Source: Syntrophothermus lipocalidus DSM 12680 (GTDB lineage: Bacteria > Bacillota > Syntrophomonadia > Syntrophomonadales > Syntrophothermaceae). Taken from it: a DNA stretch of 64,000 nucleotides. A program made the position numbers and the translations under genes. Under the pieces are notes generated by a model. That model saw nothing but the letters and a program-made list of their open reading frames with translations. It was not told the origin of the DNA and searched no databases. The DNA lies in assembly GCF_000092405.1 (NCBI RefSeq), contig NC_014220.1:1612001-1676000 (forward strand). Direction: 5' to 3'. Shown piece after piece: positions 1 through 64,000 of this stretch. Positions within the stretch are counted from its first letter, which is position 1; every line of letters begins with the position of its first letter.

Positions 1-1675
1 CGACCTCGCCGAATCCCGGTAGTCTCCCTTCCCGGTTGCAACGGCCCGCTGCCTGTACTATCCTGTCCAACGGTCCGACTGCCCTATAGACGACTGGAAA
101 ATCTAGGTCCACGCCTGCCTCTACCACCTGTGTGGCAACCAGATTCACGGGTTTTCCTTCGCGCAAACGTCTCCGCACCTCTTCCAGTACTTTTCGGCGA
201 TGAGCACTGCAGAGCAGCGTCGACAGGTGCAGACAATCTTTTTCTCCCAGCTCATCCACCAACAGCAGGGCGTTTCTTCTCGTATTCATTACAACCATGA
301 CCTGCCGGTATCTGGATACTTCGCCGGCCAGTTCTGCTATTGAAACCGGCTCTTCTAACCTCGTGTACTCGACTCGCTTCAACATTTTGAAGTGCCGCGG
401 ATAATCGGGTATTATTTCTCGGATTTCGATTCCTTCCAATTCCGGCAAGAACTCGTCTTTTAGCGCCGGCTGAGTTGCGGTTGACAAAACCACTGTGGTG
501 CCGTAGTTTTCGGCCAGGTCTTTCAATACCTGCATAGTAGGTCTCAAAAGCTCTGGTGGAAGAGTCTGCGCTTCATCGAATATCAACACACTTTTGGCGA
601 TGCGGTGTATCTTGCGGCATGACGAAGGTCTATTAGAGAAAAGACTCTCCAACAATTGAACGGTAGTCGTGACGACTAGCGGTACGTCCCAGTTCTCCTC
701 TGCCAAGCGCATCCGCAGCACTCGCTGCTCTTCGTCCTCTTCATCGCTCGTCTTTACCTGACTGTGGTGTTCCAGAACAGAATCCGGTCCTAATATACTC
801 CTGTAGACTTCGGCGTTTTGATCGATGATACTTGTGTACGGTAGAGCGAAGATAATCCGTTCGTGTCCGTTAGCCAAGGCGTGTTCCAAGGCAAAGGCCA
901 GTGCGCTGCGGGTTTTGCCTGCTCCGGTAGGAGCAGTCAGGCTGTACCATCCCTGAGGGCTCTTTGCCGCATCAACGCATGCTCTGTAAACGTCTCTTCG
1001 AACTTCATTTACAACGGACAGCCTATCTTCGCTCTGCCGCAGCAGTTCCTCCTGATCTTTGCGAAACCGTATCGCCAGCTCAGCCAGAGTCGGCCCCTGA
1101 TCACGGAGTCTCGCGCGTTCCGGGAAAAAGTGCAGCTCGGTGTCCAGTCTGTCAGCGTCAATCAATACTGAGAACAGCATTCGGATGAGGAGTTCGCGTT
1201 GCAATTCGTTCAGAGACGGAATCTTTATTCCTCCACTCGCCGTCCTTTTCAGCAATTTCTGCAACATGTCGGTCATCTCTTGGACTAGGTCTTGGTCAGT
1301 ACTATAGCCTACGAGTTTGCTTGTCAGTGTCCCGATTTCCTCGAGGCCCGAGTGGTGACCGGCCACTATAAGGGCCAGGTCATCCTTGACTTCAAACCTG
1401 GACAGAACACTGCGAATAAATACCGCACCCAGCGGCGAATGAGGTACTTTTCGCTTTGGCTGGCCAGCTTCTATAGCTTCCAGGTAGCTTTGGAAACCTG
1501 GAGATACTTTGCCGATATCGTGAAAGGCGCCTGCCAACCAGGCCAAGGGCTCCAATATCCCTCCATAAAACCTCTCTGAGTATTTCCCAGCCAGCTCAGC
1601 CACTGCAAGCAGGTGCTCATCAAGCCGGTGCATTGCACCTTCAGAATTGCGGGTGTGTGCATAGTAAACGCACAT
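1..1675 (-). CDS. cas3: CRISPR-associated helicase/nuclease Cas3 (3' end outside window)
   Basis: Cas3 unwinds and degrades target DNA after recruitment by a type I Cascade complex. The frame is open from ATG at 1675 to the left edge (558 codons seen). An HD nuclease domain comes first (HD pair at residues 52-53 in AFHDIGK, later HS and HH motifs), then a superfamily 2 helicase with Walker A APTGAGKT near residue 248, the DEAQ box in LIFDEAQTLPPE near 370, motif III STATQP and motif VI QAAGRCNREG at the edge. The start is supported by GGAGG eight bases upstream and the usual Cas3 opening YAHTRNSEG. The C-terminus and any other cas genes lie to the left. The subtype cannot be told from this part alone. 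Confidence 0.93.
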   Translation of the reverse strand, partial: MCVYYAHTRNSEGAMHRLDEHLLAVAELAGKYSERFYGGILEPLAWLAGAFHDIGKVSPGFQSYLEAIEAGQPKRKVPHSPLGAVFIRSVLSRFEVKDDLALIVAGHHSGLEEIGTLTSKLVGYSTDQDLVQEMTDMLQKLLKRTASGGIKIPSLNELQRELLIRMLFSVLIDADRLDTELHFFPERARLRDQGPTLAELAIRFRKDQEELLRQSEDRLSVVNEVRRDVYRACVDAAKSPQGWYSLTAPTGAGKTRSALAFALEHALANGHERIIFALPYTSIIDQNAEVYRSILGPDSVLEHHSQVKTSDEEDEEQRVLRMRLAEENWDVPLVVTTTVQLLESLFSNRPSSCRKIHRIAKSVLIFDEAQTLPPELLRPTMQVLKDLAENYGTTVVLSTATQPALKDEFLPELEGIEIREIIPDYPRHFKMLKRVEYTRLEEPVSIAELAGEVSRYRQVMVVMNTRRNALLLVDELGEKDCLHLSTLLCSAHRRKVLEEVRRRLREGKPVNLVATQVVEAGVDLDFPVVYRAVGPLDRIVQAAGRCNREGRLPGFGEV

Positions 1676-1807
1676 ACCTGATCCTCCCCTTTGCTTACTT
1701 AAACTAATTATGCATCCGGTTCTTCGATTCCTTCCAGAATTTGTCGTCAAATTTCGACATTTTCAATAGCTGATCAGAAAACGTTCATGCGCATTTTGCC
1801 TAGTGAG

Positions 1808-1842
1808 TTGTGCTTTGAGGAAAAGCACAATAGACTTATAGT
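1808..1842 (+). promoter_or_regulatory. hicBA promoter with overlapping palindromic operator
   Basis: A perfect 8-7-8 inverted repeat, TTGTGCTT/AAGCACAA (1808-1830), covers a possible -35 (TTGAGG, 1815-1820). A -10-like TATAGT lies at 1837-1842, 16 bases on. It lies 30-60 bases before hicB. Antitoxins of this class usually autoregulate at such palindromes; binding here is inferred. Confidence 0.5.
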
Positions 1843-1871
1843 TGAAAGAGGGAAATAGGAGGTTACAGGTT

Positions 1872-2072
1872 ATGCGCTTTACGGCTGTGGTCACGAAAGA
1901 AGGGCAATGGTATGTTGCTAAGACCGTCGAGGTAGAAATAGCAAGCCAAGGTAAGACTATCGAAGAAGCCCTCGCAAATTTGAAGGAGGCTCTGGAACTC
2001 TATTTCGAGGGTGAGCCCTTGCCGGAAGCCCTACCCGAGCACGTAATCGCAACGGTTGAGGTAGCAATATGA
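1872..2072 (+). CDS. hicB: HicB-family antitoxin
   Basis: Antitoxin that binds and neutralises the HicA mRNA interferase. The 66-residue product has the HicB partial RNase H-like fold pattern: MRFTAVVTKEGQWYVAK, then V-EIASQGKTIEEALANLKEALELY. ATG at 1872 is chosen because GGAGGT lies ten bases upstream and the family normally begins at this point; a longer reading from 1842 has no ribosome site. It has no obvious C-terminal DNA-binding extension. hicA follows with a four-base overlap, and the gene order is antitoxin first. Confidence 0.88.
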   Translation: MRFTAVVTKEGQWYVAKTVEVEIASQGKTIEEALANLKEALELYFEGEPLPEALPEHVIATVEVAI

Positions 2073-2293
2073 GCCCTAAACTGCCTGTAGTATCCGGGCC
2101 GGAGGTTATCAAAATCCTTGCAAAAGCGGGGTTCTGCCCGACCACTCAGCGAGGTAGCCATGTGAAAATGCGTCACCCTAGCGGCAAAACAGCCATAGTG
2201 CCTTTGCATGATGAGCTCGCCCCCAGTACGTTGCGCTCAGTTGTCAAGCAAGCGGGCCTCACTGTGGAGGAGTTCATTACGCTACTGAGGTGA
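2069..2293 (+). CDS. hicA: HicA mRNA interferase toxin
   Basis: Small dsRBD-like RNase toxin of 74 residues that cleaves mRNA when free of HicB. The family signature is intact: an N-terminal SGPEVIKILAKAGF helix, the catalytic-histidine motif RGSHVKM, then TAIVPLHDELAPSTLRSVVKQAGL. Its ATGA overlaps the hicB stop, so translation is coupled. The pair sits between a divergent cas3 and a tRNA cluster, a common setting for defence-linked toxin-antitoxin genes. Confidence 0.92.
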   Translation: MSPKLPVVSGPEVIKILAKAGFCPTTQRGSHVKMRHPSGKTAIVPLHDELAPSTLRSVVKQAGLTVEEFITLLR

Positions 2294-2319
2294 AAGAAGC
2301 GTGCAATTTTTCCCATTTT

Positions 2320-2364
2320 GGGCATAACAAAACCCCCTTCAGTCGTTACGGATTCTGAAGGGGG
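2320..2364 (-). terminator. Terminator of the tRNA cluster
   Basis: Ten-base-pair stem (2333-2342 with 2355-2364, CCCCCTTCAG/CTGAAGGGGG) with a 12-base loop, followed on the minus strand by a T-rich stretch beginning TTTTG. It lies just past the CCA end of tRNA-Leu. Confidence 0.85.
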
Positions 2365-2374
2365 CAAAATTCAC

Positions 2375-2463
2375 TGGTGCCGGGGACCCGAGTCGAACGG
2401 GCACGGAGGTCACCCTCCGACGGATTTTAAGTCCGTTGCGTCTGCCGATTCCGCCACCCCGGC
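2375..2463 (-). tRNA. tRNA-Leu (anticodon TAA)
   Basis: Class II tRNA with long variable arm. The anticodon loop CTTAAAA gives TAA. The seven-base acceptor stem GCCGGGG/CCCCGGC, the T-loop GTTCGACTC and an encoded CCA (2375-2377) are all visible. Last gene of a five-tRNA cluster. Confidence 0.95.
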
Positions 2464-2507
2464 ATCGATTTTCGGGTCGTGAACGGTAACAAAGGTTAAA
2501 ACGGAAA

Positions 2508-2582
2508 TGGAGGGCGAGACCGGATTCGAACCGGTGAATGGCGGTTTTGCAGACCGCAGCGTTGCCTCTTCGCCACTCGCCC
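2508..2582 (-). tRNA. tRNA-Cys (anticodon GCA)
   Basis: Anticodon loop CTGCAAA between GCGGT/ACCGC arms gives GCA. The acceptor stem GGGCGAG/CTCGCCC, T-loop GTTCGAATC, discriminator T and encoded CCA are present. Confidence 0.95.
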
Positions 2583-2615
2583 TCATCATTGATGCAGTTG
2601 TCCTAATAAAGTAAA

Positions 2616-2690
2616 TGGAGCGGAAGACGAGATTCGAACTCGCGACCCTCGCCTTGGCAAGGCGATGCTCTACCACTGAGCCACTTCCGC
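2616..2690 (-). tRNA. tRNA-Gly (anticodon GCC)
   Basis: Anticodon loop TTGCCAA gives GCC. The acceptor stem GCGGAAG/CTTCCGC, T-loop GTTCGAATC and encoded CCA are present. Confidence 0.95.
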
Positions 2691-2697
2691 TCAACAA

Positions 2698-2773
<76 letters not shown>

Positions 2774-2778
2774 ACGCA

Positions 2779-2854
2779 TGGCGGAGCCGACGGGAATTGA
2801 ACCCGCGACCTCCGGCTTGACAGGCCGGCATGGTAACCCCTCCACCACGGCTCC
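2779..2854 (-). tRNA. tRNA-Asp (anticodon GTC)
   Basis: Anticodon loop CTGTCAA gives GTC. The acceptor stem GGAGCC/GGCTCC, T-loop GTTCAATTC, discriminator G and encoded CCA are present. First gene of the cluster, next to the promoter. Confidence 0.95.
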
Positions 2855-2889
2855 TAATCGGTTAGGTACAGAACCTCAAAGCAATACTA

Positions 2890-2918
2890 ATTATAGCACG
2901 GGGTACCAGCCCCGTCAA
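2890..2918 (-). promoter_or_regulatory. Sigma-A promoter of the tRNA cluster
   Basis: On the minus strand TTGACG (2918-2913), a 17-base spacer, and a perfect TATAAT (2895-2890). It sits 36 bases upstream of tRNA-Asp. Confidence 0.85.
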
Positions 2919-2941
2919 CGACGTTGCCCTATATTTTGAGT

Positions 2942-3829
2942 TTATACCCTGTTCAATATCGCCTTCTTGATGAAGTTAGGCAGTACGAAACAGGCTTGGT
3001 GAATCCCGGCATTGTAGTAGTTGGTACTGATGCCCAGTTCCCGGTACTGGTCAGCTTTAAAGTCTTTAATAGGATGGTACTTCTTCGAACACAAAGTAAA
3101 GCTCCAAATGCTCGAGGGGTACGTGGGTACATATGCCCAGTAGATCCGGACCAGCGGGAAAATGCTCCTCAGGTTTTCGTACATCCTTCTCAAGGTCCGC
3201 TGGTGATACCAGGGGGACTCAGACTGGGTCACCATGATCCCGTCCTCGTTCAAGCGGTTGTAAATGTTTTGATGAAAGTTCTTTTGGAACAGAACCTCTG
3301 CCGGACCGATGGGGTCCGAGGCATCGACCAGTATCACGTCGAACTTCTCATCGGTTTCCGCCATGAATTGCGCTCCGTCCTGAAACAGTATCCTGGTCTT
3401 AGGGTTATCGAGCTCGCACGCTACCTGCGGGAAGTATTCTTTGCACTTCTCTACCACCATCTGATCTATTTCCACCAGGGTAACCTGCTCGACTTCTGGG
3501 TGTTTTAATACTTCACGCACGGTACCGCCGTCACCGCCTCCAATCACTAAAACCCGGCGCGGGTTAGGATGGGTAAAAAGAGGCACGTGGCTAATCATTT
3601 CGTGGTAGACAAACTCATCCTTCTCAGTTATCATAATCGAGCCGTACAGGACCAGCATCCGCCCGAATTCGTATGTTTCGAGAATGTCTATCCTCTGGAA
3701 GGGACTTTGCCCGCTGTAAATTACCTGTTTTACTTTTAGAGTCAGCCCCGCTCTTCCTTGATGCAGTTCCGAGTACCACACGTTCCACAGATCCACCATT
3801 GACTCTTCTCTTATGATGTCTTCCGACAC
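2942..3829 (-). CDS. speE: Spermidine synthase (polyamine aminopropyltransferase)
   Basis: Transfers the aminopropyl group of decarboxylated S-adenosylmethionine to putrescine in the cytoplasm. The 295 residues match the family length. Visible: an N-terminal beta domain (residues 12-75), the cofactor loop VIGGGDGGT (96-103), LVEID (118-122) and the catalytic VDASDPIGP (168-176). The start is GTG at 3829 with GGAGGA upstream. It follows the amino-acid decarboxylase by 160 bases on the same strand, which fits a small polyamine unit; no S-adenosylmethionine decarboxylase is seen in the window. Confidence 0.93.
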   Translation of the reverse strand: MSEDIIREESMVDLWNVWYSELHQGRAGLTLKVKQVIYSGQSPFQRIDILETYEFGRMLVLYGSIMITEKDEFVYHEMISHVPLFTHPNPRRVLVIGGGDGGTVREVLKHPEVEQVTLVEIDQMVVEKCKEYFPQVACELDNPKTRILFQDGAQFMAETDEKFDVILVDASDPIGPAEVLFQKNFHQNIYNRLNEDGIMVTQSESPWYHQRTLRRMYENLRSIFPLVRIYWAYVPTYPSSIWSFTLCSKKYHPIKDFKADQYRELGISTNYYNAGIHQACFVLPNFIKKAILNRV

Positions 3830-3991
3830 TTTATTCCTCCTCCCGACATTACGTAAAAACTACCACTTGTTTTAAAACTATATCACAACCTCTTTCCGCC
3901 AAGCAATTCACCCGGTTAAAACAGCTTAACAGGCTCGGTACGGCTTTTCCCGCATGGGCCTGTCATCGTGCGCGGACCGAATTCGCCGCAG

Positions 3992-5101
3992 CTAGTCGAC
4001 CACAACCGTACGAGCGGGTGGGTAACCGTTGAAATTGCTGGCACTGGCTGCCGTATAAGCCCCCATGGAGAGAGCGATTAGGGTATCGCCAATTTCCAGT
4101 TGTGGCATTACGGTGTTGTGGTAGATAACATCGAAAGAGTCACAGGTCGGCCCCGCGATTATACACTGTTCCCGCGGCCCTTCCCTTTCGCTCAGAATCA
4201 GATAATCGCAGTGATCATACAAACGACCTGAAAACGAACCGTACAGCCCGTCGTCCACATAGTACCACCAGACGTTGTTTCGCTTCGACTTGCCTACAAC
4301 AGTCATGACTAAGTTGACAGCATCGCCAATTATGAACCTGCCTGGTTCGGCGATCACCGTGATGTTAGGGAAATAGCTGTCAAGCGCTTCCTGAATCGGC
4401 GAAAAAAACCTGCGAAGGGGCATTATCGGTTCGATGTACTCGACCGGGAAGCCTCCCCCGATATCGAGAAAATCGAGATATATACCGTGCAACGCCAGGG
4501 AGTTAAAGACTCTTTTACATTCGGCAATGGCGTCCGTGTATTTGTAAGGATTCAAGTTCTGGGATCCTACGTGGAAACACAAGCCCCGCACAGCCAAGCC
4601 CATCTCGGCCGCCTTGATAACCAGTCCAGTCGCCTCATCCGGTGGAACCCCGTACTTGTAAGACAAGTTGACCACGCAGTCTGGGTTGGGAAAACTCAGC
4701 CTTAGCAACAGGTTGACATCTGACCCGTAAGGTTTGAACTTCTCCAACTCGTACTCATTATCGAATACGAACCATCTTACTCCCTGCTCTACGGCAAAGC
4801 GGATATCCTCCGGCTTTTTTACAGGGTTAGTGTGGATCATGTTCTCGCTTTGCACTCCGATACTCTTGGCCGCAAGTATTTCTTGAGGCGAACAAATATC
4901 GAACCGGTCGGTGAACTCCTTCACGGTTTTCAAAACATCCGGGTGGGCATTAGCCTTTACCGCGTAGTACATCTTGACCCCCGGCAAGTAGTCGTTGAGG
5001 ATAGCAAACTTTTCACCTATCTCTCGCCGCGAAACGACCATGAGCGGGGTTCCCCATTTCTCTTTAAGTTTTTTAGCTTCATCGAAGCTCAAACGCAACA
5101 T
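3992..5101 (-). CDS. Alanine-racemase-fold ornithine/lysine decarboxylase
   Basis: PLP enzyme of fold type III that decarboxylates a basic amino acid to a diamine. The PLP lysine is in YYAVKAN (Lys49). Further motifs are HVGSQ, the phosphate-binding GGGFP, EPGRF, and the cysteine-bearing GPTCDSFDV near the C-terminus. ATG at 5101 gives 369 residues, with GGGAGGG upstream. The frame stays open another 52 codons upstream, but that part does not look like a decarboxylase. Ornithine, lysine and meso-diaminopimelate enzymes share this fold. Linkage to speE favours ornithine or lysine as substrate. Confidence 0.85.
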   Translation of the reverse strand: MLRLSFDEAKKLKEKWGTPLMVVSRREIGEKFAILNDYLPGVKMYYAVKANAHPDVLKTVKEFTDRFDICSPQEILAAKSIGVQSENMIHTNPVKKPEDIRFAVEQGVRWFVFDNEYELEKFKPYGSDVNLLLRLSFPNPDCVVNLSYKYGVPPDEATGLVIKAAEMGLAVRGLCFHVGSQNLNPYKYTDAIAECKRVFNSLALHGIYLDFLDIGGGFPVEYIEPIMPLRRFFSPIQEALDSYFPNITVIAEPGRFIIGDAVNLVMTVVGKSKRNNVWWYYVDDGLYGSFSGRLYDHCDYLILSEREGPREQCIIAGPTCDSFDVIYHNTVMPQLEIGDTLIALSMGAYTAASASNFNGYPPARTVVVD

Positions 5102-5271
5102 CGATCTAAGCCCTCCCTTCTTTCCCAGTTCGCATACATAAAATATAGCTGGATAACCGGCTGCAACCAGCAGCCAGCCCAGCTTGACCGAGCGCACGGT
5201 ATCTATTTTATCATATACTCTCACATTCTCAAGATAGCTAGAGCAGCTTTTCCCCAATCAAGCATGCTACA

Positions 5272-6177
5272 TCACATAGCCGGCCTTATTTCTGCTTTCC
5301 TCAAAAAATCCAAGAAGAGATCCACGCTTTTTCGCCGCTGCTTTTGTTTAGGGAAAACCACATAGAAATTACGCTTGAAATCAATGTCTTTAACCTTCAG
5401 AGCCCTAATCTTTCTCGAATTCTCAGCCTTTTTAGCAGCCCATTCAGATACCAGCGATATACCCATCCCTGCTTCTACCGAAGCTAGAACCGCTTCGGTG
5501 CTACCTAATTCCGCTACCACGTTAAGGTCTTCTCTTTTGATACCCCGTCCTTGTAAAGCATCCTCCAACGTCATCCTGGTCCCTGATCCCTTTTCCCTGA
5601 AAACCCACGGTTCCTGCAGGGCATCGGTCACCGTCACACCGTCCATTTCCAAGAAACGATGGCCTTCAGGAACCACGAGGACAAGTTCATCCGATATCCA
5701 TTTAAAAAAATCGACCCGCCTGTCCCCAGCCCAAGCCCCCACAACACCTACATCCAATTGCTTGTCAACAACTTTACCCATAATAACCTCGCTGTCCCCG
5801 ACTTCCATGTAAATAGCAACGTGGGGAAACCTGGCCTTAAACTCGGTCATCAATGATGGCATGATGTACTGTCCCGGAATGGTGCTGGCACCTAGGAGAA
5901 GCCTGCCCTTGCGAGTCTCCAACAGATCTCCCATCACCCGCTCGGTCTTTTCAACTGCCCTCAGTATATCTTTGGCACACCCGTATAATGCCTCTCCTGC
6001 CTGGGTCGGTTTCAATTTCTTCCCTGTCCTTTCCAGCAAGAGAACCCCATACATCTCTTCCAACGCCTGAATCTGCTTGCTGACAGCAGGTTGAGAAATA
6101 TCGAGTTCGCGAGCGACTTTCGTAAAGTTTTGGGTTTCTATCACTCTAACGAAAGTCTTAAACAGGTCGATTCTCAT
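5272..6177 (-). CDS. LysR-family transcriptional regulator
   Basis: Typical 301-residue LysR protein. The N-terminal winged helix-turn-helix (residues 1-60) contains TKVARELDISQPAVSKQIQALE. The effector-binding domain starts near residue 90 with GRLLLGASTIPGQYIMP, which resembles the CysL/CysB-like and selenium-associated groups. It lies 43 bases after sufB on the same strand and could be the last gene of the feoBA-sufCB unit. Its ribosome site is weak. The effector and targets are unknown. Confidence 0.88.
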   Translation of the reverse strand: MRIDLFKTFVRVIETQNFTKVARELDISQPAVSKQIQALEEMYGVLLLERTGKKLKPTQAGEALYGCAKDILRAVEKTERVMGDLLETRKGRLLLGASTIPGQYIMPSLMTEFKARFPHVAIYMEVGDSEVIMGKVVDKQLDVGVVGAWAGDRRVDFFKWISDELVLVVPEGHRFLEMDGVTVTDALQEPWVFREKGSGTRMTLEDALQGRGIKREDLNVVAELGSTEAVLASVEAGMGISLVSEWAAKKAENSRKIRALKVKDIDFKRNFYVVFPKQKQRRKSVDLFLDFLRKAEIRPAM

Positions 6178-6219
6178 ATTCTTTACATCACCAGCCAGTG
6201 TTCCTCACCGCCCTAACCC

Positions 6220-7143
6220 TCATCTCAAAAAACCGCTCAAGATAGCGTCTACTGCTTCCTGCTCAGTGAGCCCGAGAGACATCAGCTTAATCAGTTGTTC
6301 CCCCGCTATCCTGCCTATGGCCGCCTCATGAGTCAATACTGCTTCCGCATTTTCGGCTACCAACTCGGGAACTGACCTGATCTGGGCTCGATCCATTATT
6401 ATGGCATCACATTCAACATGCCCGTTGCTCCTCGCTTTACCGATCAGAGCCGCTCGAAATTCCTGGCGGGAACTTTCCTGGGCAACCGAACGCGATATCA
6501 CCTGGGCTACGCCCCCCGTGCCCACCAAGTGAATCTCAATCGTCGATTCTGCCTCTTGATCTCTGTGGGTCAAAAGCTTCTCGACTATTTTCAGGCTCCC
6601 CCGATCGTAAATATAGGCAGTCGTCACCCGCCGCGTGTGGTCGACTCCCCTTATCTGAACCAGTTCCATTTCCGCCTGAGCCCCTTCTTCCACGGTTATC
6701 ACCGTATTGGGATTGAGTATCCTTTGCGCTTCGGGTCTCCCCTCACCGTAGTGCTTTTCCACATAGCGCATACGGGCACCCTTTTTCACGATGACCTCGT
6801 GAATCCCATCGTGCCTCGACACATCCTGGCCAGCATTGTGAATGCCGCAACCCGCGACCACCAGTACGTCAGAGCCTTCTCCAATAATGAAAGTATTGTA
6901 TACCACGTCTTTGAACCCGCTTCGAGTTAAAATAACCGGAATATGCACCGACTCGTTGACCGTGCCCGGCTTCACGATGATGTCTATGCCTGGCCTGTCC
7001 GTCTTACCCACAATCTCGATATTGGGAGAAGAACGCCTGAGCACCGCTTCCCCGTCTCTCCTGATGTTCACGGCACCTTGTGGAATCGAATGCAAATCGG
7101 CTACTGCTTGCAAGAGATCCCTTTCTACCTTATTGAACTCCAT
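6220..7143 (-). CDS. Minimal SufB/SufD-family Fe-S scaffold protein
   Basis: Scaffold partner of the SufC-like ATPase in iron-sulfur cluster assembly. At 307 residues it is much shorter than ordinary SufB (about 470) and keeps mainly the beta-helix core, with segments such as VVAGCGIHNAGQDVSRHDGIHE and the C-terminal HEAAIGRIAGEQLIKLMSLGLTEQEA seen in SufB/D. This size and the sufC-first order match the two-gene minimal SUF (SMS) systems of anaerobes. Its start overlaps the end of the ATPase gene by 14 bases, so the two are translationally coupled. Confidence 0.87.
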   Translation of the reverse strand: MEFNKVERDLLQAVADLHSIPQGAVNIRRDGEAVLRRSSPNIEIVGKTDRPGIDIIVKPGTVNESVHIPVILTRSGFKDVVYNTFIIGEGSDVLVVAGCGIHNAGQDVSRHDGIHEVIVKKGARMRYVEKHYGEGRPEAQRILNPNTVITVEEGAQAEMELVQIRGVDHTRRVTTAYIYDRGSLKIVEKLLTHRDQEAESTIEIHLVGTGGVAQVISRSVAQESSRQEFRAALIGKARSNGHVECDAIIMDRAQIRSVPELVAENAEAVLTHEAAIGRIAGEQLIKLMSLGLTEQEAVDAILSGFLR

Positions 7144-7876
7144 GAGCGATACCTCCGCACTGGTCCCTCATCTTGCAGCAAATCTCATCTTTTATCAAAG
7201 GCCATATCTCGGCTGCGGTTCCTCGCTGTTGAACTTTCCCCTCTGAGATGAGAATGATCTCGTCGCAAACAGGCAGGAACTGTTCGTTGTGACTTATAAC
7301 TATTGCCATCTTTTCCGGGTTCCGCTTGTACCTTTTTAGTATTATGTCAATCAACTTCTGGATGGTCCACAGATCCACTCCGGATTCCGGCTCATCAAAA
7401 ATGCTGATCCGGGCGTTCCGAGCCAGCAACTGTGCAACTTCTATCCTTTTGGCTTCGCCCCCACTTAAACCGGGCCCTACATCTCTATCAAGATAATCTT
7501 CCGGACACAGTCCCACGTCCCGAAGATACCCGCGGACTTCAGTAGTCTCAAGCTGAGGACCGGCGATCTTCATTATATCTGATACCGACAACCCTTTGAA
7601 TCGAGGCGGGTTTTGAAAAGCATAGGCAATGCCCCGGTGCGCTCTTTCTGTAACACTTAGCCCGGTTATGTCTTCCCCGTCTAGGATAACTTGTCCCGAG
7701 TTGGGAGTGTAAATACCCATTATTACCTTGGCTAATGAGGTCTTACCGCCTCCGTTGGGACCGGTAATCCCATAAAGCTTCCCTGGTTCCAAGCTCAGAC
7801 TGACATCTTTCAGTATCTCTTTGCTGGAACCGTTGTCCCCATCAAAGGCCACATTTATGTTTCTCAATTCAAGCAC
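7130..7876 (-). CDS. sufC: SufC-like ABC ATPase of Fe-S assembly
   Basis: Soluble ABC ATPase that drives cluster assembly on the SufB-type partner. Walker A is GPNGGGKTS, the Q-loop is AFQNPP, the signature is LSGGEAKR, and Walker B is ISIFDEPESGVD, all as in SufC; the H-loop reads VISHNE. There are 248 residues from a GTG start at 7876 with GGAGGG upstream. The last 20 residues carry a CC-x6-C cluster (CCKMRDQCGG) that is not part of the core fold. It follows feoA by 55 bases. Confidence 0.9.
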   Translation of the reverse strand: MLELRNINVAFDGDNGSSKEILKDVSLSLEPGKLYGITGPNGGGKTSLAKVIMGIYTPNSGQVILDGEDITGLSVTERAHRGIAYAFQNPPRFKGLSVSDIMKIAGPQLETTEVRGYLRDVGLCPEDYLDRDVGPGLSGGEAKRIEVAQLLARNARISIFDEPESGVDLWTIQKLIDIILKRYKRNPEKMAIVISHNEQFLPVCDEIILISEGKVQQRGTAAEIWPLIKDEICCKMRDQCGGIAHGVQ

Positions 7877-7931
7877 TCCGTATCCCTCCGGGTAGTATTA
7901 AGATTTACCCTAATAATAACATAACTATCGT

Positions 7932-8198
7932 TTATGGCAATCGTTCTACCAGTATCTTTCGAGCTAATCCGCGTCCCAAAGCGATTTGAGATTCATCTAC
8001 CCTTACCACTACTGGTCCCTTAAGCGGGTACTGCGAGACGGTTAACACCTCCACCCCCGGGCCTATCCCCATCTTCAGCAACCGTTCGGAACCTCTCCAC
8101 CCGCCCAGAAAGCCGGAAACCCGGACCCGTGTTCCCGGTCTTACTCTATCCAACGTCGTTTGTTCACCCCTTCTGACAACCGGTTTCCAACGGGACAT
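7932..8198 (-). CDS. feoA: FeoA-family ferrous iron transport accessory protein
   Basis: Small SH3-like cytoplasmic protein that supports FeoB. The 88 residues contain the FeoA core: LDRVRPGTRVRVSGFLGG, then RLLKMGIGPGVEVLTV, and the final ESQIALGRGLARKILV. The extra 15 residues at the N-terminus are basic. ATG at 8198 has AAAGGAGG upstream. It lies 16 bases after feoB, so the order is feoB-feoA, the reverse of the enterobacterial one. Confidence 0.9.
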   Translation of the reverse strand: MSRWKPVVRRGEQTTLDRVRPGTRVRVSGFLGGWRGSERLLKMGIGPGVEVLTVSQYPLKGPVVVRVDESQIALGRGLARKILVERLP

Positions 8199-8214
8199 AA
8201 GTCGTCCTCCTTTC

Positions 8215-10002
8215 CTACTTCGGCAGCACCAGGTTCAACACTGTACCTGTCGTAAATGAAATGGCCAAGCCGGTTGCGATGATTTTCCCCAGATTCCAGG
8301 CCCCTACCTCCCTCCAGCTTGTGACCATTACCGGCAGACAGGGTAAAGAAAGAGCTATCATGGAGATAGCGATGGTTGCTTGCCTTGGGTCGAGGTCAAG
8401 ATTGAGGAGCACCAAAGGCGCCAGATAACGCTGGATAACGGTTATCAAAACGGCGACAAAGGCCTCGGCTGGTACCCCAAACAGGAACTCGGTCACCCGT
8501 TCTATCCCAACCACGAACCTCAATACCCCTGAATCTATCAGTACGCGAACCCCTATGCTCATAATCACCAGCAAGGGCAAAACCTCAGTGAAAAACCCGC
8601 GGAACCGTATCCTGACCTTTGCCACTAACGTTTTTACAAAAGGCACTCTCAGGGGCGGAAGCTCGTAAACCATTTCCTCCTGTTTGACACCGAACCTCTT
8701 TTTCAACCCCAACCCCAAGCCTATGAAGGCCATCAACATGGATCCGGCAATCGCTTCTGGGTAGGCGTTGAACGCGTTTATCACCGCCACAATCATGCCC
8801 AAGGTAGCTGCGCAAGGAATGACGATAGACAAAAGGGTGATTACTACCAACCTTTCCCTGGGATTCGAAAGTATCCTGGTTGCCACAACCGCTGGGGTTC
8901 GGCATCCGAACCCGAGGGCCAGTGGAATTACGGCTTGTCCCGATATCCCGAGTATCCTTCCTAACCGATCCAGCACCACTGCATAACGGGCCAAAAGCCC
9001 TGTATCCTCTAAAACCGCCATAAAAATGGAAACCATAAATATCGCCGGCAATACCAGGGCAAAAGGTATCAACAAGCCTTCGGCAATACCTTTGCTCAAG
9101 ACCTGGCTGACGAACCCGTCAGGCAGTACCTTGGTGATACAGAAAGCAAGAAACTGCTGCACGGGTTGAAACAACCCTTCTATGATGCCTTCGGTCCAGC
9201 CAGTAAAAGCCAGAAGCAGTTTAAAGCCTACCCATAAAACGAGCATCAGCACAAGCGCACCCAGTACCGGACGGTCGACTAACTGTTCGAGGCGTGACAA
9301 CCACTGAACCCGACGCCGGGATTCATAGTCCAAAACCTTGTTGGCCAGGGCTCGAGCCTGGAGTTGCAAACCCCAAATCTGTTCCTCGTGGCAGGACACT
9401 TTCGCCTTTTCGTGCGAACACGCCCAGCACAGACCGTCACAACTAAAGCCGCCCTCTTCAGCTAGCACCTGTAGATTACCTTTATGGACTTCAGGATTAG
9501 GAAGCGCAAATCCTTCGCTTAAACCCCTGTCCAAATAGTCGAAAACCTCAGCTACTCCTTCTCCGGTCACGGCCGAGAAAGGTATTACCGTCACCCCCAG
9601 CCAGCGGGCAAGTTCCGCGTGTCTTATCACCATGCCTTTGCTTCTGACGCGGTCCATTTGGTTTAATAAAACCAGCAAAGGTTTTGCCGTTCCCAGCAAT
9701 TCCAGGGTTAGAGCCAGGTTTCGCGCCAAACTGGTTGCATCCACCACGTTGATCACCAGATTCACCGACTCCTTAGATAGCAGTTCCTTGGTTATAGTTT
9801 CCTCGGCGGAAACAGCCGCAAGGCTGCTATAAATACCAGGGGTGTCGATGATTTCAATGTTTTTCTTCCCCAACCGTACGTTGCCCCGGGTCAACTCCAC
9901 TGAAGTACCCGCGTAGTTTGAAACAATGACTTCCGCCCCGGTTAAGCGGTGCAATATCGCACTCTTGCCAACGTTGGGCTGTCCGACAAGTACGACTTTC
10001 AT
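8215..10002 (-). CDS. feoB: Ferrous iron transporter FeoB
   Basis: Inner-membrane Fe(II) importer with a cytosolic GTPase. G1 is GQPNVGKSAI at residues 7-16; G3 DTPG, G4 NQMD and a G5-like region follow. The membrane part begins near residue 235 and has the two Gate segments, including LGFGCRTPAVVATR. ATG at 10002 (595 residues) is chosen because GGGGGTGAA precedes it and because the 15 upstream codons overlap the Fur box. Between the GTPase and membrane domains is a Cys/His-rich stretch (CDGLCWACSHEKAKVSC) that could hold metal. Confidence 0.93.
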   Translation of the reverse strand: MKVVLVGQPNVGKSAILHRLTGAEVIVSNYAGTSVELTRGNVRLGKKNIEIIDTPGIYSSLAAVSAEETITKELLSKESVNLVINVVDATSLARNLALTLELLGTAKPLLVLLNQMDRVRSKGMVIRHAELARWLGVTVIPFSAVTGEGVAEVFDYLDRGLSEGFALPNPEVHKGNLQVLAEEGGFSCDGLCWACSHEKAKVSCHEEQIWGLQLQARALANKVLDYESRRRVQWLSRLEQLVDRPVLGALVLMLVLWVGFKLLLAFTGWTEGIIEGLFQPVQQFLAFCITKVLPDGFVSQVLSKGIAEGLLIPFALVLPAIFMVSIFMAVLEDTGLLARYAVVLDRLGRILGISGQAVIPLALGFGCRTPAVVATRILSNPRERLVVITLLSIVIPCAATLGMIVAVINAFNAYPEAIAGSMLMAFIGLGLGLKKRFGVKQEEMVYELPPLRVPFVKTLVAKVRIRFRGFFTEVLPLLVIMSIGVRVLIDSGVLRFVVGIERVTEFLFGVPAEAFVAVLITVIQRYLAPLVLLNLDLDPRQATIAISMIALSLPCLPVMVTSWREVGAWNLGKIIATGLAISFTTGTVLNLVLPK

Positions 10003-10019
10003 TTCACCCCCCCCTCTCC

Positions 10020-10046
10020 CAATAACGATAATCATTTTCATTCTCA
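10020..10046 (-). promoter_or_regulatory. Fur box in front of feoB
   Basis: The core on the minus strand is TGAAAAT-G-ATTATCG (10040-10026), close to the 7-1-7 Fur consensus TGATAATNATTATCA. Overlapping Fur-like half-sites extend it to both sides. It is 24-38 bases upstream of the chosen feoB start. Confidence 0.75.
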
Positions 10047-10088
10047 CGACACGACCGGACGACGTTTTTCCGATTCGCGGGAATGGAC

Positions 10089-10511
10089 CTACTTACACGA
10101 AGGACATCTGCCGTATATCACCAGCGAGTGATCTATCACCTGAAATCCCTTTTTTTCCACTTCACGCTCCAACTGTTGCAAGAGATCTTCTTCGATCTCC
10201 ACTATCTTGCCGCATTGTAAACACACCAGGTGATGGTGGCGGTGACGGTCAACATCATCGAATTCATAGCGAAACTTACCCTCATCAAAACTGGTCTTAC
10301 GCAGTAGTCCCAACCCTGCAAAAAGTTCTAGGGTCCGGTAAACCGTCGCGATTCCGATGTTCGGTAACCTGGATCTCACCATGAAAAAAATCTGCTCCGC
10401 CGATAAGTGTTCGCCCTGGTTATCCTCCAGGACTTGAAGGATAGCCCGGCGTTGAGGTGTGAGCTTGTAATTGGACTCAGCCAACTTGTCGTATAAGGAT
10501 TGCAAGCCCAT
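10089..10511 (-). CDS. fur: Fur-family metal-responsive repressor
   Basis: Dimeric Fe(II)-dependent repressor. The winged helix includes LTPQRRAILQVLEDN and GIATVYRTLELF. The metal sites are HRHHHLVCLQCGKIVEI and the C-terminal CPSC, giving two CxxC zinc motifs. ATG at 10511 (140 residues) is preferred: a TTG start at 10544 lies beside the upstream Fur-like site and has no ribosome site. It is co-oriented with feoB and 86 bases upstream of it. Fur rather than PerR or Zur is inferred from the adjacent feo genes. Confidence 0.85.
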   Translation of the reverse strand: MGLQSLYDKLAESNYKLTPQRRAILQVLEDNQGEHLSAEQIFFMVRSRLPNIGIATVYRTLELFAGLGLLRKTSFDEGKFRYEFDDVDRHRHHHLVCLQCGKIVEIEEDLLQQLEREVEKKGFQVIDHSLVIYGRCPSCK

Positions 10512-10547
10512 AATTTCTACACCTTCCAAAAGGTTGTCGCTCAATCT

Positions 10548-10562
10548 TGAGAATAATTATCA
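10548..10562 (-). promoter_or_regulatory. Second Fur-like box, upstream of fur
   Basis: TGATAAT-T-ATTCTCA on the minus strand matches 14 of 15 positions of the 7-1-7 Fur palindrome. It is 37 bases upstream of the fur start, which suggests autoregulation. Confidence 0.65.
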
Positions 10563-10640
10563 GTCTCTGTTGTCAGTATAACGCAGGAGAAGTCACAAAT
10601 TCAATCCCTTGCAAGGTCGTTCGTTTTGCTGAACGTATTA

Positions 10641-10674
10641 AAAACAAACGAGGAGGCCTCAGCCTCCCCTCGAG
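10641..10674 (-). terminator. Terminator after gdhA
   Basis: Stem GGGGAGGC/GCCTCCTC with a four-base loop, followed on the minus strand by GTTTGTTTTT. It lies 42 bases past the gdhA stop and separates gdhA from fur. Confidence 0.8.
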
Positions 10675-10715
10675 ATTTTCAGATTCGGTCTGCAATAGCA
10701 AGACTTTTGATTTGT

Positions 10716-12062
<1,347 letters not shown>

Positions 12063-12183
12063 TCATTAGGATATTTTGATGTGATACTTACCCCTCATGA
12101 GGCCCACTCGGGTAACTCCTCTTAATGCCCAATAATTAAATTAATGTTTGGGCCAACAATTGTAAATACTTGCAGCTCAAATA

Positions 12184-12211
12184 TATTGTATTCCTAGTAT
12201 TGTATTCCTAG
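12184..12211. repeat. Perfect tandem duplication of 14 bases
   Basis: TATTGTATTCCTAG occurs twice in direct succession, 137 bases upstream of gdhA. It may be a slippage product. No function can be read from it. Confidence 0.8.
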
Positions 12212-12313
12212 CGCGTGTTGCAGATAAATCCCTGTGACGGTTGGCAAAAACAAAGGCGGGCAAACTTAAGCCCTTTCAGTAGTGTAAGACTCGAGTTTGA
12301 CAGCTAATTTTTC

Positions 12314-12338
12314 AAACCGCCTGCAAATCCGGCGGTTT
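12314..12338 (-). terminator. Terminator-like hairpin at the end of the insertion sequence
   Basis: Perfect 8-bp stem AAACCGCC/GGCGGTTT with a 9-base loop, followed on the minus strand by GAAAAATT. It lies 35 bases past the transposase stop. The downstream T content is low, so strength is doubtful. Confidence 0.5.
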
Positions 12339-12372
12339 CTTGACATAACATAAAAGAGCTTGTGCCACTACG

Positions 12373-13478
12373 CTACTTGTGGTGCCCCGTATTTTCGTAT
12401 AGCACTCTACTCGGTACCTGCATCCCGACTGCCTTGAACGCCAGGTGAGCATCCCCGGTAAGTTCGCTCCTCACTATCGCCACCCTCTTCCCATTCACTA
12501 TCTTCGTGGCCCTCAACCTGGACAGGTCTTTTATCACCTGGGTGTAGCTCGCATCCGGCGCTACCTCTTTCAACCTTTTCCGCAACACCATCTCCAGGTA
12601 GAACGTAAGGAAACAAACCATGATATGTCCTCTTATCCTCGATTCCGTCCAGTGGTACATGGGTTTTACTCCAGGTTGCTCTTCAACTCCCTGAAGGCCC
12701 TCTCTACCATCCACAACTGCTTGTAGGCCAATGCTGCTTCGCTGTTCCCGGGCAATACCTCATGGCCGATAGGTATCCCGTCCTGATCTATCAAAAGCCC
12801 TATTATGACCTGTAGCCTGTCCGGCCTCTTGTCCTTGGAATACCCATAACAGCACAACTCACCGGCAGCAGTCGGTCCTTCAAAGTAAACGGAAGTGGTG
12901 TCGAAAAACACCAAATCTACGCTCTGGTTGAACAGGTTCCTTCCCCTAAAGAAAAGTTCCTGTTCCATCTCATCCTTGTGCTCAGAGAGAAAGTCCAACG
13001 CCCGGTAGTAATGCCAGAGCTTAAGCTCCTCAAATCGTGGGTCATAAACATCGTTAGCTGCCCACCCTGCGACCCCTAGCTTGCTCATGGGATCTGACAG
13101 CCGGTTTAATACCATGCCAAAGACCGCTTCTGCTACGTTAAACTCTACCTTCGTTTTGGATACTTTTGCTTCTATGATCTCTTTGAGCCCGCACTGTTCC
13201 CAGATGCGGCGGAAAACGAGATCCAACCCAAGTTCCTTGCTCCACTCAACACAAAGAGTATCTTCAGCCTGGAGCATCAATGCCTGCTCCTTTTTGAACC
13301 TGACTATTCCTTCGACCAGACGTTCGAGTTGCCCTTCCTCCTGAAGCTGGTCGAGCCTTCCCAGGGTGCAGATGACCCTCTGGCGGACTTTACCGTTCAC
13401 CCTGGTATTCTCTACTATCTGGAGGTATTCGACTTTGGAGCCGTCCTTGTTGATGCGCGTCTTGGTTCTAACAAACAT
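12373..13478 (-). pseudogene. IS1634-type transposase, internally deleted and frameshifted
   Basis: Two frames together carry one transposase. The first (12666-13478) has the usual opening MFVRTKTRINKDGSKVEYLQ and runs to HEVLPGNSEAALA. It then jumps straight to the family's C-terminal WMVERAFRELKSNLE. The stretch in between in full-length relatives, about 150-200 residues including a catalytic Asp, is absent. At 12670 the frame ends (GAG TAA). The other frame continues with VKPMYHWTESRIRGHIMVCFL to 12373, so one base has been lost. With two lesions it cannot be active. Confidence 0.85.
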
Positions 13479-13876
13479 AGCACTATCATTGTGACATTAT
13501 ACTTCTAGATAAGCAACAAGATAACATGTAGTGTGGCACTACATTTTTCAATTTCCCCGACCCTTGTCCCCGTATCTCCTTGATTCCCGGCCCCTCGAAC
13601 CACTACTTTTGACCCGGAACTGTCAAACTCGAGTTTGACCGCGCGCATCCCGGCCACGTTAGCAAGGTACCGCACGCAGGAAACCTACGGAAAAAGAGGT
13701 AAAATTAGTTTCCAGTATTTATCATCAACTACGATGAAGAACACAATGTGTACGTTAATCCGGCAGGAAAAAGGTTTGCTGGCGAAGGAACAGGGAGATG
13801 GTTCATTAGTTTACGAGGTGCACCATAATGACATTTCTACAGCTTGCTCAAACTGCCTCCGTTGTGAAGATAACTT

Positions 13877-14950
13877 TTACATCAAATTCAAGAAACTGTC
13901 AAACAAATACTCTGTATCTTGGGGGCCAGGAGCCGCTTCGGGATGAAACTGAACTGATAAAACTGGCAATTCGTCATGTCTTAGTCCTTCCACCGTACCG
14001 TCATTCAAATTGCGAAAGGATACATATGCTCCGACCCTGGAAAGGGAGGTCTCATCTACCGCATACCCGTGATTTTGAGAAGTGATGTGCACCTTACCGG
14101 TATGGAGATCCTTTACCGGGTGGTTTCCTCCTCGGTGTCCAAACCGCATCTTGTAAGTTTCGGCCCCCAAAGCCAGTGCCAAAAGCTGGTGCCCAAGACA
14201 TATTCCTAAAATCGGAACCTTTTCCAGCAGGTTCTTTACCGTTTCTACCGCGTACATGCAATCGCGAGGATCTCCCGGACCGTTTGACAAGACCAGCCCG
14301 TGAGGTGCGAATTCCATGATCTTATCGCCATCGGTGTCAGCAGGGACGGTAATGACTTCACAGCCCCTTTTCACCAGAGCAGAGGTTATGCTTTTCTTGA
14401 CCCCAAAATCCATCAAAACTACCCGCTTGGGGCCGTTCCCTTCACGCCTGACCTGACGAGAAGTGACCTTCAATACGTGACCTCCGGGAGGAGGTTCGGC
14501 TGCCCTTCGGGCTTTCTCCTTTAGAGCGTCCATATCATCCAGCGACGGGACAATAACCCCACCCATGGTGCCGCGGGTTCGTAATACTCGGGTAAGGGCC
14601 CGGGTGTCGACCTCCGTCAAACATACCAAACCCTTGTCGGCCAGGAACTGGTCTAAACTCATTTGTGACTGGTAATGCTCCGGCTCAAGACATAATTCCC
14701 GGACCACCAAACCTCGCAACCACATAACCTCGGATTCCATATGGGCTGGGTTTATTCCGTAGTTGCCTATAAGGGGATAAGTCATTACCACGATCTGCCC
14801 TGCATAAGACGGATCGCTCATAACCTGTTCGTATCCAACCACTGCCGTGTTAAAAACTACTTCCCCTCCAGCTCCGTTTGACGACCCTAACATTAGTCCC
14901 TCAAATAGCGCACCATTTTCAAGTACGAGATACCCTTTTTGCCTCACCAC
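13877..14950 (-). CDS. carA: Carbamoyl-phosphate synthase small (glutaminase) subunit
   Basis: Hydrolyses glutamine and feeds ammonia to CarB for pyrimidine and arginine synthesis. The 357 residues hold the N-terminal small domain (VFNTAVVGYEQVMSDPSYAGQIV) and a class I glutamine amidotransferase with the nucleophile in LGICLGHQ and the histidine-glutamate pair in VQFHPEAAPGP. GTG at 14950 follows GGAGG. It lies 189 bases after gltB3 on the same strand. Its partner carB is not next to it but 20 kb away on the other strand. Confidence 0.95.
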   Translation of the reverse strand: MVRQKGYLVLENGALFEGLMLGSSNGAGGEVVFNTAVVGYEQVMSDPSYAGQIVVMTYPLIGNYGINPAHMESEVMWLRGLVVRELCLEPEHYQSQMSLDQFLADKGLVCLTEVDTRALTRVLRTRGTMGGVIVPSLDDMDALKEKARRAAEPPPGGHVLKVTSRQVRREGNGPKRVVLMDFGVKKSITSALVKRGCEVITVPADTDGDKIMEFAPHGLVLSNGPGDPRDCMYAVETVKNLLEKVPILGICLGHQLLALALGAETYKMRFGHRGGNHPVKDLHTGKVHITSQNHGYAVDETSLSRVGAYVSFRNLNDGTVEGLRHDELPVLSVQFHPEAAPGPQDTEYLFDSFLNLM

Positions 14951-15139
14951 TTTGCCTCCTCACGGTTTCTTTGGTCTTATAGCTTTTATTCCCCAGTCAT
15001 CAGCCCGCTATTATTTGTACCTCACACAAGCCTTAATAGCAATACCTGAGCAAAAATAATACATAACACTGTGCATACTCAGTTATAACCGCTTTCTTCT
15101 TGATTCTGTTCGATCCCGATGATTTTCTTATACCCGACC

Positions 15140-15880
15140 TTATACCCCAACGTACATACTGCCGTAAGGACGGGTTCCCCGAGGTATGAGTTTGACAAAA
15201 GACAAGTCGTCCCACATATCGGGTTTGAAACCGAAGTAAGTGCAGTAGCGAAGAAAATACTCCCACAGAAAAGCCCGGTCGTTTTCCGTCGGAGCAGATA
15301 CTTGCACATGAGGACTGATACGCGTTTGGTCAACCGGCTCGCGAATGAATATACATCCTCCGTGCATCCCCGAACCGCAGTAAGGCCCAACCGAAGGCCT
15401 GCCCCCTGTCTTTAACCCCAGCAAAATGATGCGGCCCCCGGCCATGTATTCACCCAGAAAGGCGCCGGAAGAGCCTCCTATGACCAGTACCGGACAGCTG
15501 TTTTCAAACTCTTTCATGTGAATTCCAGCCCTGTAACCGACATCGTCACGGACGAAGATCTCCCCGCCTCTCATCCCGTAGCCCAGAACGTCACCCACAC
15601 TGCCCTCGACAATCACCCTTCCGCTGTTCATGGTATTACCCACTCCGTCCTGAGCGTTGCCTTTAACTCGTATCTCCGAGCCGTCCAAATAACAAGCCAG
15701 ATCGTTGCCCGGAATCCCGTTCACCACCAATCTCAACTTGCCCTTCATCCCCGCCCCTAAGTAGTACTGACCGTTCACTTCGTCGACGAGAATCGCATCG
15801 GCCCCCTCGGCGGCTGCTAGGCGAATAGCCCGGTTCAACTCGCGGTATTTCAAATCCTTAGCTGATAGCCTGACCTCCAT
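15140..15880 (-). CDS. Glutamate synthase GXGXG-domain protein (GltB3-type)
   Basis: Stand-alone version of the C-terminal right-handed beta-helix domain of glutamate synthase. Repeats such as IRVKGNAQDGVGNTMNSGRVIVEGSVGD and LGYGMRGGEIFVRDDVGYRAG are typical. The 246 residues start at ATG 15880 inside the end of the preceding gene, with GGAGGGGGTGA upstream; the two overlap by 31 bases. In fused enzymes this domain is structural and lines the ammonia tunnel. Here it is the fifth piece of a split GOGAT. Confidence 0.9.
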   Translation of the reverse strand: MEVRLSAKDLKYRELNRAIRLAAAEGADAILVDEVNGQYYLGAGMKGKLRLVVNGIPGNDLACYLDGSEIRVKGNAQDGVGNTMNSGRVIVEGSVGDVLGYGMRGGEIFVRDDVGYRAGIHMKEFENSCPVLVIGGSSGAFLGEYMAGGRIILLGLKTGGRPSVGPYCGSGMHGGCIFIREPVDQTRISPHVQVSAPTENDRAFLWEYFLRYCTYFGFKPDMWDDLSFVKLIPRGTRPYGSMYVGV

Positions 15881-17214
15881 TCAGAATCACCCCCTCCCCA
15901 CAAGTTCCACCGCTGGCGTAGTTGTTCCGGCAGGTCGATAAGTCCCAGATCCGGTTTTAACAACCGGTCTTCGTACCCATCGATTGATGCTCGGCTTCTC
16001 ACCAGAGCGGTGAGTATCCCTACTCGGTTAACATCTCCTATGGCGATGAAGCCGACCAGCCTATCCCCCAATATACTCAAACGGCGATAGCTCCTGCGGG
16101 ATACATCGGCTCGGTTTACTATCCTTATCCCCTCTTTCTGAACGTTGCTCCAGCCCGCGGTGGCTATAGGCAGCCCGAAGAAGCTCACCGAGTTCATAGC
16201 CAGACCCCCTGGGTAGGGTACCCTGGCTCCGGCCATGTTTTTCCCAGCCGTTTCTCCTTGTTTGTAAGCGTTGGGTAGAGTAGCTATCACCCGGGATTCC
16301 CCTGATAGCAAATCAAGTCCTTCGGCAACATCTCCGGCTGCATAAACGTCAGAAACAGTAGTCTCTAAGTACTCGTTTACCAGTATCCCGTGATTCCACC
16401 TGACATCGGTACCGGCGACCAGATCAAGATTAGGGACAACCCCCGCCGCCACCACCACCATGTCTGCCGGAAGCGAAAACCCGTTTGACAGCCCGACACT
16501 TTCTACCTGCTGTTCTCTGTTCAAATACTTGCGATACTTATCCTTTAGAGCATAGACGTCCGCTGGAACCGTACTCCTTCCCCCGTAAACCTCGGTAACC
16601 TTTATCCCAGTGAGCAAGTGTACTCCCGCTTCCTCCAGATGTTTCCGGACTATACAGGCTCCCTCTTCATCCAGGATGGACCCGAGAATTGTGTCCGCCA
16701 CCTCTACTACGGTGACCCTCAAGCCAAGCTTGGTCAAAGCCTCGGCCGCCTTCAATCCAGTCAGACCAGCGCCCAGCACCACAGCTCTCAACCCCGGACC
16801 GGCTACGGTTCGGATGGCTTTCACGTCTTCCCAACGGTTGAAAAAAAAGACCCCCTGTTTGTCTAATCCCTTTACCGGCGGCAGTACTGGCCTTGAACCT
16901 GTAGCCAACAGCAGCCGCTCGTATTCTAGTTCTTCCCCGTTGTCGAGAAGTACCCGCTGTGAAGAACACGACAACCGTACCGCTCTGACTCCCAGCTTTA
17001 ACTCAACTTGGTGCCGGTCATAAAACCCTGGGTCCCTGTAGCCCATCCTTGATTCGTCAACCCGGCCTTCTAAGTAATAAGAGATCAGGGGCCGCGAATA
17101 AGCAGGGTACGGCTCTTCTGAAATGACCGTCATTTGCCCTTCTTTGTCTAGGCTGCGTATCCCTTCGATGGCGCCCACAGCTGCCGCCGAATTACCTACC
17201 AAAACGTAACGCAT
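15850..17214 (-). CDS. FAD-dependent pyridine nucleotide-disulfide oxidoreductase of the GOGAT cluster
   Basis: Likely the electron-input subunit, passing electrons from NAD(P)H or ferredoxin toward GltB2. The FAD-binding Rossmann fold opens with VLVGNSAAAVGAIEGIR. The second dinucleotide motif is VVLGAGLTGLKAAEAL near residue 150, and the FAD-closing motif is DVYAAGDVAEG. The C-terminal dimerisation part resembles NirB/rubredoxin-reductase types. ATG at 17214 (454 residues) is chosen for the GAGGAGGGG upstream. No redox-active CxxC is seen. The electron donor is not known. Confidence 0.87.
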   Translation of the reverse strand: MRYVLVGNSAAAVGAIEGIRSLDKEGQMTVISEEPYPAYSRPLISYYLEGRVDESRMGYRDPGFYDRHQVELKLGVRAVRLSCSSQRVLLDNGEELEYERLLLATGSRPVLPPVKGLDKQGVFFFNRWEDVKAIRTVAGPGLRAVVLGAGLTGLKAAEALTKLGLRVTVVEVADTILGSILDEEGACIVRKHLEEAGVHLLTGIKVTEVYGGRSTVPADVYALKDKYRKYLNREQQVESVGLSNGFSLPADMVVVAAGVVPNLDLVAGTDVRWNHGILVNEYLETTVSDVYAAGDVAEGLDLLSGESRVIATLPNAYKQGETAGKNMAGARVPYPGGLAMNSVSFFGLPIATAGWSNVQKEGIRIVNRADVSRRSYRRLSILGDRLVGFIAIGDVNRVGILTALVRSRASIDGYEDRLLKPDLGLIDLPEQLRQRWNLWGGGDSEWRSGYQLRI

Positions 17215-17216
17215 CC

Positions 17217-17678
17217 CTACCCCTCCTCTACCCATACTTCCATCCGGAGTGCCTCGTTGGGACAATTGGCCACACAGGCTGGAACCTCACCCGTTCCTCC
17301 GCAAAGGTCACACTTGACCGCCACTTTACGTTCCCCCGGTGACGGCCTTATAGCTCCGTAGGGACACGCGACTACGCAAGTCCAGCAGCCGATGCATCTT
17401 TCTTCTTCCACCTTTATTATGCCAAGTTCTGCGTCGAGCTGGAGGGCACCAGTAAGACAGGACTTAGTACATTCCGGTTCCTGGCAATGGCGACAGGATA
17501 CAGAAAAAGATAAGACCCCCTCTTCCTCTACCGTGACGCGTGGTACCGGCCTTTGCCCGTCGAGTTTGAAGGCTTTCAAAACATCGTGGGGGAAGCGGGA
17601 GTGAGAAGTAATACAGTAAACCTCGCACAGCCGGCAGCCTATGCAAACATCGAAATTACATACAATTCGCCTGCGCAT
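17217..17678 (-). CDS. Polyferredoxin-type 4Fe-4S protein of the GOGAT cluster
   Basis: Electron carrier of 153 residues with four cysteine clusters: CIGCRLCEVYC, CRHCQEPECTKSC, CIGCWTCVVACP and CDLC followed by CVANCP. This is the DMSO-reductase electron-transfer (HycB/DmsB) pattern and could hold up to four [4Fe-4S] clusters. It sits 11 bases after gltB2 and directly before the flavoprotein, so it probably links the two. Confidence 0.9.
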   Translation of the reverse strand: MRRRIVCNFDVCIGCRLCEVYCITSHSRFPHDVLKAFKLDGQRPVPRVTVEEEGVLSFSVSCRHCQEPECTKSCLTGALQLDAELGIIKVEEERCIGCWTCVVACPYGAIRPSPGERKVAVKCDLCGGTGEVPACVANCPNEALRMEVWVEEG

Positions 17679-17689
17679 CCTCTTACCCC

Positions 17690-19192
17690 CTATTCCCCTG
17701 CCGCCTTAACCTGTAGTATCTCCAGCTCTTTGGGCCCAAGCCCTATGCCCCGTAGATGCAGCCGGTTCCCCCGCAAGCTCTCGATGGCGTTGATACCCAT
17801 ACCTCCGAGCATTTCCTTTATCTCATGAGCCCAGGCCCGGATCAGATTAGCAGCCCTCCTGGCTCCGACCTCGGGGTTGACCCGCTTTGTAAGATAAGGA
17901 TTGGTAGTAGCTATTCCCCAATTACACTTGCCCTGATAACACTTCTGGCACATGTGACAGCCCAACGCGATTAGAGCGGCGGTGCCGATATACACAGCAT
18001 CAGCCCCCAAGGCTATAGCCTTAACCACGTCCGCGCTATTGCGGATACCACCAGCCACTACGAGAGAAACCGTATTCCTGATGCCTTCTTCCCGCAATCG
18101 TGAATCAACAGCGGCCAAAGCAAGTTCTATCGGAATTCCAATGTTGTCTCGTATGCGCAGGGGTGCTGCCCCCGTACCGCCGCGAAACCCATCTATAACC
18201 AGAAAATCAGCCCCTGCCCTTACCGACCCCGAGGCTATGGCCGCCACGTTATGAACCGCAGCGATCTTAACCCCTACCGGTTTCGCGTACTCAGTAGCTT
18301 CCTTAAGTGAGAAAATCAACTGGCGCAAATCCTCGATCGAGTATATATCGTGGTGGGGCGCCGGCGAAATCGCGTCAGTACCTAAAGGAATCATGCGAGT
18401 CCGGCTGACTTCTGGTCCTACCTTTTCGCCCGGCAGGTGTCCCCCTATGCCCGGCTTAGCTCCCTGCCCTATCTTTATCTCTATCGCCGCTCCGCTCTTT
18501 AGATAATCCACACTTACCCCAAATCTTCCCGAAGCTACCTGCACTACAGCTCGGTCGGCGTAAGGCCTCACCTCCGGATGAAGACCACCTTCTCCGCAGT
18601 TCCAGTAAATACCGGTTTCGACTGCAGCCCGGGCCAGTGACTTCTGTGCGTTCAAGCTGATGGATCCGAAAGACATCGCACTGAACATAACGGGGACATC
18701 TAGCTCCAGTTGTGGAGGAAACTCTCCCTCTACCCCTTCGGATCCGAAGTGGACCGTATCCGGCTTTCTTCCGATAAACGTTTTTAACTCCACTGGTTCC
18801 CTCAGCGGATCAATCGACGGGTTAGTCACCTGGCTGGCGTTTAGCAGCAAGTGGTCCCAGTACACCGGGTAAGGCCGGTCGTTTCCCATACCTACAAGAA
18901 GCGTCCCCCCGGTTTCCGCTTGCAGGTATATTTGCTCGATGTCCGGTTTTCTCCAATTAGCGTTGGTTTTGAAATCCAACGGACTAGCCACCACATTCAG
19001 GGCTTGGGTCGGACAGAAAACCACACAGCGGTGGCAATTAACACATTCTGCCTCGTCGGACACCAGGCACATGTAATCTTCATCCCACCGGTGCACTCCG
19101 TTACTACACTGTCTGACACAGACCAGGCATTCAATGCAACGGTCATGATCCCTTATGATTTTATAAGAGGCTGTTTTCATGGTGATTGCCAT
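17690..19192 (-). CDS. Glutamate synthase FMN/Fe-S subunit with N-terminal ferredoxin domain (GltB2-type)
   Basis: Converts 2-oxoglutarate and ammonia to glutamate at an FMN centre. Residues 15-60 are a ferredoxin domain (CIECLVCVRQC and CVNCHRCVVFC). The FMN TIM barrel follows, with SAMSFGSISLNAQ, the substrate/FMN region IKIGQGAKPGIGGHLPGEKV and FLVIDGFRGGTGAAP. The cluster motif CHMCQKCYQGKCNWG comes near the end. ATG at 19192 (500 residues) has GAGGTG upstream and overlaps the gltB1 stop as TAATG, so the two genes are translationally coupled. Confidence 0.93.
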   Translation of the reverse strand: MAITMKTASYKIIRDHDRCIECLVCVRQCSNGVHRWDEDYMCLVSDEAECVNCHRCVVFCPTQALNVVASPLDFKTNANWRKPDIEQIYLQAETGGTLLVGMGNDRPYPVYWDHLLLNASQVTNPSIDPLREPVELKTFIGRKPDTVHFGSEGVEGEFPPQLELDVPVMFSAMSFGSISLNAQKSLARAAVETGIYWNCGEGGLHPEVRPYADRAVVQVASGRFGVSVDYLKSGAAIEIKIGQGAKPGIGGHLPGEKVGPEVSRTRMIPLGTDAISPAPHHDIYSIEDLRQLIFSLKEATEYAKPVGVKIAAVHNVAAIASGSVRAGADFLVIDGFRGGTGAAPLRIRDNIGIPIELALAAVDSRLREEGIRNTVSLVVAGGIRNSADVVKAIALGADAVYIGTAALIALGCHMCQKCYQGKCNWGIATTNPYLTKRVNPEVGARRAANLIRAWAHEIKEMLGGMGINAIESLRGNRLHLRGIGLGPKELEILQVKAAGE

Positions 19193-20331
19193 TAAGACAC
19201 CTCCCTCACCAGTCCATCGCAAAGGCTGCTCGACCCGTGCTTCGAAGTCTGGTGTTCCACCCATGCCAAGACCGGTTCGCCCCCGGCCGGTGTCCATAGC
19301 CTGTCCGGCTGGCGACACACAGCCCGGATCGCCGCTTCTTCGCTGGCTACATATACCTTTTCAGTATTTACCGCCGCCACCAGGGGGCGCAGTTTAATGC
19401 GGTCGTTCATTGCGATTAAGCCGTGGCTACAACCGACAATAATTGAAAAAGGTCCGTTTAGAAGAGCGCTTCCGTAAACAGAACGCAACACCTTCCACAG
19501 TCGTTGTCTCTCCGGATCCATTCTGCCGATCTCTTCCCAGAAAGGAGCTGCAAATATATTTAATGCAGTCAGTAGTGGCAGCCTGTGTTTACGTACCAGA
19601 AGATCCAACAAATAAGTTATCGCCTCGGTATCAGTCTGTAAACCACAGTGGTATCCGAACATCTCCAAATACCTCCGATTGGCACCGTAAGAAGATATCT
19701 CTCCATTGTGCACTACGGACCAATCAAGTAACGTGAACGGGTGGGCTCCTCCCCACCAACCCGGAGTGTTGGTAGGAAAGCGGCCGTGAGCCAGCCACAA
19801 GTAACCTTGGTACTCCTCAAGCCGGTAAAAGTCAGCTACGTCTTCCGGGTAACCTACCGCTTTAAACGCTCCCATATTCTTACCACTGGAAGCGACGAAA
19901 GCTCCCGGTATATCGCGGTTGATGCTCATTACTGTTTTGATGATGTATTCTTCTTCAGAGAGATCCTGCTCGTTAATTTCGCTGACTTTGGGCTTCACAA
20001 AATAGCGCCATATTCGGGGGGCGTGTTTTTGCAGCCCGTTTTTTCGAACAGGAATCGGCTCCTTTTGCTCTACTTTAAAGTAGATTGACATAAACTGCTC
20101 CGTCTCGGTTTGAGCTGAGCTTGATTCATAGAAGAGATGAAACGCGTAGTAATCGCTCATATCGGAATAACACCCGTAGACGGCAAAACCCCCGCCTAAA
20201 CCGTTGGAACGGTCATGCATCAAGCTTATCATGGTCACAATACCGTCCGCTTTCATGGCTTGTCTTCTTCTGTCGACTATTCCAGCTACCGCGCACCCGG
20301 CCGGTATTCTTGCCAATCCTTCCCTCACCAC
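19192..20331 (-). CDS. Glutamate synthase glutaminase subunit (GltB1-type, class II amidotransferase)
   Basis: Ntn-type glutamine amidotransferase that releases ammonia for GltB2. The mature nucleophile is probably Cys13 in PAGCAVAGIVDRR, which implies removal of a 12-residue leader, as in other enzymes of this superfamily. Other active-site stretches are HGRFPTNTPGWWGGAHPF and VHNGEISSY. The 379 residues start at GTG 20331 with GGAGG upstream. It begins 149 bases after glnA with no clear terminator between, so glnA and the GOGAT genes may share a transcript. Confidence 0.9.
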   Translation of the reverse strand: MVREGLARIPAGCAVAGIVDRRRQAMKADGIVTMISLMHDRSNGLGGGFAVYGCYSDMSDYYAFHLFYESSSAQTETEQFMSIYFKVEQKEPIPVRKNGLQKHAPRIWRYFVKPKVSEINEQDLSEEEYIIKTVMSINRDIPGAFVASSGKNMGAFKAVGYPEDVADFYRLEEYQGYLWLAHGRFPTNTPGWWGGAHPFTLLDWSVVHNGEISSYGANRRYLEMFGYHCGLQTDTEAITYLLDLLVRKHRLPLLTALNIFAAPFWEEIGRMDPERQRLWKVLRSVYGSALLNGPFSIIVGCSHGLIAMNDRIKLRPLVAAVNTEKVYVASEEAAIRAVCRQPDRLWTPAGGEPVLAWVEHQTSKHGSSSLCDGLVREVS

Positions 20332-20479
20332 CAGGTATCCTCCTTTCTCTCCTCAAACTCTAAGGCCGGCATCTAGCCCCACCAGCCCCGGAGGACCCCT
20401 TTGTCCCCATCCTGTTCGGTGACAACGCTCCTTTGCATCTCACCTCTTCCAGAACCACTCGATGCCAGATATGAGGTAT

Positions 20480-21811
20480 CTAGAAAAGTGCTAAATATTC
20501 ATCCAATTCCCAGGGATGTACAAATCTCTGGTAACGGTTCCACTCGTCTAATTTAACCCTCATAAACTGCTCGTAAATGTGTTCACCCATCGCGTCTCTT
20601 ATGACCTGGTTCATCTTCAACTCCTCTAATGCCTCAGCCAGATTCGCAGGAAGGCTTTCAACTCCCAAGCTGGCTCTTTCCTCTTCGCTCATGTGGTAGA
20701 TGTTCTGGTTCACAGGCTCTGGTGGCGAGATACGGTTCATCACCCCATCCAAACCTGCTTTCAGCATGACCGCAAGAGCCAGGTAAGGGTTGCAAGCCGG
20801 ATCCGGATTACGGACCTCTATGCGGGTACTGGAGCCGCGTTTGGCCGGAACTCTGATAAGACAGCTCCTGTTGGTTTCGGACCAGGCCATGTACACCGGA
20901 GCCTCAAATCCGGGAACCAGTCTCTTGTATGAATTCACTGTCGGGTTAGTGACAGCTGAAAACGCCCGGGCATGTTTGAGAATCCCGCCGATGTAATAGC
21001 GAGCAGTATCGCTCAGTCCATCAGGCCGGGCGGGGTCAAAGAATACGTTTTGCCCGTTTCGAGCCAGTGATTGGTGTGTGTGCATACCTGACCCGTTGCG
21101 GCCGTAAATCGGTTTGGGCATAAACGATGCGTGCAACCCGTGCCTTTGAGCTATCGAATGCACTACCAGTTTGAAGGTCATTATTGCGTCCGCTATTTTC
21201 AAAGCATCGTCGTATTTGAAGTCAATCTCGTGCTGTCCTGGTGCCACCTCGTGATGTGAAGCCTCGACTTCAAATCCCATATCTTCCAGAGTCATAACCA
21301 TGTCCCGGCGGGCGTCTTCGCCGCGGTCGGTAGGAGCTAGATCGAAATAGGTAGCTTCGTCATGGGTCCTCACTGTGGGCCTGCCCTGGTCATCTAGTAA
21401 GAACAAGAAGAACTCCACCTCCGGTCCCACGTACATCGTGTAACCCATCATTTCCGCTTCCTTCAAAACCCGTTTCAAGTTGTAACGGGGACATCCGACG
21501 AAGGGCTTCCTGTCTTTAGTGTAGACATCGCATATTAGCCTGGCCACAGCTCCTACGGCAGGCCGCCAGGGAAAAACCACAAAGGTATCCGGGTCCGGTA
21601 CCAAATACATGTCTGACTCCTCTATCCCTACGAAGCCGGCAATTGACGAACCGTCAAACATTAGTTCTCCGTCAAGGGCTTTCTCCAGTTGGCTCACAGG
21701 TATAGCCACGTTTTTCAAGATTCCAAGAACGTCTGTAAACTGCAGCCGTATGAACCTAACCCCCTTTTCCTTAACCCTCTCCATTATTTCTGCCTTGCGA
21801 TGCTCTTCCAT
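20480..21811 (-). CDS. glnA: Glutamine synthetase type I, alpha-like
   Basis: Dodecameric ATP-dependent glutamine synthetase of 443 residues. Motifs seen: [10 protein letters not shown], the metal-site segment [25 protein letters not shown], the ATP loop [11 protein letters not shown], and [13 protein letters not shown]. The length and lack of the extra insertion fit the GSI-alpha group of low-GC Gram-positives, which is feedback-inhibited rather than adenylylated. ATG at 21811 has GGGGAG upstream. It follows the ANTAR gene by 19 bases and heads the GS-GOGAT run. Confidence 0.94.
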
Positions 21812-21830
21812 TGAGTTATACTCCCCTTTC

Positions 21831-22406
21831 CTAATCTTTGGTTTCTTTTCCGATTTCATAAGTCAAAATAATCGCCCTTGCAACCTCACGGACGGGAATC
21901 CCTTTGTTCATGCTCTGCTTTTGTATCAGCCGGTGGGCTTGTTCTTCATCTAGGTTCATCGTTTTCATAAGTATACCTTTGGCTTTCTCCACAACCTTGC
22001 GAGTATTCAGGGTCTCTTTCAGTTTCTGAACCTCCTTGCGTAGTCCCCGAATTCGTTCACGATACAGAAGAGCGGCGTCAACAGCAGCCACCAAACTCGT
22101 TTCGGTTACTGGGTAAAAACAGTAATGGAACTCTTTAAGGTCGGGGTTATCCCTTCGCCTGACCATAATCAGGATTGCAGCCAAGTCATCTGACTCGATG
22201 ATACGGGCTGCCTCCAAGGCATTACCACCTTCCAGCCCTTCGTCAATGATGACAAGATCCGGCAATACAGTCCTCACCTTGCGCAGCATGTCCGGCACAC
22301 TGTTAGCTTCGGCCAGTACTTGGCATCCTAACCGAACCAACCCGTCCCTCAAAGCTGAGCGTCTTGTTTCTGAAGCGTCTGCTACGAGAACCTTTATCCT
22401 GGGCAC
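21831..22406 (-). CDS. Response-regulator-like protein with ANTAR RNA-binding domain
   Basis: Predicted transcription antiterminator. The N-terminal 115 residues are a receiver-like fold and keep the phospho-acceptor position (Asp55 in LVIIDEG). It has only one acidic residue at the first pocket (VADASE), and the usual Lys-Pro loop reads FYPV, so phosphorylation is uncertain. Residues 130-190 are an ANTAR domain ([32 protein letters not shown]). GTG at 22406 follows GGCGGTGA. It is co-transcribed with glnA. Its likely targets are the leader hairpins described here. Confidence 0.9.
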
Positions 22407-22425
22407 AATCGTATCACCGCCTCTC

Positions 22426-22486
22426 AAAAAAAAAGCCGTCTCGACCGTGATCAATCCGTATGATCTCCGTCGGGACGCCATTGTCC
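22426..22486 (-). promoter_or_regulatory. Attenuator leader of the ANTAR-glnA unit
   Basis: On the minus strand, GGAC-AATGGC-GTCC (22486-22473) forms a hairpin with a six-base loop having A at position 1 and G at 4. The alternative is a terminator: GGCGTCCCGAC (22479-22469) pairs 9 of 11 with GTCGAGACGGC (22445-22435), followed by nine T (22434-22426). The two exclude each other. A second weak hairpin (GATCA/TGATC) lies in the terminator loop. It sits 20 bases before the ANTAR start. Confidence 0.6.
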
Positions 22487-22573
22487 GCAAAAATCACCAA
22501 AAATCCTTATCCTTCATGTTACCAACCTCAATTCTATCAATTCTGGTCCAAATATCAATAACCGCATCTATCA

Positions 22574-22598
22574 TATACTGTATACTTGCAAAGTATAC
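22574..22598. promoter_or_regulatory. Palindromic promoter element upstream of the ANTAR-glnA unit
   Basis: GTATACTT-GCA-AAGTATAC is a perfect 8-3-8 inverted repeat (22580-22598). It overlaps TATACTGTATACT (22574-22586), which recurs exactly upstream of glnB (28608-28620). It looks like an operator for a dimeric regulator, not identified here. Confidence 0.5.
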
Positions 22599-22742
22599 CT
22601 GCATAGGGTCGTACCCGGTTCAATATGCCTGGCCCCTTAACGGAGTTAAGCATCGGAGCCGCCGTCAACGGGATATAATATGAGTCGCGGCCGAGCAAAA
22701 TGTGGGGATAATGTATACTTGACGATTTTGGCTCTTGATGCA

Positions 22743-22770
22743 TTGACATTAGTTGGCCCTTAGGTATAAT
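22743..22770 (+). promoter_or_regulatory. Sigma-A promoter of glnA2
   Basis: Consensus TTGACA (22743-22748), a 16-base spacer and consensus TATAAT (22765-22770). Transcription would start near 22777 and give a leader of about 230 bases. A GTATAC element lies just upstream at 22713-22718. Confidence 0.88.
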
Positions 22771-22800
22771 CAAGCTAAAAAGGATATAGATATGTTTGTA

Positions 22801-22873
22801 GCGGCATATGCTTGCCGCCAACCAGGGACGATGAAGTCCTTCCTTCAAACGAAGGGAGGGCTTTCTTTTTTTG
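22801..22873 (+). promoter_or_regulatory. ANTAR-type two-hairpin antiterminator and terminator of glnA2
   Basis: Hairpin 1: GCGGCA-TATGCT-TGCCGC (22801-22818). Six bases later, hairpin 2: GGGAC-GATGAA-GTCCT (22825-22840). Both have six-base loops with G at position 4; the A expected at position 1 of ANTAR loops is absent. The terminator stem is AGTCCTTCCTT (22835-22845) with AAGGGAGGGCT (22852-22862), 11 pairs including G-T, then TTCTTTTTTT. Its 5' arm uses the 3' arm of hairpin 2, so hairpin 2 and terminator exclude each other. Confidence 0.75.
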
Positions 22874-23005
22874 GCGATGCGGACCCCTGTACAAAACCAG
22901 GGCGACTGTTTCCTGAACGATGCAAGGAGGTGAAAAGGCGTTTCAACGGCAAGAACAGTCGCAGACGGGAGAGCTTCGCCGAATTCAAGTTGAAAGGAGG
23001 CAAAC

Positions 23006-24445
23006 ATGATGACTCCAGAAGAAATTTCAGCACTGATAAAGGACAAAGGAATCACCTTCATCGACCTGAAGTTCAACGACTTACCGGGACTGTGGCAGCA
23101 CTTTTCCATGCCATCGAGTGAACTGACAGGAGTTGATAACGTCGCTGAAGGCGGTCTATTTCGAGAAGGCGTAGGATTTGACGGTTCCAGTATTCGTGGG
23201 TTTCAGCAGATTCAAGAAAGCGACATGATACTCATCCCGGATCCCGACACCGCGGTTATTGATCCGGTCTGTAAAGCATTCACCCTTTCCATGATATGCG
23301 ACATCTACGATCCGATTACCCGCCAGCCGTACAGCCGCGACCCGCGGTACGTAGCCAAGAAGGCCGAAGCCTACCTGAAATCGACCGGGATCGCCGACAC
23401 CAGCTATTGGGGCCCGGAAATGGAGTTCTTCATCTTTGACGACGTCCGTTTCGATCAAAGCGTCAACTTTGGGTACTACTATTTGGATTCGATTGAAGGA
23501 GAATGGAACACCGGGCGCCAGGAAAACCCGAATCTAGGTTATAAGGCCCGTTACAAGGAGGGGTATTTCCCGGTACCGCCCCACGACTCACACCAGGACC
23601 TGCGGAGCGAAATGGTTAAAGTGCTTATGGGAGTTGGGATTGGAGTAGAGGTTCACCACCACGAAGTCGCTAGTGGCGGCCAGGCCGAGATTGACATGAG
23701 GTTTGACTCGCTCGTACGCATGGCCGACAAGTGCATGATGTACAAGTACGTGGTCAAAAACGTGGCCCGGCGCCACAACAAGGTGGTCACCTTCATGCCC
23801 AAACCGCTATTTCAGGACAACGGCTCCGGAATGCATACCCACCAGTCCTTGTGGAAGGATGGGGTTAACCTTTTCTACGACCCCAAAGGGTATGGGCTTT
23901 TAAGCCAGCTGGCCAAGTACTACATCGGGGGACTGTTAAAACACGCCCCGGCTCTGATGGCATTCTGTGCCCCAACCACCAACTCGTACAAGCGGCTGGT
24001 CCCCGGTTTTGAAGCTCCCGTGAACTTGGTTTACTCCATGCGGAACCGGAGCGCGGCGATTCGTATTCCGGTATATACTGACAATCCAAAGTCCAAGCGC
24101 ATCGAGTTTAGACCGCCTGACCCGTCCTGCAACCCGTATCTGGCTTTCGCCGCCATGCTCATGGCCGGCTTGGACGGAATCGAAAATGAAATCGATCCGG
24201 GAGATCCCGTCGACAAGAACATCTATGAGCTCGACGAACAAGAAGCTGCCAAGATCAGAACTGTCCCCGGGTCTCTTGAAGAAGCCTTGAACGCCCTGGA
24301 AGAAGACCACGACTTTCTGCTCAAAGGCAACGTTTTCACCACCGACCTGCTCGAGGTCTGGATCAAGTACAAGCGGGAAAAAGAGGTCGAACCCATTAAA
24401 CTCAGGCCACATCCGTACGAGTTTCAGCTGTATTTCGACCTGTAA
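23006..24445 (+). CDS. glnA: Glutamine synthetase type I, beta-like (second copy)
   Basis: A 479-residue GSI, longer than the copy at 20480 and with an extra segment near residues 150-180, as in GSI-beta enzymes. Motifs: [45 protein letters not shown] and [11 protein letters not shown]. The adenylylation-loop tyrosine has an equivalent (NIYELDEQE), but no adenylyltransferase is seen in the window. AAAGGAGG precedes two in-frame ATGs at 23006 and 23009. It is alone on the plus strand behind its own promoter and attenuator. Confidence 0.94.
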
Positions 24446-24492
24446 ACAGGTACTGCAGCAACCCTTTGTCCGACAACAAATATCTGTTTTTG

Positions 24493-24517
24493 AGCAGGGA
24501 AACATCCCTGCTTTTTT
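24493..24517 (+). terminator. Terminator of glnA2
   Basis: Perfect stem AGCAGGGA/TCCCTGCT (24493-24500, 24505-24512), a four-base loop, then six T. It lies 47 bases after the stop. Confidence 0.92.
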
Positions 24518-24699
24518 ATGCCCACTGTAGCTCAGTATAAACTCATAACCCAAGTTGTTCTACTCGGGTTTGACAATCGCCTGGTACATCTCGGTCTCTC
24601 TAACTCTTCTTGAGGCAAAAAACATAACCGGGTCCCATGCTGAATCCCTTTGTCGCTAAAAAAGAAAACTGCCTTACGGCGCCGCAGTTTTAAGACTTT

Positions 24700-26355
24700 C
24701 TACACCTCAATTCGGGCAGCGATGGGCATCCTGCGCCCCATCCCGAACGCCTTGCTGGTCACTTTTAGGCCCGGGGCAGCTTGTCGCCGTTTGTACTCGC
24801 TCGCATTGACAGATCTTACCACTTTTTTGACGGTGTCCTCGTCCAGCCCTAGCTGGACAATCTCCTCAACCCCCAGATTCTCTTCGACATATAGATAAAG
24901 TATTTGGTCTAACAAAGGATACGGTGGTAAAGTATCCTGGTCGGTTTGTCCTGGCCTGAGTTCGGCCGACGGGGCTTTGTGGATGATTTCGAGAGGGATG
25001 ATTTCTTTCGAGCGGTTGATGTAGCCGGCTAAGTCATATACCATGGTTTTGGGCACATCAGCCAGTACGCTCAGACCCCCGCTCATATCGCCGTACAAAG
25101 TACAGTAACCAACCGCCAGTTCGCTCTTGTTGCCAGTAGACAGCACCAAGTAACCGAACCTGTTAGCAAAGGCCATGAGAATATTACCCCTGATACGCGC
25201 CTGCAGGTTTTCCTCCGCGATGTCCAGCCTTCGTCCTTCCAAAAAACCGTCAAATATGGTCAGGTATGATTCGAAAACCTGGGTGATAGGAATGACCAGA
25301 AACTGGATACCCAAATTCGACGCCAGTTTCTGAGAATCGGTAACGCTACCAGCAGATGAATAAGGCGACGGCATGGAGATGCCGAGCACGTTTTCTCTTC
25401 CCAGTGCTTCCACCGCTATGCAACAAGTAACAGCGGAGTCAATGCCCCCGGAAAGTCCGATCACCGCTTTTTTAAACCCGCATTTTTTTAAATAGTCCCT
25501 CGTGCCCAAAACCAATGCTTCGAAAACCGACTGGATCCGGTCTTGAGAAGAGTATAAGAATGTGTCTGTTTCTTTTTCCGTGTCGATTATCCCGATCTCC
25601 TCTTTGAACGGAGCCCCTAAATACAGGAGTTCGCCGCGCCGGTTAAATGCCATGCTCCTACCGTCGAATACCAGTTCGTCGTTCCCGCCAACCTGGTTGA
25701 CGTATATAAAAGGGATATTGTGCCTACGGGCATGGTTACGGATAAGGCGGTATCGGATTTCTTCCTTGCCCACCGTAAAAGGCGAAGCCGAGATGTTAAC
25801 CAACAGTGTTGCTCCTTGTTTTGCCAGGGCTTCAATGGGGTCAAAAGAGTACATTCTTCGACTGGGCCATAGTTCAGGGTCGTTCCAGGCGTCCTCGCAT
25901 ATGGATACGCCCAGGACTTCCCCTTTAAAAGGAACAGTTTCCACCCTAGGAGCCGGATCAAAATACCGCTCTTCGTCGAACACGTCGTATATGGGAAGGA
26001 GCGTCTTCGCAGTCCTGCCGATCTCTCTTCCCTGGTATATGAGAATCGCACCGTTGTAAAGCCCCCTGCCAACTGTTCCATCCGTGGGCACCGGTAGTCC
26101 TATAAGTATACCTGTGCCCGGATACCTAAGAGATAACTGCCTGAGCCTGGTCACAGACTTTTCTACCTTTTTCAAAAACCAAGGCTTTTCCAAGAGATCC
26201 CGTGGAGGATATCCGGTTATAAACAGTTCCGGAAAAATCAAAAGGTCAACACCACACGGACTGTACTGGGCAAGTGTGTCTTCGATTTTCTTTAAATTGC
26301 CCTCTATGTCTCCTACCACAGGATTGAGTTGGGCCAAGCCTACTATCATGCTCAT
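24700..26355 (-). CDS. nadE: Glutamine-dependent NAD+ synthetase
   Basis: Amidates nicotinic acid adenine dinucleotide to NAD+ using ammonia channelled from glutamine. The N-terminal nitrilase domain carries the Glu-Lys-Cys triad (Glu43 in PELFITGYPP, Lys in AKTLLP, Cys in VSICEDAW). The C-terminal domain starts near residue 265 and has the P-loop GLSGGIDSAV plus STGNKSELAVGYCTLYGD. Its 551 residues are normal for the two-domain form. Among nitrogen genes, it is another glutamine consumer. Confidence 0.95.
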   Translation of the reverse strand: MSMIVGLAQLNPVVGDIEGNLKKIEDTLAQYSPCGVDLLIFPELFITGYPPRDLLEKPWFLKKVEKSVTRLRQLSLRYPGTGILIGLPVPTDGTVGRGLYNGAILIYQGREIGRTAKTLLPIYDVFDEERYFDPAPRVETVPFKGEVLGVSICEDAWNDPELWPSRRMYSFDPIEALAKQGATLLVNISASPFTVGKEEIRYRLIRNHARRHNIPFIYVNQVGGNDELVFDGRSMAFNRRGELLYLGAPFKEEIGIIDTEKETDTFLYSSQDRIQSVFEALVLGTRDYLKKCGFKKAVIGLSGGIDSAVTCCIAVEALGRENVLGISMPSPYSSAGSVTDSQKLASNLGIQFLVIPITQVFESYLTIFDGFLEGRRLDIAEENLQARIRGNILMAFANRFGYLVLSTGNKSELAVGYCTLYGDMSGGLSVLADVPKTMVYDLAGYINRSKEIIPLEIIHKAPSAELRPGQTDQDTLPPYPLLDQILYLYVEENLGVEEIVQLGLDEDTVKKVVRSVNASEYKRRQAAPGLKVTSKAFGMGRRMPIAARIEV

Positions 26356-26626
26356 TACCTCCTCCTCTCGTATCTTACGGCCAACCAGCAGAGTACACCA
26401 ATTGGCTTGGTGTCGGCACCCGAGGTCCGGCTTGTTTCTTGCATTTTTTGCGGTGAAAGCACTATGGGGCGGTCCAAACCCATCGCCCCGCTTATCCTAC
26501 AGGCATATATTACACTTCATGGTTATACCTCTGCAACTAAGACGCCTAATTCATGTACACTCACACGCGCTTTTACAGAGGGTTAACCGGTCAGTTAACA
26601 CTCTCCCTCGAAGCTAACAGCGTCGG

Positions 26627-27958
26627 TCAGGCCACGTCGTAGCCATACGCTTCTTCACCGTGTTGGGTTACGTCTAGGCCGACCTCCTCTTCTTCCTTCG
26701 GCACCCGTAAAGGCGTTACCAGGTTCACTGCCTTCAATATGATAGCTGTTACTACAAAAGCATAAACTATACTTGCAAGAACCGCTGCGATTTGAATCAG
26801 CACCAAACGCGGATTACCGTACAAAAGGCCGTTCGCACCAGCAGGGTTCACGGTTGTACTAGCGAAAACCCCTGTAAGAATAGCACCCAACGTGCCGCCA
26901 ACCCCGTGAACACCGAACGCGTCGAGGGCATCATCGTATCCCAAAGCGGCTTTGGCCTTGCTAACAGCAAAATAGCAGGCAGGTCCAGCCACCAGACCAA
27001 TTAATACCGCAGCAGCAGGCCCCACAAACCCTGCGGCGGGCGTAATCGCTACCAAACCGGCCACTATCCCAGAAGCCACCCCCAGGACCGTAGGCTTTCC
27101 GTGGTGGACCCATTCGGCTGCAGCCCAGGAAAGAGCTGCTGTAGCCGCGCAGGTATTCGTCACCACGAACGCGCTCGCAGCTAGGCCGTTAGCCGCAAGG
27201 GCACTGCCGGCGTTAAATCCGAACCATCCAAACCATAGAAGGCCGGCCCCTATAACCGTAAAAGGCAAATTGTGCGGGATCATAGTCTCCTTTCCTAAAT
27301 TCGCTCTCTTACCCAGCACCAGAGCACCAGCTAATCCGGCCAATCCGGAGCTTATGTGTACAACTGTTCCTCCAGCAAAATCGAGGGCTCCAAGGTTCCT
27401 CAACCACCCGCCAACACCCCAGACCCAGTGGGCAAGGGGATCGTAAACTAAGGTAGTCCAGAGCAAGACAAACAACACGAAAGCCGAAAACCTCATGCGC
27501 TCGGCAATTGCCCCGGTAATCAAAGCTGCAGTGATGATAGCGAACATCATCTGGAAGGCGGAAAACGCGTAATGTGGTATGCTAGCGGCATAATCGGCAT
27601 TAGGTCCGGTGCCGACCCCTCTTAAGCCAACCCAATCCAACCCGCCAACGACGTGCCCGATATCAGGACCGAAACACAGGGAATACCCAACCAACACCCA
27701 CTGTACGGATACCAGACCCATGATGACAAAACACTGCATTAAGATACTCAGGACGTTTTTGCGCCGGACCATGCCCCCATAAAAGAGGGCCAATCCAGGG
27801 GTCATCAAGAAGACCAGAGAAGCGCAAATCAAAATGAACGACGTATCGCCAGAATCAAGAGATGAAGGCCCTGCAGCCCAAGCCGGCGGTGATACTGCTG
27901 CTATCAGGAGTCCCATGTTTACCAACGCCATCGACAAACCTCGCCTTATGCCCGTCAT
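26627..27958 (-). CDS. amtB: Ammonium transporter AmtB
   Basis: Trimeric channel for NH4+/NH3 in the cytoplasmic membrane, controlled by PII. The 443 residues begin with a signal-like segment ending AWA-A, then about 11 membrane spans. Conserved stretches are FYGGMVRRKNVLS, DFAGGTVVHISSG (twin-His channel, first His), WFGWFGFNAGSAL and FGVHGVGGTLGAI (second His). ATG at 27958 has GAGGAGGG upstream. It follows glnB by 122 bases, the usual PII-Amt pairing. Confidence 0.95.
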   Translation of the reverse strand: MTGIRRGLSMALVNMGLLIAAVSPPAWAAGPSSLDSGDTSFILICASLVFLMTPGLALFYGGMVRRKNVLSILMQCFVIMGLVSVQWVLVGYSLCFGPDIGHVVGGLDWVGLRGVGTGPNADYAASIPHYAFSAFQMMFAIITAALITGAIAERMRFSAFVLFVLLWTTLVYDPLAHWVWGVGGWLRNLGALDFAGGTVVHISSGLAGLAGALVLGKRANLGKETMIPHNLPFTVIGAGLLWFGWFGFNAGSALAANGLAASAFVVTNTCAATAALSWAAAEWVHHGKPTVLGVASGIVAGLVAITPAAGFVGPAAAVLIGLVAGPACYFAVSKAKAALGYDDALDAFGVHGVGGTLGAILTGVFASTTVNPAGANGLLYGNPRLVLIQIAAVLASIVYAFVVTAIILKAVNLVTPLRVPKEEEEVGLDVTQHGEEAYGYDVA

Positions 27959-28080
27959 ATCAATCCCTCCTCGTTTAGAGTAAAAAAAGCGCTAGTTATC
28001 TTCGACCGGTTGAGGTCCCCGGTCTCACCAGCGCCTTCGCTCGCTCTATTTTCGTTCTTTTACTACCGGCAACCCTCAGC

Positions 28081-28419
28081 CTATAAGGCCGACTCTCCTC
28101 GCTCTCCTGTTCGTATGCGGACGATCTCTTCCACAGGGTATACGAATATCTTCCCGTCACCTATATTGCCGGTGGCACAAACGTTCACTATGGTTTCTAT
28201 GATTCTTTCCACCCAGTGATCCCGACACACCAGTTCAACCTTAACCTTGGGGAAGAGATCCACTGACAGCTCTCGTCCACGGTAATACTGCTTTTCTCCT
28301 CGCTGCAGCCCGCGGCCGGAAACCTCGTAGATAGTCATACCTCTGACTTCTAGTTTTGCCAGCGCTTCCTTGAGCTCCTCCAACTTACTCGGCCTGATGA
28401 TAGCTTCAATTTTCTTCAT
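28081..28419 (-). CDS. glnB: PII nitrogen-signalling protein
   Basis: Trimeric sensor of 2-oxoglutarate and ATP/ADP that gates AmtB. ATG at 28419 (112 residues) has GGAGGGCAGGG upstream; the longer open frame is leader RNA. Present: [20 protein letters not shown], the T-loop [14 protein letters not shown] (35-48) and the C-terminal [20 protein letters not shown]. By alignment with E. coli GlnB, Tyr46 is kept, but Tyr51, the uridylylation site, is Leu. This PII is therefore probably not uridylylated. GlnK-like by linkage to amtB. Confidence 0.93.
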
Positions 28420-28486
28420 CCCTGCCCTCCTCCTTAATTTCCAGCACCTCAAACCCTGATGGTGCCTCGTATTCAAAGCGGAAGCA

Positions 28487-28567
28487 GAAAAAGGCGCTTG
28501 TTTGTGATACTCAACGATCACCCAAGCGCCTTTGCCTGTCTCGCTTATGCAATTACCACGTTTAGTA
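28487..28567 (-). promoter_or_regulatory. Attenuator leader of glnB-amtB
   Basis: Hairpin CAGGC-AAAGGC-GCTTG (28538-28523 on the minus strand) has five pairs and a six-base loop with A1 and G4. It competes with the terminator AGGCGCTTG/CAAGCGCCT (28531-28523 with 28500-28492) followed by TTTTTC. The terminator's upper part is capped by GTGAT/ATCAC. Upstream is a small hairpin TACT-AAACGT-GGTA (28567-28554). GACAGGCAAAGG is shared with the asnB leader. Confidence 0.65.
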
Positions 28568-28607
28568 TAGCTGTTGAGTCGAAAGTAGGCAAGGGGGTCG
28601 ACTCGGT

Positions 28608-28620
28608 TATACTGTATACT
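28608..28620. promoter_or_regulatory. Shared promoter element upstream of glnB
   Basis: TATACTGTATACT is identical to the element at 22574-22586 in front of the ANTAR-glnA unit. In both places it lies upstream of an attenuated nitrogen leader read on the minus strand. Regulator unknown. Confidence 0.5.
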
Positions 28621-28634
28621 GCTAAACTCCGTTT

Positions 28635-30482
28635 TTAAATTATTCGAACTCGAGCTCTCTTCAACCACCAGTGTACTTGAAGTAAAAAGGCAAAATACTG
28701 GGTATCACCCATCAATTGACCAAACCAGGGCAGCTTAAAGACCTCGTCTCCGCGGAGTGCAGCTTCTCTAACTTTACCAACGTTGAGCAAGGGCAAGAGT
28801 GGTGAGTCCGTTGAATCCAGTACTCGAAGTAGATTTTTGCGAACAAGGGCCGCATATTTGGGGTGATGGGTCTTGGGATACGGGTTTTTTGGTCGAGCTA
28901 AAACCTCATCCGGCAGGACTCCTTCCAGGGCCTTCCGTAAAATACCTTTGGGCATCCCCCCATAAGTCTTAGTGCCCCAAGGTATATTCCAGACGTACTC
29001 GACCAGCCTGTGATCACTAAAAGGAACCCGGATCTCGAGCCCCCATGCCATGCTCATCCGGTCTTTCCGGTCTAACAGAGTGGGCATGAACCGAGTTATA
29101 CTTAGATAGGTCATTTCCCGCATCTTGGCTTCCCAAGTCGATTCTTGTCGAAGCCTGGGTACTTCGGCAAGAGCGTCGTGTAAACGATCGGCTACATATT
29201 CTCTGGGTCGAATATGGTTTACCACCTCAGGGGACAACATATCCATCCTTTCGTCCAACATTCTCATCCAGGGAAATACCGAGGTATTCTGAATCCCCTT
29301 GCCATAAAACCAGGGATAACCGCCAAACACCTCATCGGCGCATTCTCCCGATAACGCCACCGTAGCCTCTTTCCTCACTTCCCTGCAAAAGAGGTACAGG
29401 GACGAGTCAATATCAGCCATGCCTGGAAGGTCATTAGCCCATTGCGCGGAATCCAAGGTTTCATGCAGCTCATTCACATCAATGGTAACCGAGTGGTGAA
29501 CTGTTCCTAGACTCTCCGATACTTTTTGCACCCAATGATTGTCAGTGTCTGGTTGAAACAGGTCCGGTGTAAAGTATTGTTCGCTGCCCTCATAAGCAAC
29601 CGAAAACGTGTGGAGTCTTCCCCGACCTTCTCGTTCGAAGACACGAACCGCGAAAGCAGTCAGAGCACTTGAATCCAACCCTCCTGACAGCAGAGTGCAT
29701 ACAGGGACATCGGCCACTAGTTGTCTTGATACAGTGTCCTGCAGTAAGTCCAAAATGCGTGCTGCCGTAATTTCGGCATCGTCTTCGTGCGGGCGGTTTT
29801 CCAGCCTCCAGTACCTGTGAATGTGTACGCCTTTTCGGTTAAACACCATGTAGTGACCGGGCTTCAACTCCTTTACCCCTTGATAAACTCCGTGCCCTGG
29901 GGTTCTGGCTGGTCCCATTACCAAAACCTCAGCCAGTCCCTCTGCATCTAGGCGGGGTTCAATTTCAGGGTGAGCAAGCAGGGCCTTGAGCTCCGAGCCG
30001 AAAATCAGCCCGTCCGTGTACTCATAATAAAACAATGGTTTTACGCCCAGTCGGTCCCGGGCTAAAAACAAACTCTGTTCAGTTTCATCCCATACAGCGA
30101 AAGCGAAAATACCGTTGAGCCGTTCGACCGACAACGGTCCCCATTCGATATAGGCCATAAGCAAAACTTCCGTGTCGGAGTTTCTAGTCTGAAAGATATA
30201 CCCGCGAGCTTCTAAATCCGATCGCAACTCCTCTCCGTTGTAGAGCTCGCCGTTATAGACTATGGTACACTCCCTCTTACCTTTTTTTCGAGTCATGGGC
30301 TGAGACCCCCCTTCGGGATCAACCACCACGAGGCGGCGGTGCCCCAGAGCAACATTAGGTAACAACCAAAAACCTCGTGCGTCTGGTCCCCGATGAGAAA
30401 GGGTATCTGTCATGACCTCGATTACCTTGCGGTACTGTGATACATCTCGCTTCCAATCAATCCAGCCAGCGATTCCGCACAT
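28635..30482 (-). CDS. asnB: Asparagine synthetase (glutamine-hydrolysing)
   Basis: Makes asparagine from aspartate, ATP and glutamine. The N-terminal Ntn amidotransferase starts MCGIAGWID, so Cys2 becomes the nucleophile after Met removal. This fixes ATG at 30482, which also has AGGAG eight bases upstream; an ATG six bases earlier is too close. The synthetase domain carries the P-loop [13 protein letters not shown]. The 615 residues fit the bacillus/clostridium AsnB class. The gene ends 15 bases before the shared glnB promoter element. Confidence 0.94.
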
Positions 30483-30514
30483 ATTCATCACTCCTGTCTG
30501 AGGTCGTCTTGTGC

Positions 30515-30577
30515 AAAAAAAAGGCGCACGCAAGAGACAACTCTCCTGCGGCACCTTTGCCTGTCATATGTTTATGA
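30515..30577 (-). promoter_or_regulatory. Attenuator leader of asnB
   Basis: A very strong terminator: AGGTGC-CGCAGGAGA pairs with TCTCTTGCG-T-GCGCCT (one bulge, loop GTTG), then eight T (30522-30515). Its 5' arm begins inside the six-base loop of an alternative hairpin GGC-AAAGGT-GCC (30561-30550). A small hairpin TCAT-AAACAT-ATGA (30577-30564) lies just upstream. No T-box core (such as AGGGTGGNACCGCG) is present. Confidence 0.65.
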
Positions 30578-30777
30578 AAACGTATGAAGAATGTTGCTGG
30601 AACTCTATGGGAAGTATTAGCCCACCTTAAACGTTCGAAAATGTTTTCGCCCTACCACAATTGCAACCTCAACACTGCACTCCTCGCGGATGATATGGCC
30701 ATCAGCCTGACTTTGTGCTATTATCGGATGGGAAGTTGTGGAGCTCGACCCCGAACCCTTTTATCCAGGAGGTGATA

Positions 30778-32028
30778 ATGATGGAAACTACTCCCAGGGG
30801 AATGAGATTGCACATAGCTATATTTGGCCGTCGCAATGTCGGTAAGTCCAGCCTTATCAATGCACTAACGAATCAGGATATTGCCCTGGTCTCTCCTATG
30901 GCCGGCACCACCACAGACCCGGTATACAAGGCCATGGAGATACTACCCATAGGCCCGGTAGAGATAATCGACACCGCTGGAATCGACGACGAGGGATTCT
31001 TAGGCCAGTTACGTATAAAGAAAACCATGGAGGTCCTGAACAAGACTGACCTGGCTGTACTGGTCATCGACCCGGTCCTAGGAGTAGGAGAATTCGAAAC
31101 CCGCTTAAAAGAGACCATTGAAAAGAAAAACATTCCCATAGTATTCGCAGCGTCCAAAGCCGACACTCCAGAGTTTTCTCTCGAAACCGTCAAAACCTGG
31201 GAAGAAGTGCTGGGGAAACCCATCATCCCCGTGAGTTCTCTAACTAGATCCGGGTTGGAAGAGCTAAAGCAGCAGATGATCAAAGCAGCCCCCCGTCAGT
31301 TCGAGGAGCCTAACATAATCAGTGACCTCTTGCAGCCTGGAGAGCTGGCGATATTAGTTGTGCCCATCGACACGGCCGCACCCAAGGGTAGGCTTATCCT
31401 TCCTCAAGTGCAGACTTTAAGGGATCTTCTGGACCATGACATGATGGGACTGGTGGTGAAGGAACGCGAACTCCGGTTAGCTTTTAAATATCTGGCGATT
31501 AAGCCCAAGATCGTGGTTACGGACTCCCAAGCGTTCCTGAAGGTAGCAGGTGACACTCCCGAAGACGTACTCATGACCTCCTTTTCGATCTTAATGGCTA
31601 GGTATAAAGGAGACCTGGTGGAACTTGTCAAAGGTGCAGCCAAAATCAAGGAACTGAAACCGGGGGATCGGGTTCTGATCGCCGAAGCCTGCACCCATCA
31701 CCGCCAGCCCGACGATATCGGCAAGACCCAGATTCCCAGGTGGCTCCGCCAGTACGTCGGGGGCGAACTTTACTTCGAGTGGTCTTCGGGTACCGGCTAC
31801 CCGGAAAACCTGGCCGAATTCGACCTGATAGTGCACTGCGGCGCCTGCATGATCAATCGCCGCGAGATGCTACACCGTATCGAGCAGGCAAAAAAAGCCG
31901 GGGTTCCGATAGTTAACTACGGGGTTCTTCTGGCTTTTGTTCACGGCATACTGGAAAGAGCCCTGAAGCCGTTTCCTCTGGCCTTGATGGCTTGGGAAGA
32001 AACTAAACAGAAACCTCAAACCGCCTGA
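30778..32028 (+). CDS. hydF: [FeFe]-hydrogenase H-cluster maturation GTPase HydF
   Basis: Scaffold that assembles the 2Fe subcluster and delivers it to HydA. The N-terminal GTPase has G1 GRRNVGKSSL, G3 DTAG and SKAD. The C-terminal part has the iron-sulfur ligands CTHH and HCGAC, as in HydF. AGGAGGTGAT precedes two tandem ATGs (30778, 30781), giving 416-417 residues. HydE, HydG and hydrogenase genes are not in the window. aspA is convergent 43 bases downstream. Confidence 0.93.
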   Translation: MMETTPRGMRLHIAIFGRRNVGKSSLINALTNQDIALVSPMAGTTTDPVYKAMEILPIGPVEIIDTAGIDDEGFLGQLRIKKTMEVLNKTDLAVLVIDPVLGVGEFETRLKETIEKKNIPIVFAASKADTPEFSLETVKTWEEVLGKPIIPVSSLTRSGLEELKQQMIKAAPRQFEEPNIISDLLQPGELAILVVPIDTAAPKGRLILPQVQTLRDLLDHDMMGLVVKERELRLAFKYLAIKPKIVVTDSQAFLKVAGDTPEDVLMTSFSILMARYKGDLVELVKGAAKIKELKPGDRVLIAEACTHHRQPDDIGKTQIPRWLRQYVGGELYFEWSSGTGYPENLAEFDLIVHCGACMINRREMLHRIEQAKKAGVPIVNYGVLLAFVHGILERALKPFPLALMAWEETKQKPQTA

Positions 32029-32071
32029 CAGCCGATATAAAAGGTTTAAGGCTGGTTTTAGAACTCGTGAG

Positions 32072-33451
32072 TCAGCCTGGCCTGGTCAAACGTTCGACTT
32101 CAAGTAGTTTGTCGAGCGTTTCTTCGGTCATAAGACCTTTTTCCAAAACCAGATGGCGAAAACTGATACCGCGCCTTATAGACTCCAAGGCTAGCTCGCT
32201 GCAGGTATCGTACCCGAGATAAGGTGTAAGCACCGTGGCATAAACGGTGCTTTTTTCGACGAGTTCCCGGCACCGTTCTTCATTGGCCTCTACTCCTTTT
32301 ATGCAGTAATTAATGAATATGTCGACTGCTTTTCTTAACAACTTCATCGATTCCAGCAAGCAGTGGGCGATAGTCGGAGAAAAAGCGTTTAACTCAAGCT
32401 GCCCACCTTCTGCGGCCAAAGTAATGGCCAGATCGTTTGCTATTACCTTTATGCTGACCTGATTTATCAACTCCGGTATAACCGGGTTTACCTTCCCTGG
32501 CATGATGGTGGATCCGGCCTGTAGCTCAGGTAGCCTGATCTCTCCTATTCCCCCTCGTGGTCCGGAAGCCAACAAGCGTAGATCGTTGCTGATCTTGGCC
32601 AGGTTAACCGCTGCCGCCTTCAAGAGTCCCGAAACCTCTACAAAAACATCCATGTTCTGAATGCCGTCAACCAGGTTTTCGTTCCTGGCCAAGCCGAAAG
32701 GAAACTCCATCCGCAGTTTTTCATTCACCAGGTAAATGTACTTTAAAGGAGCGTTAATGCCGGTGCCGACCGCAGTCCCCCCCAAGCTGACCTGTCGCAG
32801 TCGCTCCCCTACCTTGTAAAGGCGCCAGCGGTCTCTAGCGATAGCTTGGGCATATGCCCCGAACTCCTGCCCCAAGGTTATGGGCACCGCATCCTGCAGC
32901 TGGGTACGCCCGAGTTTGATGATATGGGCGAATTCTCTTTCTTTTTCTTGTAATGCTTCTTGAAGCTCAGCGAAACGCCAAGACAGTTCCTCTAACAATT
33001 GGAGAGCAGCTAGGCGCATAGCAGTCGAGTAAACGTCGTTGGTAGATTGATGAAGGTTTACGTGGTCGTTGGGATGAATCCGGTCATAGCTTCCTTTCGG
33101 CAGTCCCAGTATTTCCAAGGCCCGGTTGGCGATGACTTCGTTAACGTTGGCGTTGGTTGACGTCCCGGCCCCACCCTGAATGGCACTGATTGGAAACTGG
33201 TCATCCCACCTCCCCGACATAACTTCTTCCGCTGCCTGGACGATAGCGTGGCCGATCACCGGGTCAAGATCCCCTATCTCCGTATTGGTCTGGGCCGCCA
33301 CCTTTTTTATCAAAGCGATAGCCCGGATAAGTTCCGGATGTACTCTGGCATCACTGACCGCAAAATAGAGTGCTGCTCGCGCGGTCTGGAGCCCGTAGTA
33401 CACATCGTCTTCGATAAACAACTCCCCCAGAACGTCGCTTTCCTTCCTCAT
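32072..33451 (-). CDS. aspA: Aspartate ammonia-lyase
   Basis: Interconverts aspartate with fumarate and ammonia. It belongs to the fumarase/aspartase superfamily. Motifs: GGAGTSTNANVNEV, HPNDHVNLHQSTNDVYSTAMRLA, and the catalytic-loop signature GSTIMPGKVNP. ATG at 33451 (459 residues) has GGAGGCGAT upstream. Class II fumarase is excluded mainly by closer resemblance of these stretches to AspA; that is a judgement by eye. It could supply or drain ammonia and aspartate for the neighbouring asparagine and pyrimidine steps. Confidence 0.88.
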   Translation of the reverse strand: MRKESDVLGELFIEDDVYYGLQTARAALYFAVSDARVHPELIRAIALIKKVAAQTNTEIGDLDPVIGHAIVQAAEEVMSGRWDDQFPISAIQGGAGTSTNANVNEVIANRALEILGLPKGSYDRIHPNDHVNLHQSTNDVYSTAMRLAALQLLEELSWRFAELQEALQEKEREFAHIIKLGRTQLQDAVPITLGQEFGAYAQAIARDRWRLYKVGERLRQVSLGGTAVGTGINAPLKYIYLVNEKLRMEFPFGLARNENLVDGIQNMDVFVEVSGLLKAAAVNLAKISNDLRLLASGPRGGIGEIRLPELQAGSTIMPGKVNPVIPELINQVSIKVIANDLAITLAAEGGQLELNAFSPTIAHCLLESMKLLRKAVDIFINYCIKGVEANEERCRELVEKSTVYATVLTPYLGYDTCSELALESIRRGISFRHLVLEKGLMTEETLDKLLEVERLTRPG

Positions 33452-33640
33452 CTTATCGCCTCCATGTATGGCCATGTCTCGCATCGCCAATGTACCAGTA
33501 TTAGCCGCCGCCTTTCAGTTCCATTTTACTTCTTTTTGGACACCTAGCGGAACTTCCAAAAAGAAAGAACGAAACGTTCCCTCGTCCGCTGTAAATGCTG
33601 CCAATATCATAGAACGATAACAGTAAAAGAAAACGGGTGC

Positions 33641-33669
33641 TTGACACGAAGTGGGCCTTGTCTTAGAAT
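33641..33669 (+). promoter_or_regulatory. Sigma-A promoter of the pyr leader
   Basis: TTGACA (33641-33646), a 17-base spacer, TAGAAT (33664-33669). It lies about 20 bases upstream of the first PyrR-type loop. Confidence 0.85.
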
Positions 33670-33688
33670 GACGACAGAAACCTTTAAG

Positions 33689-33768
33689 TTAGCCCCGTGA
33701 GGCTGGCAAGGGAAACGCTGAGAGATTGGAGCCTACCTTCCTTCTTTACGGGAGGTAGGCTTTATTTA
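33689..33768 (+). promoter_or_regulatory. PyrR-type attenuator 1
   Basis: The anti-antiterminator has the PyrR-binding loop form AGCCCCGTGAGGCTGGCAAG (from 33691), close to the known UCCAGAGAGGCU core. A 12-bp terminator follows (33730-33741 with 33750-33761, one G-T pair) ending in TTTATTT. UMP-bound PyrR should favour termination. Confidence 0.85.
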
Positions 33769-33786
33769 TGCCTTGGGGTAGCTGAT

Positions 33787-33927
33787 ATGGCCCTGGTTGG
33801 GATACGAAGACGAGGAGGGTCCTTGGCGAAAAGGATTGCTCAGAAGATCAAAGAGACCGAAAGGGTAAGGATGAAAGAGACTGACGGCAGAGACGAGGTG
33901 GTAATTGAAAAAATCGTTGAGACGTGA
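33787..33927 (+). pseudogene. pyrR: pyrR remnant with internal deletion
   Basis: An open frame of 46 codons joins two separate parts of PyrR. ALVGIRRRGGSLAKRIAQKI matches the N-terminal region around residues 30-50 of PyrR proteins. ERVRMKETDGRDEVVIEK matches the extreme C-terminus. The first about 30 residues and the middle, including the PRPP-binding loop, are missing. The reading frame is kept across the junction. It lies between two PyrR-type attenuators, the normal pyrR location. A residual function is unlikely. The alignment is from memory of the family. Confidence 0.75.
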
Positions 33928-33943
33928 AGCATCCCTTTAAAGT

Positions 33944-34034
33944 AGTCCTGAGAGGCTAGCAAGGGAGGCCGGTTAGTACCAGGTTGATGGAGGTGGATTT
34001 CAAGCCTTCCCTGCTAGCGGGGAAGGCATTTTTA
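33944..34034 (+). promoter_or_regulatory. PyrR-type attenuator 2, upstream of carB
   Basis: Contains AGTCCTGAGAGGCTAGCAAG (from 33944), a near-perfect PyrR-binding loop. A terminator follows with stem GCCTTCCC/GGGAAGGC (34004-34011, 34020-34027) and ATTTTTATTT. The 240 bases between it and carB hold nothing recognisable. Confidence 0.88.
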
Positions 34035-34274
34035 TTTGATACACCGCATGAGGAAGTAGGGGAAAATCGTGTTTAAGCGGCGCAAGAACCGGTAAAAAAC
34101 AGGTCACAAACGAGGTCGCGGTCAGAATGGCTTTATTGTATCTGATGACGGGAGGAGGATATTGCCTCGGGTACCAGAGCAGCAGCGGCAGGAGGGTTCA
34201 CCACTGTAAGCTGCATGCCTAATACGAACTCTTTGGAAGCAACAACAGTAAACGCGTAGGGAGGAATCATTCGT

Positions 34275-37200
34275 ATGCCGTTAAAGAGTGAACTCAAGAA
34301 AGTTATGGTCATTGGATCTGGCCCGATTATAATTGGCCAGGCGGCGGAGTTCGACTACGCAGGTACTCAAGCATGTCGAGCTTTGAAAGAAGAAGGAGTA
34401 CAAGTTGTTTTAGTCAACAGCAATCCCGCTACTATTATGACCGACAGTAATATAGCAGATAGGGTCTACCTTGAGCCCCTTGTCCCGGAAGTAGTAGCGC
34501 GGATTCTACGTAAAGAGCAGCCTGATGGCATCATTGCCAACCTGGGCGGTCAGGTTGGATTGAACATGGCCCTGGCTCTGCACAAGATGGGTATTCTCGA
34601 GGAGACGGGGATACCGCTTTTAGGAACGCCTCTTGAGGCTATTCAGAAAGCGGAAGACCGCGAATTGTTCAAGAAGACCATGCAAGAAATCGGTGAGCCG
34701 GTGCCGGAAAGCACTATCGTGGAAGACGTAGAAGCAGCCGTCGAGTTTGCCCAACGTATCGGGTACCCTGTTATTGTTAGACCTGCTTATACCCTCGGAG
34801 GAACCGGGGGCGGAACCGCTTACAGCGAAGGAGAACTAAGGGTTATTGCCACCAAGGGACTGAAGATGAGTGTAATCCACCAGGTGCTCATTGAAAGGAG
34901 TGTTGCCGGCTTCAAAGAGATAGAGTTCGAGGTTATGAGGGATGCTAATGACAACTGTATAACCATCTGTAGCATGGAGAACATCGACCCCATGGGGATT
35001 CACACTGGAGATAGTATTGTCGTAGCGCCGGCACTCACCCTGAACGACGAAGAATACCAGATGTTGCGCAACGCTTCTCTAAAGATAATAAGGGCTTTGG
35101 GTATTGCTGGTGGGTGTAACATCCAGTTTGCTCTTAATCCCTTCAGTTCAGAGTATTATGTTATCGAGGTCAATCCCAGAGTTAGTCGTTCCAGCGCTCT
35201 GGCTTCAAAAGCTACAGGTTATCCCATCGCTAGAGTTACCACCAAGATAGCCATAGGATATCACCTGGATGAGATTCCAAACCGTATAACCGGTAAGACC
35301 AGCGCCTGCTTTGAACCGGCTATAGACTATGTAGTAGTGAAGATTCCTCGTTGGCCGTTCGACAAGTTTGGGGGCGGCGATCGCACCCTCGGTACTCAGA
35401 TGAAAGCTACAGGGGAGGTCATGGCCATCGATCGTACTCTGGAAGCGGCACTGCTTAAAGGTGTCCGTTCTTTGGAGCAAGGGGTATGCGGACTGGTTCT
35501 ACCCGAACTTACGGCTTTGAACGATGACGAGATAAGATTCAGGCTGAAGCATGCCGATGATGAGAGGATTTTCGTTATCGCTGAAGCTATCCGGCGTGGC
35601 ATGACGGTGGATGAGATTTGGGACTTATCCCGCATCGATAAGTTCTTCCTCCGTAAGGTGAGGAACATAGTCGACATGAGGAAAAGGATAGAAGAGGAAA
35701 AACTTACAAAGGATCTTCTGTGTCAGGCCAAGCGGATGGGTTTTGCTGACCAAGAGATCGCGGCCTTAAAGAACGGTTCCGAGGCGGACATCAGAAACCT
35801 GAGAAAAGAGTTGGGAATAGTACCGACTTACAAGTTGGTAGATACTTGTGCGGCTGAGTTTCAGGCTGAAACTCCTTATTATTATTCTTGCTACGAAAAC
35901 GAAGATGAAGCCCGGCAAGAGACGGACGAGCGCAAGGTACTGGTTATAGGAGCAGGTCCTATCAGGATCGGGCAGGGCATCGAATTCGACTACTGCTCGG
36001 TTCATTGCGTTTGGGCTTTGCGCCAAGCCGGAATAAAAGCCATCATCGTTAACAACAACCCGGAAACAGTAAGCACTGACTTTGACACCTCGGACCGGCT
36101 TTACTTCGAACCTCTTGTATGGGAAGATGTCATGAACATCATCGAAGAGGAAAATCCAGAAGGAGTTATTGTACAATTTGGAGGACAGACAGCCATCAAC
36201 CTCGCCCAACAGCTGCAGCAAGCCGGAGTGAAGATTCTCGGCACAAGCTTCGAGAGCATAGACCGGGCCGAAAACCGGGATCGCTTTGACGAACTGGTCG
36301 AATCGTTAGGTATTCCACGACCGCCTGGAGGATCCGTAACTTCGATAGAGGGGGGCTTGGAGGTAGCGGAACGCATCGGCTACCCGGTGCTGGTTCGGCC
36401 ATCGTACGTTTTAGGTGGCAGGGCGATGGAAATCGTGTATAACGAAACGGAAATGGTCGAATACATGCGCGGAGCAGTCAAGGTATCGAGGGAATTTCCG
36501 ATTCTGGTAGATAAGTACCTCGGAGGAAAGGAATTGGAAGTTGACGCTATATCCGACGGGCAGGATGTGCTGATTCCTGGTATAATGCAACATATAGAAA
36601 GAGCCGGAGTTCACTCGGGCGATAGCATCGCCGTTTATCCTGCCCACCAAATATCCCAAGACACAAAGGAAAAAATTGTGGATTACACTACCAAACTGGC
36701 GAGGGCTCTCGCGGTGAAGGGCCTTATCAACATCCAGTTCGTGGAATTCGAGGGAGAACTCTACGTCCTTGAGGTAAATCCCCGCTCTAGTCGTACGGTT
36801 CCCTATATCAGTAAGGTAACCGGCATACCTATGGTCAAACTGGCTACCGATATAATCTTGGGTAAAACACTGAGCGAATTAGGTTATGAGAGCGGACTGT
36901 ACCCCGTTCCGCCGTACTATGCCGTTAAAGCTCCAGTGTTCTCTTTTGGTAAGCTGCTGGAAGTCGATATTTCTTTGGGACCGGAGATGAAGTCTACGGG
37001 TGAAGTATTGGGAATTGATGTCTGTTTAGAAAAAGCCTTATATAAAGCTCTGATAGGAGCCGGCATCAGCATACCCGAATCCGGCACTATCTTAGTCACG
37101 GTAGCTGACAAAGATAAGAAGGAAGCCTTGCCCATTATCAGAGGATTCTATGATCTGGGATTTACCATAATGGCTACGGCAGGTACGGCTGAGGCTTTGC

Positions 37201-37481
37201 AGAAAACAGGTATAGAGGTGCACAGGGTGAACAAGCTGAGCGAGGGGCACCCGACGATCGTGGATCTAATTAGGCAAGATCAGGTTGATTTCGTCGTTAA
37301 TACCCTCAGCAAGGGTAGAAAACCATACAGCGATGGATTCCAAATCCGCCGGGCTGCAGTGGAGCTCGGTATTCCGTGCTTGACTTCTCTTGATACTACC
37401 AGGGTGGTGCTGGATGTTATCCGCAACTTGAAAAAAGGGCGGGAATTTAGCGCGGTCTGCCTGGAGGAATATTTGTCCTGA
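34275..37481 (+). CDS. carB: Carbamoyl-phosphate synthase large subunit
   Basis: Makes carbamoyl phosphate from bicarbonate, ATP and ammonia supplied by CarA. The 1068 residues are of normal length. Two homologous ATP-grasp halves are clear: each begins with a [15 protein letters not shown] / [15 protein letters not shown] segment and has [14 protein letters not shown] / [14 protein letters not shown]. The C-terminal MGS-like allosteric domain starts near residue 930. GGGAGGAAT precedes ATG 34275. The upstream attenuator implies control by PyrR encoded elsewhere, since the local pyrR is broken. Confidence 0.96.
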
Positions 37482-37629
37482 ATTTATAATCCCGTTTAAC
37501 ACGCGCTCAACAATGAATGGAGACGTTTCTGTTGGTAATGTTGGTTATCGCTCTGGTTTAGTTCTATTTTTGGAAATTATGTAAAATTCTCGATCACAGA
37601 TTGGATTGGTTGAACACCGGTCGTTCACT

Positions 37630-38772
37630 TTAAACCCTTTCCATCACTCTGACCTTTTTAAGTCCGGTTGCCAAAACAGCTCCTGCCAGCAGGATCAAAG
37701 CCGCAACCCAAAAGCTTGCCGATAACCCCCAGTGGTCAGCCACAATACCGTTGACCAGGGCCCCCAGTGAACCCACGCCCCACGCGAAACCCATAGACAG
37801 ACCGGCAGCTATACCCACACTTTCCGGAAGATACTCCTGACAAAGTACAACCATAACAGGCAGGGGAGCATGTACGGTTAGCCCACAGGCCATCAAAAAC
37901 AGCACCGACCAAAGGCCGTTAGTATACAAGAAAAGTCCCGCGAACACCGCACTCAACAACATGCTGACGACTATTATCCTGGTTCTCCCCAAACTATCCG
38001 ATAGTTTTCCGGCTATAATGCCCCCAACGGCACCTACCGCCAGGAACCAGGTAAGAAGGTTCGCTGCCGCTTGATACGAATACCCGGCCTTCTCCAGGTA
38101 AAAAACAAGGTAATTGCTCAAAACGAGGTGCCCCCAAGCCCTTAGTATCATAGTCCACGTAAGGATCAATATTGCCCCTCTGAAAACCGTTCTCGCCTGC
38201 CTGATATTCCATCTCTTAGGGTTCGGTTTTAGACCTGATAGTCTTGTTGTAAAAGCCCCGATTACAAACACCGCTGCTGGTACCAGTGCCCAAAAGAGAG
38301 CATTTAATGACCAGCGATCAACCAATAAAGCGACGACCACGGGCCCCACGGCGTAACCCAAGGCTCCTGCCGAAGAAAACAAGGACATTAAAACCCCCCG
38401 GTTATAAGGATCCAATTGGTAAGTGTAGGTTGAGCCTGCCGGGTGGTATACCCCGTTCGCGACCCCAGCTACCAAAGTCAGTGCAAGAAACACATAGTAG
38501 CCGGTTGAAAGCACGCTTGCGCACATGAGCAAGCCACTTAACACCACAGGCCAAACCAGCCACCTCGATGAAGGGTGAATATCAAAAAGCCACCCGAACA
38601 CCGGCTGGGCCAAATTTGCGGCAATCAGGCTCCCGCTGATGACTATTCCGGCCAAGGTGAGGTTAAGGTCGAGCCTGGGGGCCATAACCGGAAGCAAGGC
38701 TGGCAGGAAATTGATATACATGTCGGTCAAAGCGTGACCCCCTGCCAATAAAAGAAAAGCTCTGGTTCTCAT
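37630..38772 (-). CDS. Major facilitator superfamily transporter, Fsr-like
   Basis: A 380-residue MFS protein with about 12 predicted membrane spans. The opening GGHALTDMYINFLPALLPVM and GVANGVYHPAGSTY resemble the fosmidomycin-resistance (Fsr) exporter group. The inter-domain loop at residues 190-210 is basic. Its start overlaps the ridA stop by four bases (ATGA type), so it is coupled to ridA. The substrate is unknown; drug or metabolite export is a guess from the subfamily. Confidence 0.8.
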   Translation of the reverse strand: MRTRAFLLLAGGHALTDMYINFLPALLPVMAPRLDLNLTLAGIVISGSLIAANLAQPVFGWLFDIHPSSRWLVWPVVLSGLLMCASVLSTGYYVFLALTLVAGVANGVYHPAGSTYTYQLDPYNRGVLMSLFSSAGALGYAVGPVVVALLVDRWSLNALFWALVPAAVFVIGAFTTRLSGLKPNPKRWNIRQARTVFRGAILILTWTMILRAWGHLVLSNYLVFYLEKAGYSYQAAANLLTWFLAVGAVGGIIAGKLSDSLGRTRIIVVSMLLSAVFAGLFLYTNGLWSVLFLMACGLTVHAPLPVMVVLCQEYLPESVGIAAGLSMGFAWGVGSLGALVNGIVADHWGLSASFWVAALILLAGAVLATGLKKVRVMERV

Positions 38773-39236
38773 GATTTGATTTGCACTATTAGTTCAATCT
38801 CGCAGGGAGCATTGAGAGGTAAACTGCTAACCCCTATCGCCGCTCGGGCATGTTGTCCGGCTTCGCCGAAAACCTCTTCCAGCAGTTCGGAAGCACCGTT
38901 TAATACTCGCGGCTGTTCGTGGAACCCTTCTGCGCTTTGTATGTACCCGGTCATTTTCACTACCCTTTCCACACGGTCCAAGCTGCCTACCAAAAACTTA
39001 ACCACTCCGAGACAATTCAAAACCGACTGGCGGGCGCAGGCCACCCCTTTTTCCAGATCTAAGTCCACTCCCAACTTTCCTTTATATATCAGCTCTCCGC
39101 GACAAGTTGGAAGCTGACCGGAGGTGAAAACCAGATCCCCCACAACGACGCCAGGAACGTAAGCCGCTATAGGCCGGGGAGGCGATGGTATCTCCAATCC
39201 TAATTCTTTTAAGCGTTCCTCGACTCCCATGCTCAT
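38769..39236 (-). CDS. RidA/YjgF-family enamine/imine deaminase
   Basis: Trimeric enzyme that hydrolyses reactive enamines such as 2-aminoacrylate released by PLP enzymes. Family features: FTSGQLPTCRGELIYKGKLG, ARQSVLNCLGVVKFLVGSLD, and the conserved arginine in HARAAIGVSSLPLNAPCEIEL. The 155 residues carry an N-terminal extension of about 20 residues compared with minimal RidA, typical of the YjgH/YoaB-like branch. The start at 39236 or 39230 is uncertain; both follow GAGGGGG. Confidence 0.85.
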   Translation of the reverse strand: MSMGVEERLKELGLEIPSPPRPIAAYVPGVVVGDLVFTSGQLPTCRGELIYKGKLGVDLDLEKGVACARQSVLNCLGVVKFLVGSLDRVERVVKMTGYIQSAEGFHEQPRVLNGASELLEEVFGEAGQHARAAIGVSSLPLNAPCEIELIVQIKS

Positions 39237-39247
39237 ATTCCCCCTCA

Positions 39248-40255
39248 CTATCGTATGATACCCTGAATAACGCCCATCAAGAAGACAAGATAAAACACTC
39301 CGCAGAAAAGCAAGGTCCCAGTACTAAGGTAACCCTTTCGGGTGACCTCGACGTACATCACGGCTGCGGCCAAAAGAGCACAGAGAGCGCTGACCATAGC
39401 CCCGACGCTGAGCCTCCAATCAGTCAAAAAAATGCCCAAAGCCGGTATCAACGAACTCTGGAAAACCATAGCCCCCGTAATGTTGCCTAAAGCCAACGTG
39501 TCTTTACCCCTGGACACCCAAATGATGCTGTTAAACTTTTCTGGCAATTCGGTGGCAACCGGAGCAATTATCAGAGACAGCACGAAGGCGGGTACCCCAT
39601 ACGCGTGAGCGATATCTCTAACAGCGGTTACAAAACCGTCTGCCCCCAGTATTATTAAACAGAGCGATACCGCCACCTGAAACAAAATGGTCCTTAACAA
39701 GGGGTACTCGGAGCCGAAACAAAAATAGCAGCGCCGCAGTTCTTCCCCGTCATCCCTTCCTCCTTTGCTTTCGGTTATGGTCACGTAAACGTACCATAAA
39801 TAGGAAAATACCATGAAGACTCCAATAATAAGCTGCCAGCGACGCAAAGGAAGAGCGCCTACCAAAACTGCTGCCGTGAACACTATTAAGAAAAAGCCGA
39901 GGTCACGCCGAATAACATCCTTGTTAACTTGAAGTTTCAGGCCGTGCACGCGCCGCCACCTGAAGATAATTACGCCTACCCCGGTAACGAACATGGCCAA
40001 AGTCGAAAGCATCAACGGAGCCCCGAGAATCGCCCCGATCCCGATTTCCTTCCCTTCAGCTTCGCCTCCCAGCAGGATCGCGATAATCGGGATTAGAGTT
40101 TCAGGCAAAGCCGTACCGACAGCAGCCAAGATGCTCCCGACCGCTCCCTCCGACAAATTAAGCCTTTCCCCTAACCACTCAATGCCATTAGTGAAAATCT
40201 CGGCTCCGATAAGTATAATAACCAGGCTCACAACCAACAACACTCCACTGTTCAC
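39248..40255 (-). CDS. CaCA-family sodium/calcium (cation) exchanger
   Basis: Membrane antiporter of 335 residues, about ten spans. The two alpha repeats are visible: GSILAAVGTALPETLIP near residue 40 and SLIIAPVATELPEKFNSIIW near 225, with the conserved TALPE/TELPE acid residues that bind cation. A cytosolic loop with CYFC lies between the halves. GTG at 40255 has GGGGG upstream. It ends at the ridA start region, so the three genes CaCA-ridA-MFS form one compact unit. Confidence 0.87.
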   Translation of the reverse strand: MNSGVLLVVSLVIILIGAEIFTNGIEWLGERLNLSEGAVGSILAAVGTALPETLIPIIAILLGGEAEGKEIGIGAILGAPLMLSTLAMFVTGVGVIIFRWRRVHGLKLQVNKDVIRRDLGFFLIVFTAAVLVGALPLRRWQLIIGVFMVFSYLWYVYVTITESKGGRDDGEELRRCYFCFGSEYPLLRTILFQVAVSLCLIILGADGFVTAVRDIAHAYGVPAFVLSLIIAPVATELPEKFNSIIWVSRGKDTLALGNITGAMVFQSSLIPALGIFLTDWRLSVGAMVSALCALLAAAVMYVEVTRKGYLSTGTLLFCGVFYLVFLMGVIQGIIR

Positions 40256-40295
40256 CTATCTAACCCCCTAGTGGTTCTGCTTGTCCAACCCTTGC

Positions 40296-41066
40296 TCAAT
40301 CGGTTATAGTGACCTCATATCGCTGTCTCCGGTCAAAGCCTACACACCAGCGATAACCGGCTTGTCTAGCCAGTTCCCGAGCTTTCGCCAAATCCCGGCC
40401 CACATCTCCGGGTTCGTGGGCATCCGAGCCAAAGGTTATCGGAATGTCGGCCTCGAACAAAGCCTTAAGCAAGCTCGGGCTCGGATACATCTCGTTTACT
40501 GGCTTGCGCAATCCAGCGGTATTGATTTCTACCACCACTCCCGAGCGTTTCATCTGCAGCAGGAAAGGCTCCACGTACTCGAGGTCCCGCTTGCGTGCCG
40601 GGCGGTGGCCCCATATCTTGATGAGATCCAGGTGTCCGATGACATCGAACAAGCCCGACCTTACAGCTTGCGCTACTAAACGGAAATACCGCTCGTACAG
40701 CTCATCGATGTCAGCCCCATCAAACCCGGATCTTGAGTCGGGGCGATCAAACCCCCAACCGTCAATAAAGTGAACCGAACCTATGACGAAATCGAGATCC
40801 CATTTTTTTATTATACCCCTTATCTCCCCCTCCCGCTCAAAATTATAGTCTATTTCCATCCCCTGCCGGACGCATATACCGGAGGCGTTCATCCGCACTA
40901 CTTCCAAGACTTCCGGCCTTATCCTTCGTCCCCACTCTTCGTGTTCAGCCAGGCCGATTTCGGTTATCCCTTGCCTTCGCGCCTGATCGAGGAATTGTCT
41001 TATCCGCTCCTCTGTGTACTCGTACTCTCCGTGAGCGAGAACGTGCACGTGGTAATCAACCAGCAT
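40296..41066 (-). CDS. PHP-domain phosphohydrolase, histidinol-phosphatase-like
   Basis: Metal-dependent PHP hydrolase of 256 residues. Metal ligands are seen in DYHVHVLAHGEYEYTEE (HxH), LAEHEEWG, the segment GSVHFIDGWGF, HLDLIKIWG, and the last motif GSDAHEPGDVG. The layout fits HisK-type histidinol phosphatases, but no other his genes are near, so the substrate may differ. ATG at 41066 follows AGGGGGCTTGA. Confidence 0.82.
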   Translation of the reverse strand: MLVDYHVHVLAHGEYEYTEERIRQFLDQARRQGITEIGLAEHEEWGRRIRPEVLEVVRMNASGICVRQGMEIDYNFEREGEIRGIIKKWDLDFVIGSVHFIDGWGFDRPDSRSGFDGADIDELYERYFRLVAQAVRSGLFDVIGHLDLIKIWGHRPARKRDLEYVEPFLLQMKRSGVVVEINTAGLRKPVNEMYPSPSLLKALFEADIPITFGSDAHEPGDVGRDLAKARELARQAGYRWCVGFDRRQRYEVTITD

Positions 41067-41198
41067 CCGTCAAGCCCCCTGCCTCAAAATTGTCTGATCA
41101 TCAAAACCTGACCGGTGACCGAATATAATTTATTGCATCGCCAAGGCCATTGTAATACAATTGGAACGAAGTTCAGGTTTCGCGCGAAGGAGGTTAAC

Positions 41199-42515
41199 AT
41201 GGCTAATATAATCCCCTTTATTGGTTTAAGGTACAACACTAATAAGATACCAAATCTGGCTTCTGTAGTCACCCCGCCTTATGACATAATCGACGAAGCC
41301 GCCCAGGTCCGGTACTATGCCGAGCACCCTGCCAACGTGATCCGTCTTGAACTTGGTCTCGAATTCCCCAACGACGATGAGAACAACAACCGCTACACCC
41401 GGGCCGCCGAGTACATGCAACGGTGGATTGAAGAGGATATCCTGGTTTATGAAAGTAAACCTGCCCTCTACTTCTACCAGCAGGAGTTCAATATCCAGGG
41501 GAATACCGTCGTCCGGAACGGCTTTATCTGCGGTCTTAAAGTAGAAGCATACGATAAAGGCAATATCCTACCCCACGAAGAGACCCTGTCCAAGCCCAAA
41601 GAAGACAGGCTGCGTTTGCTCCGGGCTACCCAAGCCAATTTCAGTTCGATCTTCGGGCTGTATTCGGATCCAGAAAAGACTATCGATAGCGCGTTGCAAG
41701 CAGCCATAAGCGATACTTCTCCCACCTCTGAACTAGTCGACGAAGTCGGGGAAACTCACCGTCTGTGGGTGATTACCGATAATGAAACCATCCGCACTGT
41801 GGTCGAGGCCATAAAAGACAAGAAGATCTTCATCGCTGACGGCCATCACCGGTATGAGACCGCCCTCGAATATGCCCAGGAAATGGAGGCTAAAGGCTTA
41901 CCTGGATACGATTACGTAATGATAACTTTGGTAAACTTGTATGATCAGGGTTTAATTATCCTTCCCACTCACCGCGTGGTAAAGAATCTGGAAGGTTTCG
42001 ACCTGGAAGCTTTTCGGGTAAAACTCGGCTCCTATTTCAACGTTCGGCCCTTTGGTTCGGCTGACCAACTGTCAGCGTTTCTTAAAGCCATGGAAGAACA
42101 AGGTGAAGATCAACAGGTTTTCGGTATGTATGGTCAAAACGGAGTTCTGTACATCTTGAGCCTTAGGCCCAACGTCGAGATAACACAAGCCTTGCCGAAT
42201 GATAAATCAGAGGCTTGGAAACGGCTCGACGTTGCGGTTCTCGATAACCTCGTACTCGACCACATGCTGGGCATCGGGGCTTCGCAGCGCAAAAACCAAG
42301 AATACCTGGCTTACACCAAGGACGCACAGTGGGCAGTGCAACAGGTCGACAAGGGCCTTTATCAAGTCGCCTTCTTCCTCAACCCCACCCGGGTCAAGGA
42401 AGTGGTAGACGTTGCCCAAGCCCGTGACAAGATGCCCCAAAAAGCAACCTACTTTTATCCCAAGCTGTTAACCGGTCTGGTCATAAACCACCTGGCCAAG
42501 AACATCAGCGGTTAA
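41199..42515 (+). CDS. DUF1015-family protein
   Basis: Conserved protein of 438 residues; the function of the family is not established. Typical features: IPFIGLRYN, VVTPPYDIID near residue 28, ILPHEETLSKPKEDRLRLLRATQANFSSIFGLY, and IADGHHRYETALEYAQE. The conserved His, Asp and Glu in these motifs suggest an enzyme. ATG at 41199 is fixed by GAAGGAGG seven bases upstream. It stands alone on the plus strand; its end is four bases from the convergent ASKHA gene. Confidence 0.9.
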   Translation: MANIIPFIGLRYNTNKIPNLASVVTPPYDIIDEAAQVRYYAEHPANVIRLELGLEFPNDDENNNRYTRAAEYMQRWIEEDILVYESKPALYFYQQEFNIQGNTVVRNGFICGLKVEAYDKGNILPHEETLSKPKEDRLRLLRATQANFSSIFGLYSDPEKTIDSALQAAISDTSPTSELVDEVGETHRLWVITDNETIRTVVEAIKDKKIFIADGHHRYETALEYAQEMEAKGLPGYDYVMITLVNLYDQGLIILPTHRVVKNLEGFDLEAFRVKLGSYFNVRPFGSADQLSAFLKAMEEQGEDQQVFGMYGQNGVLYILSLRPNVEITQALPNDKSEAWKRLDVAVLDNLVLDHMLGIGASQRKNQEYLAYTKDAQWAVQQVDKGLYQVAFFLNPTRVKEVVDVAQARDKMPQKATYFYPKLLTGLVINHLAKNISG

Positions 42516-42518
42516 AGC

Positions 42519-44306
42519 TTAACTTGGAAAATCCAGACTTCTGAGAAAGACCTCTTGAAAATCCGGCTGACTAGCCAGCTCAAGGTAGCGGATGGAACGC
42601 GCAAGGCGGTCAGCCTCTTTTTGTTTTTCTCGAGATAAGAGGGCCATTATGGCACCTTCAGCCGCTGCATTGCCGATTCCTATAATGCTTTCCGGTCTGA
42701 CAGGCGGCAAGAGACCTAAGCGAAGGATACTGGCCGGGCGAAGGTATTGGCCGAATGTACCCGCCAGGTATACCCGGTCTAAGTCTGATACGGAGAGCCC
42801 CGCCCTCTCCAACATTATGTCAACTCCTGTCCTGATCGCCGCCTTGGCTAATTGCAGTTGCCGGATGTCATTTTGGTTGATCCCTACTCTCCTCAATTCA
42901 GGGGCAGCGGACTCATTCAAAACAAATGATCCCTGAGGTCCGCCCTGGATTGGGCTCAGAGTTCCGTTCTGGTTAAGCCAACCTAATTCCAACATAGCGG
43001 CCACAAGGTCAATCAACCCGGAACCACAAAAGCCAAGCGGCGGGCCTTCTCCTAGAACATTGAACTGGATCTTATCTTCTTGTACCCATACCCTGTCAAC
43101 AGCCCCCGGCTCAGCGCGCATTCCTGACGATATGTTGCCGCCTTCGAACGCAGGGCCAGCGGCTGCAGAACACGCCCACCACTCTCCTTTATGGTAAAGA
43201 ACCATCTCTCCGTTGGTCCCTATGTCGAGATAAAGAAACGTTTCTCGGCCGTGCAGATCCAGGGTTAAAAGACCTGCCACCACGTCTGCTCCCACGAAAC
43301 CCCCGACCTGGGGGAGGATTCTAACTTGTCCCCGGGGATGAATCCTGATCCCAAATGTTGATGCTGTTTCAGACCAACTGTGCCTAAATACCCCAACGAA
43401 AGGTGCCCCTCCAAAACCACGAACATCAAGGCCTGCAAACAGGTGCAGCATTACCGGATTGCCCACCGCCACCACCTGATACACGTCGGCAGGGCTTACC
43501 CCGTGAAAACTGGTCAGTTCGTCGATCATCGAATTAACGGCCGCAACTAAGACCTCGTTGAGGCGGGTTAACCCTCCCCTGTTCTCTGTGGCCCGGCTAA
43601 CGCGCGAAATCACGTCTGCCCCGTACGTTTTCTGAGGATTGCCACGAGTCACTACCGACAGCCGTCGCCCATCTTCCAGGTCAACCAAAGCAGCATACAG
43701 GCTGGTAGTTCCTATGTCAACCGCTACTCCCAACACGCGGGGCGTGCTGCTTGCGGTCACCTCGACCAAACAGGGTCCGATCGCAACGCCGTTTAACGAA
43801 ACCTCGCCCCTGCTAACTTCAGTGCTGAGCCGGTTCCAATTATCGAAAGTCAGGCACAAATGAGACTCGGGAAAGGCTTGGGCAAGGCGTTCCCAAAGAG
43901 TCTCAGTGCCCTCTTCTGTCCGTGGAGGGACAGCCCCGCTGATCCTCTTCACCTCGGGTGCGATTTCAAATCCGAGCGCACGCCCTTCGGCTTTCAGAAA
44001 TGGGGACAGTTCCATTGAAGATAAGTATACCTGCGCCGGCCCTAACACCCGGCAGTGACAAGCCAGCCGAAAACCAGGCGACACGCCTTGCTCCAGCATG
44101 AAGCGGCTTTCTTCCGGCCCGGGAGGCGATACTTCACCTTCTACCCGCACCCAGCAGTGCCCGCATGTCCCTCTACCACCGCATTCTCCTTTTACGTGAT
44201 GCCCGCGGCTCTCGAGTATATCCCAGAGCAGCTGCCCCGGTAACGTCCATATTTCTTCGGCCTGATGAGAACCCACGTAAACCTCTAACTTAGTTCCTCT
44301 AACCAT
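42519..44306 (-). CDS. Corrinoid-activation type [2Fe-2S] ASKHA ATPase (DUF4445 family)
   Basis: Probably an ATP-dependent reductive activator of corrinoid (B12) proteins (RACE type). Residues 38-82 are a ferredoxin-like [2Fe-2S] domain with CGGRGTCGHC and a later CHC. The ASKHA part follows, with GVAVDIGTTSLYAAL, VAVGNPVMLHLFAGL, YLDIGTNGEMVL and AGTFGQYL. The 595 residues are family-like. It overlaps the mobB end by eight bases. No corrinoid protein or methyltransferase is seen nearby, so its client is unknown. Confidence 0.85.
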   Translation of the reverse strand: MVRGTKLEVYVGSHQAEEIWTLPGQLLWDILESRGHHVKGECGGRGTCGHCWVRVEGEVSPPGPEESRFMLEQGVSPGFRLACHCRVLGPAQVYLSSMELSPFLKAEGRALGFEIAPEVKRISGAVPPRTEEGTETLWERLAQAFPESHLCLTFDNWNRLSTEVSRGEVSLNGVAIGPCLVEVTASSTPRVLGVAVDIGTTSLYAALVDLEDGRRLSVVTRGNPQKTYGADVISRVSRATENRGGLTRLNEVLVAAVNSMIDELTSFHGVSPADVYQVVAVGNPVMLHLFAGLDVRGFGGAPFVGVFRHSWSETASTFGIRIHPRGQVRILPQVGGFVGADVVAGLLTLDLHGRETFLYLDIGTNGEMVLYHKGEWWACSAAAGPAFEGGNISSGMRAEPGAVDRVWVQEDKIQFNVLGEGPPLGFCGSGLIDLVAAMLELGWLNQNGTLSPIQGGPQGSFVLNESAAPELRRVGINQNDIRQLQLAKAAIRTGVDIMLERAGLSVSDLDRVYLAGTFGQYLRPASILRLGLLPPVRPESIIGIGNAAAEGAIMALLSREKQKEADRLARSIRYLELASQPDFQEVFLRSLDFPS

Positions 44307-44823
44307 TTCCGGGCTTCGCTCTCCTAATTCGGTTGCCCTTTAGACAATAATTAATAATGAAATCGACGAGTTTGTCGCTGTCGTTCGGTTGAAAAACGGG
44401 CACCGGTAATTCTCCGATGTCAAAATCAGACACTACCGCGATCGTCTGGTTTAGCTCCATAAGCTCGCTGCTTACCTCGCGGCGTATGACTTGGATCTTG
44501 GGCAGGTCTTCGTTTTTGAAACCCTCAACCAGGACGATATCGAGTCCAGGCGTCACTTTCTTCAATATTTCATCAAGGCTCATCTTGCCCTCTTGCTGCC
44601 GGTACTCAACCGCGATTTCGTTCGACACAACAGCCATCAAAGATGCGCCGGCCTTAAAAAGGCGCATACTGTCCTTACTTCCTTCTTCGAAAACGATGGG
44701 ATGAAAAGCATGTTTGATAACGCCCACTTTGAAGCCGCGATCCTGTAAACTGGAAATGACCTTCTCCAACAAGGTCGTCTTCCCTGCATTATGTGAACCC
44801 ACGAATGCGATTACTGGAACCAC
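44299..44823 (-). CDS. mobB: Molybdopterin-guanine dinucleotide biosynthesis protein MobB
   Basis: P-loop GTPase-like adaptor that aids attachment of nucleotide to molybdopterin. Walker A is VGSHNAGKTTL at the start; DIVLVEGFKNEDLPKIQVIR is the family's second signature. The 174 residues begin at GTG 44823 with GGGAGG upstream. The window also holds an aldehyde:ferredoxin oxidoreductase, a pterin-cofactor user, though that class normally needs no nucleotide form. Confidence 0.9.
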   Translation of the reverse strand: MVPVIAFVGSHNAGKTTLLEKVISSLQDRGFKVGVIKHAFHPIVFEEGSKDSMRLFKAGASLMAVVSNEIAVEYRQQEGKMSLDEILKKVTPGLDIVLVEGFKNEDLPKIQVIRREVSSELMELNQTIAVVSDFDIGELPVPVFQPNDSDKLVDFIINYCLKGNRIRRAKPGNG

Positions 44824-45102
44824 TTGTAATCCTCCCGTGTTCGAAATACCGGATGATATTAAGCCTCTTTTCTCTCCTTTACAAGCAACATCTTATTCCA
44901 TCCCCAGCTGCTACGTCAAATCAGCAAAAACAAAACCACCCCCTCACCCCGCCTTCTCGCCCCGGATAATTGTAAAATTCCAAGGAGAATAAGAGTGATA
45001 AGAGTGGATCGTCCAACCTATTGCGGATCTGCAGCAAGTGCTGCTCTTTCGGTAAAGAAAACGTCGACAAAGCTTCAAGAAAACAAAAGGCACACTCAAA
45101 TA
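44824..45102. other. Intergenic stretch without recognisable feature
   Basis: I see no gene, RNA motif or repeat here apart from the mobB ribosome site at its left edge. Confidence 0.6.
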
Positions 45103-45130
45103 AAAAAGCGGCCTGAATAAGCCGCTTTTT
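45103..45130 (-). terminator. Terminator of the small membrane-protein gene
   Basis: Symmetric stem AAAAAGCGGC/GCCGCTTTTT (45103-45112, 45121-45130) with an 8-base loop. It can work in both directions and lies five bases past the stop of the 92-residue gene. Confidence 0.88.
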
Positions 45131-45134
45131 CTTG

Positions 45135-45413
45135 TTACTCCTGTTTAGTCTCAGCCATGAGAACGAACGAGAAGAATATAACGAACACCAGAGACACCAC
45201 GAGTACCGTTGGCATCTGTGTGACATCCTTCTCTGCTATTTTGTACCACACATTAAAACCGATCACACCCAAACCCAACAAAATATAAGTCCAAAGCTTG
45301 AGCTTGCCAGGCAGGGAGAATTTCTTCGACCAACTACAGAACTTTCCGAAGAGTATAAGCCCGATTACTACGATACCGAATTCCATGGCAGCCGTTACAA
45401 ACCAGTTCTCCAT
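45135..45413 (-). CDS. Small three-span membrane protein of unknown function
   Basis: I do not recognise the family. The 92 residues hold three hydrophobic segments (about 7-25, 39-58 and 68-87) with a basic first loop (WSKKFSLPGKLK). AGGAGGTGACAAG is an excellent ribosome site for ATG 45413, and the gene has its own terminator, so it is very likely expressed. It stands alone next to rnpB. Confidence 0.75.
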   Translation of the reverse strand: MENWFVTAAMEFGIVVIGLILFGKFCSWSKKFSLPGKLKLWTYILLGLGVIGFNVWYKIAEKDVTQMPTVLVVSLVFVIFFSFVLMAETKQE

Positions 45414-45579
45414 CTTGTCACCTCCTTTGTTCTAAATACTGATTGCTGATCAAACCCCCATATAATAGCCACTCAATCTGCTCAGCACAAGCTTAGGACC
45501 GTTCCTTTACTATCCAATAGTCATTTCTCCACGAAGACCCGATTTCCTTCTTGTTTTGAGATATTTTTTTGAAGTTTCG

Positions 45580-45608
45580 TTGATTGTATGTGCTCCAGGG
45601 TGTTAATA
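45580..45608 (+). promoter_or_regulatory. Promoter of rnpB
   Basis: TTGATT (45580-45585), a 17-base spacer, TTAATA (45603-45608), seven bases before the RNA start. Confidence 0.65.
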
Positions 45609-45614
45609 TATTAT

Positions 45615-46039
45615 GTGCGAGTAAATCAGATAGCCGCGAGGTTACACCTCGAGGAAAGTCGGGGCTCCGCAGGGCAAGGTGCTGGGTAACACCCAGTGGG
45701 GGCGACCCCAAGGATAGTGCCACAGAAACAAACCGCCCGGCACTCAATGTACGGTTCAAACGAATTCAAGGACCTCCTCCCGTGTTGCGTTACGATGCGC
45801 ATCTTAACAGGATTGAACTGTGCATTGAGTGCCGGGTAAGGGTGGAAAGGTGAGGTAAGAGCTCACCAGCAGTTAGGCGACTAACTGGCTCGGTAAACCC
45901 CACCTGGAGCAAGACCAAATAGGGAAGCTATGGAGTGGCCCGCTCCGCTTCCGGGTTAGGTCGCTGGAGGTGTCAGGCAACTGGCATCCTAGATAGATGG
46001 CTATCTAATACAGAACCCCGCTTATAGATTTGCTCGCAC
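45615..46039 (+). ncRNA. rnpB: RNase P RNA
   Basis: Catalytic RNA that matures tRNA 5' ends. Conserved elements are visible: the 5' GAGGAAAGTCGGGGCTCC core (CR-I), GGGTAA and GGATAGTGCCACAGAAA, the CCGGGTAAGGGTGGAAAGG region, GGTAAACCCCACC, and near the 3' end CAGAACCCCGCTTAT. The ends pair as helix P1 (GTGCGAG at 45615 with CTCGCAC at 46033). The architecture looks like bacterial type A. The insert between the two copies of GGCACTCAAT/ATTGAGTGCC forms a long arm. Confidence 0.96.
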
Positions 46040-46047
46040 CGGTTTTT

Positions 46048-46094
46048 TAGGGATACTACAATGAGTTCTTGGAAGCCCCACTGTAGCATCCCTA
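46048..46094 (+). other. Long hairpin downstream of rnpB
   Basis: TAGGGAT-a-CTACA pairs with TGTAG-c-ATCCCTA (12 pairs, one internal mismatch) around a 21-base loop. It lies between rnpB and the terminator and belongs to neither gene. No T tract follows, so it is not a simple terminator. Confidence 0.6.
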
Positions 46095-46109
46095 TTACCT
46101 TAGCAGCAA

Positions 46110-46139
46110 AAACCGGGCTGTCAAAGCCCGGTTTATTTG
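46110..46139. terminator. Shared terminator of rnpB and the HU gene
   Basis: Perfect stem AAACCGGGCT/AGCCCGGTTT (46110-46119, 46125-46134) with a 5-base loop. T-rich bases follow on the plus strand (TTTATTTG) and T on the minus strand. Confidence 0.85.
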
Positions 46140-46153
46140 TCTACGCGGTTTTC

Positions 46154-46492
46154 CTATTTCTTCTTCTTGGACGTCCTAGATTTGTTAGGGCCTTTGCCCG
46201 TTTTCTTGGGTTCCTCCTTGATAACCACTGCTTCTTTAAGGGATTTTCCGGGTTTAAAAGCGGGGACACGAGTAGCTGGAACTTCGATTTCCTCTCCTGT
46301 AGCCGGGCTGATGACTTTCCTTGCCCTACGATTCCTCACCTCGAAAGTCCCAAAGCCGATAATCTGGACCTTGTCGCCGCCGGCCAAAGCTTCCTGAATC
46401 GAAGCGACAGCAGCATCGAGTACCTTTCCGGCTTCCTTTTGAGTTACCCCAGCCTTCTCCGCCAATGACTTGACAAGTTCCGCTTTGTTCAC
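46154..46492 (-). CDS. hup: HU-family DNA-binding protein with basic tail
   Basis: Nucleoid protein that bends DNA. Residues 1-90 are a full HU domain (MNKAELVKSLAEKAGVTQKEA, GFGTFEVRNRRARKVISPATGEEI, PAFKPGKSLKEAV). About 20 extra residues at the end are Lys-rich (PKKTGKGPNKSRTSKKKK), which many HUs lack and which may strengthen DNA binding. GTG at 46492 has GGGAGG upstream. Confidence 0.95.
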   Translation of the reverse strand: MNKAELVKSLAEKAGVTQKEAGKVLDAAVASIQEALAGGDKVQIIGFGTFEVRNRRARKVISPATGEEIEVPATRVPAFKPGKSLKEAVVIKEEPKKTGKGPNKSRTSKKKK

Positions 46493-46631
46493 AGCATAAT
46501 CCTCCCTTGGTAAGATTTTTCGGCCTGATCTTAACCATTCATCACAAAGTCCGTAATTCCTTCTTTAAAAGCGATATTTTTCTACTTTTTTTTAGAGTAT
46601 CACCAATTCCTCGGGATTCCATCCTTCCCTG

Positions 46632-48536
46632 TCAAAAAATTATCCCTAATTGGCGGAGTTTCTCTTCGGTTGGCTTTCCTGTTTCGGGGTCCCAGCCCCG
46701 AGCGTGGTAATACTTTTTCAAAACTTCTCGGGTCTTTTCTTCATCTAATGCATTGCCCTTAACTCTCTGTTCGTAGAAGCGGCGCGGAAATGCCGAGTCT
46801 TCGGGCTTTTCGCCTTCCCGGAGGTTGAAAAGCTTCATCAGGTTCCATGCCCTTTCCGCCGCCAGCATCAACGCGTCCGGAGTCATCTCGAGTCCGGTAA
46901 ACGCGGTATATGCTTCAGCTAGCACCGTTGGCCCAACCCCATGTAATACCGGCGGTCGGATACAAACCCCAACCGAATTAAAAAGGTTAATCAGGTCTTC
47001 GGCCCACTTCGACATAAGGGCGACATCCACGGTATCATCTCCGATATCTATCGTCTGTTCCTTCAATCCACGTGGCATATCTAGTTCTTGGTACACCTTG
47101 CGCCCCAGCCCAAACCGCTCTTTTTGATATTCAAACCTGTTCTCGTTGTAACGCAAGTTTTCTACCGGGTTTCGACACCGAAGATGGTCCCCACCCCTTA
47201 CGTTGGTCAGCATCCCCAAGGTCCAGGTTGACCACCTGCCCCGAGGGTCAATCATTGGCAGCTCCAGGCCCTTTACATGCATGGCTCTTTCTTCGCCGCC
47301 TCTCAAACGGTGACCTGCACGTTTAGTTCCCTCTGCTAAAACGTCGCCTATCCCTTGACGGTAAGCAATGTCGTGCATGAGCTTTAGCACAGCTTCATCA
47401 TCACCAAAAGCCAGATCGTACCCAACTTCCTCCCTGGATAGAAACCCTTGCTCGAATAGTTCAATGGCCATGGCAATCACCCCGGCTGCGCTAACCATAT
47501 CCATCCCCAGCCTCTGCCCCATTTCACAAGCCTTGACTACAGCCTCGAGCTTCAGCCCTACCTGGGAGCCAAAAGATACGACCGGTGTCACTTCCATGTC
47601 CTTCATCCGCAGTCCCCGGTACTTACCATCCTTTATCTCTACCCAATGAGCACACGCTATGATGCACGCGTGGCAAGCCACGTTCCTCTTTATAAAGCCT
47701 TCGACCCTGGATCGGGCAAATTCCTGATGCCAGTCAGGCAGACAACCCTGGGTGAAGTTGTGGGCTGCTAGCGCGTTGAAATTACCATAAGGAATAGCGG
47801 CATTCATCGAACCATAACTCTTGAACGGAACGAAAAACGGCGACGACTGTATTAGTTCCCGGGCTTTGTTGGCAACCTCGAACATCTTATCCGGCTGGCA
47901 AATCTTCACCCGTTGGTTTCCTTTGATTACCACCGCTTTAAGCCTCTTAGAACCCATCACCGCACCGAGCCCTGTACGGGCCCAAGCGTCGTAATATCCG
48001 TTTTCAATAGATGCGAATTTTACCAGGTTTTCTCCGGCAGGACCGATCAGAGCCACTTGGCATTCTCCGTGACGGGCCTTCAGAATGTCCAAGGACTCCC
48101 ACGCGTCCTTGCCCCACAGGTCAGATGCATCTCGAATCTCTGCTCGCTCATCCTCTATCAAGAGATACACCCCGCTCGGTGCCTGCCCTTTTACTATAAC
48201 CCCATCATATCCACATTTTCTTAGTCCCAGTCCGAAAAACATACCAGAGTTGGAAGTCCCAAATAAGCCTGTAATCGGAGACTTAGCCGATACTTCGGTC
48301 CGGGAAGCCGTAGGAAAGGGTGAACCTACCAAAGTACCCACGCTGAAAACCAAGACATTATCAGGTCCCAGAGCGTCAGCTCCGGGAGGGACCTCATCGT
48401 ACACGATGCGAGCGTTAAAACCTGTTCCTCCCAAACATTCTTGGCAAAACCGCGGGCTCAGTTGTCTCTGTTTAATCTTATTGGCAGAAAGATCCACCTC
48501 CAACATTTTTCCTGCATAGCCCCATAAACCTTCCAT
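46632..48536 (-). CDS. aor: Aldehyde:ferredoxin oxidoreductase (tungsten/molybdenum)
   Basis: Oxidises aldehydes to acids, or the reverse, with ferredoxin. The N-terminal AOR domain has GGTGFNARIVYDEVPPG and FGLGLRKCGYDGVIVKG. The cluster motif CHACIIACAHW sits near residue 285, with the distal cysteine in NSVGVCIRPP. The 634 residues are typical, and the bis-pterin contacts lie in the N-terminal half. It ends an apparent unit with a 137-residue unknown protein, a 38-residue membrane peptide and HD-GYP. Which metal and aldehyde are used cannot be told. Confidence 0.93.
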   Translation of the reverse strand: MEGLWGYAGKMLEVDLSANKIKQRQLSPRFCQECLGGTGFNARIVYDEVPPGADALGPDNVLVFSVGTLVGSPFPTASRTEVSAKSPITGLFGTSNSGMFFGLGLRKCGYDGVIVKGQAPSGVYLLIEDERAEIRDASDLWGKDAWESLDILKARHGECQVALIGPAGENLVKFASIENGYYDAWARTGLGAVMGSKRLKAVVIKGNQRVKICQPDKMFEVANKARELIQSSPFFVPFKSYGSMNAAIPYGNFNALAAHNFTQGCLPDWHQEFARSRVEGFIKRNVACHACIIACAHWVEIKDGKYRGLRMKDMEVTPVVSFGSQVGLKLEAVVKACEMGQRLGMDMVSAAGVIAMAIELFEQGFLSREEVGYDLAFGDDEAVLKLMHDIAYRQGIGDVLAEGTKRAGHRLRGGEERAMHVKGLELPMIDPRGRWSTWTLGMLTNVRGGDHLRCRNPVENLRYNENRFEYQKERFGLGRKVYQELDMPRGLKEQTIDIGDDTVDVALMSKWAEDLINLFNSVGVCIRPPVLHGVGPTVLAEAYTAFTGLEMTPDALMLAAERAWNLMKLFNLREGEKPEDSAFPRRFYEQRVKGNALDEEKTREVLKKYYHARGWDPETGKPTEEKLRQLGIIF

Positions 48537-48562
48537 CTATCACCCCTCCTGTTTGGTCCCGG

Positions 48563-48976
48563 TCACCACTCCAACCGGTATTCACCCGGATGAGCAAAAA
48601 GCTTCTCCACACCGGCCAAAAAAGCGTCCGCCTTTTCTAAGCCCATTACTACTTGCACGCACTGGTAATTCTTGAGAAAGGTCAGCTCAAAACCTTGGGT
48701 TGAATATGCTCCTCTCATCATCAAGCCCCGGAAGTCGTCAGGATATAACTTACACTGTTTTCCCTTTCGGTGATAAAGTTCCTCGAATAGTTGCCGGAAG
48801 GACCTGATCTCTTCTTCCCAGTCCAGCACGACCTGGCATCGATCGTGGTTCTTACTGCTGTAAAAAGTTATGGATAATTCCCGCTCACCGTCAAATCTTA
48901 GCACCGCTCCGTTAACCTGGTTGCTCCCAAAGTTATCATAATTATTTTTGCCTTCATAAAGCTCCACCTTTCTCAC
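48563..48976 (-). CDS. Conserved-looking protein of unknown function upstream of aor
   Basis: I do not recognise it. The 137 residues are mixed alpha/beta with two hydrophobic strand-like runs (LRFDGERELSITFYS and QGFELTFLKNYQCVQVVMGL) and no membrane span or signal. The start is GTG 48976, overlapping the stop of the preceding 38-residue gene as GTGA, so it should be translationally coupled. It lies 26 bases before aor on the same strand. Confidence 0.65.
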   Translation of the reverse strand: MRKVELYEGKNNYDNFGSNQVNGAVLRFDGERELSITFYSSKNHDRCQVVLDWEEEIRSFRQLFEELYHRKGKQCKLYPDDFRGLMMRGAYSTQGFELTFLKNYQCVQVVMGLEKADAFLAGVEKLFAHPGEYRLEW

Positions 48977-49089
48977 TCCCCGTCTCCCGGCTTCTTCTTA
49001 GTGCCCTTCATACCCAACCCCACTGCTGTCAGATACAGCAAGAAGGCAGCCAGTAAAGTTAGTAAGACTTCTTTGATAGTAATGTTCAT
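48973..49089 (-). CDS. 38-residue single-span membrane peptide
   Basis: A small gene found by reading the gap after HD-GYP. ATG 49089 is preceded by AGAGGTGGG. The peptide has one hydrophobic span (VLLTLLAAFLLYLTAVGLGM) and then a basic tail (KGTKKKPGDGE), predicting an N-out/C-in anchor. Its stop overlaps the next gene's GTG, and the previous stop is 13 bases away. Tight packing argues for a real gene. No family recognised. Confidence 0.6.
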   Translation of the reverse strand: MNITIKEVLLTLLAAFLLYLTAVGLGMKGTKKKPGDGE

Positions 49090-49102
49090 CTTTAACCCAC
49101 CT

Positions 49103-50128
49103 CTAATCGAGAATTCTTTCCACTCTGATATCACTCTCCATCGATAGATCGTAGAACTTGTCTCCAGCCAGCACCAAGGGACGTGTAGGGCAACTACGGT
49201 TTACCAACACGACCTCTCCAATCTCGCCATTGGACAAAAGCACCCGCTGTCCTACGAAAGAATCAGCGACCCTATCATAAAAGACCTTAGAGACCTTAGG
49301 ATCCACCTTGCCAAAAGATTCATCCCACAGCTCATCGGCGGCCTTGTATGGCGTCTGCTTTGAAGCATACACCCGGTCAGAAGTCATAGCATCATAAATG
49401 TCAACCACCATGACGAGTCTAGCTATGAACCCAATTCTATCACCGGTCAAACCCGCTGGATATCCGCTTCCGTCTAGTCTTTCGTGATGTTTCAGAACCG
49501 CCTCTGCCACCGCTGGCGCCACCCAGTCATATTCCAAAACCAGATTGTACCCCGAAAGCGGGTGTTTCTTCACCTCTTCAAATTCATCTGGGGTCAGCGG
49601 CCCCGGCTTGTTCAAGATTTCTTGGGGAATAAACACCTTGCCCATGTCGTGGAGTATCCCGGCTATTCCTGCTTCTCTTATGGTTTCAGCATCACACTTA
49701 AGCCATTTGGCAGTCAAAATAGATAGGGCTGCCACGTTCAGGGAGTGGGTAAAAAGATACTCATCTTTGTCCCTCATCAAGCGAAGCTGTCTGAAGATGT
49801 TGGCCTCGTCTAAGACTTGTTCCACCAATGTCTCAACCAACCCCACTATCTCTTCCTCTTGCAGAGGCTTTCCGAGTTTAACCTCAAGAAAACAAGACTT
49901 GATGGCATCCAATCCTCTTCGATACATGGTCTCAAAATCTTCTCTTCTAACTACTTCGCCACTAGGCTCTAATATGTAAAGATACTGTATTCCCAGATTG
50001 ATTGCGCGTTCTAAGTGTCTTTCGGTAACTACTGTTCCTTTGGCCAGAAGCAGTTGACCATCGAAGGTATACAAATCTTTGCCAAGCTCAATTCCAGGCT
50101 CCAGCTTGTCTATGCTAACCCTCTTCAT
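49103..50128 (-). CDS. HD-GYP domain protein, probable cyclic di-GMP phosphodiesterase
   Basis: Likely hydrolyses cyclic di-GMP. Residues 130-290 hold the HD-GYP domain: HSLNVAAL, the LHDMGKVFIP metal pair, KKHPLSGYNLV and HHERLDGSGYPAGL, with VVDIYDAMTSDR after it. The N-terminal 60 residues (DGQLLLAKGTVVTERHLERA) are the small domain often found before HD-GYP. No receiver or membrane sensor is present. GGGA precedes ATG 50128. Confidence 0.9.
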   Translation of the reverse strand: MKRVSIDKLEPGIELGKDLYTFDGQLLLAKGTVVTERHLERAINLGIQYLYILEPSGEVVRREDFETMYRRGLDAIKSCFLEVKLGKPLQEEEIVGLVETLVEQVLDEANIFRQLRLMRDKDEYLFTHSLNVAALSILTAKWLKCDAETIREAGIAGILHDMGKVFIPQEILNKPGPLTPDEFEEVKKHPLSGYNLVLEYDWVAPAVAEAVLKHHERLDGSGYPAGLTGDRIGFIARLVMVVDIYDAMTSDRVYASKQTPYKAADELWDESFGKVDPKVSKVFYDRVADSFVGQRVLLSNGEIGEVVLVNRSCPTRPLVLAGDKFYDLSMESDIRVERILD

Positions 50129-50207
50129 TCCCTGCCAATCCCCCTATAATCTTAAGAACCTCTCATTCGTTCCAGTTACTCCGAACCGCCTGCACACGCT
50201 TGGTCGG

Positions 50208-51323
50208 TTAAACGAAAATGAAAGGCGAACTTCCTTCAAAAGGAATAACTTCGATGTCCCACCCTCGCTCTTCACTTTTCTCCGTCAGGAATCGAGCAAG
50301 AAGCTCCACCGCTAGGCACTCGGTTCCGTAATGGCCGGCATCTACCAAGTTTATCCCCAATAGCTGCGCTTCTCGCGCATCGTGATATTTGATATCGCCT
50401 GTTAACAAAACATCGAAGCCTTGCGAAGCCGCTTGTCCTAAAAATGAAGCCCCGCTGCCGCTAACCAGCGCTACCTTCTTTACCTGGGAATCTATCCGGC
50501 CCACAACTGCCACCTGCGGGAGGCGCAGCCGGTTTTTGACTTCGACCGCAAACTGGCCCAAGCTAACGGGACGGGCAAGTTCACCTTGCCGGCCTGGGCT
50601 TAACTTTGTTCCGCGATTGGAAAGTCTGATCAGATCATACGCTATTTCCTCGTACGGATGGGCCCGGTGCAAAGCGTCAAGCACCCTATAGATTCGATTC
50701 TCGGGAACCACCGTTTCCAGACGATACTCGTCCACTTCCGACACCTTCCCCACTTCACCCAGATAAGGTTTAGCACCAGGCAAGGGTTTGAAGGTACCGG
50801 TCCCGGCTACACGAAAACTGCAGTCCGAATAATTGCCGGTATGTCCTGCTCCGGAGGTACAAATTGCTTTTCTTACATTTTCCACATGGTCACGTGGTAC
50901 ATAAACAACCAGCTTGTACAGAATCTCAAAACGGTTCGTACCCCAAGGCTTGATTCTATTCAAACCGAGTTTTTCGGCTAAGTACTGGTTTAACCCGTAG
51001 GGAGCAGCGTCTAAATTAGTATGAAGGGAGTAGACGGTTATTTCGTTTTTTATCAGCTTCCGTAATAGCAATGCCGCCGGCTGGCTAAAATCCAGGCGTT
51101 TCACTGGCCTAAAAATAAGAGGATGATGAGTAACTATGAGGTCTACTTCTTTTTCGATTCCGATCTTGACTGTTTCCGGATCCGGATCCAGTGCTACCAG
51201 AACTCTACCGACCTCTTTTGTCGGGTCACCAACCTGTAAACCGACATTGTCCCAATCCTCGGCTATTTTGCCTGAAAAAAACTCCTCGAGGCAGGCAAAT
51301 ATTTGACTAGCGGTAACCGGCAT
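50208..51323 (-). CDS. Nif3-like dinuclear metal-centre protein (YqfO type)
   Basis: Hexameric GTP-cyclohydrolase-I-type-2/NIF3-family protein; its physiological role is unsettled. Metal ligands lie in VTHHPLIF near residue 64, DAGHYGTECLAVE near 320 and neighbouring acids. The 371 residues include the central YqfO (CutA-like) insertion. ATG 51323 has GGAGG upstream and overlaps the end of trmK by 17 bases; the trmK-yqfO pair is conserved in Firmicutes. Confidence 0.93.
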   Translation of the reverse strand: MPVTASQIFACLEEFFSGKIAEDWDNVGLQVGDPTKEVGRVLVALDPDPETVKIGIEKEVDLIVTHHPLIFRPVKRLDFSQPAALLLRKLIKNEITVYSLHTNLDAAPYGLNQYLAEKLGLNRIKPWGTNRFEILYKLVVYVPRDHVENVRKAICTSGAGHTGNYSDCSFRVAGTGTFKPLPGAKPYLGEVGKVSEVDEYRLETVVPENRIYRVLDALHRAHPYEEIAYDLIRLSNRGTKLSPGRQGELARPVSLGQFAVEVKNRLRLPQVAVVGRIDSQVKKVALVSGSGASFLGQAASQGFDVLLTGDIKYHDAREAQLLGINLVDAGHYGTECLAVELLARFLTEKSEERGWDIEVIPFEGSSPFIFV

Positions 51324-52011
51324 CTAATATCTCCTCCAATTCCCGCTTCAGTAACAGGTAATGCGATAATCTGGCCCGGGCCTCGGACGATTGTGAAGCC
51401 CTCAGGCTCTCGACCATCCTTTCCCATCTGCGCAGTTCCCGTCGCAGAAACTCCTGATTTTCAGGCCGTTCTGCTTTGCGCAAAACAACCGGACCAAACT
51501 CGAGTTCTAGTTCCGACAACCGATAAGCCGGTTTTTGCCTCGGTTCTGTTACTACAATGGTATAGAAATTCTCTTTTTCTTCGACAATTTCCTCCTCTAC
51601 TATCTCCCACCCTAGATCAGTCAACACCTTACGTAATGGATACAACGGAGGCTGGGGTTGCAAAACGTAACGCGCGTAACTGTACGCTTTGGTCAAAGAC
51701 CCCATTATGATGTCGGCGATAACCTTCCCCCCAAGGCCGGCTATTACTACCGTAGTAACCTCACCCGGAGCCAGTACCTGTAGACCGTCACCCCGTCGGA
51801 CGTCGATAACATTGTGTAAGCCTTCTTTCTTTACGTAGGCTTGAGCCCGGCGCCAAGGCCCCTCGTTCAATTCCCCGATTATCACCTTCGGGCATATGCC
51901 GTTGCGGACGAGAAACACCGATAATAGCGCGTGATCAGCTCCAATATCGGCGGCTATTTGCCCGGAAACGACGTGAGCCGCTATCCGCGTCAGTCTTCTC
52001 GATACGTTCAT
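51307..52011 (-). CDS. trmK: tRNA (adenine(22)-N1)-methyltransferase TrmK
   Basis: SAM-dependent enzyme that methylates A22 of tRNAs. The Rossmann fold begins with AADIGADHALLSVFLV, then IGELNEGPW, DVRRGDGLQVL and VIAGLGGKVIADII; LQPQ is the family motif after it. The C-terminal 70 residues are helical. ATG 52011 is preceded by a GTG three bases earlier that could also serve. In many Firmicutes it follows sigA, but that gene is not here. Confidence 0.92.
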   Translation of the reverse strand: MNVSRRLTRIAAHVVSGQIAADIGADHALLSVFLVRNGICPKVIIGELNEGPWRRAQAYVKKEGLHNVIDVRRGDGLQVLAPGEVTTVVIAGLGGKVIADIIMGSLTKAYSYARYVLQPQPPLYPLRKVLTDLGWEIVEEEIVEEKENFYTIVVTEPRQKPAYRLSELELEFGPVVLRKAERPENQEFLRRELRRWERMVESLRASQSSEARARLSHYLLLKRELEEILDAGYR

Positions 52012-52139
52012 CACAATAACCTACCCCAAGTCCATTGCGTTATCAATCAACTGTCTCGAAAACGCTACGCATTTTTTAATTTCTGACGGCTACACTTTAA
52101 AGTGTCATAAGGGTCTACGGTGGCACGTCGACTACGTAC

Positions 52140-52167
52140 CAAAAAAAGAGAGCCCGAAGGCTCCCCA
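52140..52167 (-). terminator. Terminator after the 129-residue gene
   Basis: Stem GGGAGCC/GGGCTCTC with a TTC loop, then seven T on the minus strand. It lies 15 bases past the stop at 52182. Confidence 0.85.
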
Positions 52168-52181
52168 ATCATCCCTATGTG

Positions 52182-52571
52182 TTACACCACTTGGTACCAG
52201 CCGTAAATACCGTCAGCCAGCTCATCAAACATGCTGGTATACCCAATCTCTGAATTGTCAGGCAAGGCCCCCAAAACCTCGTATACAGCTTGTAAAAGAT
52301 CAAGGTTACCAATAGAGCCGGCAGCTTCAATCTTGCTCTTGATAATAAAACCCCAATACTCCCGACGGGTTAAAGTCACTTCGATTCCCTCAAACCTGCT
52401 AGCCATGCGTCTTAGGTAACTTTCAAACGCGTCGGGATTAGCACCCTCACTTGCCTGAAGCGCTTTCTCGTCTTGGACTGCTTTGCGGTACTCCTTCATG
52501 TCGTTGATCAAAGCCTTGGCCAAACTCTCGGCCAATTCGAATTTGTGATAGATTCTCTCTCTATCTCTCAT
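52182..52571 (-). CDS. Hypothetical protein, helical
   Basis: Not recognised. The 129 residues are mostly helical and acidic and lack membrane spans, signal or cysteines. ATG 52571 follows GGGGGAGAA at good spacing, and a terminator follows, so it is probably expressed alone. Confidence 0.65.
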   Translation of the reverse strand: MRDRERIYHKFELAESLAKALINDMKEYRKAVQDEKALQASEGANPDAFESYLRRMASRFEGIEVTLTRREYWGFIIKSKIEAAGSIGNLDLLQAVYEVLGALPDNSEIGYTSMFDELADGIYGWYQVV

Positions 52572-52666
52572 GATTCTCCCCCACCCCCGCCATCATTATT
52601 AGTTTTTATTACTTAATTATATAAGTAATCCGTCAACCAAGGCAAATAATTACACCCACACCGGAT

Positions 52667-53461
52667 TCAGTTTGACTTTTTCCCCCGGTTTATAAGTCTG
52701 TACTCTTCAGTAACACCATTCTCTAGCCGGTGCAGTATCATCCTGTGGTAGTCAGGGTCCACTTCTGCTGAAATATATCGTCGGTCAAGCCTTTTGCAGA
52801 CCTCGAGCTCGGAGCCGCTCCCTCCGAACAGGATCAGTACCACATCTCCCGGCCGGGTACAAGATTTGATCAGGAGCTCGGACAGCTTCTGCGGTATCTG
52901 ACAAGCATGATAAGTTTTCTCCCTGCTCACATTCTTGACCAAATCAAAGTAGAACCAATCATACGGCATACGACCCCTGGATCCGTTAGCCAGATTGCTT
53001 CTTATACGACGGTCGGTTGGGTTCTTATAAGGTTGGGCCACGTTTTCCTTGTAAAAGTCGTTGTTCTTGGTCTTGCGGGCGTGGAGAATACTACGGTGAG
53101 CAGTGGTAAATCGCTTAGGAGAATGTCCCACGTTGCTGTTGTACACCCACGCGTAATCGTGCACCTCATAGCAGGCCTCATCCAGGTACTTCACCCTCAG
53201 GTACGCGTTTTGTTTCGGGTAGTTTATGAAAAAGAGATTTCCCGTTTCCTTCAAGACCCTCAGCGATTCTCTGGCAAGCTCCACATACCACTCGATGTAT
53301 TCATCAAAAGACCTCTTGTAGCTCTTGCCGCGGTACTTAACACCGACATTATAATCAGGGTCTCCAAAGACCATATCTACAGAACTATCAGGTAGTTCTC
53401 TTAAGAGATCCATGGTGTCCATTAAAAAGACCTTATCCAAATATCCTGACAGCACCGGCAT
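52667..53461 (-). CDS. DNA adenine/cytosine-N4 methyltransferase, beta class, DPDY variant
   Basis: SAM-dependent DNA amino-methyltransferase. Motif IV (MVFGDPDYNVGV, residues 30-41) precedes motif I (LILFGGSGSELEV, near 210), the beta-class order. The catalytic tetrapeptide is DPDY rather than the usual DPPY or SPPY. The 264 residues fit a compact orphan enzyme, and no restriction gene is adjacent. GAGGGGAGA precedes ATG 53461. The target sequence is unknown. Confidence 0.85.
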   Translation of the reverse strand: MPVLSGYLDKVFLMDTMDLLRELPDSSVDMVFGDPDYNVGVKYRGKSYKRSFDEYIEWYVELARESLRVLKETGNLFFINYPKQNAYLRVKYLDEACYEVHDYAWVYNSNVGHSPKRFTTAHRSILHARKTKNNDFYKENVAQPYKNPTDRRIRSNLANGSRGRMPYDWFYFDLVKNVSREKTYHACQIPQKLSELLIKSCTRPGDVVLILFGGSGSELEVCKRLDRRYISAEVDPDYHRMILHRLENGVTEEYRLINRGKKSN

Positions 53462-53694
53462 TCTCCCCTCGATTACTGAACTGTGTTTTTAGCAATGATA
53501 TGATACTATGTTTAATGTTTCGGCCCTGAGCCCGGTTTTCCCTTCTCTCACCGGCGCCTTTTCACCGGTACTACCCAGAACCAGACAAACCGGATGCGGG
53601 TAGGCTTGTGCTGCATCGCATGTATATCCCGTACACAAAAGTCTGCCTTAAAACCGAGCCACAGACGTACACAGACTAGTATCGAGATGTCATA

Positions 53695-54759
53695 CTATTT
53701 TCCCCTTTTTGTTTCTTTATTTCTTGCCACCCTATCAGACAATTCCCTCACAGTTTCTGGTGGAAACTCATAGTCATCGCGCTTTACAAGTGAGATAGCG
53801 TTAGTGGGGCATTTTGAGACGCACAGACCACAGCCTATGCACCTATCGTTGTTGAGCACCGCTATGTCTTCTATCATCTCTATTGCCTTGACCGGACAAC
53901 GTTCTTCTGCGCATATCCCGCACCCGATACATTCAGGGGCATCTATTCTCGCCAAATAGCTGGATTTAGCTAACCCATTAGGGTAATTATGTTCCGTTAC
54001 AAGCCTCAGCATATGACAGCAGCAAGGGCAGCAGTTGCATATAAAGAGGAGATTATTACGGTTATTACTACCGGTGTGCACCAGGCCCGCTTCTTCAGCT
54101 CTTTTTAATACTTCTCTTGCTTCATCAAGTGATATTTCCCTAGCTATTCCTCTTTCAGCTAGAAAATCAGCTGCCCCGTCAAAAGACAAACACACATCGA
54201 TGGGCTTTGAGCACTTTTTCTCAGTTAGCCGGCAGGGACAATTGGCAAGAGCAATTTTCTTGGTTTTAGCCATCATCTGCGAAGCAATCTCAAAAGGCAG
54301 AATCTCGAAATCTTCTGTCAAAGCCTCCTCGGCGGGTAATACCCTTAACCAGGGCGGGTTAGCCAAGGAAAGTTCGGCAGCCATATGTTTCATATAGTAA
54401 GCTTGCCAGAGCTCGGCAAGTCTAGCCTGGGTATCGCTATCCCCGCCTCTCATGATCGGGTATTCAAACAGACCGGGGTAATTAGGGAGAAGGGCATAGG
54501 CTGGTTCGCCCTCAACTCTCTTAGCTAAAATCACTCCTCTATCAGCCATGGCTTCAAATCTTTGCATAACCTCGTATTGGGAAATGCCGGCTTGCTTGGC
54601 TATTTCGTTAGCTTTCTTTAACTTAAAGTCTAGCAGTAAAGCCAGTTCAATCTCATCTGGTCTAAAAAGAATCTTCAGGATTTCTATAAATTCTTCGCTC
54701 TTGGGTGCCCCGACCGGATGAGTATTGAGCAACTCCTGCAGTCTGTGATAATGGTGCAT
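53695..54759 (-). CDS. 4Fe-4S protein with N-terminal winged-helix-like domain
   Basis: The first 90 residues look like a helix-turn-helix (KANEIAKQAGISQYEVMQRFEAMADRGVI). A cysteine-rich middle follows (NCPCRL near 180, ICNCCPCCC near 240). Two ferredoxin motifs close it (CIGCGICAEERCP and CIGCGLCVSKCP). This layout recurs in Clostridia and delta-proteobacteria without a firm function; redox sensing or electron transfer is inferred. AAGGAGGG precedes ATG 54759, which lies inside the sigma-factor relic. Confidence 0.85.
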   Translation of the reverse strand: MHHYHRLQELLNTHPVGAPKSEEFIEILKILFRPDEIELALLLDFKLKKANEIAKQAGISQYEVMQRFEAMADRGVILAKRVEGEPAYALLPNYPGLFEYPIMRGGDSDTQARLAELWQAYYMKHMAAELSLANPPWLRVLPAEEALTEDFEILPFEIASQMMAKTKKIALANCPCRLTEKKCSKPIDVCLSFDGAADFLAERGIAREISLDEAREVLKRAEEAGLVHTGSNNRNNLLFICNCCPCCCHMLRLVTEHNYPNGLAKSSYLARIDAPECIGCGICAEERCPVKAIEMIEDIAVLNNDRCIGCGLCVSKCPTNAISLVKRDDYEFPPETVRELSDRVARNKETKRGK

Positions 54760-55000
54760 TGAAATCCCTCCTTATCACCGTTTTTTCCGGGTCACAGGAA
54801 CGATCCGGGACTTTCATTTCCCCCAAGGATATTGACTCGTGCTTGCGCTGGTTCCTCTTCTTGCCGAGGTAGACGTTAGTTGCGATACGGCAGAGCCATG
54901 TACGCAAGCTAGCTTCCCGCCTGAGCCTCTCCAAATTCTCAAAGTCCTTCAAAAAAGCTTCGTGAGTAATATCGTCGGCTTCGTCTGAATCTATTTCACT
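54662..55000 (-). pseudogene. ECF-type sigma factor relic
   Basis: The frame opens after a stop at 55001 and reads SDEADDITHEAFLKDFENLERLRREASLRTWLCRIATN in pieces, which is sigma region 2.2-2.4 (helix before the -10 contact and the WLxRIAxN motif). The N-terminal region 2.1 is missing. The frame then runs into the start of the iron-sulfur gene without region 4. It is a fragment. Confidence 0.7.
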
Positions 55001-55116
55001 TCACTCTACTCTCGTTATTCTTTAGCACAGCACAGCGCCTGATAGTAGCATCAACTTCGGTAAAACCGCGTTCCTCACGCAGGCGTTAGTACACCTCTTG
55101 ACAACCAGCAGCGGCA

Positions 55117-57276
55117 TCATTTCAACTCATATTCAAACTCAATAACCAGCTCTCCTTTGGTGCCGAACTCAGAAGTGGTCTGCATCACCCGCCTGCCTTT
55201 TATCCGGTCAGACTTGATCTCTTCCTTGGTGAGGGCTATGTTTTTAGGCCAAAACCCAGTTGGTCCGTCCTGCCAGCTTTCGCTCTCCGTTCCCGCGTAC
55301 TCCACGGTGGCGGTCTGGGTGTAAGTCACCCACTTCTTTTCTTTGGTGTCGGTTTGCAGCATCAGTATAGTTTCGCTCGGCTTTTCTAATATCTTGATAG
55401 GCTGCTCCCCTTCGCTGTAAGTCTCGCGCAAGCTGCCGCTGCCGCTAGTTCTGGTAGCCATGCCGAGGACCATCTGCCCTTCCATGGACTCGTTTTTCGA
55501 ATAGCTCGCCGTCATCGATTTAACGACATAAGCTTTTTGCACCGGGTCATACTCTATTTCCTCTTGAGTCTGGTAAACTATTTCCGACTGCATGCCTTCT
55601 CCTTGGTGTTTTTCCGTAATCCGGGTGTAGCCGCCGAGCACATGAGGACATTTTTGAGTAGTATCTACCTGAAAAGGAAAGGTAAGGGTCGCCCGGAAAT
55701 CGCCATTGGCGAAAATAACCACCGCTTCTTGGAGATTCTCCCCCGGTCTTTCCCGGCAAAAGCTCCTTTCTTTAATCCCCGTCCAGTCTTCCACTACCCA
55801 CTCGTTTCCGACCTTCAATAAAGCTTGGCAGGTGAAGTAAGGGTTAGAGATATTGACCATGAGGTTGAAAACCACTTTGTTAATCTTTTTTGTATCCTGG
55901 TCGAATGTAAAATGCCAGTAGCTCATGGCTCCCGGCCTCAGCAACTCGTCGTAGTACTGCAGGTCAGGCCCCTTGAATTCCCAGGATCCGACTGATGCCC
56001 CGTATGCTCCAGTAGAAGGAAACTTCGGGGGATCCCTGTAGAGGAGAAACGGGTCTTTATTCCAGTTATATACCGCAAATTTGGCGTATTTGTCCGCGAA
56101 ATCCGGCATGCTTTCCATAACAGAAGTGGCTACGTCTTTGGTTTTGGCTGCTGCTAAAGTACGGCGCACGTAATCTTTGTCGTTCAAAAAGTCGCTGGCA
56201 AAAAAGAACAGGGGGTAGTTGCTGTATTCGTGGCATCCGTTAAAGGCTACGCGCTTCCAGTAAAGCGACTGGAAAAAGTAGTTCAGCCAGCGGTGCTCAA
56301 CATTGGGCCGGGGATAAACGAAGTGTTCCGCCCACGTAGCTGTAGCCTCAAATAGCCAGCTTTTTTCTGGGGCTTTGAGAGAAAAGCGGTGAGGAATATA
56401 CAGCTGAAAACAGTGGAAGAGTTCATGTGCGGTCGTGCTTTTCAGTTTATCTCCGTCGAGTTCGTAGTGGACCGACATCTCGCAGCGCCTGGTTTGACTG
56501 TTCCACCAGGCCAAGCCCCAAGAGGCATCTTCGCGCAGATCAGTTATATAGGCATCGAAGGATTGGTCTGGTTCCACCCTCAGTAGTTCTTTGAATTTAG
56601 GCCACGCAGTCGCAATAGCCTCTCTCACCTGCAAGGCCCTCTGTTTCATTGCGGCTTTCTCGGCATCTGAAGCCGCAGGCAACGTGTAATAGTGTATCGT
56701 AACAGATTTTCCCGAACTGTCCGGCACTTCATAAACTACCTTATCCCAAACCCGTGTGTCTTCCTGTGCCGCATAAGCTGCTCCCGCCGTGAGGAAAGAC
56801 AACTTGGAAACGTAATCTTCGGCATTGTTGCCGGGATAGAAGAAACTCCTGGGGTCGGTGGGTGGCAAAATGAACGGTTCTAGTTTATCTCGAGTTGCCG
56901 GGGCCATGTTATCGAGATTGTCAGATATCCACTGCAGTTCAGCGTTTATGCTGGGCTTTACTTCAACCGACCCCTTCACCTTGTACTCGGCGGGCAGGTC
57001 TTCAGGAGCAAATACCGCCTTCAGGCCGAGGACAACCGCCTGTTCTTCCGTTATCTTGCCTGCCAGAAGATCCTCTTGGATTCTGCTCTGGGGGGTCTCG
57101 GGTAGATCGGGCCTATCGACCTTTTGGGAAACGGTTTTCTGAACAGCCTGTTCTTTGCCCGAGGACTTTGAGGGCTCCTTTTGTCCGCAACCTGCAATCC
57201 CAACGGCGAAAAAGAGAACGAGCAGGGCTGCGGCCAGTCTGTTAAACAGCCGCCTGAATGCCGCATGTCTATTCAC
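55117..57276 (-). CDS. Large lipoprotein, putative HExxH metalloprotease
   Basis: Not assigned to a named family. A lipoprotein signal ends in VGIAGC (Cys30). A serine/lysine-rich linker follows. Near residue 285 is TTAHELFHCFQ, a zincin HExxH motif with downstream glutamates (WLFEATATWAEHF) that could give the third ligand, as in gluzincin/peptidase-MA-like proteins. The C-terminal 250 residues are beta-rich. The 719-residue product should be surface-anchored. A second lipoprotein gene lies 106 bases upstream. Confidence 0.75.
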   Translation of the reverse strand: MNRHAAFRRLFNRLAAALLVLFFAVGIAGCGQKEPSKSSGKEQAVQKTVSQKVDRPDLPETPQSRIQEDLLAGKITEEQAVVLGLKAVFAPEDLPAEYKVKGSVEVKPSINAELQWISDNLDNMAPATRDKLEPFILPPTDPRSFFYPGNNAEDYVSKLSFLTAGAAYAAQEDTRVWDKVVYEVPDSSGKSVTIHYYTLPAASDAEKAAMKQRALQVREAIATAWPKFKELLRVEPDQSFDAYITDLREDASWGLAWWNSQTRRCEMSVHYELDGDKLKSTTAHELFHCFQLYIPHRFSLKAPEKSWLFEATATWAEHFVYPRPNVEHRWLNYFFQSLYWKRVAFNGCHEYSNYPLFFFASDFLNDKDYVRRTLAAAKTKDVATSVMESMPDFADKYAKFAVYNWNKDPFLLYRDPPKFPSTGAYGASVGSWEFKGPDLQYYDELLRPGAMSYWHFTFDQDTKKINKVVFNLMVNISNPYFTCQALLKVGNEWVVEDWTGIKERSFCRERPGENLQEAVVIFANGDFRATLTFPFQVDTTQKCPHVLGGYTRITEKHQGEGMQSEIVYQTQEEIEYDPVQKAYVVKSMTASYSKNESMEGQMVLGMATRTSGSGSLRETYSEGEQPIKILEKPSETILMLQTDTKEKKWVTYTQTATVEYAGTESESWQDGPTGFWPKNIALTKEEIKSDRIKGRRVMQTTSEFGTKGELVIEFEYELK

Positions 57277-57325
57277 GATGGCAATGCCTCCTTTCCCCGA
57301 ACCATAAACTATACGCGCTACAAAG

Positions 57326-57375
57326 ACAAAAAAGAAGGGCTTGTGTCCTGCCTCAACCTAAACACAAGCCCCCTT
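57326..57375 (-). terminator. Terminator after the small lipoprotein gene
   Basis: Stem GGGCTTGTGT/ACACAAGCCC (57337-57346, 57362-57371) with a 15-base loop, then CTTCTTTTTTG on the minus strand. It separates the two lipoprotein genes. Confidence 0.85.
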
Positions 57376-57382
57376 CGAATCT

Positions 57383-57862
57383 TCACTCCGCGGGAATTAT
57401 GGAAATGCTTATTATCCGCTGGTTGATGCCCGAGGCCATGTCTTCAGCAATGTTCAAGACAAAAGTCTTGTCGCCCTTAGTACCCATCATATTGATTACG
57501 CCCGCGGCTTCCTGCTTTTGCAGATCGCTGACCCCGGCCAAAACTCCCTCATAATACGCCTTTATATCGGCTACTGATTTTTCCGACGCTAGCAATATAT
57601 TGTACGAACCATCGCCACCCTTGGTTGCCGAAGTGATCTTTGCCCCCTCCATCACCGGTACGATATCGGAAGGATATCCCTCCGGCAGGGAAACCTCTCC
57701 CTCGTTGCCTATCGAGATTTCGGTCTTACCCTGTTCATTCTGCACTTCGACCTTCGATTCAGAAACTTTTACCTTGGACCCCTCGGTTTCGGTTTTGGCC
57801 TGGCATCCTGCCAGAACCGATAAAACAAATACCATAACTCCCAACCAAACCAGTCTTTTCAA
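57383..57862 (-). CDS. Small lipoprotein of unknown function
   Basis: A lipoprotein signal ends in SVLAGC (Cys20). The following 40 residues are charged and low in complexity (TETEGSKVKVSESKVEVQNEQGK). The rest is a folded domain with LPEGYPSDIVPVMEGAKITSA and an ADIKAYYEGVL helix, resembling small surface lipoproteins of Firmicutes. It has its own terminator. Confidence 0.75.
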   Translation of the reverse strand: MKRLVWLGVMVFVLSVLAGCQAKTETEGSKVKVSESKVEVQNEQGKTEISIGNEGEVSLPEGYPSDIVPVMEGAKITSATKGGDGSYNILLASEKSVADIKAYYEGVLAGVSDLQKQEAAGVINMMGTKGDKTFVLNIAEDMASGINQRIISISIIPAE

Positions 57863-58565
57863 ACGAAGCCCCCCTTATTATTTACATTTGTTCAGATAGT
57901 ACCATTACTGCCTATATAAAGCAACGGTTCCACCAGATCTGTCATTGACATTTTCCCAGTCGCAGTCCTGACCGCGTCTTGACAGCCCTATTTATCTCGC
58001 AATTATCTAAACGGTGCAAAGACCTTAAGATGCAAAAGACAAAAAACCGCTCTTCCAACAGGCGCACCAGCTGCGAGTTTCCCAGGAAGTTCTCTTAAAA
58101 ACAAGACAATCTTCATCTCTTGCCCTGTCATGATTGTCTCTTTTCACTGGTCAGAACCGCCAAAGAACACCGGGAGTTGGTCATTTATCGTTGGATAATG
58201 TGCTTGACCATTTTGCACCGAGGGCACCTGAACCAGCGACCTTGCGGACGGCTTCTGACAATTTCCCCGCACCGTTGTGACAATAACTGGTAATGATTTT
58301 GCCGGTAATGATTGTTCTTGGTTTTTTTGAGCCCGGTTTTTTCCGAATTATGCAAAGGTCTCTATGTTAATTACGGGGTTTATGCAGCGAAATCACTTTT
58401 TAATCTCATCATCGACCGCTAGCGACTTCCTGCGCGCCTCGTTCATGACCGAAATGGTCCCCCGAAAGGGAAGTCCAAAACCTATCAGGAGCCAAAAGAT
58501 TGCACAGCATTCTACTATCCGCTATACTGTAATTACAGATAAACTGAAAAGGAGGAATTATTGCA
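57863..58565. other. Long intergenic region, no gene recognised
   Basis: About 700 bases without a convincing frame on either strand. It holds an inverted pair AGACAATC/GATTGTCT (near 58106 and 58132) followed by T, a possible weak terminator, and a short direct repeat GGTAATGATT near 58290 and 58306. The right edge carries the ribosome site (AAAGGAGG) of the antitoxin gene. Confidence 0.6.
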
Positions 58566-58871
58566 ATGGCTGAGATAATCCAGCAAATCCAAAAGCGGAT
58601 GCTGGTCAGCCTGGCACAGGTAGCTAAAAAAGTGGGGCTCCGCGAAGGAGACCACGTTCTGATCGAAGAAAGAGACGGCGGCATATTCATCAGGCCGGTA
58701 GGGTGGCACGACAAGAGCCAGGAATACTTCTGGACAAAGGAATGGCAAGACAAAATGGACCGCAGCCTGACGGCTCTGCAGGAGGGTAGGTATCAAGTGT
58801 TTCACAGTCCAGAAGACCTTTTGAGAAGCCTGGGCGAGGAAGCAGAAAATGCCGACGATAATTCTAACTGA
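58566..58871 (+). CDS. AbrB/MazE-type antitoxin
   Basis: The first 50 residues form a swapped-hairpin DNA-binding domain (QKRMLVSLAQVAKKVGLREGDHVLIEERDGGIFIRPV). The tail of about 50 residues (KEWQDKMDRSLTALQEGRYQVFHSPEDLLRSL) is typical of antitoxins that wrap a RelE-type toxin. AAGGAGG precedes ATG 58566. It overlaps the toxin gene by 23 bases. Confidence 0.82.
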   Translation: MAEIIQQIQKRMLVSLAQVAKKVGLREGDHVLIEERDGGIFIRPVGWHDKSQEYFWTKEWQDKMDRSLTALQEGRYQVFHSPEDLLRSLGEEAENADDNSN

Positions 58872-59106
58872 CCCGTTCAAGGAAGACTTTTTCAAGTTGT
58901 TGGTCAAAGAACAGAAACAGGCCCGAAAGGCGCTCCGCTTCCTGGCCGAGAACCCGAAACACCCATCACTGCGGGTTCACAAGATAAGAGGGACGCCGTT
59001 CTGGGAAGCCTACGTTAACAAGGACGTCCGCACCGTCTACCAGGCCGAAAAAGATGTCCTCACCCTGCACGCTATAGGACATCATGACATTTTGAAGGAA
59101 TATTAG
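58849..59106 (+). CDS. RelE/ParE-superfamily toxin
   Basis: Compact 85-residue toxin fold: FKEDFFKLLVKEQKQARKALRFLAENPKHPSLRVHKIRG, then FWEAYVNKDVRTVYQAEKDVLTLHAIGHHDILKEY. The order of strands and the C-terminal GHHD match YafQ/RelE-like ribosome-dependent RNases or mRNA interferases. The upstream antitoxin overlap shows a coupled pair. Whether it acts on mRNA or on another target cannot be told. Confidence 0.85.
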   Translation: MPTIILTDPFKEDFFKLLVKEQKQARKALRFLAENPKHPSLRVHKIRGTPFWEAYVNKDVRTVYQAEKDVLTLHAIGHHDILKEY

Positions 59107-59505
59107 CTTGTTCCCGCAGTACGACCTTTTTGACAGGTCCGATACTCCGGGGTTTTTCTTTTGACCAAAACCCGCAAATGTACTGTCGGCCGTCTTTCAT
59201 GGCCTGCACATTCCGCAAGTGCAACGTCCAGCAAAACTAATTTTCCTAAATACGGTGTTGCTGCTCCCTTAAAAAGTTCGGAGATAGACGGTGTTAATTG
59301 TCCGGAATATGACGGAGTAACTGACCGGAGAGCACGGGTAAGGGAAGAGGGAGAACTAACTCAGTTCTCCCTGAATTACCCGATTCACCATGTGGTCGTC
59401 AATAATGCGATAGCCGTTCTGAGCCCCGTATATCAGGCAAAATGAAAAATGACTTCAACAGCCGCCCTTGTCAAGCTGCTCCTTTTTTAGCACGCGAATA
59501 ACGCC
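59107..59505. other. Intergenic region with a perfect hairpin
   Basis: No gene recognised. AGGGAGAACT/AGTTCTCCCT (59348-59357, 59363-59372) is a perfect 10-bp stem with a 5-base loop and no T tract. The minus-strand frame to its right reads NGYRIIDDHMVNRVIQGEL and then stops; this may be a gene tail, unidentified. Confidence 0.55.
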
Positions 59506-59667
59506 TTACCTTCTGCCTATCTCATCTAGAAATTTTAGAAACTTCTCCAGTGGCTTTCTAGGCAGTTCGGCGGCGCGGGATTCGGAAATCAAATCTTCGG
59601 CCAGCGCGCGCATAACCAGGCGGTCCATCCGCTTGGGTTCGTCCGGAGGCAGCGCATCACTTCCTCG
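59506..59667 (-). pseudogene. Short regulator-like fragment after the PIN toxin
   Basis: The frame runs from a stop at 59668 to a stop at 59506. It encodes KRMDRLVMRALAEDLISES and then RAAELPRKPLEKFLKFLDE. The LISES-RAAEL pattern is common at the end of small helix-turn-helix or UPF0175-like antitoxin proteins. It has no ribosome site and probably is a relic or a third gene of the toxin-antitoxin unit. Confidence 0.4.
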
Positions 59668-59674
59668 TCAAGGA

Positions 59675-60094
59675 TTAAGAACCATCACCAGTTGCTCTAA
59701 GCAGCGACAGCAGTTCCCCTGGCGACACTACGGCGATGCCGCCGCAACCTTCGGCAGGAAAATGCTTCTGATTCCCCGTGACGATAGCATCGGCTGTGCC
59801 CGCTGCGGCTACTTCCACAAACATCACATCATCCGGGTCCGGAAGCTCAGCGTTCAAAGGCGGAGCCGCAACCGCCACGCCTTCTAAACGAAAGAAGTCC
59901 AGGAGCGCCTTCACGTCCTGCGGCTCAAATCCAAATCGGCTTCTTCCAAGGACTTCCTCGTATTCGCGCAGGATGCGGTCGTCGAACACTGGAATCAACA
60001 GTCCTGCAAGAACCGCATCCAAAACCCGCGCTGAAGGGCCGTAGGGAGTGAGCAGAGCCGAAACCAGCACGTTCGTATCCAGCACTACCTTCAC
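59675..60094 (-). CDS. PIN-domain toxin (VapC-like, COG1569 type)
   Basis: Putative RNase toxin of 139 residues. The PIN acidic residues are visible: VLDTNVLVSALL (first Asp), a central Glu in REYEEVLGR, then LPDPDDVMFVEVAAAGTADAIVTGNQKHF (last acids). GTG 60094 overlaps the antitoxin stop as GTGA. GC content and codon use look higher than in neighbouring genes, which suggests acquisition. Confidence 0.88.
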   Translation of the reverse strand: MKVVLDTNVLVSALLTPYGPSARVLDAVLAGLLIPVFDDRILREYEEVLGRSRFGFEPQDVKALLDFFRLEGVAVAAPPLNAELPDPDDVMFVEVAAAGTADAIVTGNQKHFPAEGCGGIAVVSPGELLSLLRATGDGS

Positions 60095-60378
60095 GGCCTG
60101 CGCTCCTGTCTTACCGCAAGTATTTCTGCTTCGATCTCATCTACGCTCATATTTTCCAGTCCGGCCCGGCGTGCCCTCTCTCTCATGCGTCGAACCGCGG
60201 CTTCAGCTCGGGCGCGTTTCACCATCCGCATTGTTTCCTCCAGTTCTTCTTCCCGCACACCTATTAAAAGAGCAACAGGGCTGCCGTTGTGGGTGAGAAC
60301 GGCTTCTTCCCCTGACTGTAGTTTACTCCATATCTCCTTACCTTTCTGCCTCAAGTCGCGCACCGTTACGAAACGCAT
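60091..60378 (-). CDS. Phd/YefM-family antitoxin
   Basis: The N-terminal MRFVTVRDLRQKGKEIWSKLQSGEEAVLTHNGSPVALLIG is the Phd/YefM DNA-binding fold. The C-terminal half is long, charged and helical and should bind the PIN toxin. ATG at 60378 is chosen by family start; a GTG nine bases earlier is too close to its AGGA. 95 residues. Pairing of Phd with PIN is common. Confidence 0.87.
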   Translation of the reverse strand: MRFVTVRDLRQKGKEIWSKLQSGEEAVLTHNGSPVALLIGVREEELEETMRMVKRARAEAAVRRMRERARRAGLENMSVDEIEAEILAVRQERRP

Positions 60379-60565
60379 GAAAACCACTGTCCTTTCTCGA
60401 TTGTGTCTTTTCTGTGTTTCTATTTTATCACAACTTGATCAGGAGGTCACTCCCAACTCGGCCTCTCCTGTTGTCGATCTTTGATATCGTCACCTTCGGT
60501 TTCCAAAGCCCTAAAAAGAAGAGAAGACCTAAACTCATCGCTCAACAAGACCTCGCCGGGCTAGG

Positions 60566-60739
60566 ATGGGCGAACTCGTCCAGATCGATGCCAGCCCTTT
60601 CCCCTGGCTCGGACCCGACAAGCCTTATGTTTCTCTGCTAGCCGCTATCCACAACGCCATCAATACGGTCCTCGCCGCTGTCTTTATCTTTAGACCCACT
60701 GAGGATCAGCCCGGCTACCTTGTACTGCTGGCCTTTTAG
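60566..60739 (+). pseudogene. Fragment of an rve/DDE-type transposase (ISNCY-like)
   Basis: The frame RPRRARMGELVQIDASPFPWLGPDKPY continues to ATG-less upstream codons and ends at TAG 60737. GELVQIDASPF-W is the start of the catalytic core of ISNCY/IS1202-like transposases, with the first catalytic Asp. The later catalytic residues are missing. The surrounding 60379-60565 and 60740-60922 hold no gene. Confidence 0.65.
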
Positions 60740-60922
60740 CATTTAAAGGCCCTCATTTTTTTACTGCACCGGTTTTAGTTATCTTTAGGTGCGGGGAAAT
60801 AGTGACGGGTTCGACGAGTGTCGTGCTGCCTGGTTTCTTTCTTCCCCTGTAGGTACGGGGGAAACGGCTCTACTGCATCAGCTTTGCTTCTTTGGGATTA
60901 GACTTGATCATGTGACTGACAA

Positions 60923-61637
60923 TTAGTTTTTGTTGTACCCGTACTCTCTTGATTTGAGCACATTTTTCCAATAGGCTTCCCGCCTTATTATTTCGTCCTC
61001 ACTTGTGGTATTTGTTCTAATCTCTAGGATAGAAAATTGAAAGTTCGAGGCATATTCCATCCCTTCATTGCCGATAATCTCTGCCAGCTCTTTATTCCCT
61101 CCATGCCCATTCTGAACGTAAGAAGACCATCTTGTCCAGAATGAGTCTTGCCCATAAGCGGAACCCACGTAGATCTTACCGTTGCTTTTGTCAGTAATAA
61201 TGTAAACCCCTTTTACAGAAGAGAGAGCAGTTTTCCACGAAGGGTCTTCCTTCTCTATGATGGTTTTCAAGGGATTGAAATCTATAAGTACATTTTCGTA
61301 TCCTGGAAACGGTTCAACCGCATAAGGCGCTCTTAATATCTCTACAACCTCCAGGTTGTCCGCCCATTTCTCTAAATCGAGGTATGATTGCCTACTTGGT
61401 CTAACAAAATGAAATATCAGCCGCCCGATCAATTCCTTCCGGATGTCGAGGAGTTCCGTAACGTATTCAAAATGATCTTCTTTTCTCTTCACATCTTTCT
61501 GTTGATAAATCCCGCCGAAAATCCATTCCCCACGGTTGTAGAATATTAAAGCAAGAATGAAGTCTCTTTGGAAATTTTTCCTGCTCTGCCGCTCCTGCCA
61601 CGATTTAAAGCTATCGACGGATTTGGATAGCTCGTAA
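60923..61637 (-). pseudogene. GIY-YIG nuclease-family gene truncated by an IS21 element
   Basis: The C-terminal domain has GVYIITDKSNGKIYVGSAYG (GIY-YIG hairpin), FWTRWSSYV (Arg) and a late catalytic Glu in RREAYWKNVLKS. Upstream of the first usable start (GTG 61492) the same frame stays open and coherent, with SFKSWQERQSRKNFQRDF and GEWIFGGIY, which is the N-terminal domain normally found in these proteins. The frame runs to 61637, where IS21 sequence begins, so the true N-terminus is lost. Confidence 0.82.
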
Positions 61638-61771
61638 TGTGATCACTAAACTAAACTTGAGCCAGTAAGCGGGGAAACGCTCACAAAAAAGTGGACCACT
61701 CCATCAACCAGATCCCCTACCATTGTAAGTGGAAAACAAAGCAATGGATGGGGGTTCAAGGAGTGATAGGA

Positions 61772-63235
61772 GTGGACCAATATCAGCATATCAGACATCT
61801 TTATCTCGTGGAAGGGCTTTCACAGAGAGCGATAGCACGGCAGCTCAAAATATCCAGGAACACGGTCAGGCGTTACTGTAACGGTGCCCACGTTCCGTGG
61901 GAGAGGAAAACATCTCCCAGAAAAGCCCAGGTGGTAACTGCTGAGGTGATAGAATTCATCGAGCAATGCTTAAAGGAGGATGAGAATGCCCTTGACCGAA
62001 GGCAGAAGCATACAGCCAAGAGAATATACGATCGGCTCCGTCAGGAGAAAGGATTCCGGGGCGGAGAATCAACCATCCGCCGGGTGGTACGAGAACTTAA
62101 AGCCAAACCGTCCAAAGTGTATGTTCCTTTAAGCTTTTCTCCAGGGGAGGCCATCCAGGTAGACTGGGGTACCGCCACCGTGATTATGGCCGGACAAAAG
62201 ACTGAAGTCAACCTGTTCTGCATGCGGCTTTGTTTCAGCTGTGCTCCGTTTGTGGTAGCCTATCCTTCCCAGAGGGAAGAAGCATTTCTGGAAGGGCACA
62301 AAACCGGATTCGAATTTTTCGGTGGGACAAGCCGGGACATCATATACGACAACCTTAAGACAGCGGTAAAGGAGGGCTGGGACAAAACCGCGAAGGAGCA
62401 GGAAAAATTCCTTAACTTCCGCTCCCACTATGCCTACCAGTCCCGGTTCTGCAATCCCCGGGCAGGTCACGAAAAAGGCCTGATTGAAAACCTGATAGGC
62501 TACATAAGGCGCAACTTCCTGGTACCGGTTCCCCGGGTACAAAACTTCGAAGAGCTAAACCAGCTACTTAAAAAGCGCTGCCTGGAATACGTAGAACACC
62601 ACCGGATAAAAGGCAGGGACCTCTCCGTAAAAGAAGCGTATGAAATGGAAAAACAGGCTCTTATGCCCCTTCCGGTCAAACCTTACGAAACGGCCAGGAC
62701 GTTGGATGCGAAGGTAGACTACTTCTCCACCGTAACCTTTGAGACCAACCGCTACTCAGTACCCGTACGGCTGGCGGGAAAGACAGTGACCGTCAAAGGC
62801 AGTGCACTTACGATTAAGGTCTACTACCGGGGCGAAGAGGTAGCCGCTCACCCGAGGAGCTACGGCCACCACCGGACCATCTACCAGTTAGAACACTATC
62901 TTCCCCTGCTCAAAGCGCGGCCCCGGTCGGTGTTTAACGCTAGGCCGGTAAGAGAAGCGGGCCTACCGGCAGAGCTTGAACAGTATGCGCAAAAGCTTCC
63001 TGACCCTCACCGGGGAATGGTAAGGCTGTTGAGGATGGTCTTTGATAGCGATTTGGAAAAAGTCCTAGATGCGGTAAGGACGGCTGCAAGTAATGGCCAA
63101 TACTCGGTAGATGTAGTCCAGTACTACCTGAACCGGGAAGAGGTTCCGGTAAAGTTAAAGCCCCTGGGGCCTGAGGTAGAACCGGTAGACCTCAAGGCTT
63201 ACGATTCGCTCTGGGCGGGAGGTGGTTTCAATTGA
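61772..63235 (+). CDS. istA: IS21 transposase IstA
   Basis: DDE transposase of 487 residues. An N-terminal helix-turn-helix (LSQRAIARQLKISRNTVRRY) is followed by the rve core. The catalytic acids lie in IQVDWGTATV, IYDNLKTAV and KGLIENLIGYIRRNF. A C-terminal beta domain follows. GTG 61772 is preferred because AGGAG lies eight bases upstream and the family begins at this point; an open frame from 61691 lacks a ribosome site. It appears intact. Confidence 0.92.
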   Translation: MDQYQHIRHLYLVEGLSQRAIARQLKISRNTVRRYCNGAHVPWERKTSPRKAQVVTAEVIEFIEQCLKEDENALDRRQKHTAKRIYDRLRQEKGFRGGESTIRRVVRELKAKPSKVYVPLSFSPGEAIQVDWGTATVIMAGQKTEVNLFCMRLCFSCAPFVVAYPSQREEAFLEGHKTGFEFFGGTSRDIIYDNLKTAVKEGWDKTAKEQEKFLNFRSHYAYQSRFCNPRAGHEKGLIENLIGYIRRNFLVPVPRVQNFEELNQLLKKRCLEYVEHHRIKGRDLSVKEAYEMEKQALMPLPVKPYETARTLDAKVDYFSTVTFETNRYSVPVRLAGKTVTVKGSALTIKVYYRGEEVAAHPRSYGHHRTIYQLEHYLPLLKARPRSVFNARPVREAGLPAELEQYAQKLPDPHRGMVRLLRMVFDSDLEKVLDAVRTAASNGQYSVDVVQYYLNREEVPVKLKPLGPEVEPVDLKAYDSLWAGGGFN

Positions 63236-64000
63236 CCGCCCGCCAGGAGCTGATTAAGGTCTATGCCCGTCAGTTAAAACTACCCACCCTGACCTCGTGC
63301 CAGGACGTGATCAGACAGGCGGAAGAACAGGGCTTAAGCTATGAAGAATTCTTGTGCGAGGTGTTGCGTAGGGAGTTAAGCCAAAGAGAAGAAAACCAAA
63401 AAAAGCGGAAGCTTAAGAAGGCGCGGTTTCCTCTGGAAAAGAGCCTGGACACTTTTGAATTCAAGCACCTAGAGCATGTAGAGGAGGCCCATATATGGCA
63501 GCTTGCCGCCGGGGAATTTGTGAAGCGGAGGGAAAACGTGATAATGATCGGCAACCCCGGCACAGGAAAGACCCATCTCGCCATAGGCCTGGGGAGGAGG
63601 CTCGTCAGCCAGGGTTTTAACGTCAGATACTACACCGCTGCCAGGCTGGCCTCGGAACTGGTAGAAGCTGAACAGGAGCGCAACCTTACCCGCCTGGTAA
63701 AGTCTTTACAAAAGCTTGATCTTCTCATTCTGGATGAGCTGTCTTATTTGAGTTTTACCCGTCACCAGGCGGAGTTGATGTTTCAGGTGGTTTCGGAACG
63801 AAATGAGAGGGGCAGCATCATTATTACCACCAATCTGGAGTTTTCCCGGTGGTCCGAGATGTTTCCCGACTCGATGCTGACGGCGGCCCTGGTGGACAGG
63901 CTGACCCACAGTGCTCACATTCTTAATATGAATGGGCAGTCGTATAGGCTGAGACAGCGGTTAAGAAAATCTGGGTTGGAAAGTAATTCAAACGCAGGAG
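63232..64000 (+). CDS. istB: IS21 helper ATPase IstB (3' end outside window)
   Basis: AAA+ ATPase that assembles the IstA complex on target DNA. TTG at 63232 overlaps the istA stop (TTGA), with no other in-frame start nearby. Walker A is GNPGTGKTHLA, Walker B is LLILDELSYL, and the sensor segment is IITTNLEFSRW. 256 codons are visible without a stop, about the normal full length, so only the last few residues are missing. Confidence 0.92.
   Translation, partial: MTARQELIKVYARQLKLPTLTSCQDVIRQAEEQGLSYEEFLCEVLRRELSQREENQKKRKLKKARFPLEKSLDTFEFKHLEHVEEAHIWQLAAGEFVKRRENVIMIGNPGTGKTHLAIGLGRRLVSQGFNVRYYTAARLASELVEAEQERNLTRLVKSLQKLDLLILDELSYLSFTRHQAELMFQVVSERNERGSIIITTNLEFSRWSEMFPDSMLTAALVDRLTHSAHILNMNGQSYRLRQRLRKSGLESNSNAG

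Follow-up and report, generated by a model that had tools for sequence, protein, structure and literature searches.

The best-described ANTAR-dependent leaders, those of the EutV/eutP system of Enterococcus faecalis and of the NasR/nasF and AmiR/amiE systems, possess two closely spaced hexaloop hairpins (P1 and P2), both with a G at the fourth loop position (G4) (PMC3369931), with P2 being mutually exclusive with an intrinsic terminator and an ANTAR protein being encoded in the genome. In the account of Ramesh et al. (2012, PMC3369931) the motif is defined by G4 together with an A at the first loop position (A1), the changes A1 to U and G4 to A were tested, and the linkers between the hairpins of the eut leaders span 5-12 nt. 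Replacing A1 with U impaired induction by EutV, and mutation of position 1 weakened binding (PMC3369931). Similarly, SELEX with NasR favours A1, G4 and a C:G closing pair (PMC7496416). The crystal structure of EutV with RNA reveals G4 as the only base contacted specifically, and EutV binds single hexaloops (PMC8934654). Given that G4 is the sole specific base contact in this structure (PMC8934654), it is plausible that one purine can stand in for the other at position 1; the portions of the EutV and NasR work considered here contain no test of a G1 variant, with A1 to U being the only position-1 change reported for EutV.

The leader of glnA2, a glutamine synthetase gene (23006..24445, + strand; Pfam PF00120 and PF03951) of Syntrophothermus lipocalidus DSM 12680, lies at 22743-22872 on the + strand of the 64,000-nucleotide stretch that was analysed (the window, to which all positions refer). 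It is typified by a sigma-A promoter (TTGACA-16-TATAAT, 22743..22770, +) matching the consensus at 12/12 positions, followed by P1 (GCGGCA-TATGCT-TGCCGC, 22801..22818, +; six perfect pairs), P2 as the putative antiterminator (AGGGAC-GATGAA-GTCCTT, 22824..22841, +) and an intrinsic terminator exclusive with P2 (22834..22872, +). The terminator comprises 13 contiguous pairs, formed by a 5' arm at 22834-22846 and a 3' arm at 22851-22863 around an AAAC loop, with a T7 tail at 22866-22872, and 6/6 bases of the 3' arm of P2 lie inside its 5' arm. These observations bear out the original prediction of a consensus promoter, of two hairpins with the loops TATGCT and GATGAA, the second sharing its 3' arm with the terminator, and of T (P1) and G (P2) rather than A at position 1. 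Both loops also have G4. The 11-bp terminator stem that the prediction gave is corrected to 13 pairs, and its six-base spacing between the hairpins holds if P2 is counted as 5 bp and becomes 5 nt if it is counted as 6 bp.

This leader shares with the targets of EutV, NasR and AmiR the hexaloop pair with G4/G4, the sharing of bases between P2 and the terminator, the short linker and the presence of an ANTAR gene in the genome. Unlike them, it shows U1 in P1 and G1 in P2 instead of A1 in both loops, and its P1 is closed by A-U instead of C-G; the U1 of P1 is the very change that weakened eutP induction (PMC3369931). Since A1 is found in neither loop, the leader is filed as a purine-1 loop variant of the known kind of ANTAR antitermination leader and not as a canonical member, and a function like that of the family is well supported. 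A strict scan for A1/G4 loops plus terminator skips it, along with all other sites in the window. When the window was subjected to 30 dinucleotide shuffles, hexaloop pairs overlapped by a terminator arose at a rate of 0.43 per 64 kb, and at 0.07 per 64 kb if both loops had to carry G4. Folding of the leader gives z = -3.45, and the calculated energy is -19.0 kcal/mol for P1+P2 versus -31.4 kcal/mol for P1+terminator; given the greater stability of the latter, termination should be the default state.

The promoter, P2 and terminator are found upstream of glnA2 in 10/10 other Bacillota orthologues found (11/11 with the reference), whose leaders were recovered through protein homology or a covariance model, and the 12/12 promoter TTGACA-16-TATAAT is kept in 8/11. 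The P2 and terminator element is absent upstream of the more distant glutamine synthetase genes scanned outside this orthologue group. The P2 loops of the orthologues are AATGAA, AATGGA, AACGGA or AAAGGC, all with A1; their P1 loops, all with G4, include both A1 (AATGGC, AGCGTC, AAGGTT) and G1 versions (GCTGAA, GCTGTT, GCGGTT, GATGTT). At glnA2 P1 is odd in two close relatives, with a loop of 5 nt in G001 and an unclear hairpin in G003, and its stem is weak in the L079 leader. Stem conservation in homologous glnA2 leaders had been set beforehand as the check on the prediction, and the stems are kept: across eight trimmed leaders five pairs of P1 and P2 are changed on both sides, with ten compensated cells, a value that 0/500 shuffles reached. 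The aligned hairpins were chosen for their hexaloops, which makes percent pairing partly a matter of construction and the compensatory changes the better evidence. MAFFT misaligned the hairpins in untrimmed leaders, and linkers were therefore trimmed for models A2, A3 and A5.

The 2.41-Mb genome encodes exactly one ANTAR protein, a response regulator that is the probable trans factor (21831..22490, - strand; PF03861, E=1.9e-22; true start probably a GTG near 22406), and its gene is divergent from glnA2 and adjoins the glnA2 leader. This adjacency, together with the stems kept in relatives, supports the ANTAR geometry that had been proposed. The divergent side comprises the ANTAR regulator, a second glutamine synthetase and glutamate-synthase genes, while farther along lie ammonium transporter and P-II genes. 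The receiver domain of the regulator is atypical: the phosphorylatable Asp is kept, the acidic pair DD is changed to DA and the conserved Lys to Tyr. These losses, of the Lys and in the acidic pocket, may allow activation without phosphorylation. Unlike in EutV, four of the RNA-contact residues are changed (Y164H, R168Q, R175G and R177P), with 7/11 kept; since relatives with A1 loops also differ at these positions, the changes do not explain the loop variant. Y164H in particular is ruled out as the cause of G1 loops, for G001 combines Y164 with a G1 loop, and H164 occurs with A1 loops in G007, G006 and G053. A palindrome, GTATACTT-GCA-AAGTATAC, is present upstream of the ANTAR promoter (22570-22600), one half site of it recurs before glnA2 (22711-22720), and the arrangement AAGTATAC..GTATACTT precedes the amtB, nifH and glnB promoters (L153, L156, L178). 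These sites probably serve as the operator for a second nitrogen regulator, one that acts on DNA. Elsewhere in the window an ordinary pyrimidine attenuator with a PyrR binding site (Rfam) is found at 33930-34035.

Several further leaders of this type were recovered in the same genome, by inspection and by covariance model R1, whose ten seeds did not include the second amtB and nifH elements that it found; several covariance-model matches within coding regions were thrown out. A first group displays A1/G4 loops and was added through the R1 scan and inspection. It comprises a canonical dual hairpin (AAAGGA, AAAGGG; 20391..20439, -) before the glutamate-synthase amidotransferase gene gltB, with a counterpart in G001; the glnB leader, with P2 CAGGC-AAAGGC-GCTTG and a terminator (28488..28538, -); and the ANTAR gene's own leader, in which P2 GGAC-AATGGC-GTCC and a terminator with T9 were recognized by inspection (22426..22486, -). 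The ANTAR gene of G003 likewise has P2 and a terminator in its own leader, an organization that may mark autoregulation; the terminators in these ANTAR-gene leaders were read by eye, and an automatic scan allowing few mismatches gave none. A second group displays G1/G4 loops: the amtB leader has a weak P2 of only 3 bp, AGC-GAAGGC-GCT, with a terminator (27982..28041, -), a second amtB is preceded by P1 CCGGC-GAGGTA-GCCGG, P2 GGGAT-GAGGAA-GTCCC and a terminator, and nifH by the loops GAAGCA and GAAGAA with a terminator, its P1 stem being only 3 bp. Because both loop types share a genome with a sole ANTAR gene, one protein would serve both. The amtB/nifH leaders are closely similar to those of another family (f30) and may have arrived with a transferred nif cluster, whereas the glnA2 leader belongs to the native set. 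Common to the amtB, nifH and glnB leaders is a second element of ~90 nt, located ~100 nt past the first attenuator, with a nested hairpin (CCGC-hexaloop-GCGG within CCGG/CCGG) and a long terminator with GGAAC-RNNGNN-GTTCC as its cap. It occurs at L153 and L156 (minus strand), L178, L185, L192, L235-L238, L240 and L249, within the phylum draw only in the source genome and one other family, and matches no Rfam family.

A survey with model R2, covering 398 genomes from the phylum and also the order, recovered 36 leaders that were not among the seeds; they come from 21 genomes, and most stand before glnA, amtB, glnB, nifH or ANTAR genes. Their loops have A at position 1 in 44 cases and G in 26, and G at position 4 in 70/70, a constancy partly selected for, as all model seeds had G4; the TATGCT of the glnA2 P1 is the sole T1 loop. 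An ANTAR gene is present in 22/22 genomes with leaders (source included) versus 202/398 in the draw (p = 3e-7, only a rough guide as the genomes are related), and A1 and G1 loops occur together in eight further genomes that encode just one ANTAR protein. When loci chosen by homology were scanned for structure alone, with no loop requirement, the yield was 12 overlapping sites versus 0.125 per shuffle, five of them with G4/G4. In G001 tandem P2-plus-terminator units, with the loops AATGGG and then GAAGGG (L053:11317-11662, minus strand), stand upstream of a glutamine amidotransferase gene and of a urease operon. These leaders are reminiscent of the predicted nitrogen regulons of Desulfotomaculum reducens and D. 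acetoxidans, where several attenuators per genome are likewise placed before glutamate/glutamine synthase, P-II and ammonium-transporter genes (PMC3369931). They differ in that A1/G4 was fixed in the seed of that search (PMC3369931), while here G1/G4 makes up more than a third of the loops, nifH leaders included. In actinobacterial ANTAR RNAs position 1 is also less strictly A (>50% conserved), but, unlike the Bacillota leaders, these are mostly not linked to terminators, and the part of that account considered here describes no G1 class (PMC8164766).

The suggestion that the variant loop is read by the organism's own protein is thus supported, with two qualifications: G1/G4 recurs at amtB, nifH and in many single-ANTAR relatives. 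The variant is, first, no special feature of this protein, which would be expected to act on the A1/G4 elements of gltB, glnB and its own gene as well. Second, the T1 loop is unique and may simply represent a weakened P1. Carried further, the latter view would make this a degenerate ANTAR leader in which P2 and the terminator work, P1 with its U1 and A-U closing pair goes unrecognised, and control is weak or exerted by P2 alone, which is a sub-case of the ANTAR attenuator explanation and not an alternative to it. Both the uniqueness of TATGCT and the odd P1 of G001 and G003 at glnA2 would fit this, as would the sufficiency of single hexaloops for EutV binding (PMC8934654); however, P1 retains its six perfect pairs and G4, and we regard this degeneration as possible but doubtful. 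A plain intrinsic terminator without regulation, with hairpins arising by chance, might be suggested by the stability of the terminator alone (-20.0 kcal/mol), but there is no upstream gene on the + strand that needs one, and a structure rare in shuffles and kept with covariation in 11 leaders renders it very improbable. Equally improbable is another kind of leader control by riboswitch, T-box or leader peptide, as no Rfam family reaches threshold for the glnA2 leader, and leader-peptide attenuation is rejected because the frame from the ATG at 22792, which has a candidate ribosome site, passes through the leader and enters glnA2 without an early stop, and no ATG is seen at the matching place in the G001 leader.

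Thus, the glnA2 leader is very probably an ANTAR-controlled, nitrogen-responsive and purine-1-tolerant transcription attenuator. Its anatomy, its conservation, its place in a regulon and its co-occurrence with ANTAR genes are observed here, while protein binding, the nitrogen signal and the direction in which control acts are inferred. Transcription would start constitutively at the consensus promoter and, with no active ANTAR protein, the 3' arm of P2 would pair downstream into the terminator and stop transcription before glnA2. Under nitrogen shortage the ANTAR protein encoded next door would become active and bind first the P1 hexaloop and then that of P2, in each case via G4, and P2 being held, the polymerase would read through into glnA2. 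Such a protein would accept either purine at position 1, and P1 with U1 would probably be its weakest site. More tentatively, and with the odds rather against it, G1/G4 hexaloops might form a natural class of their own among ANTAR sites, used alongside A1/G4 sites by one protein to grade its targets, with such loops in the nif/amt leaders also capping a second terminator, a geometry for which the literature examined gives no precedent among ANTAR attenuators.

As ANTAR searches have fixed A1/G4, about a third of the loops found here could score poorly and their sites be missed. Allowing either purine at position 1 brings to light a candidate nitrogen regulon of glnA, amtB, glnB, gltB and nifH, with urease in a relative, under one ANTAR protein, and the G1 loops offer a direct test of what the ANTAR domain reads.
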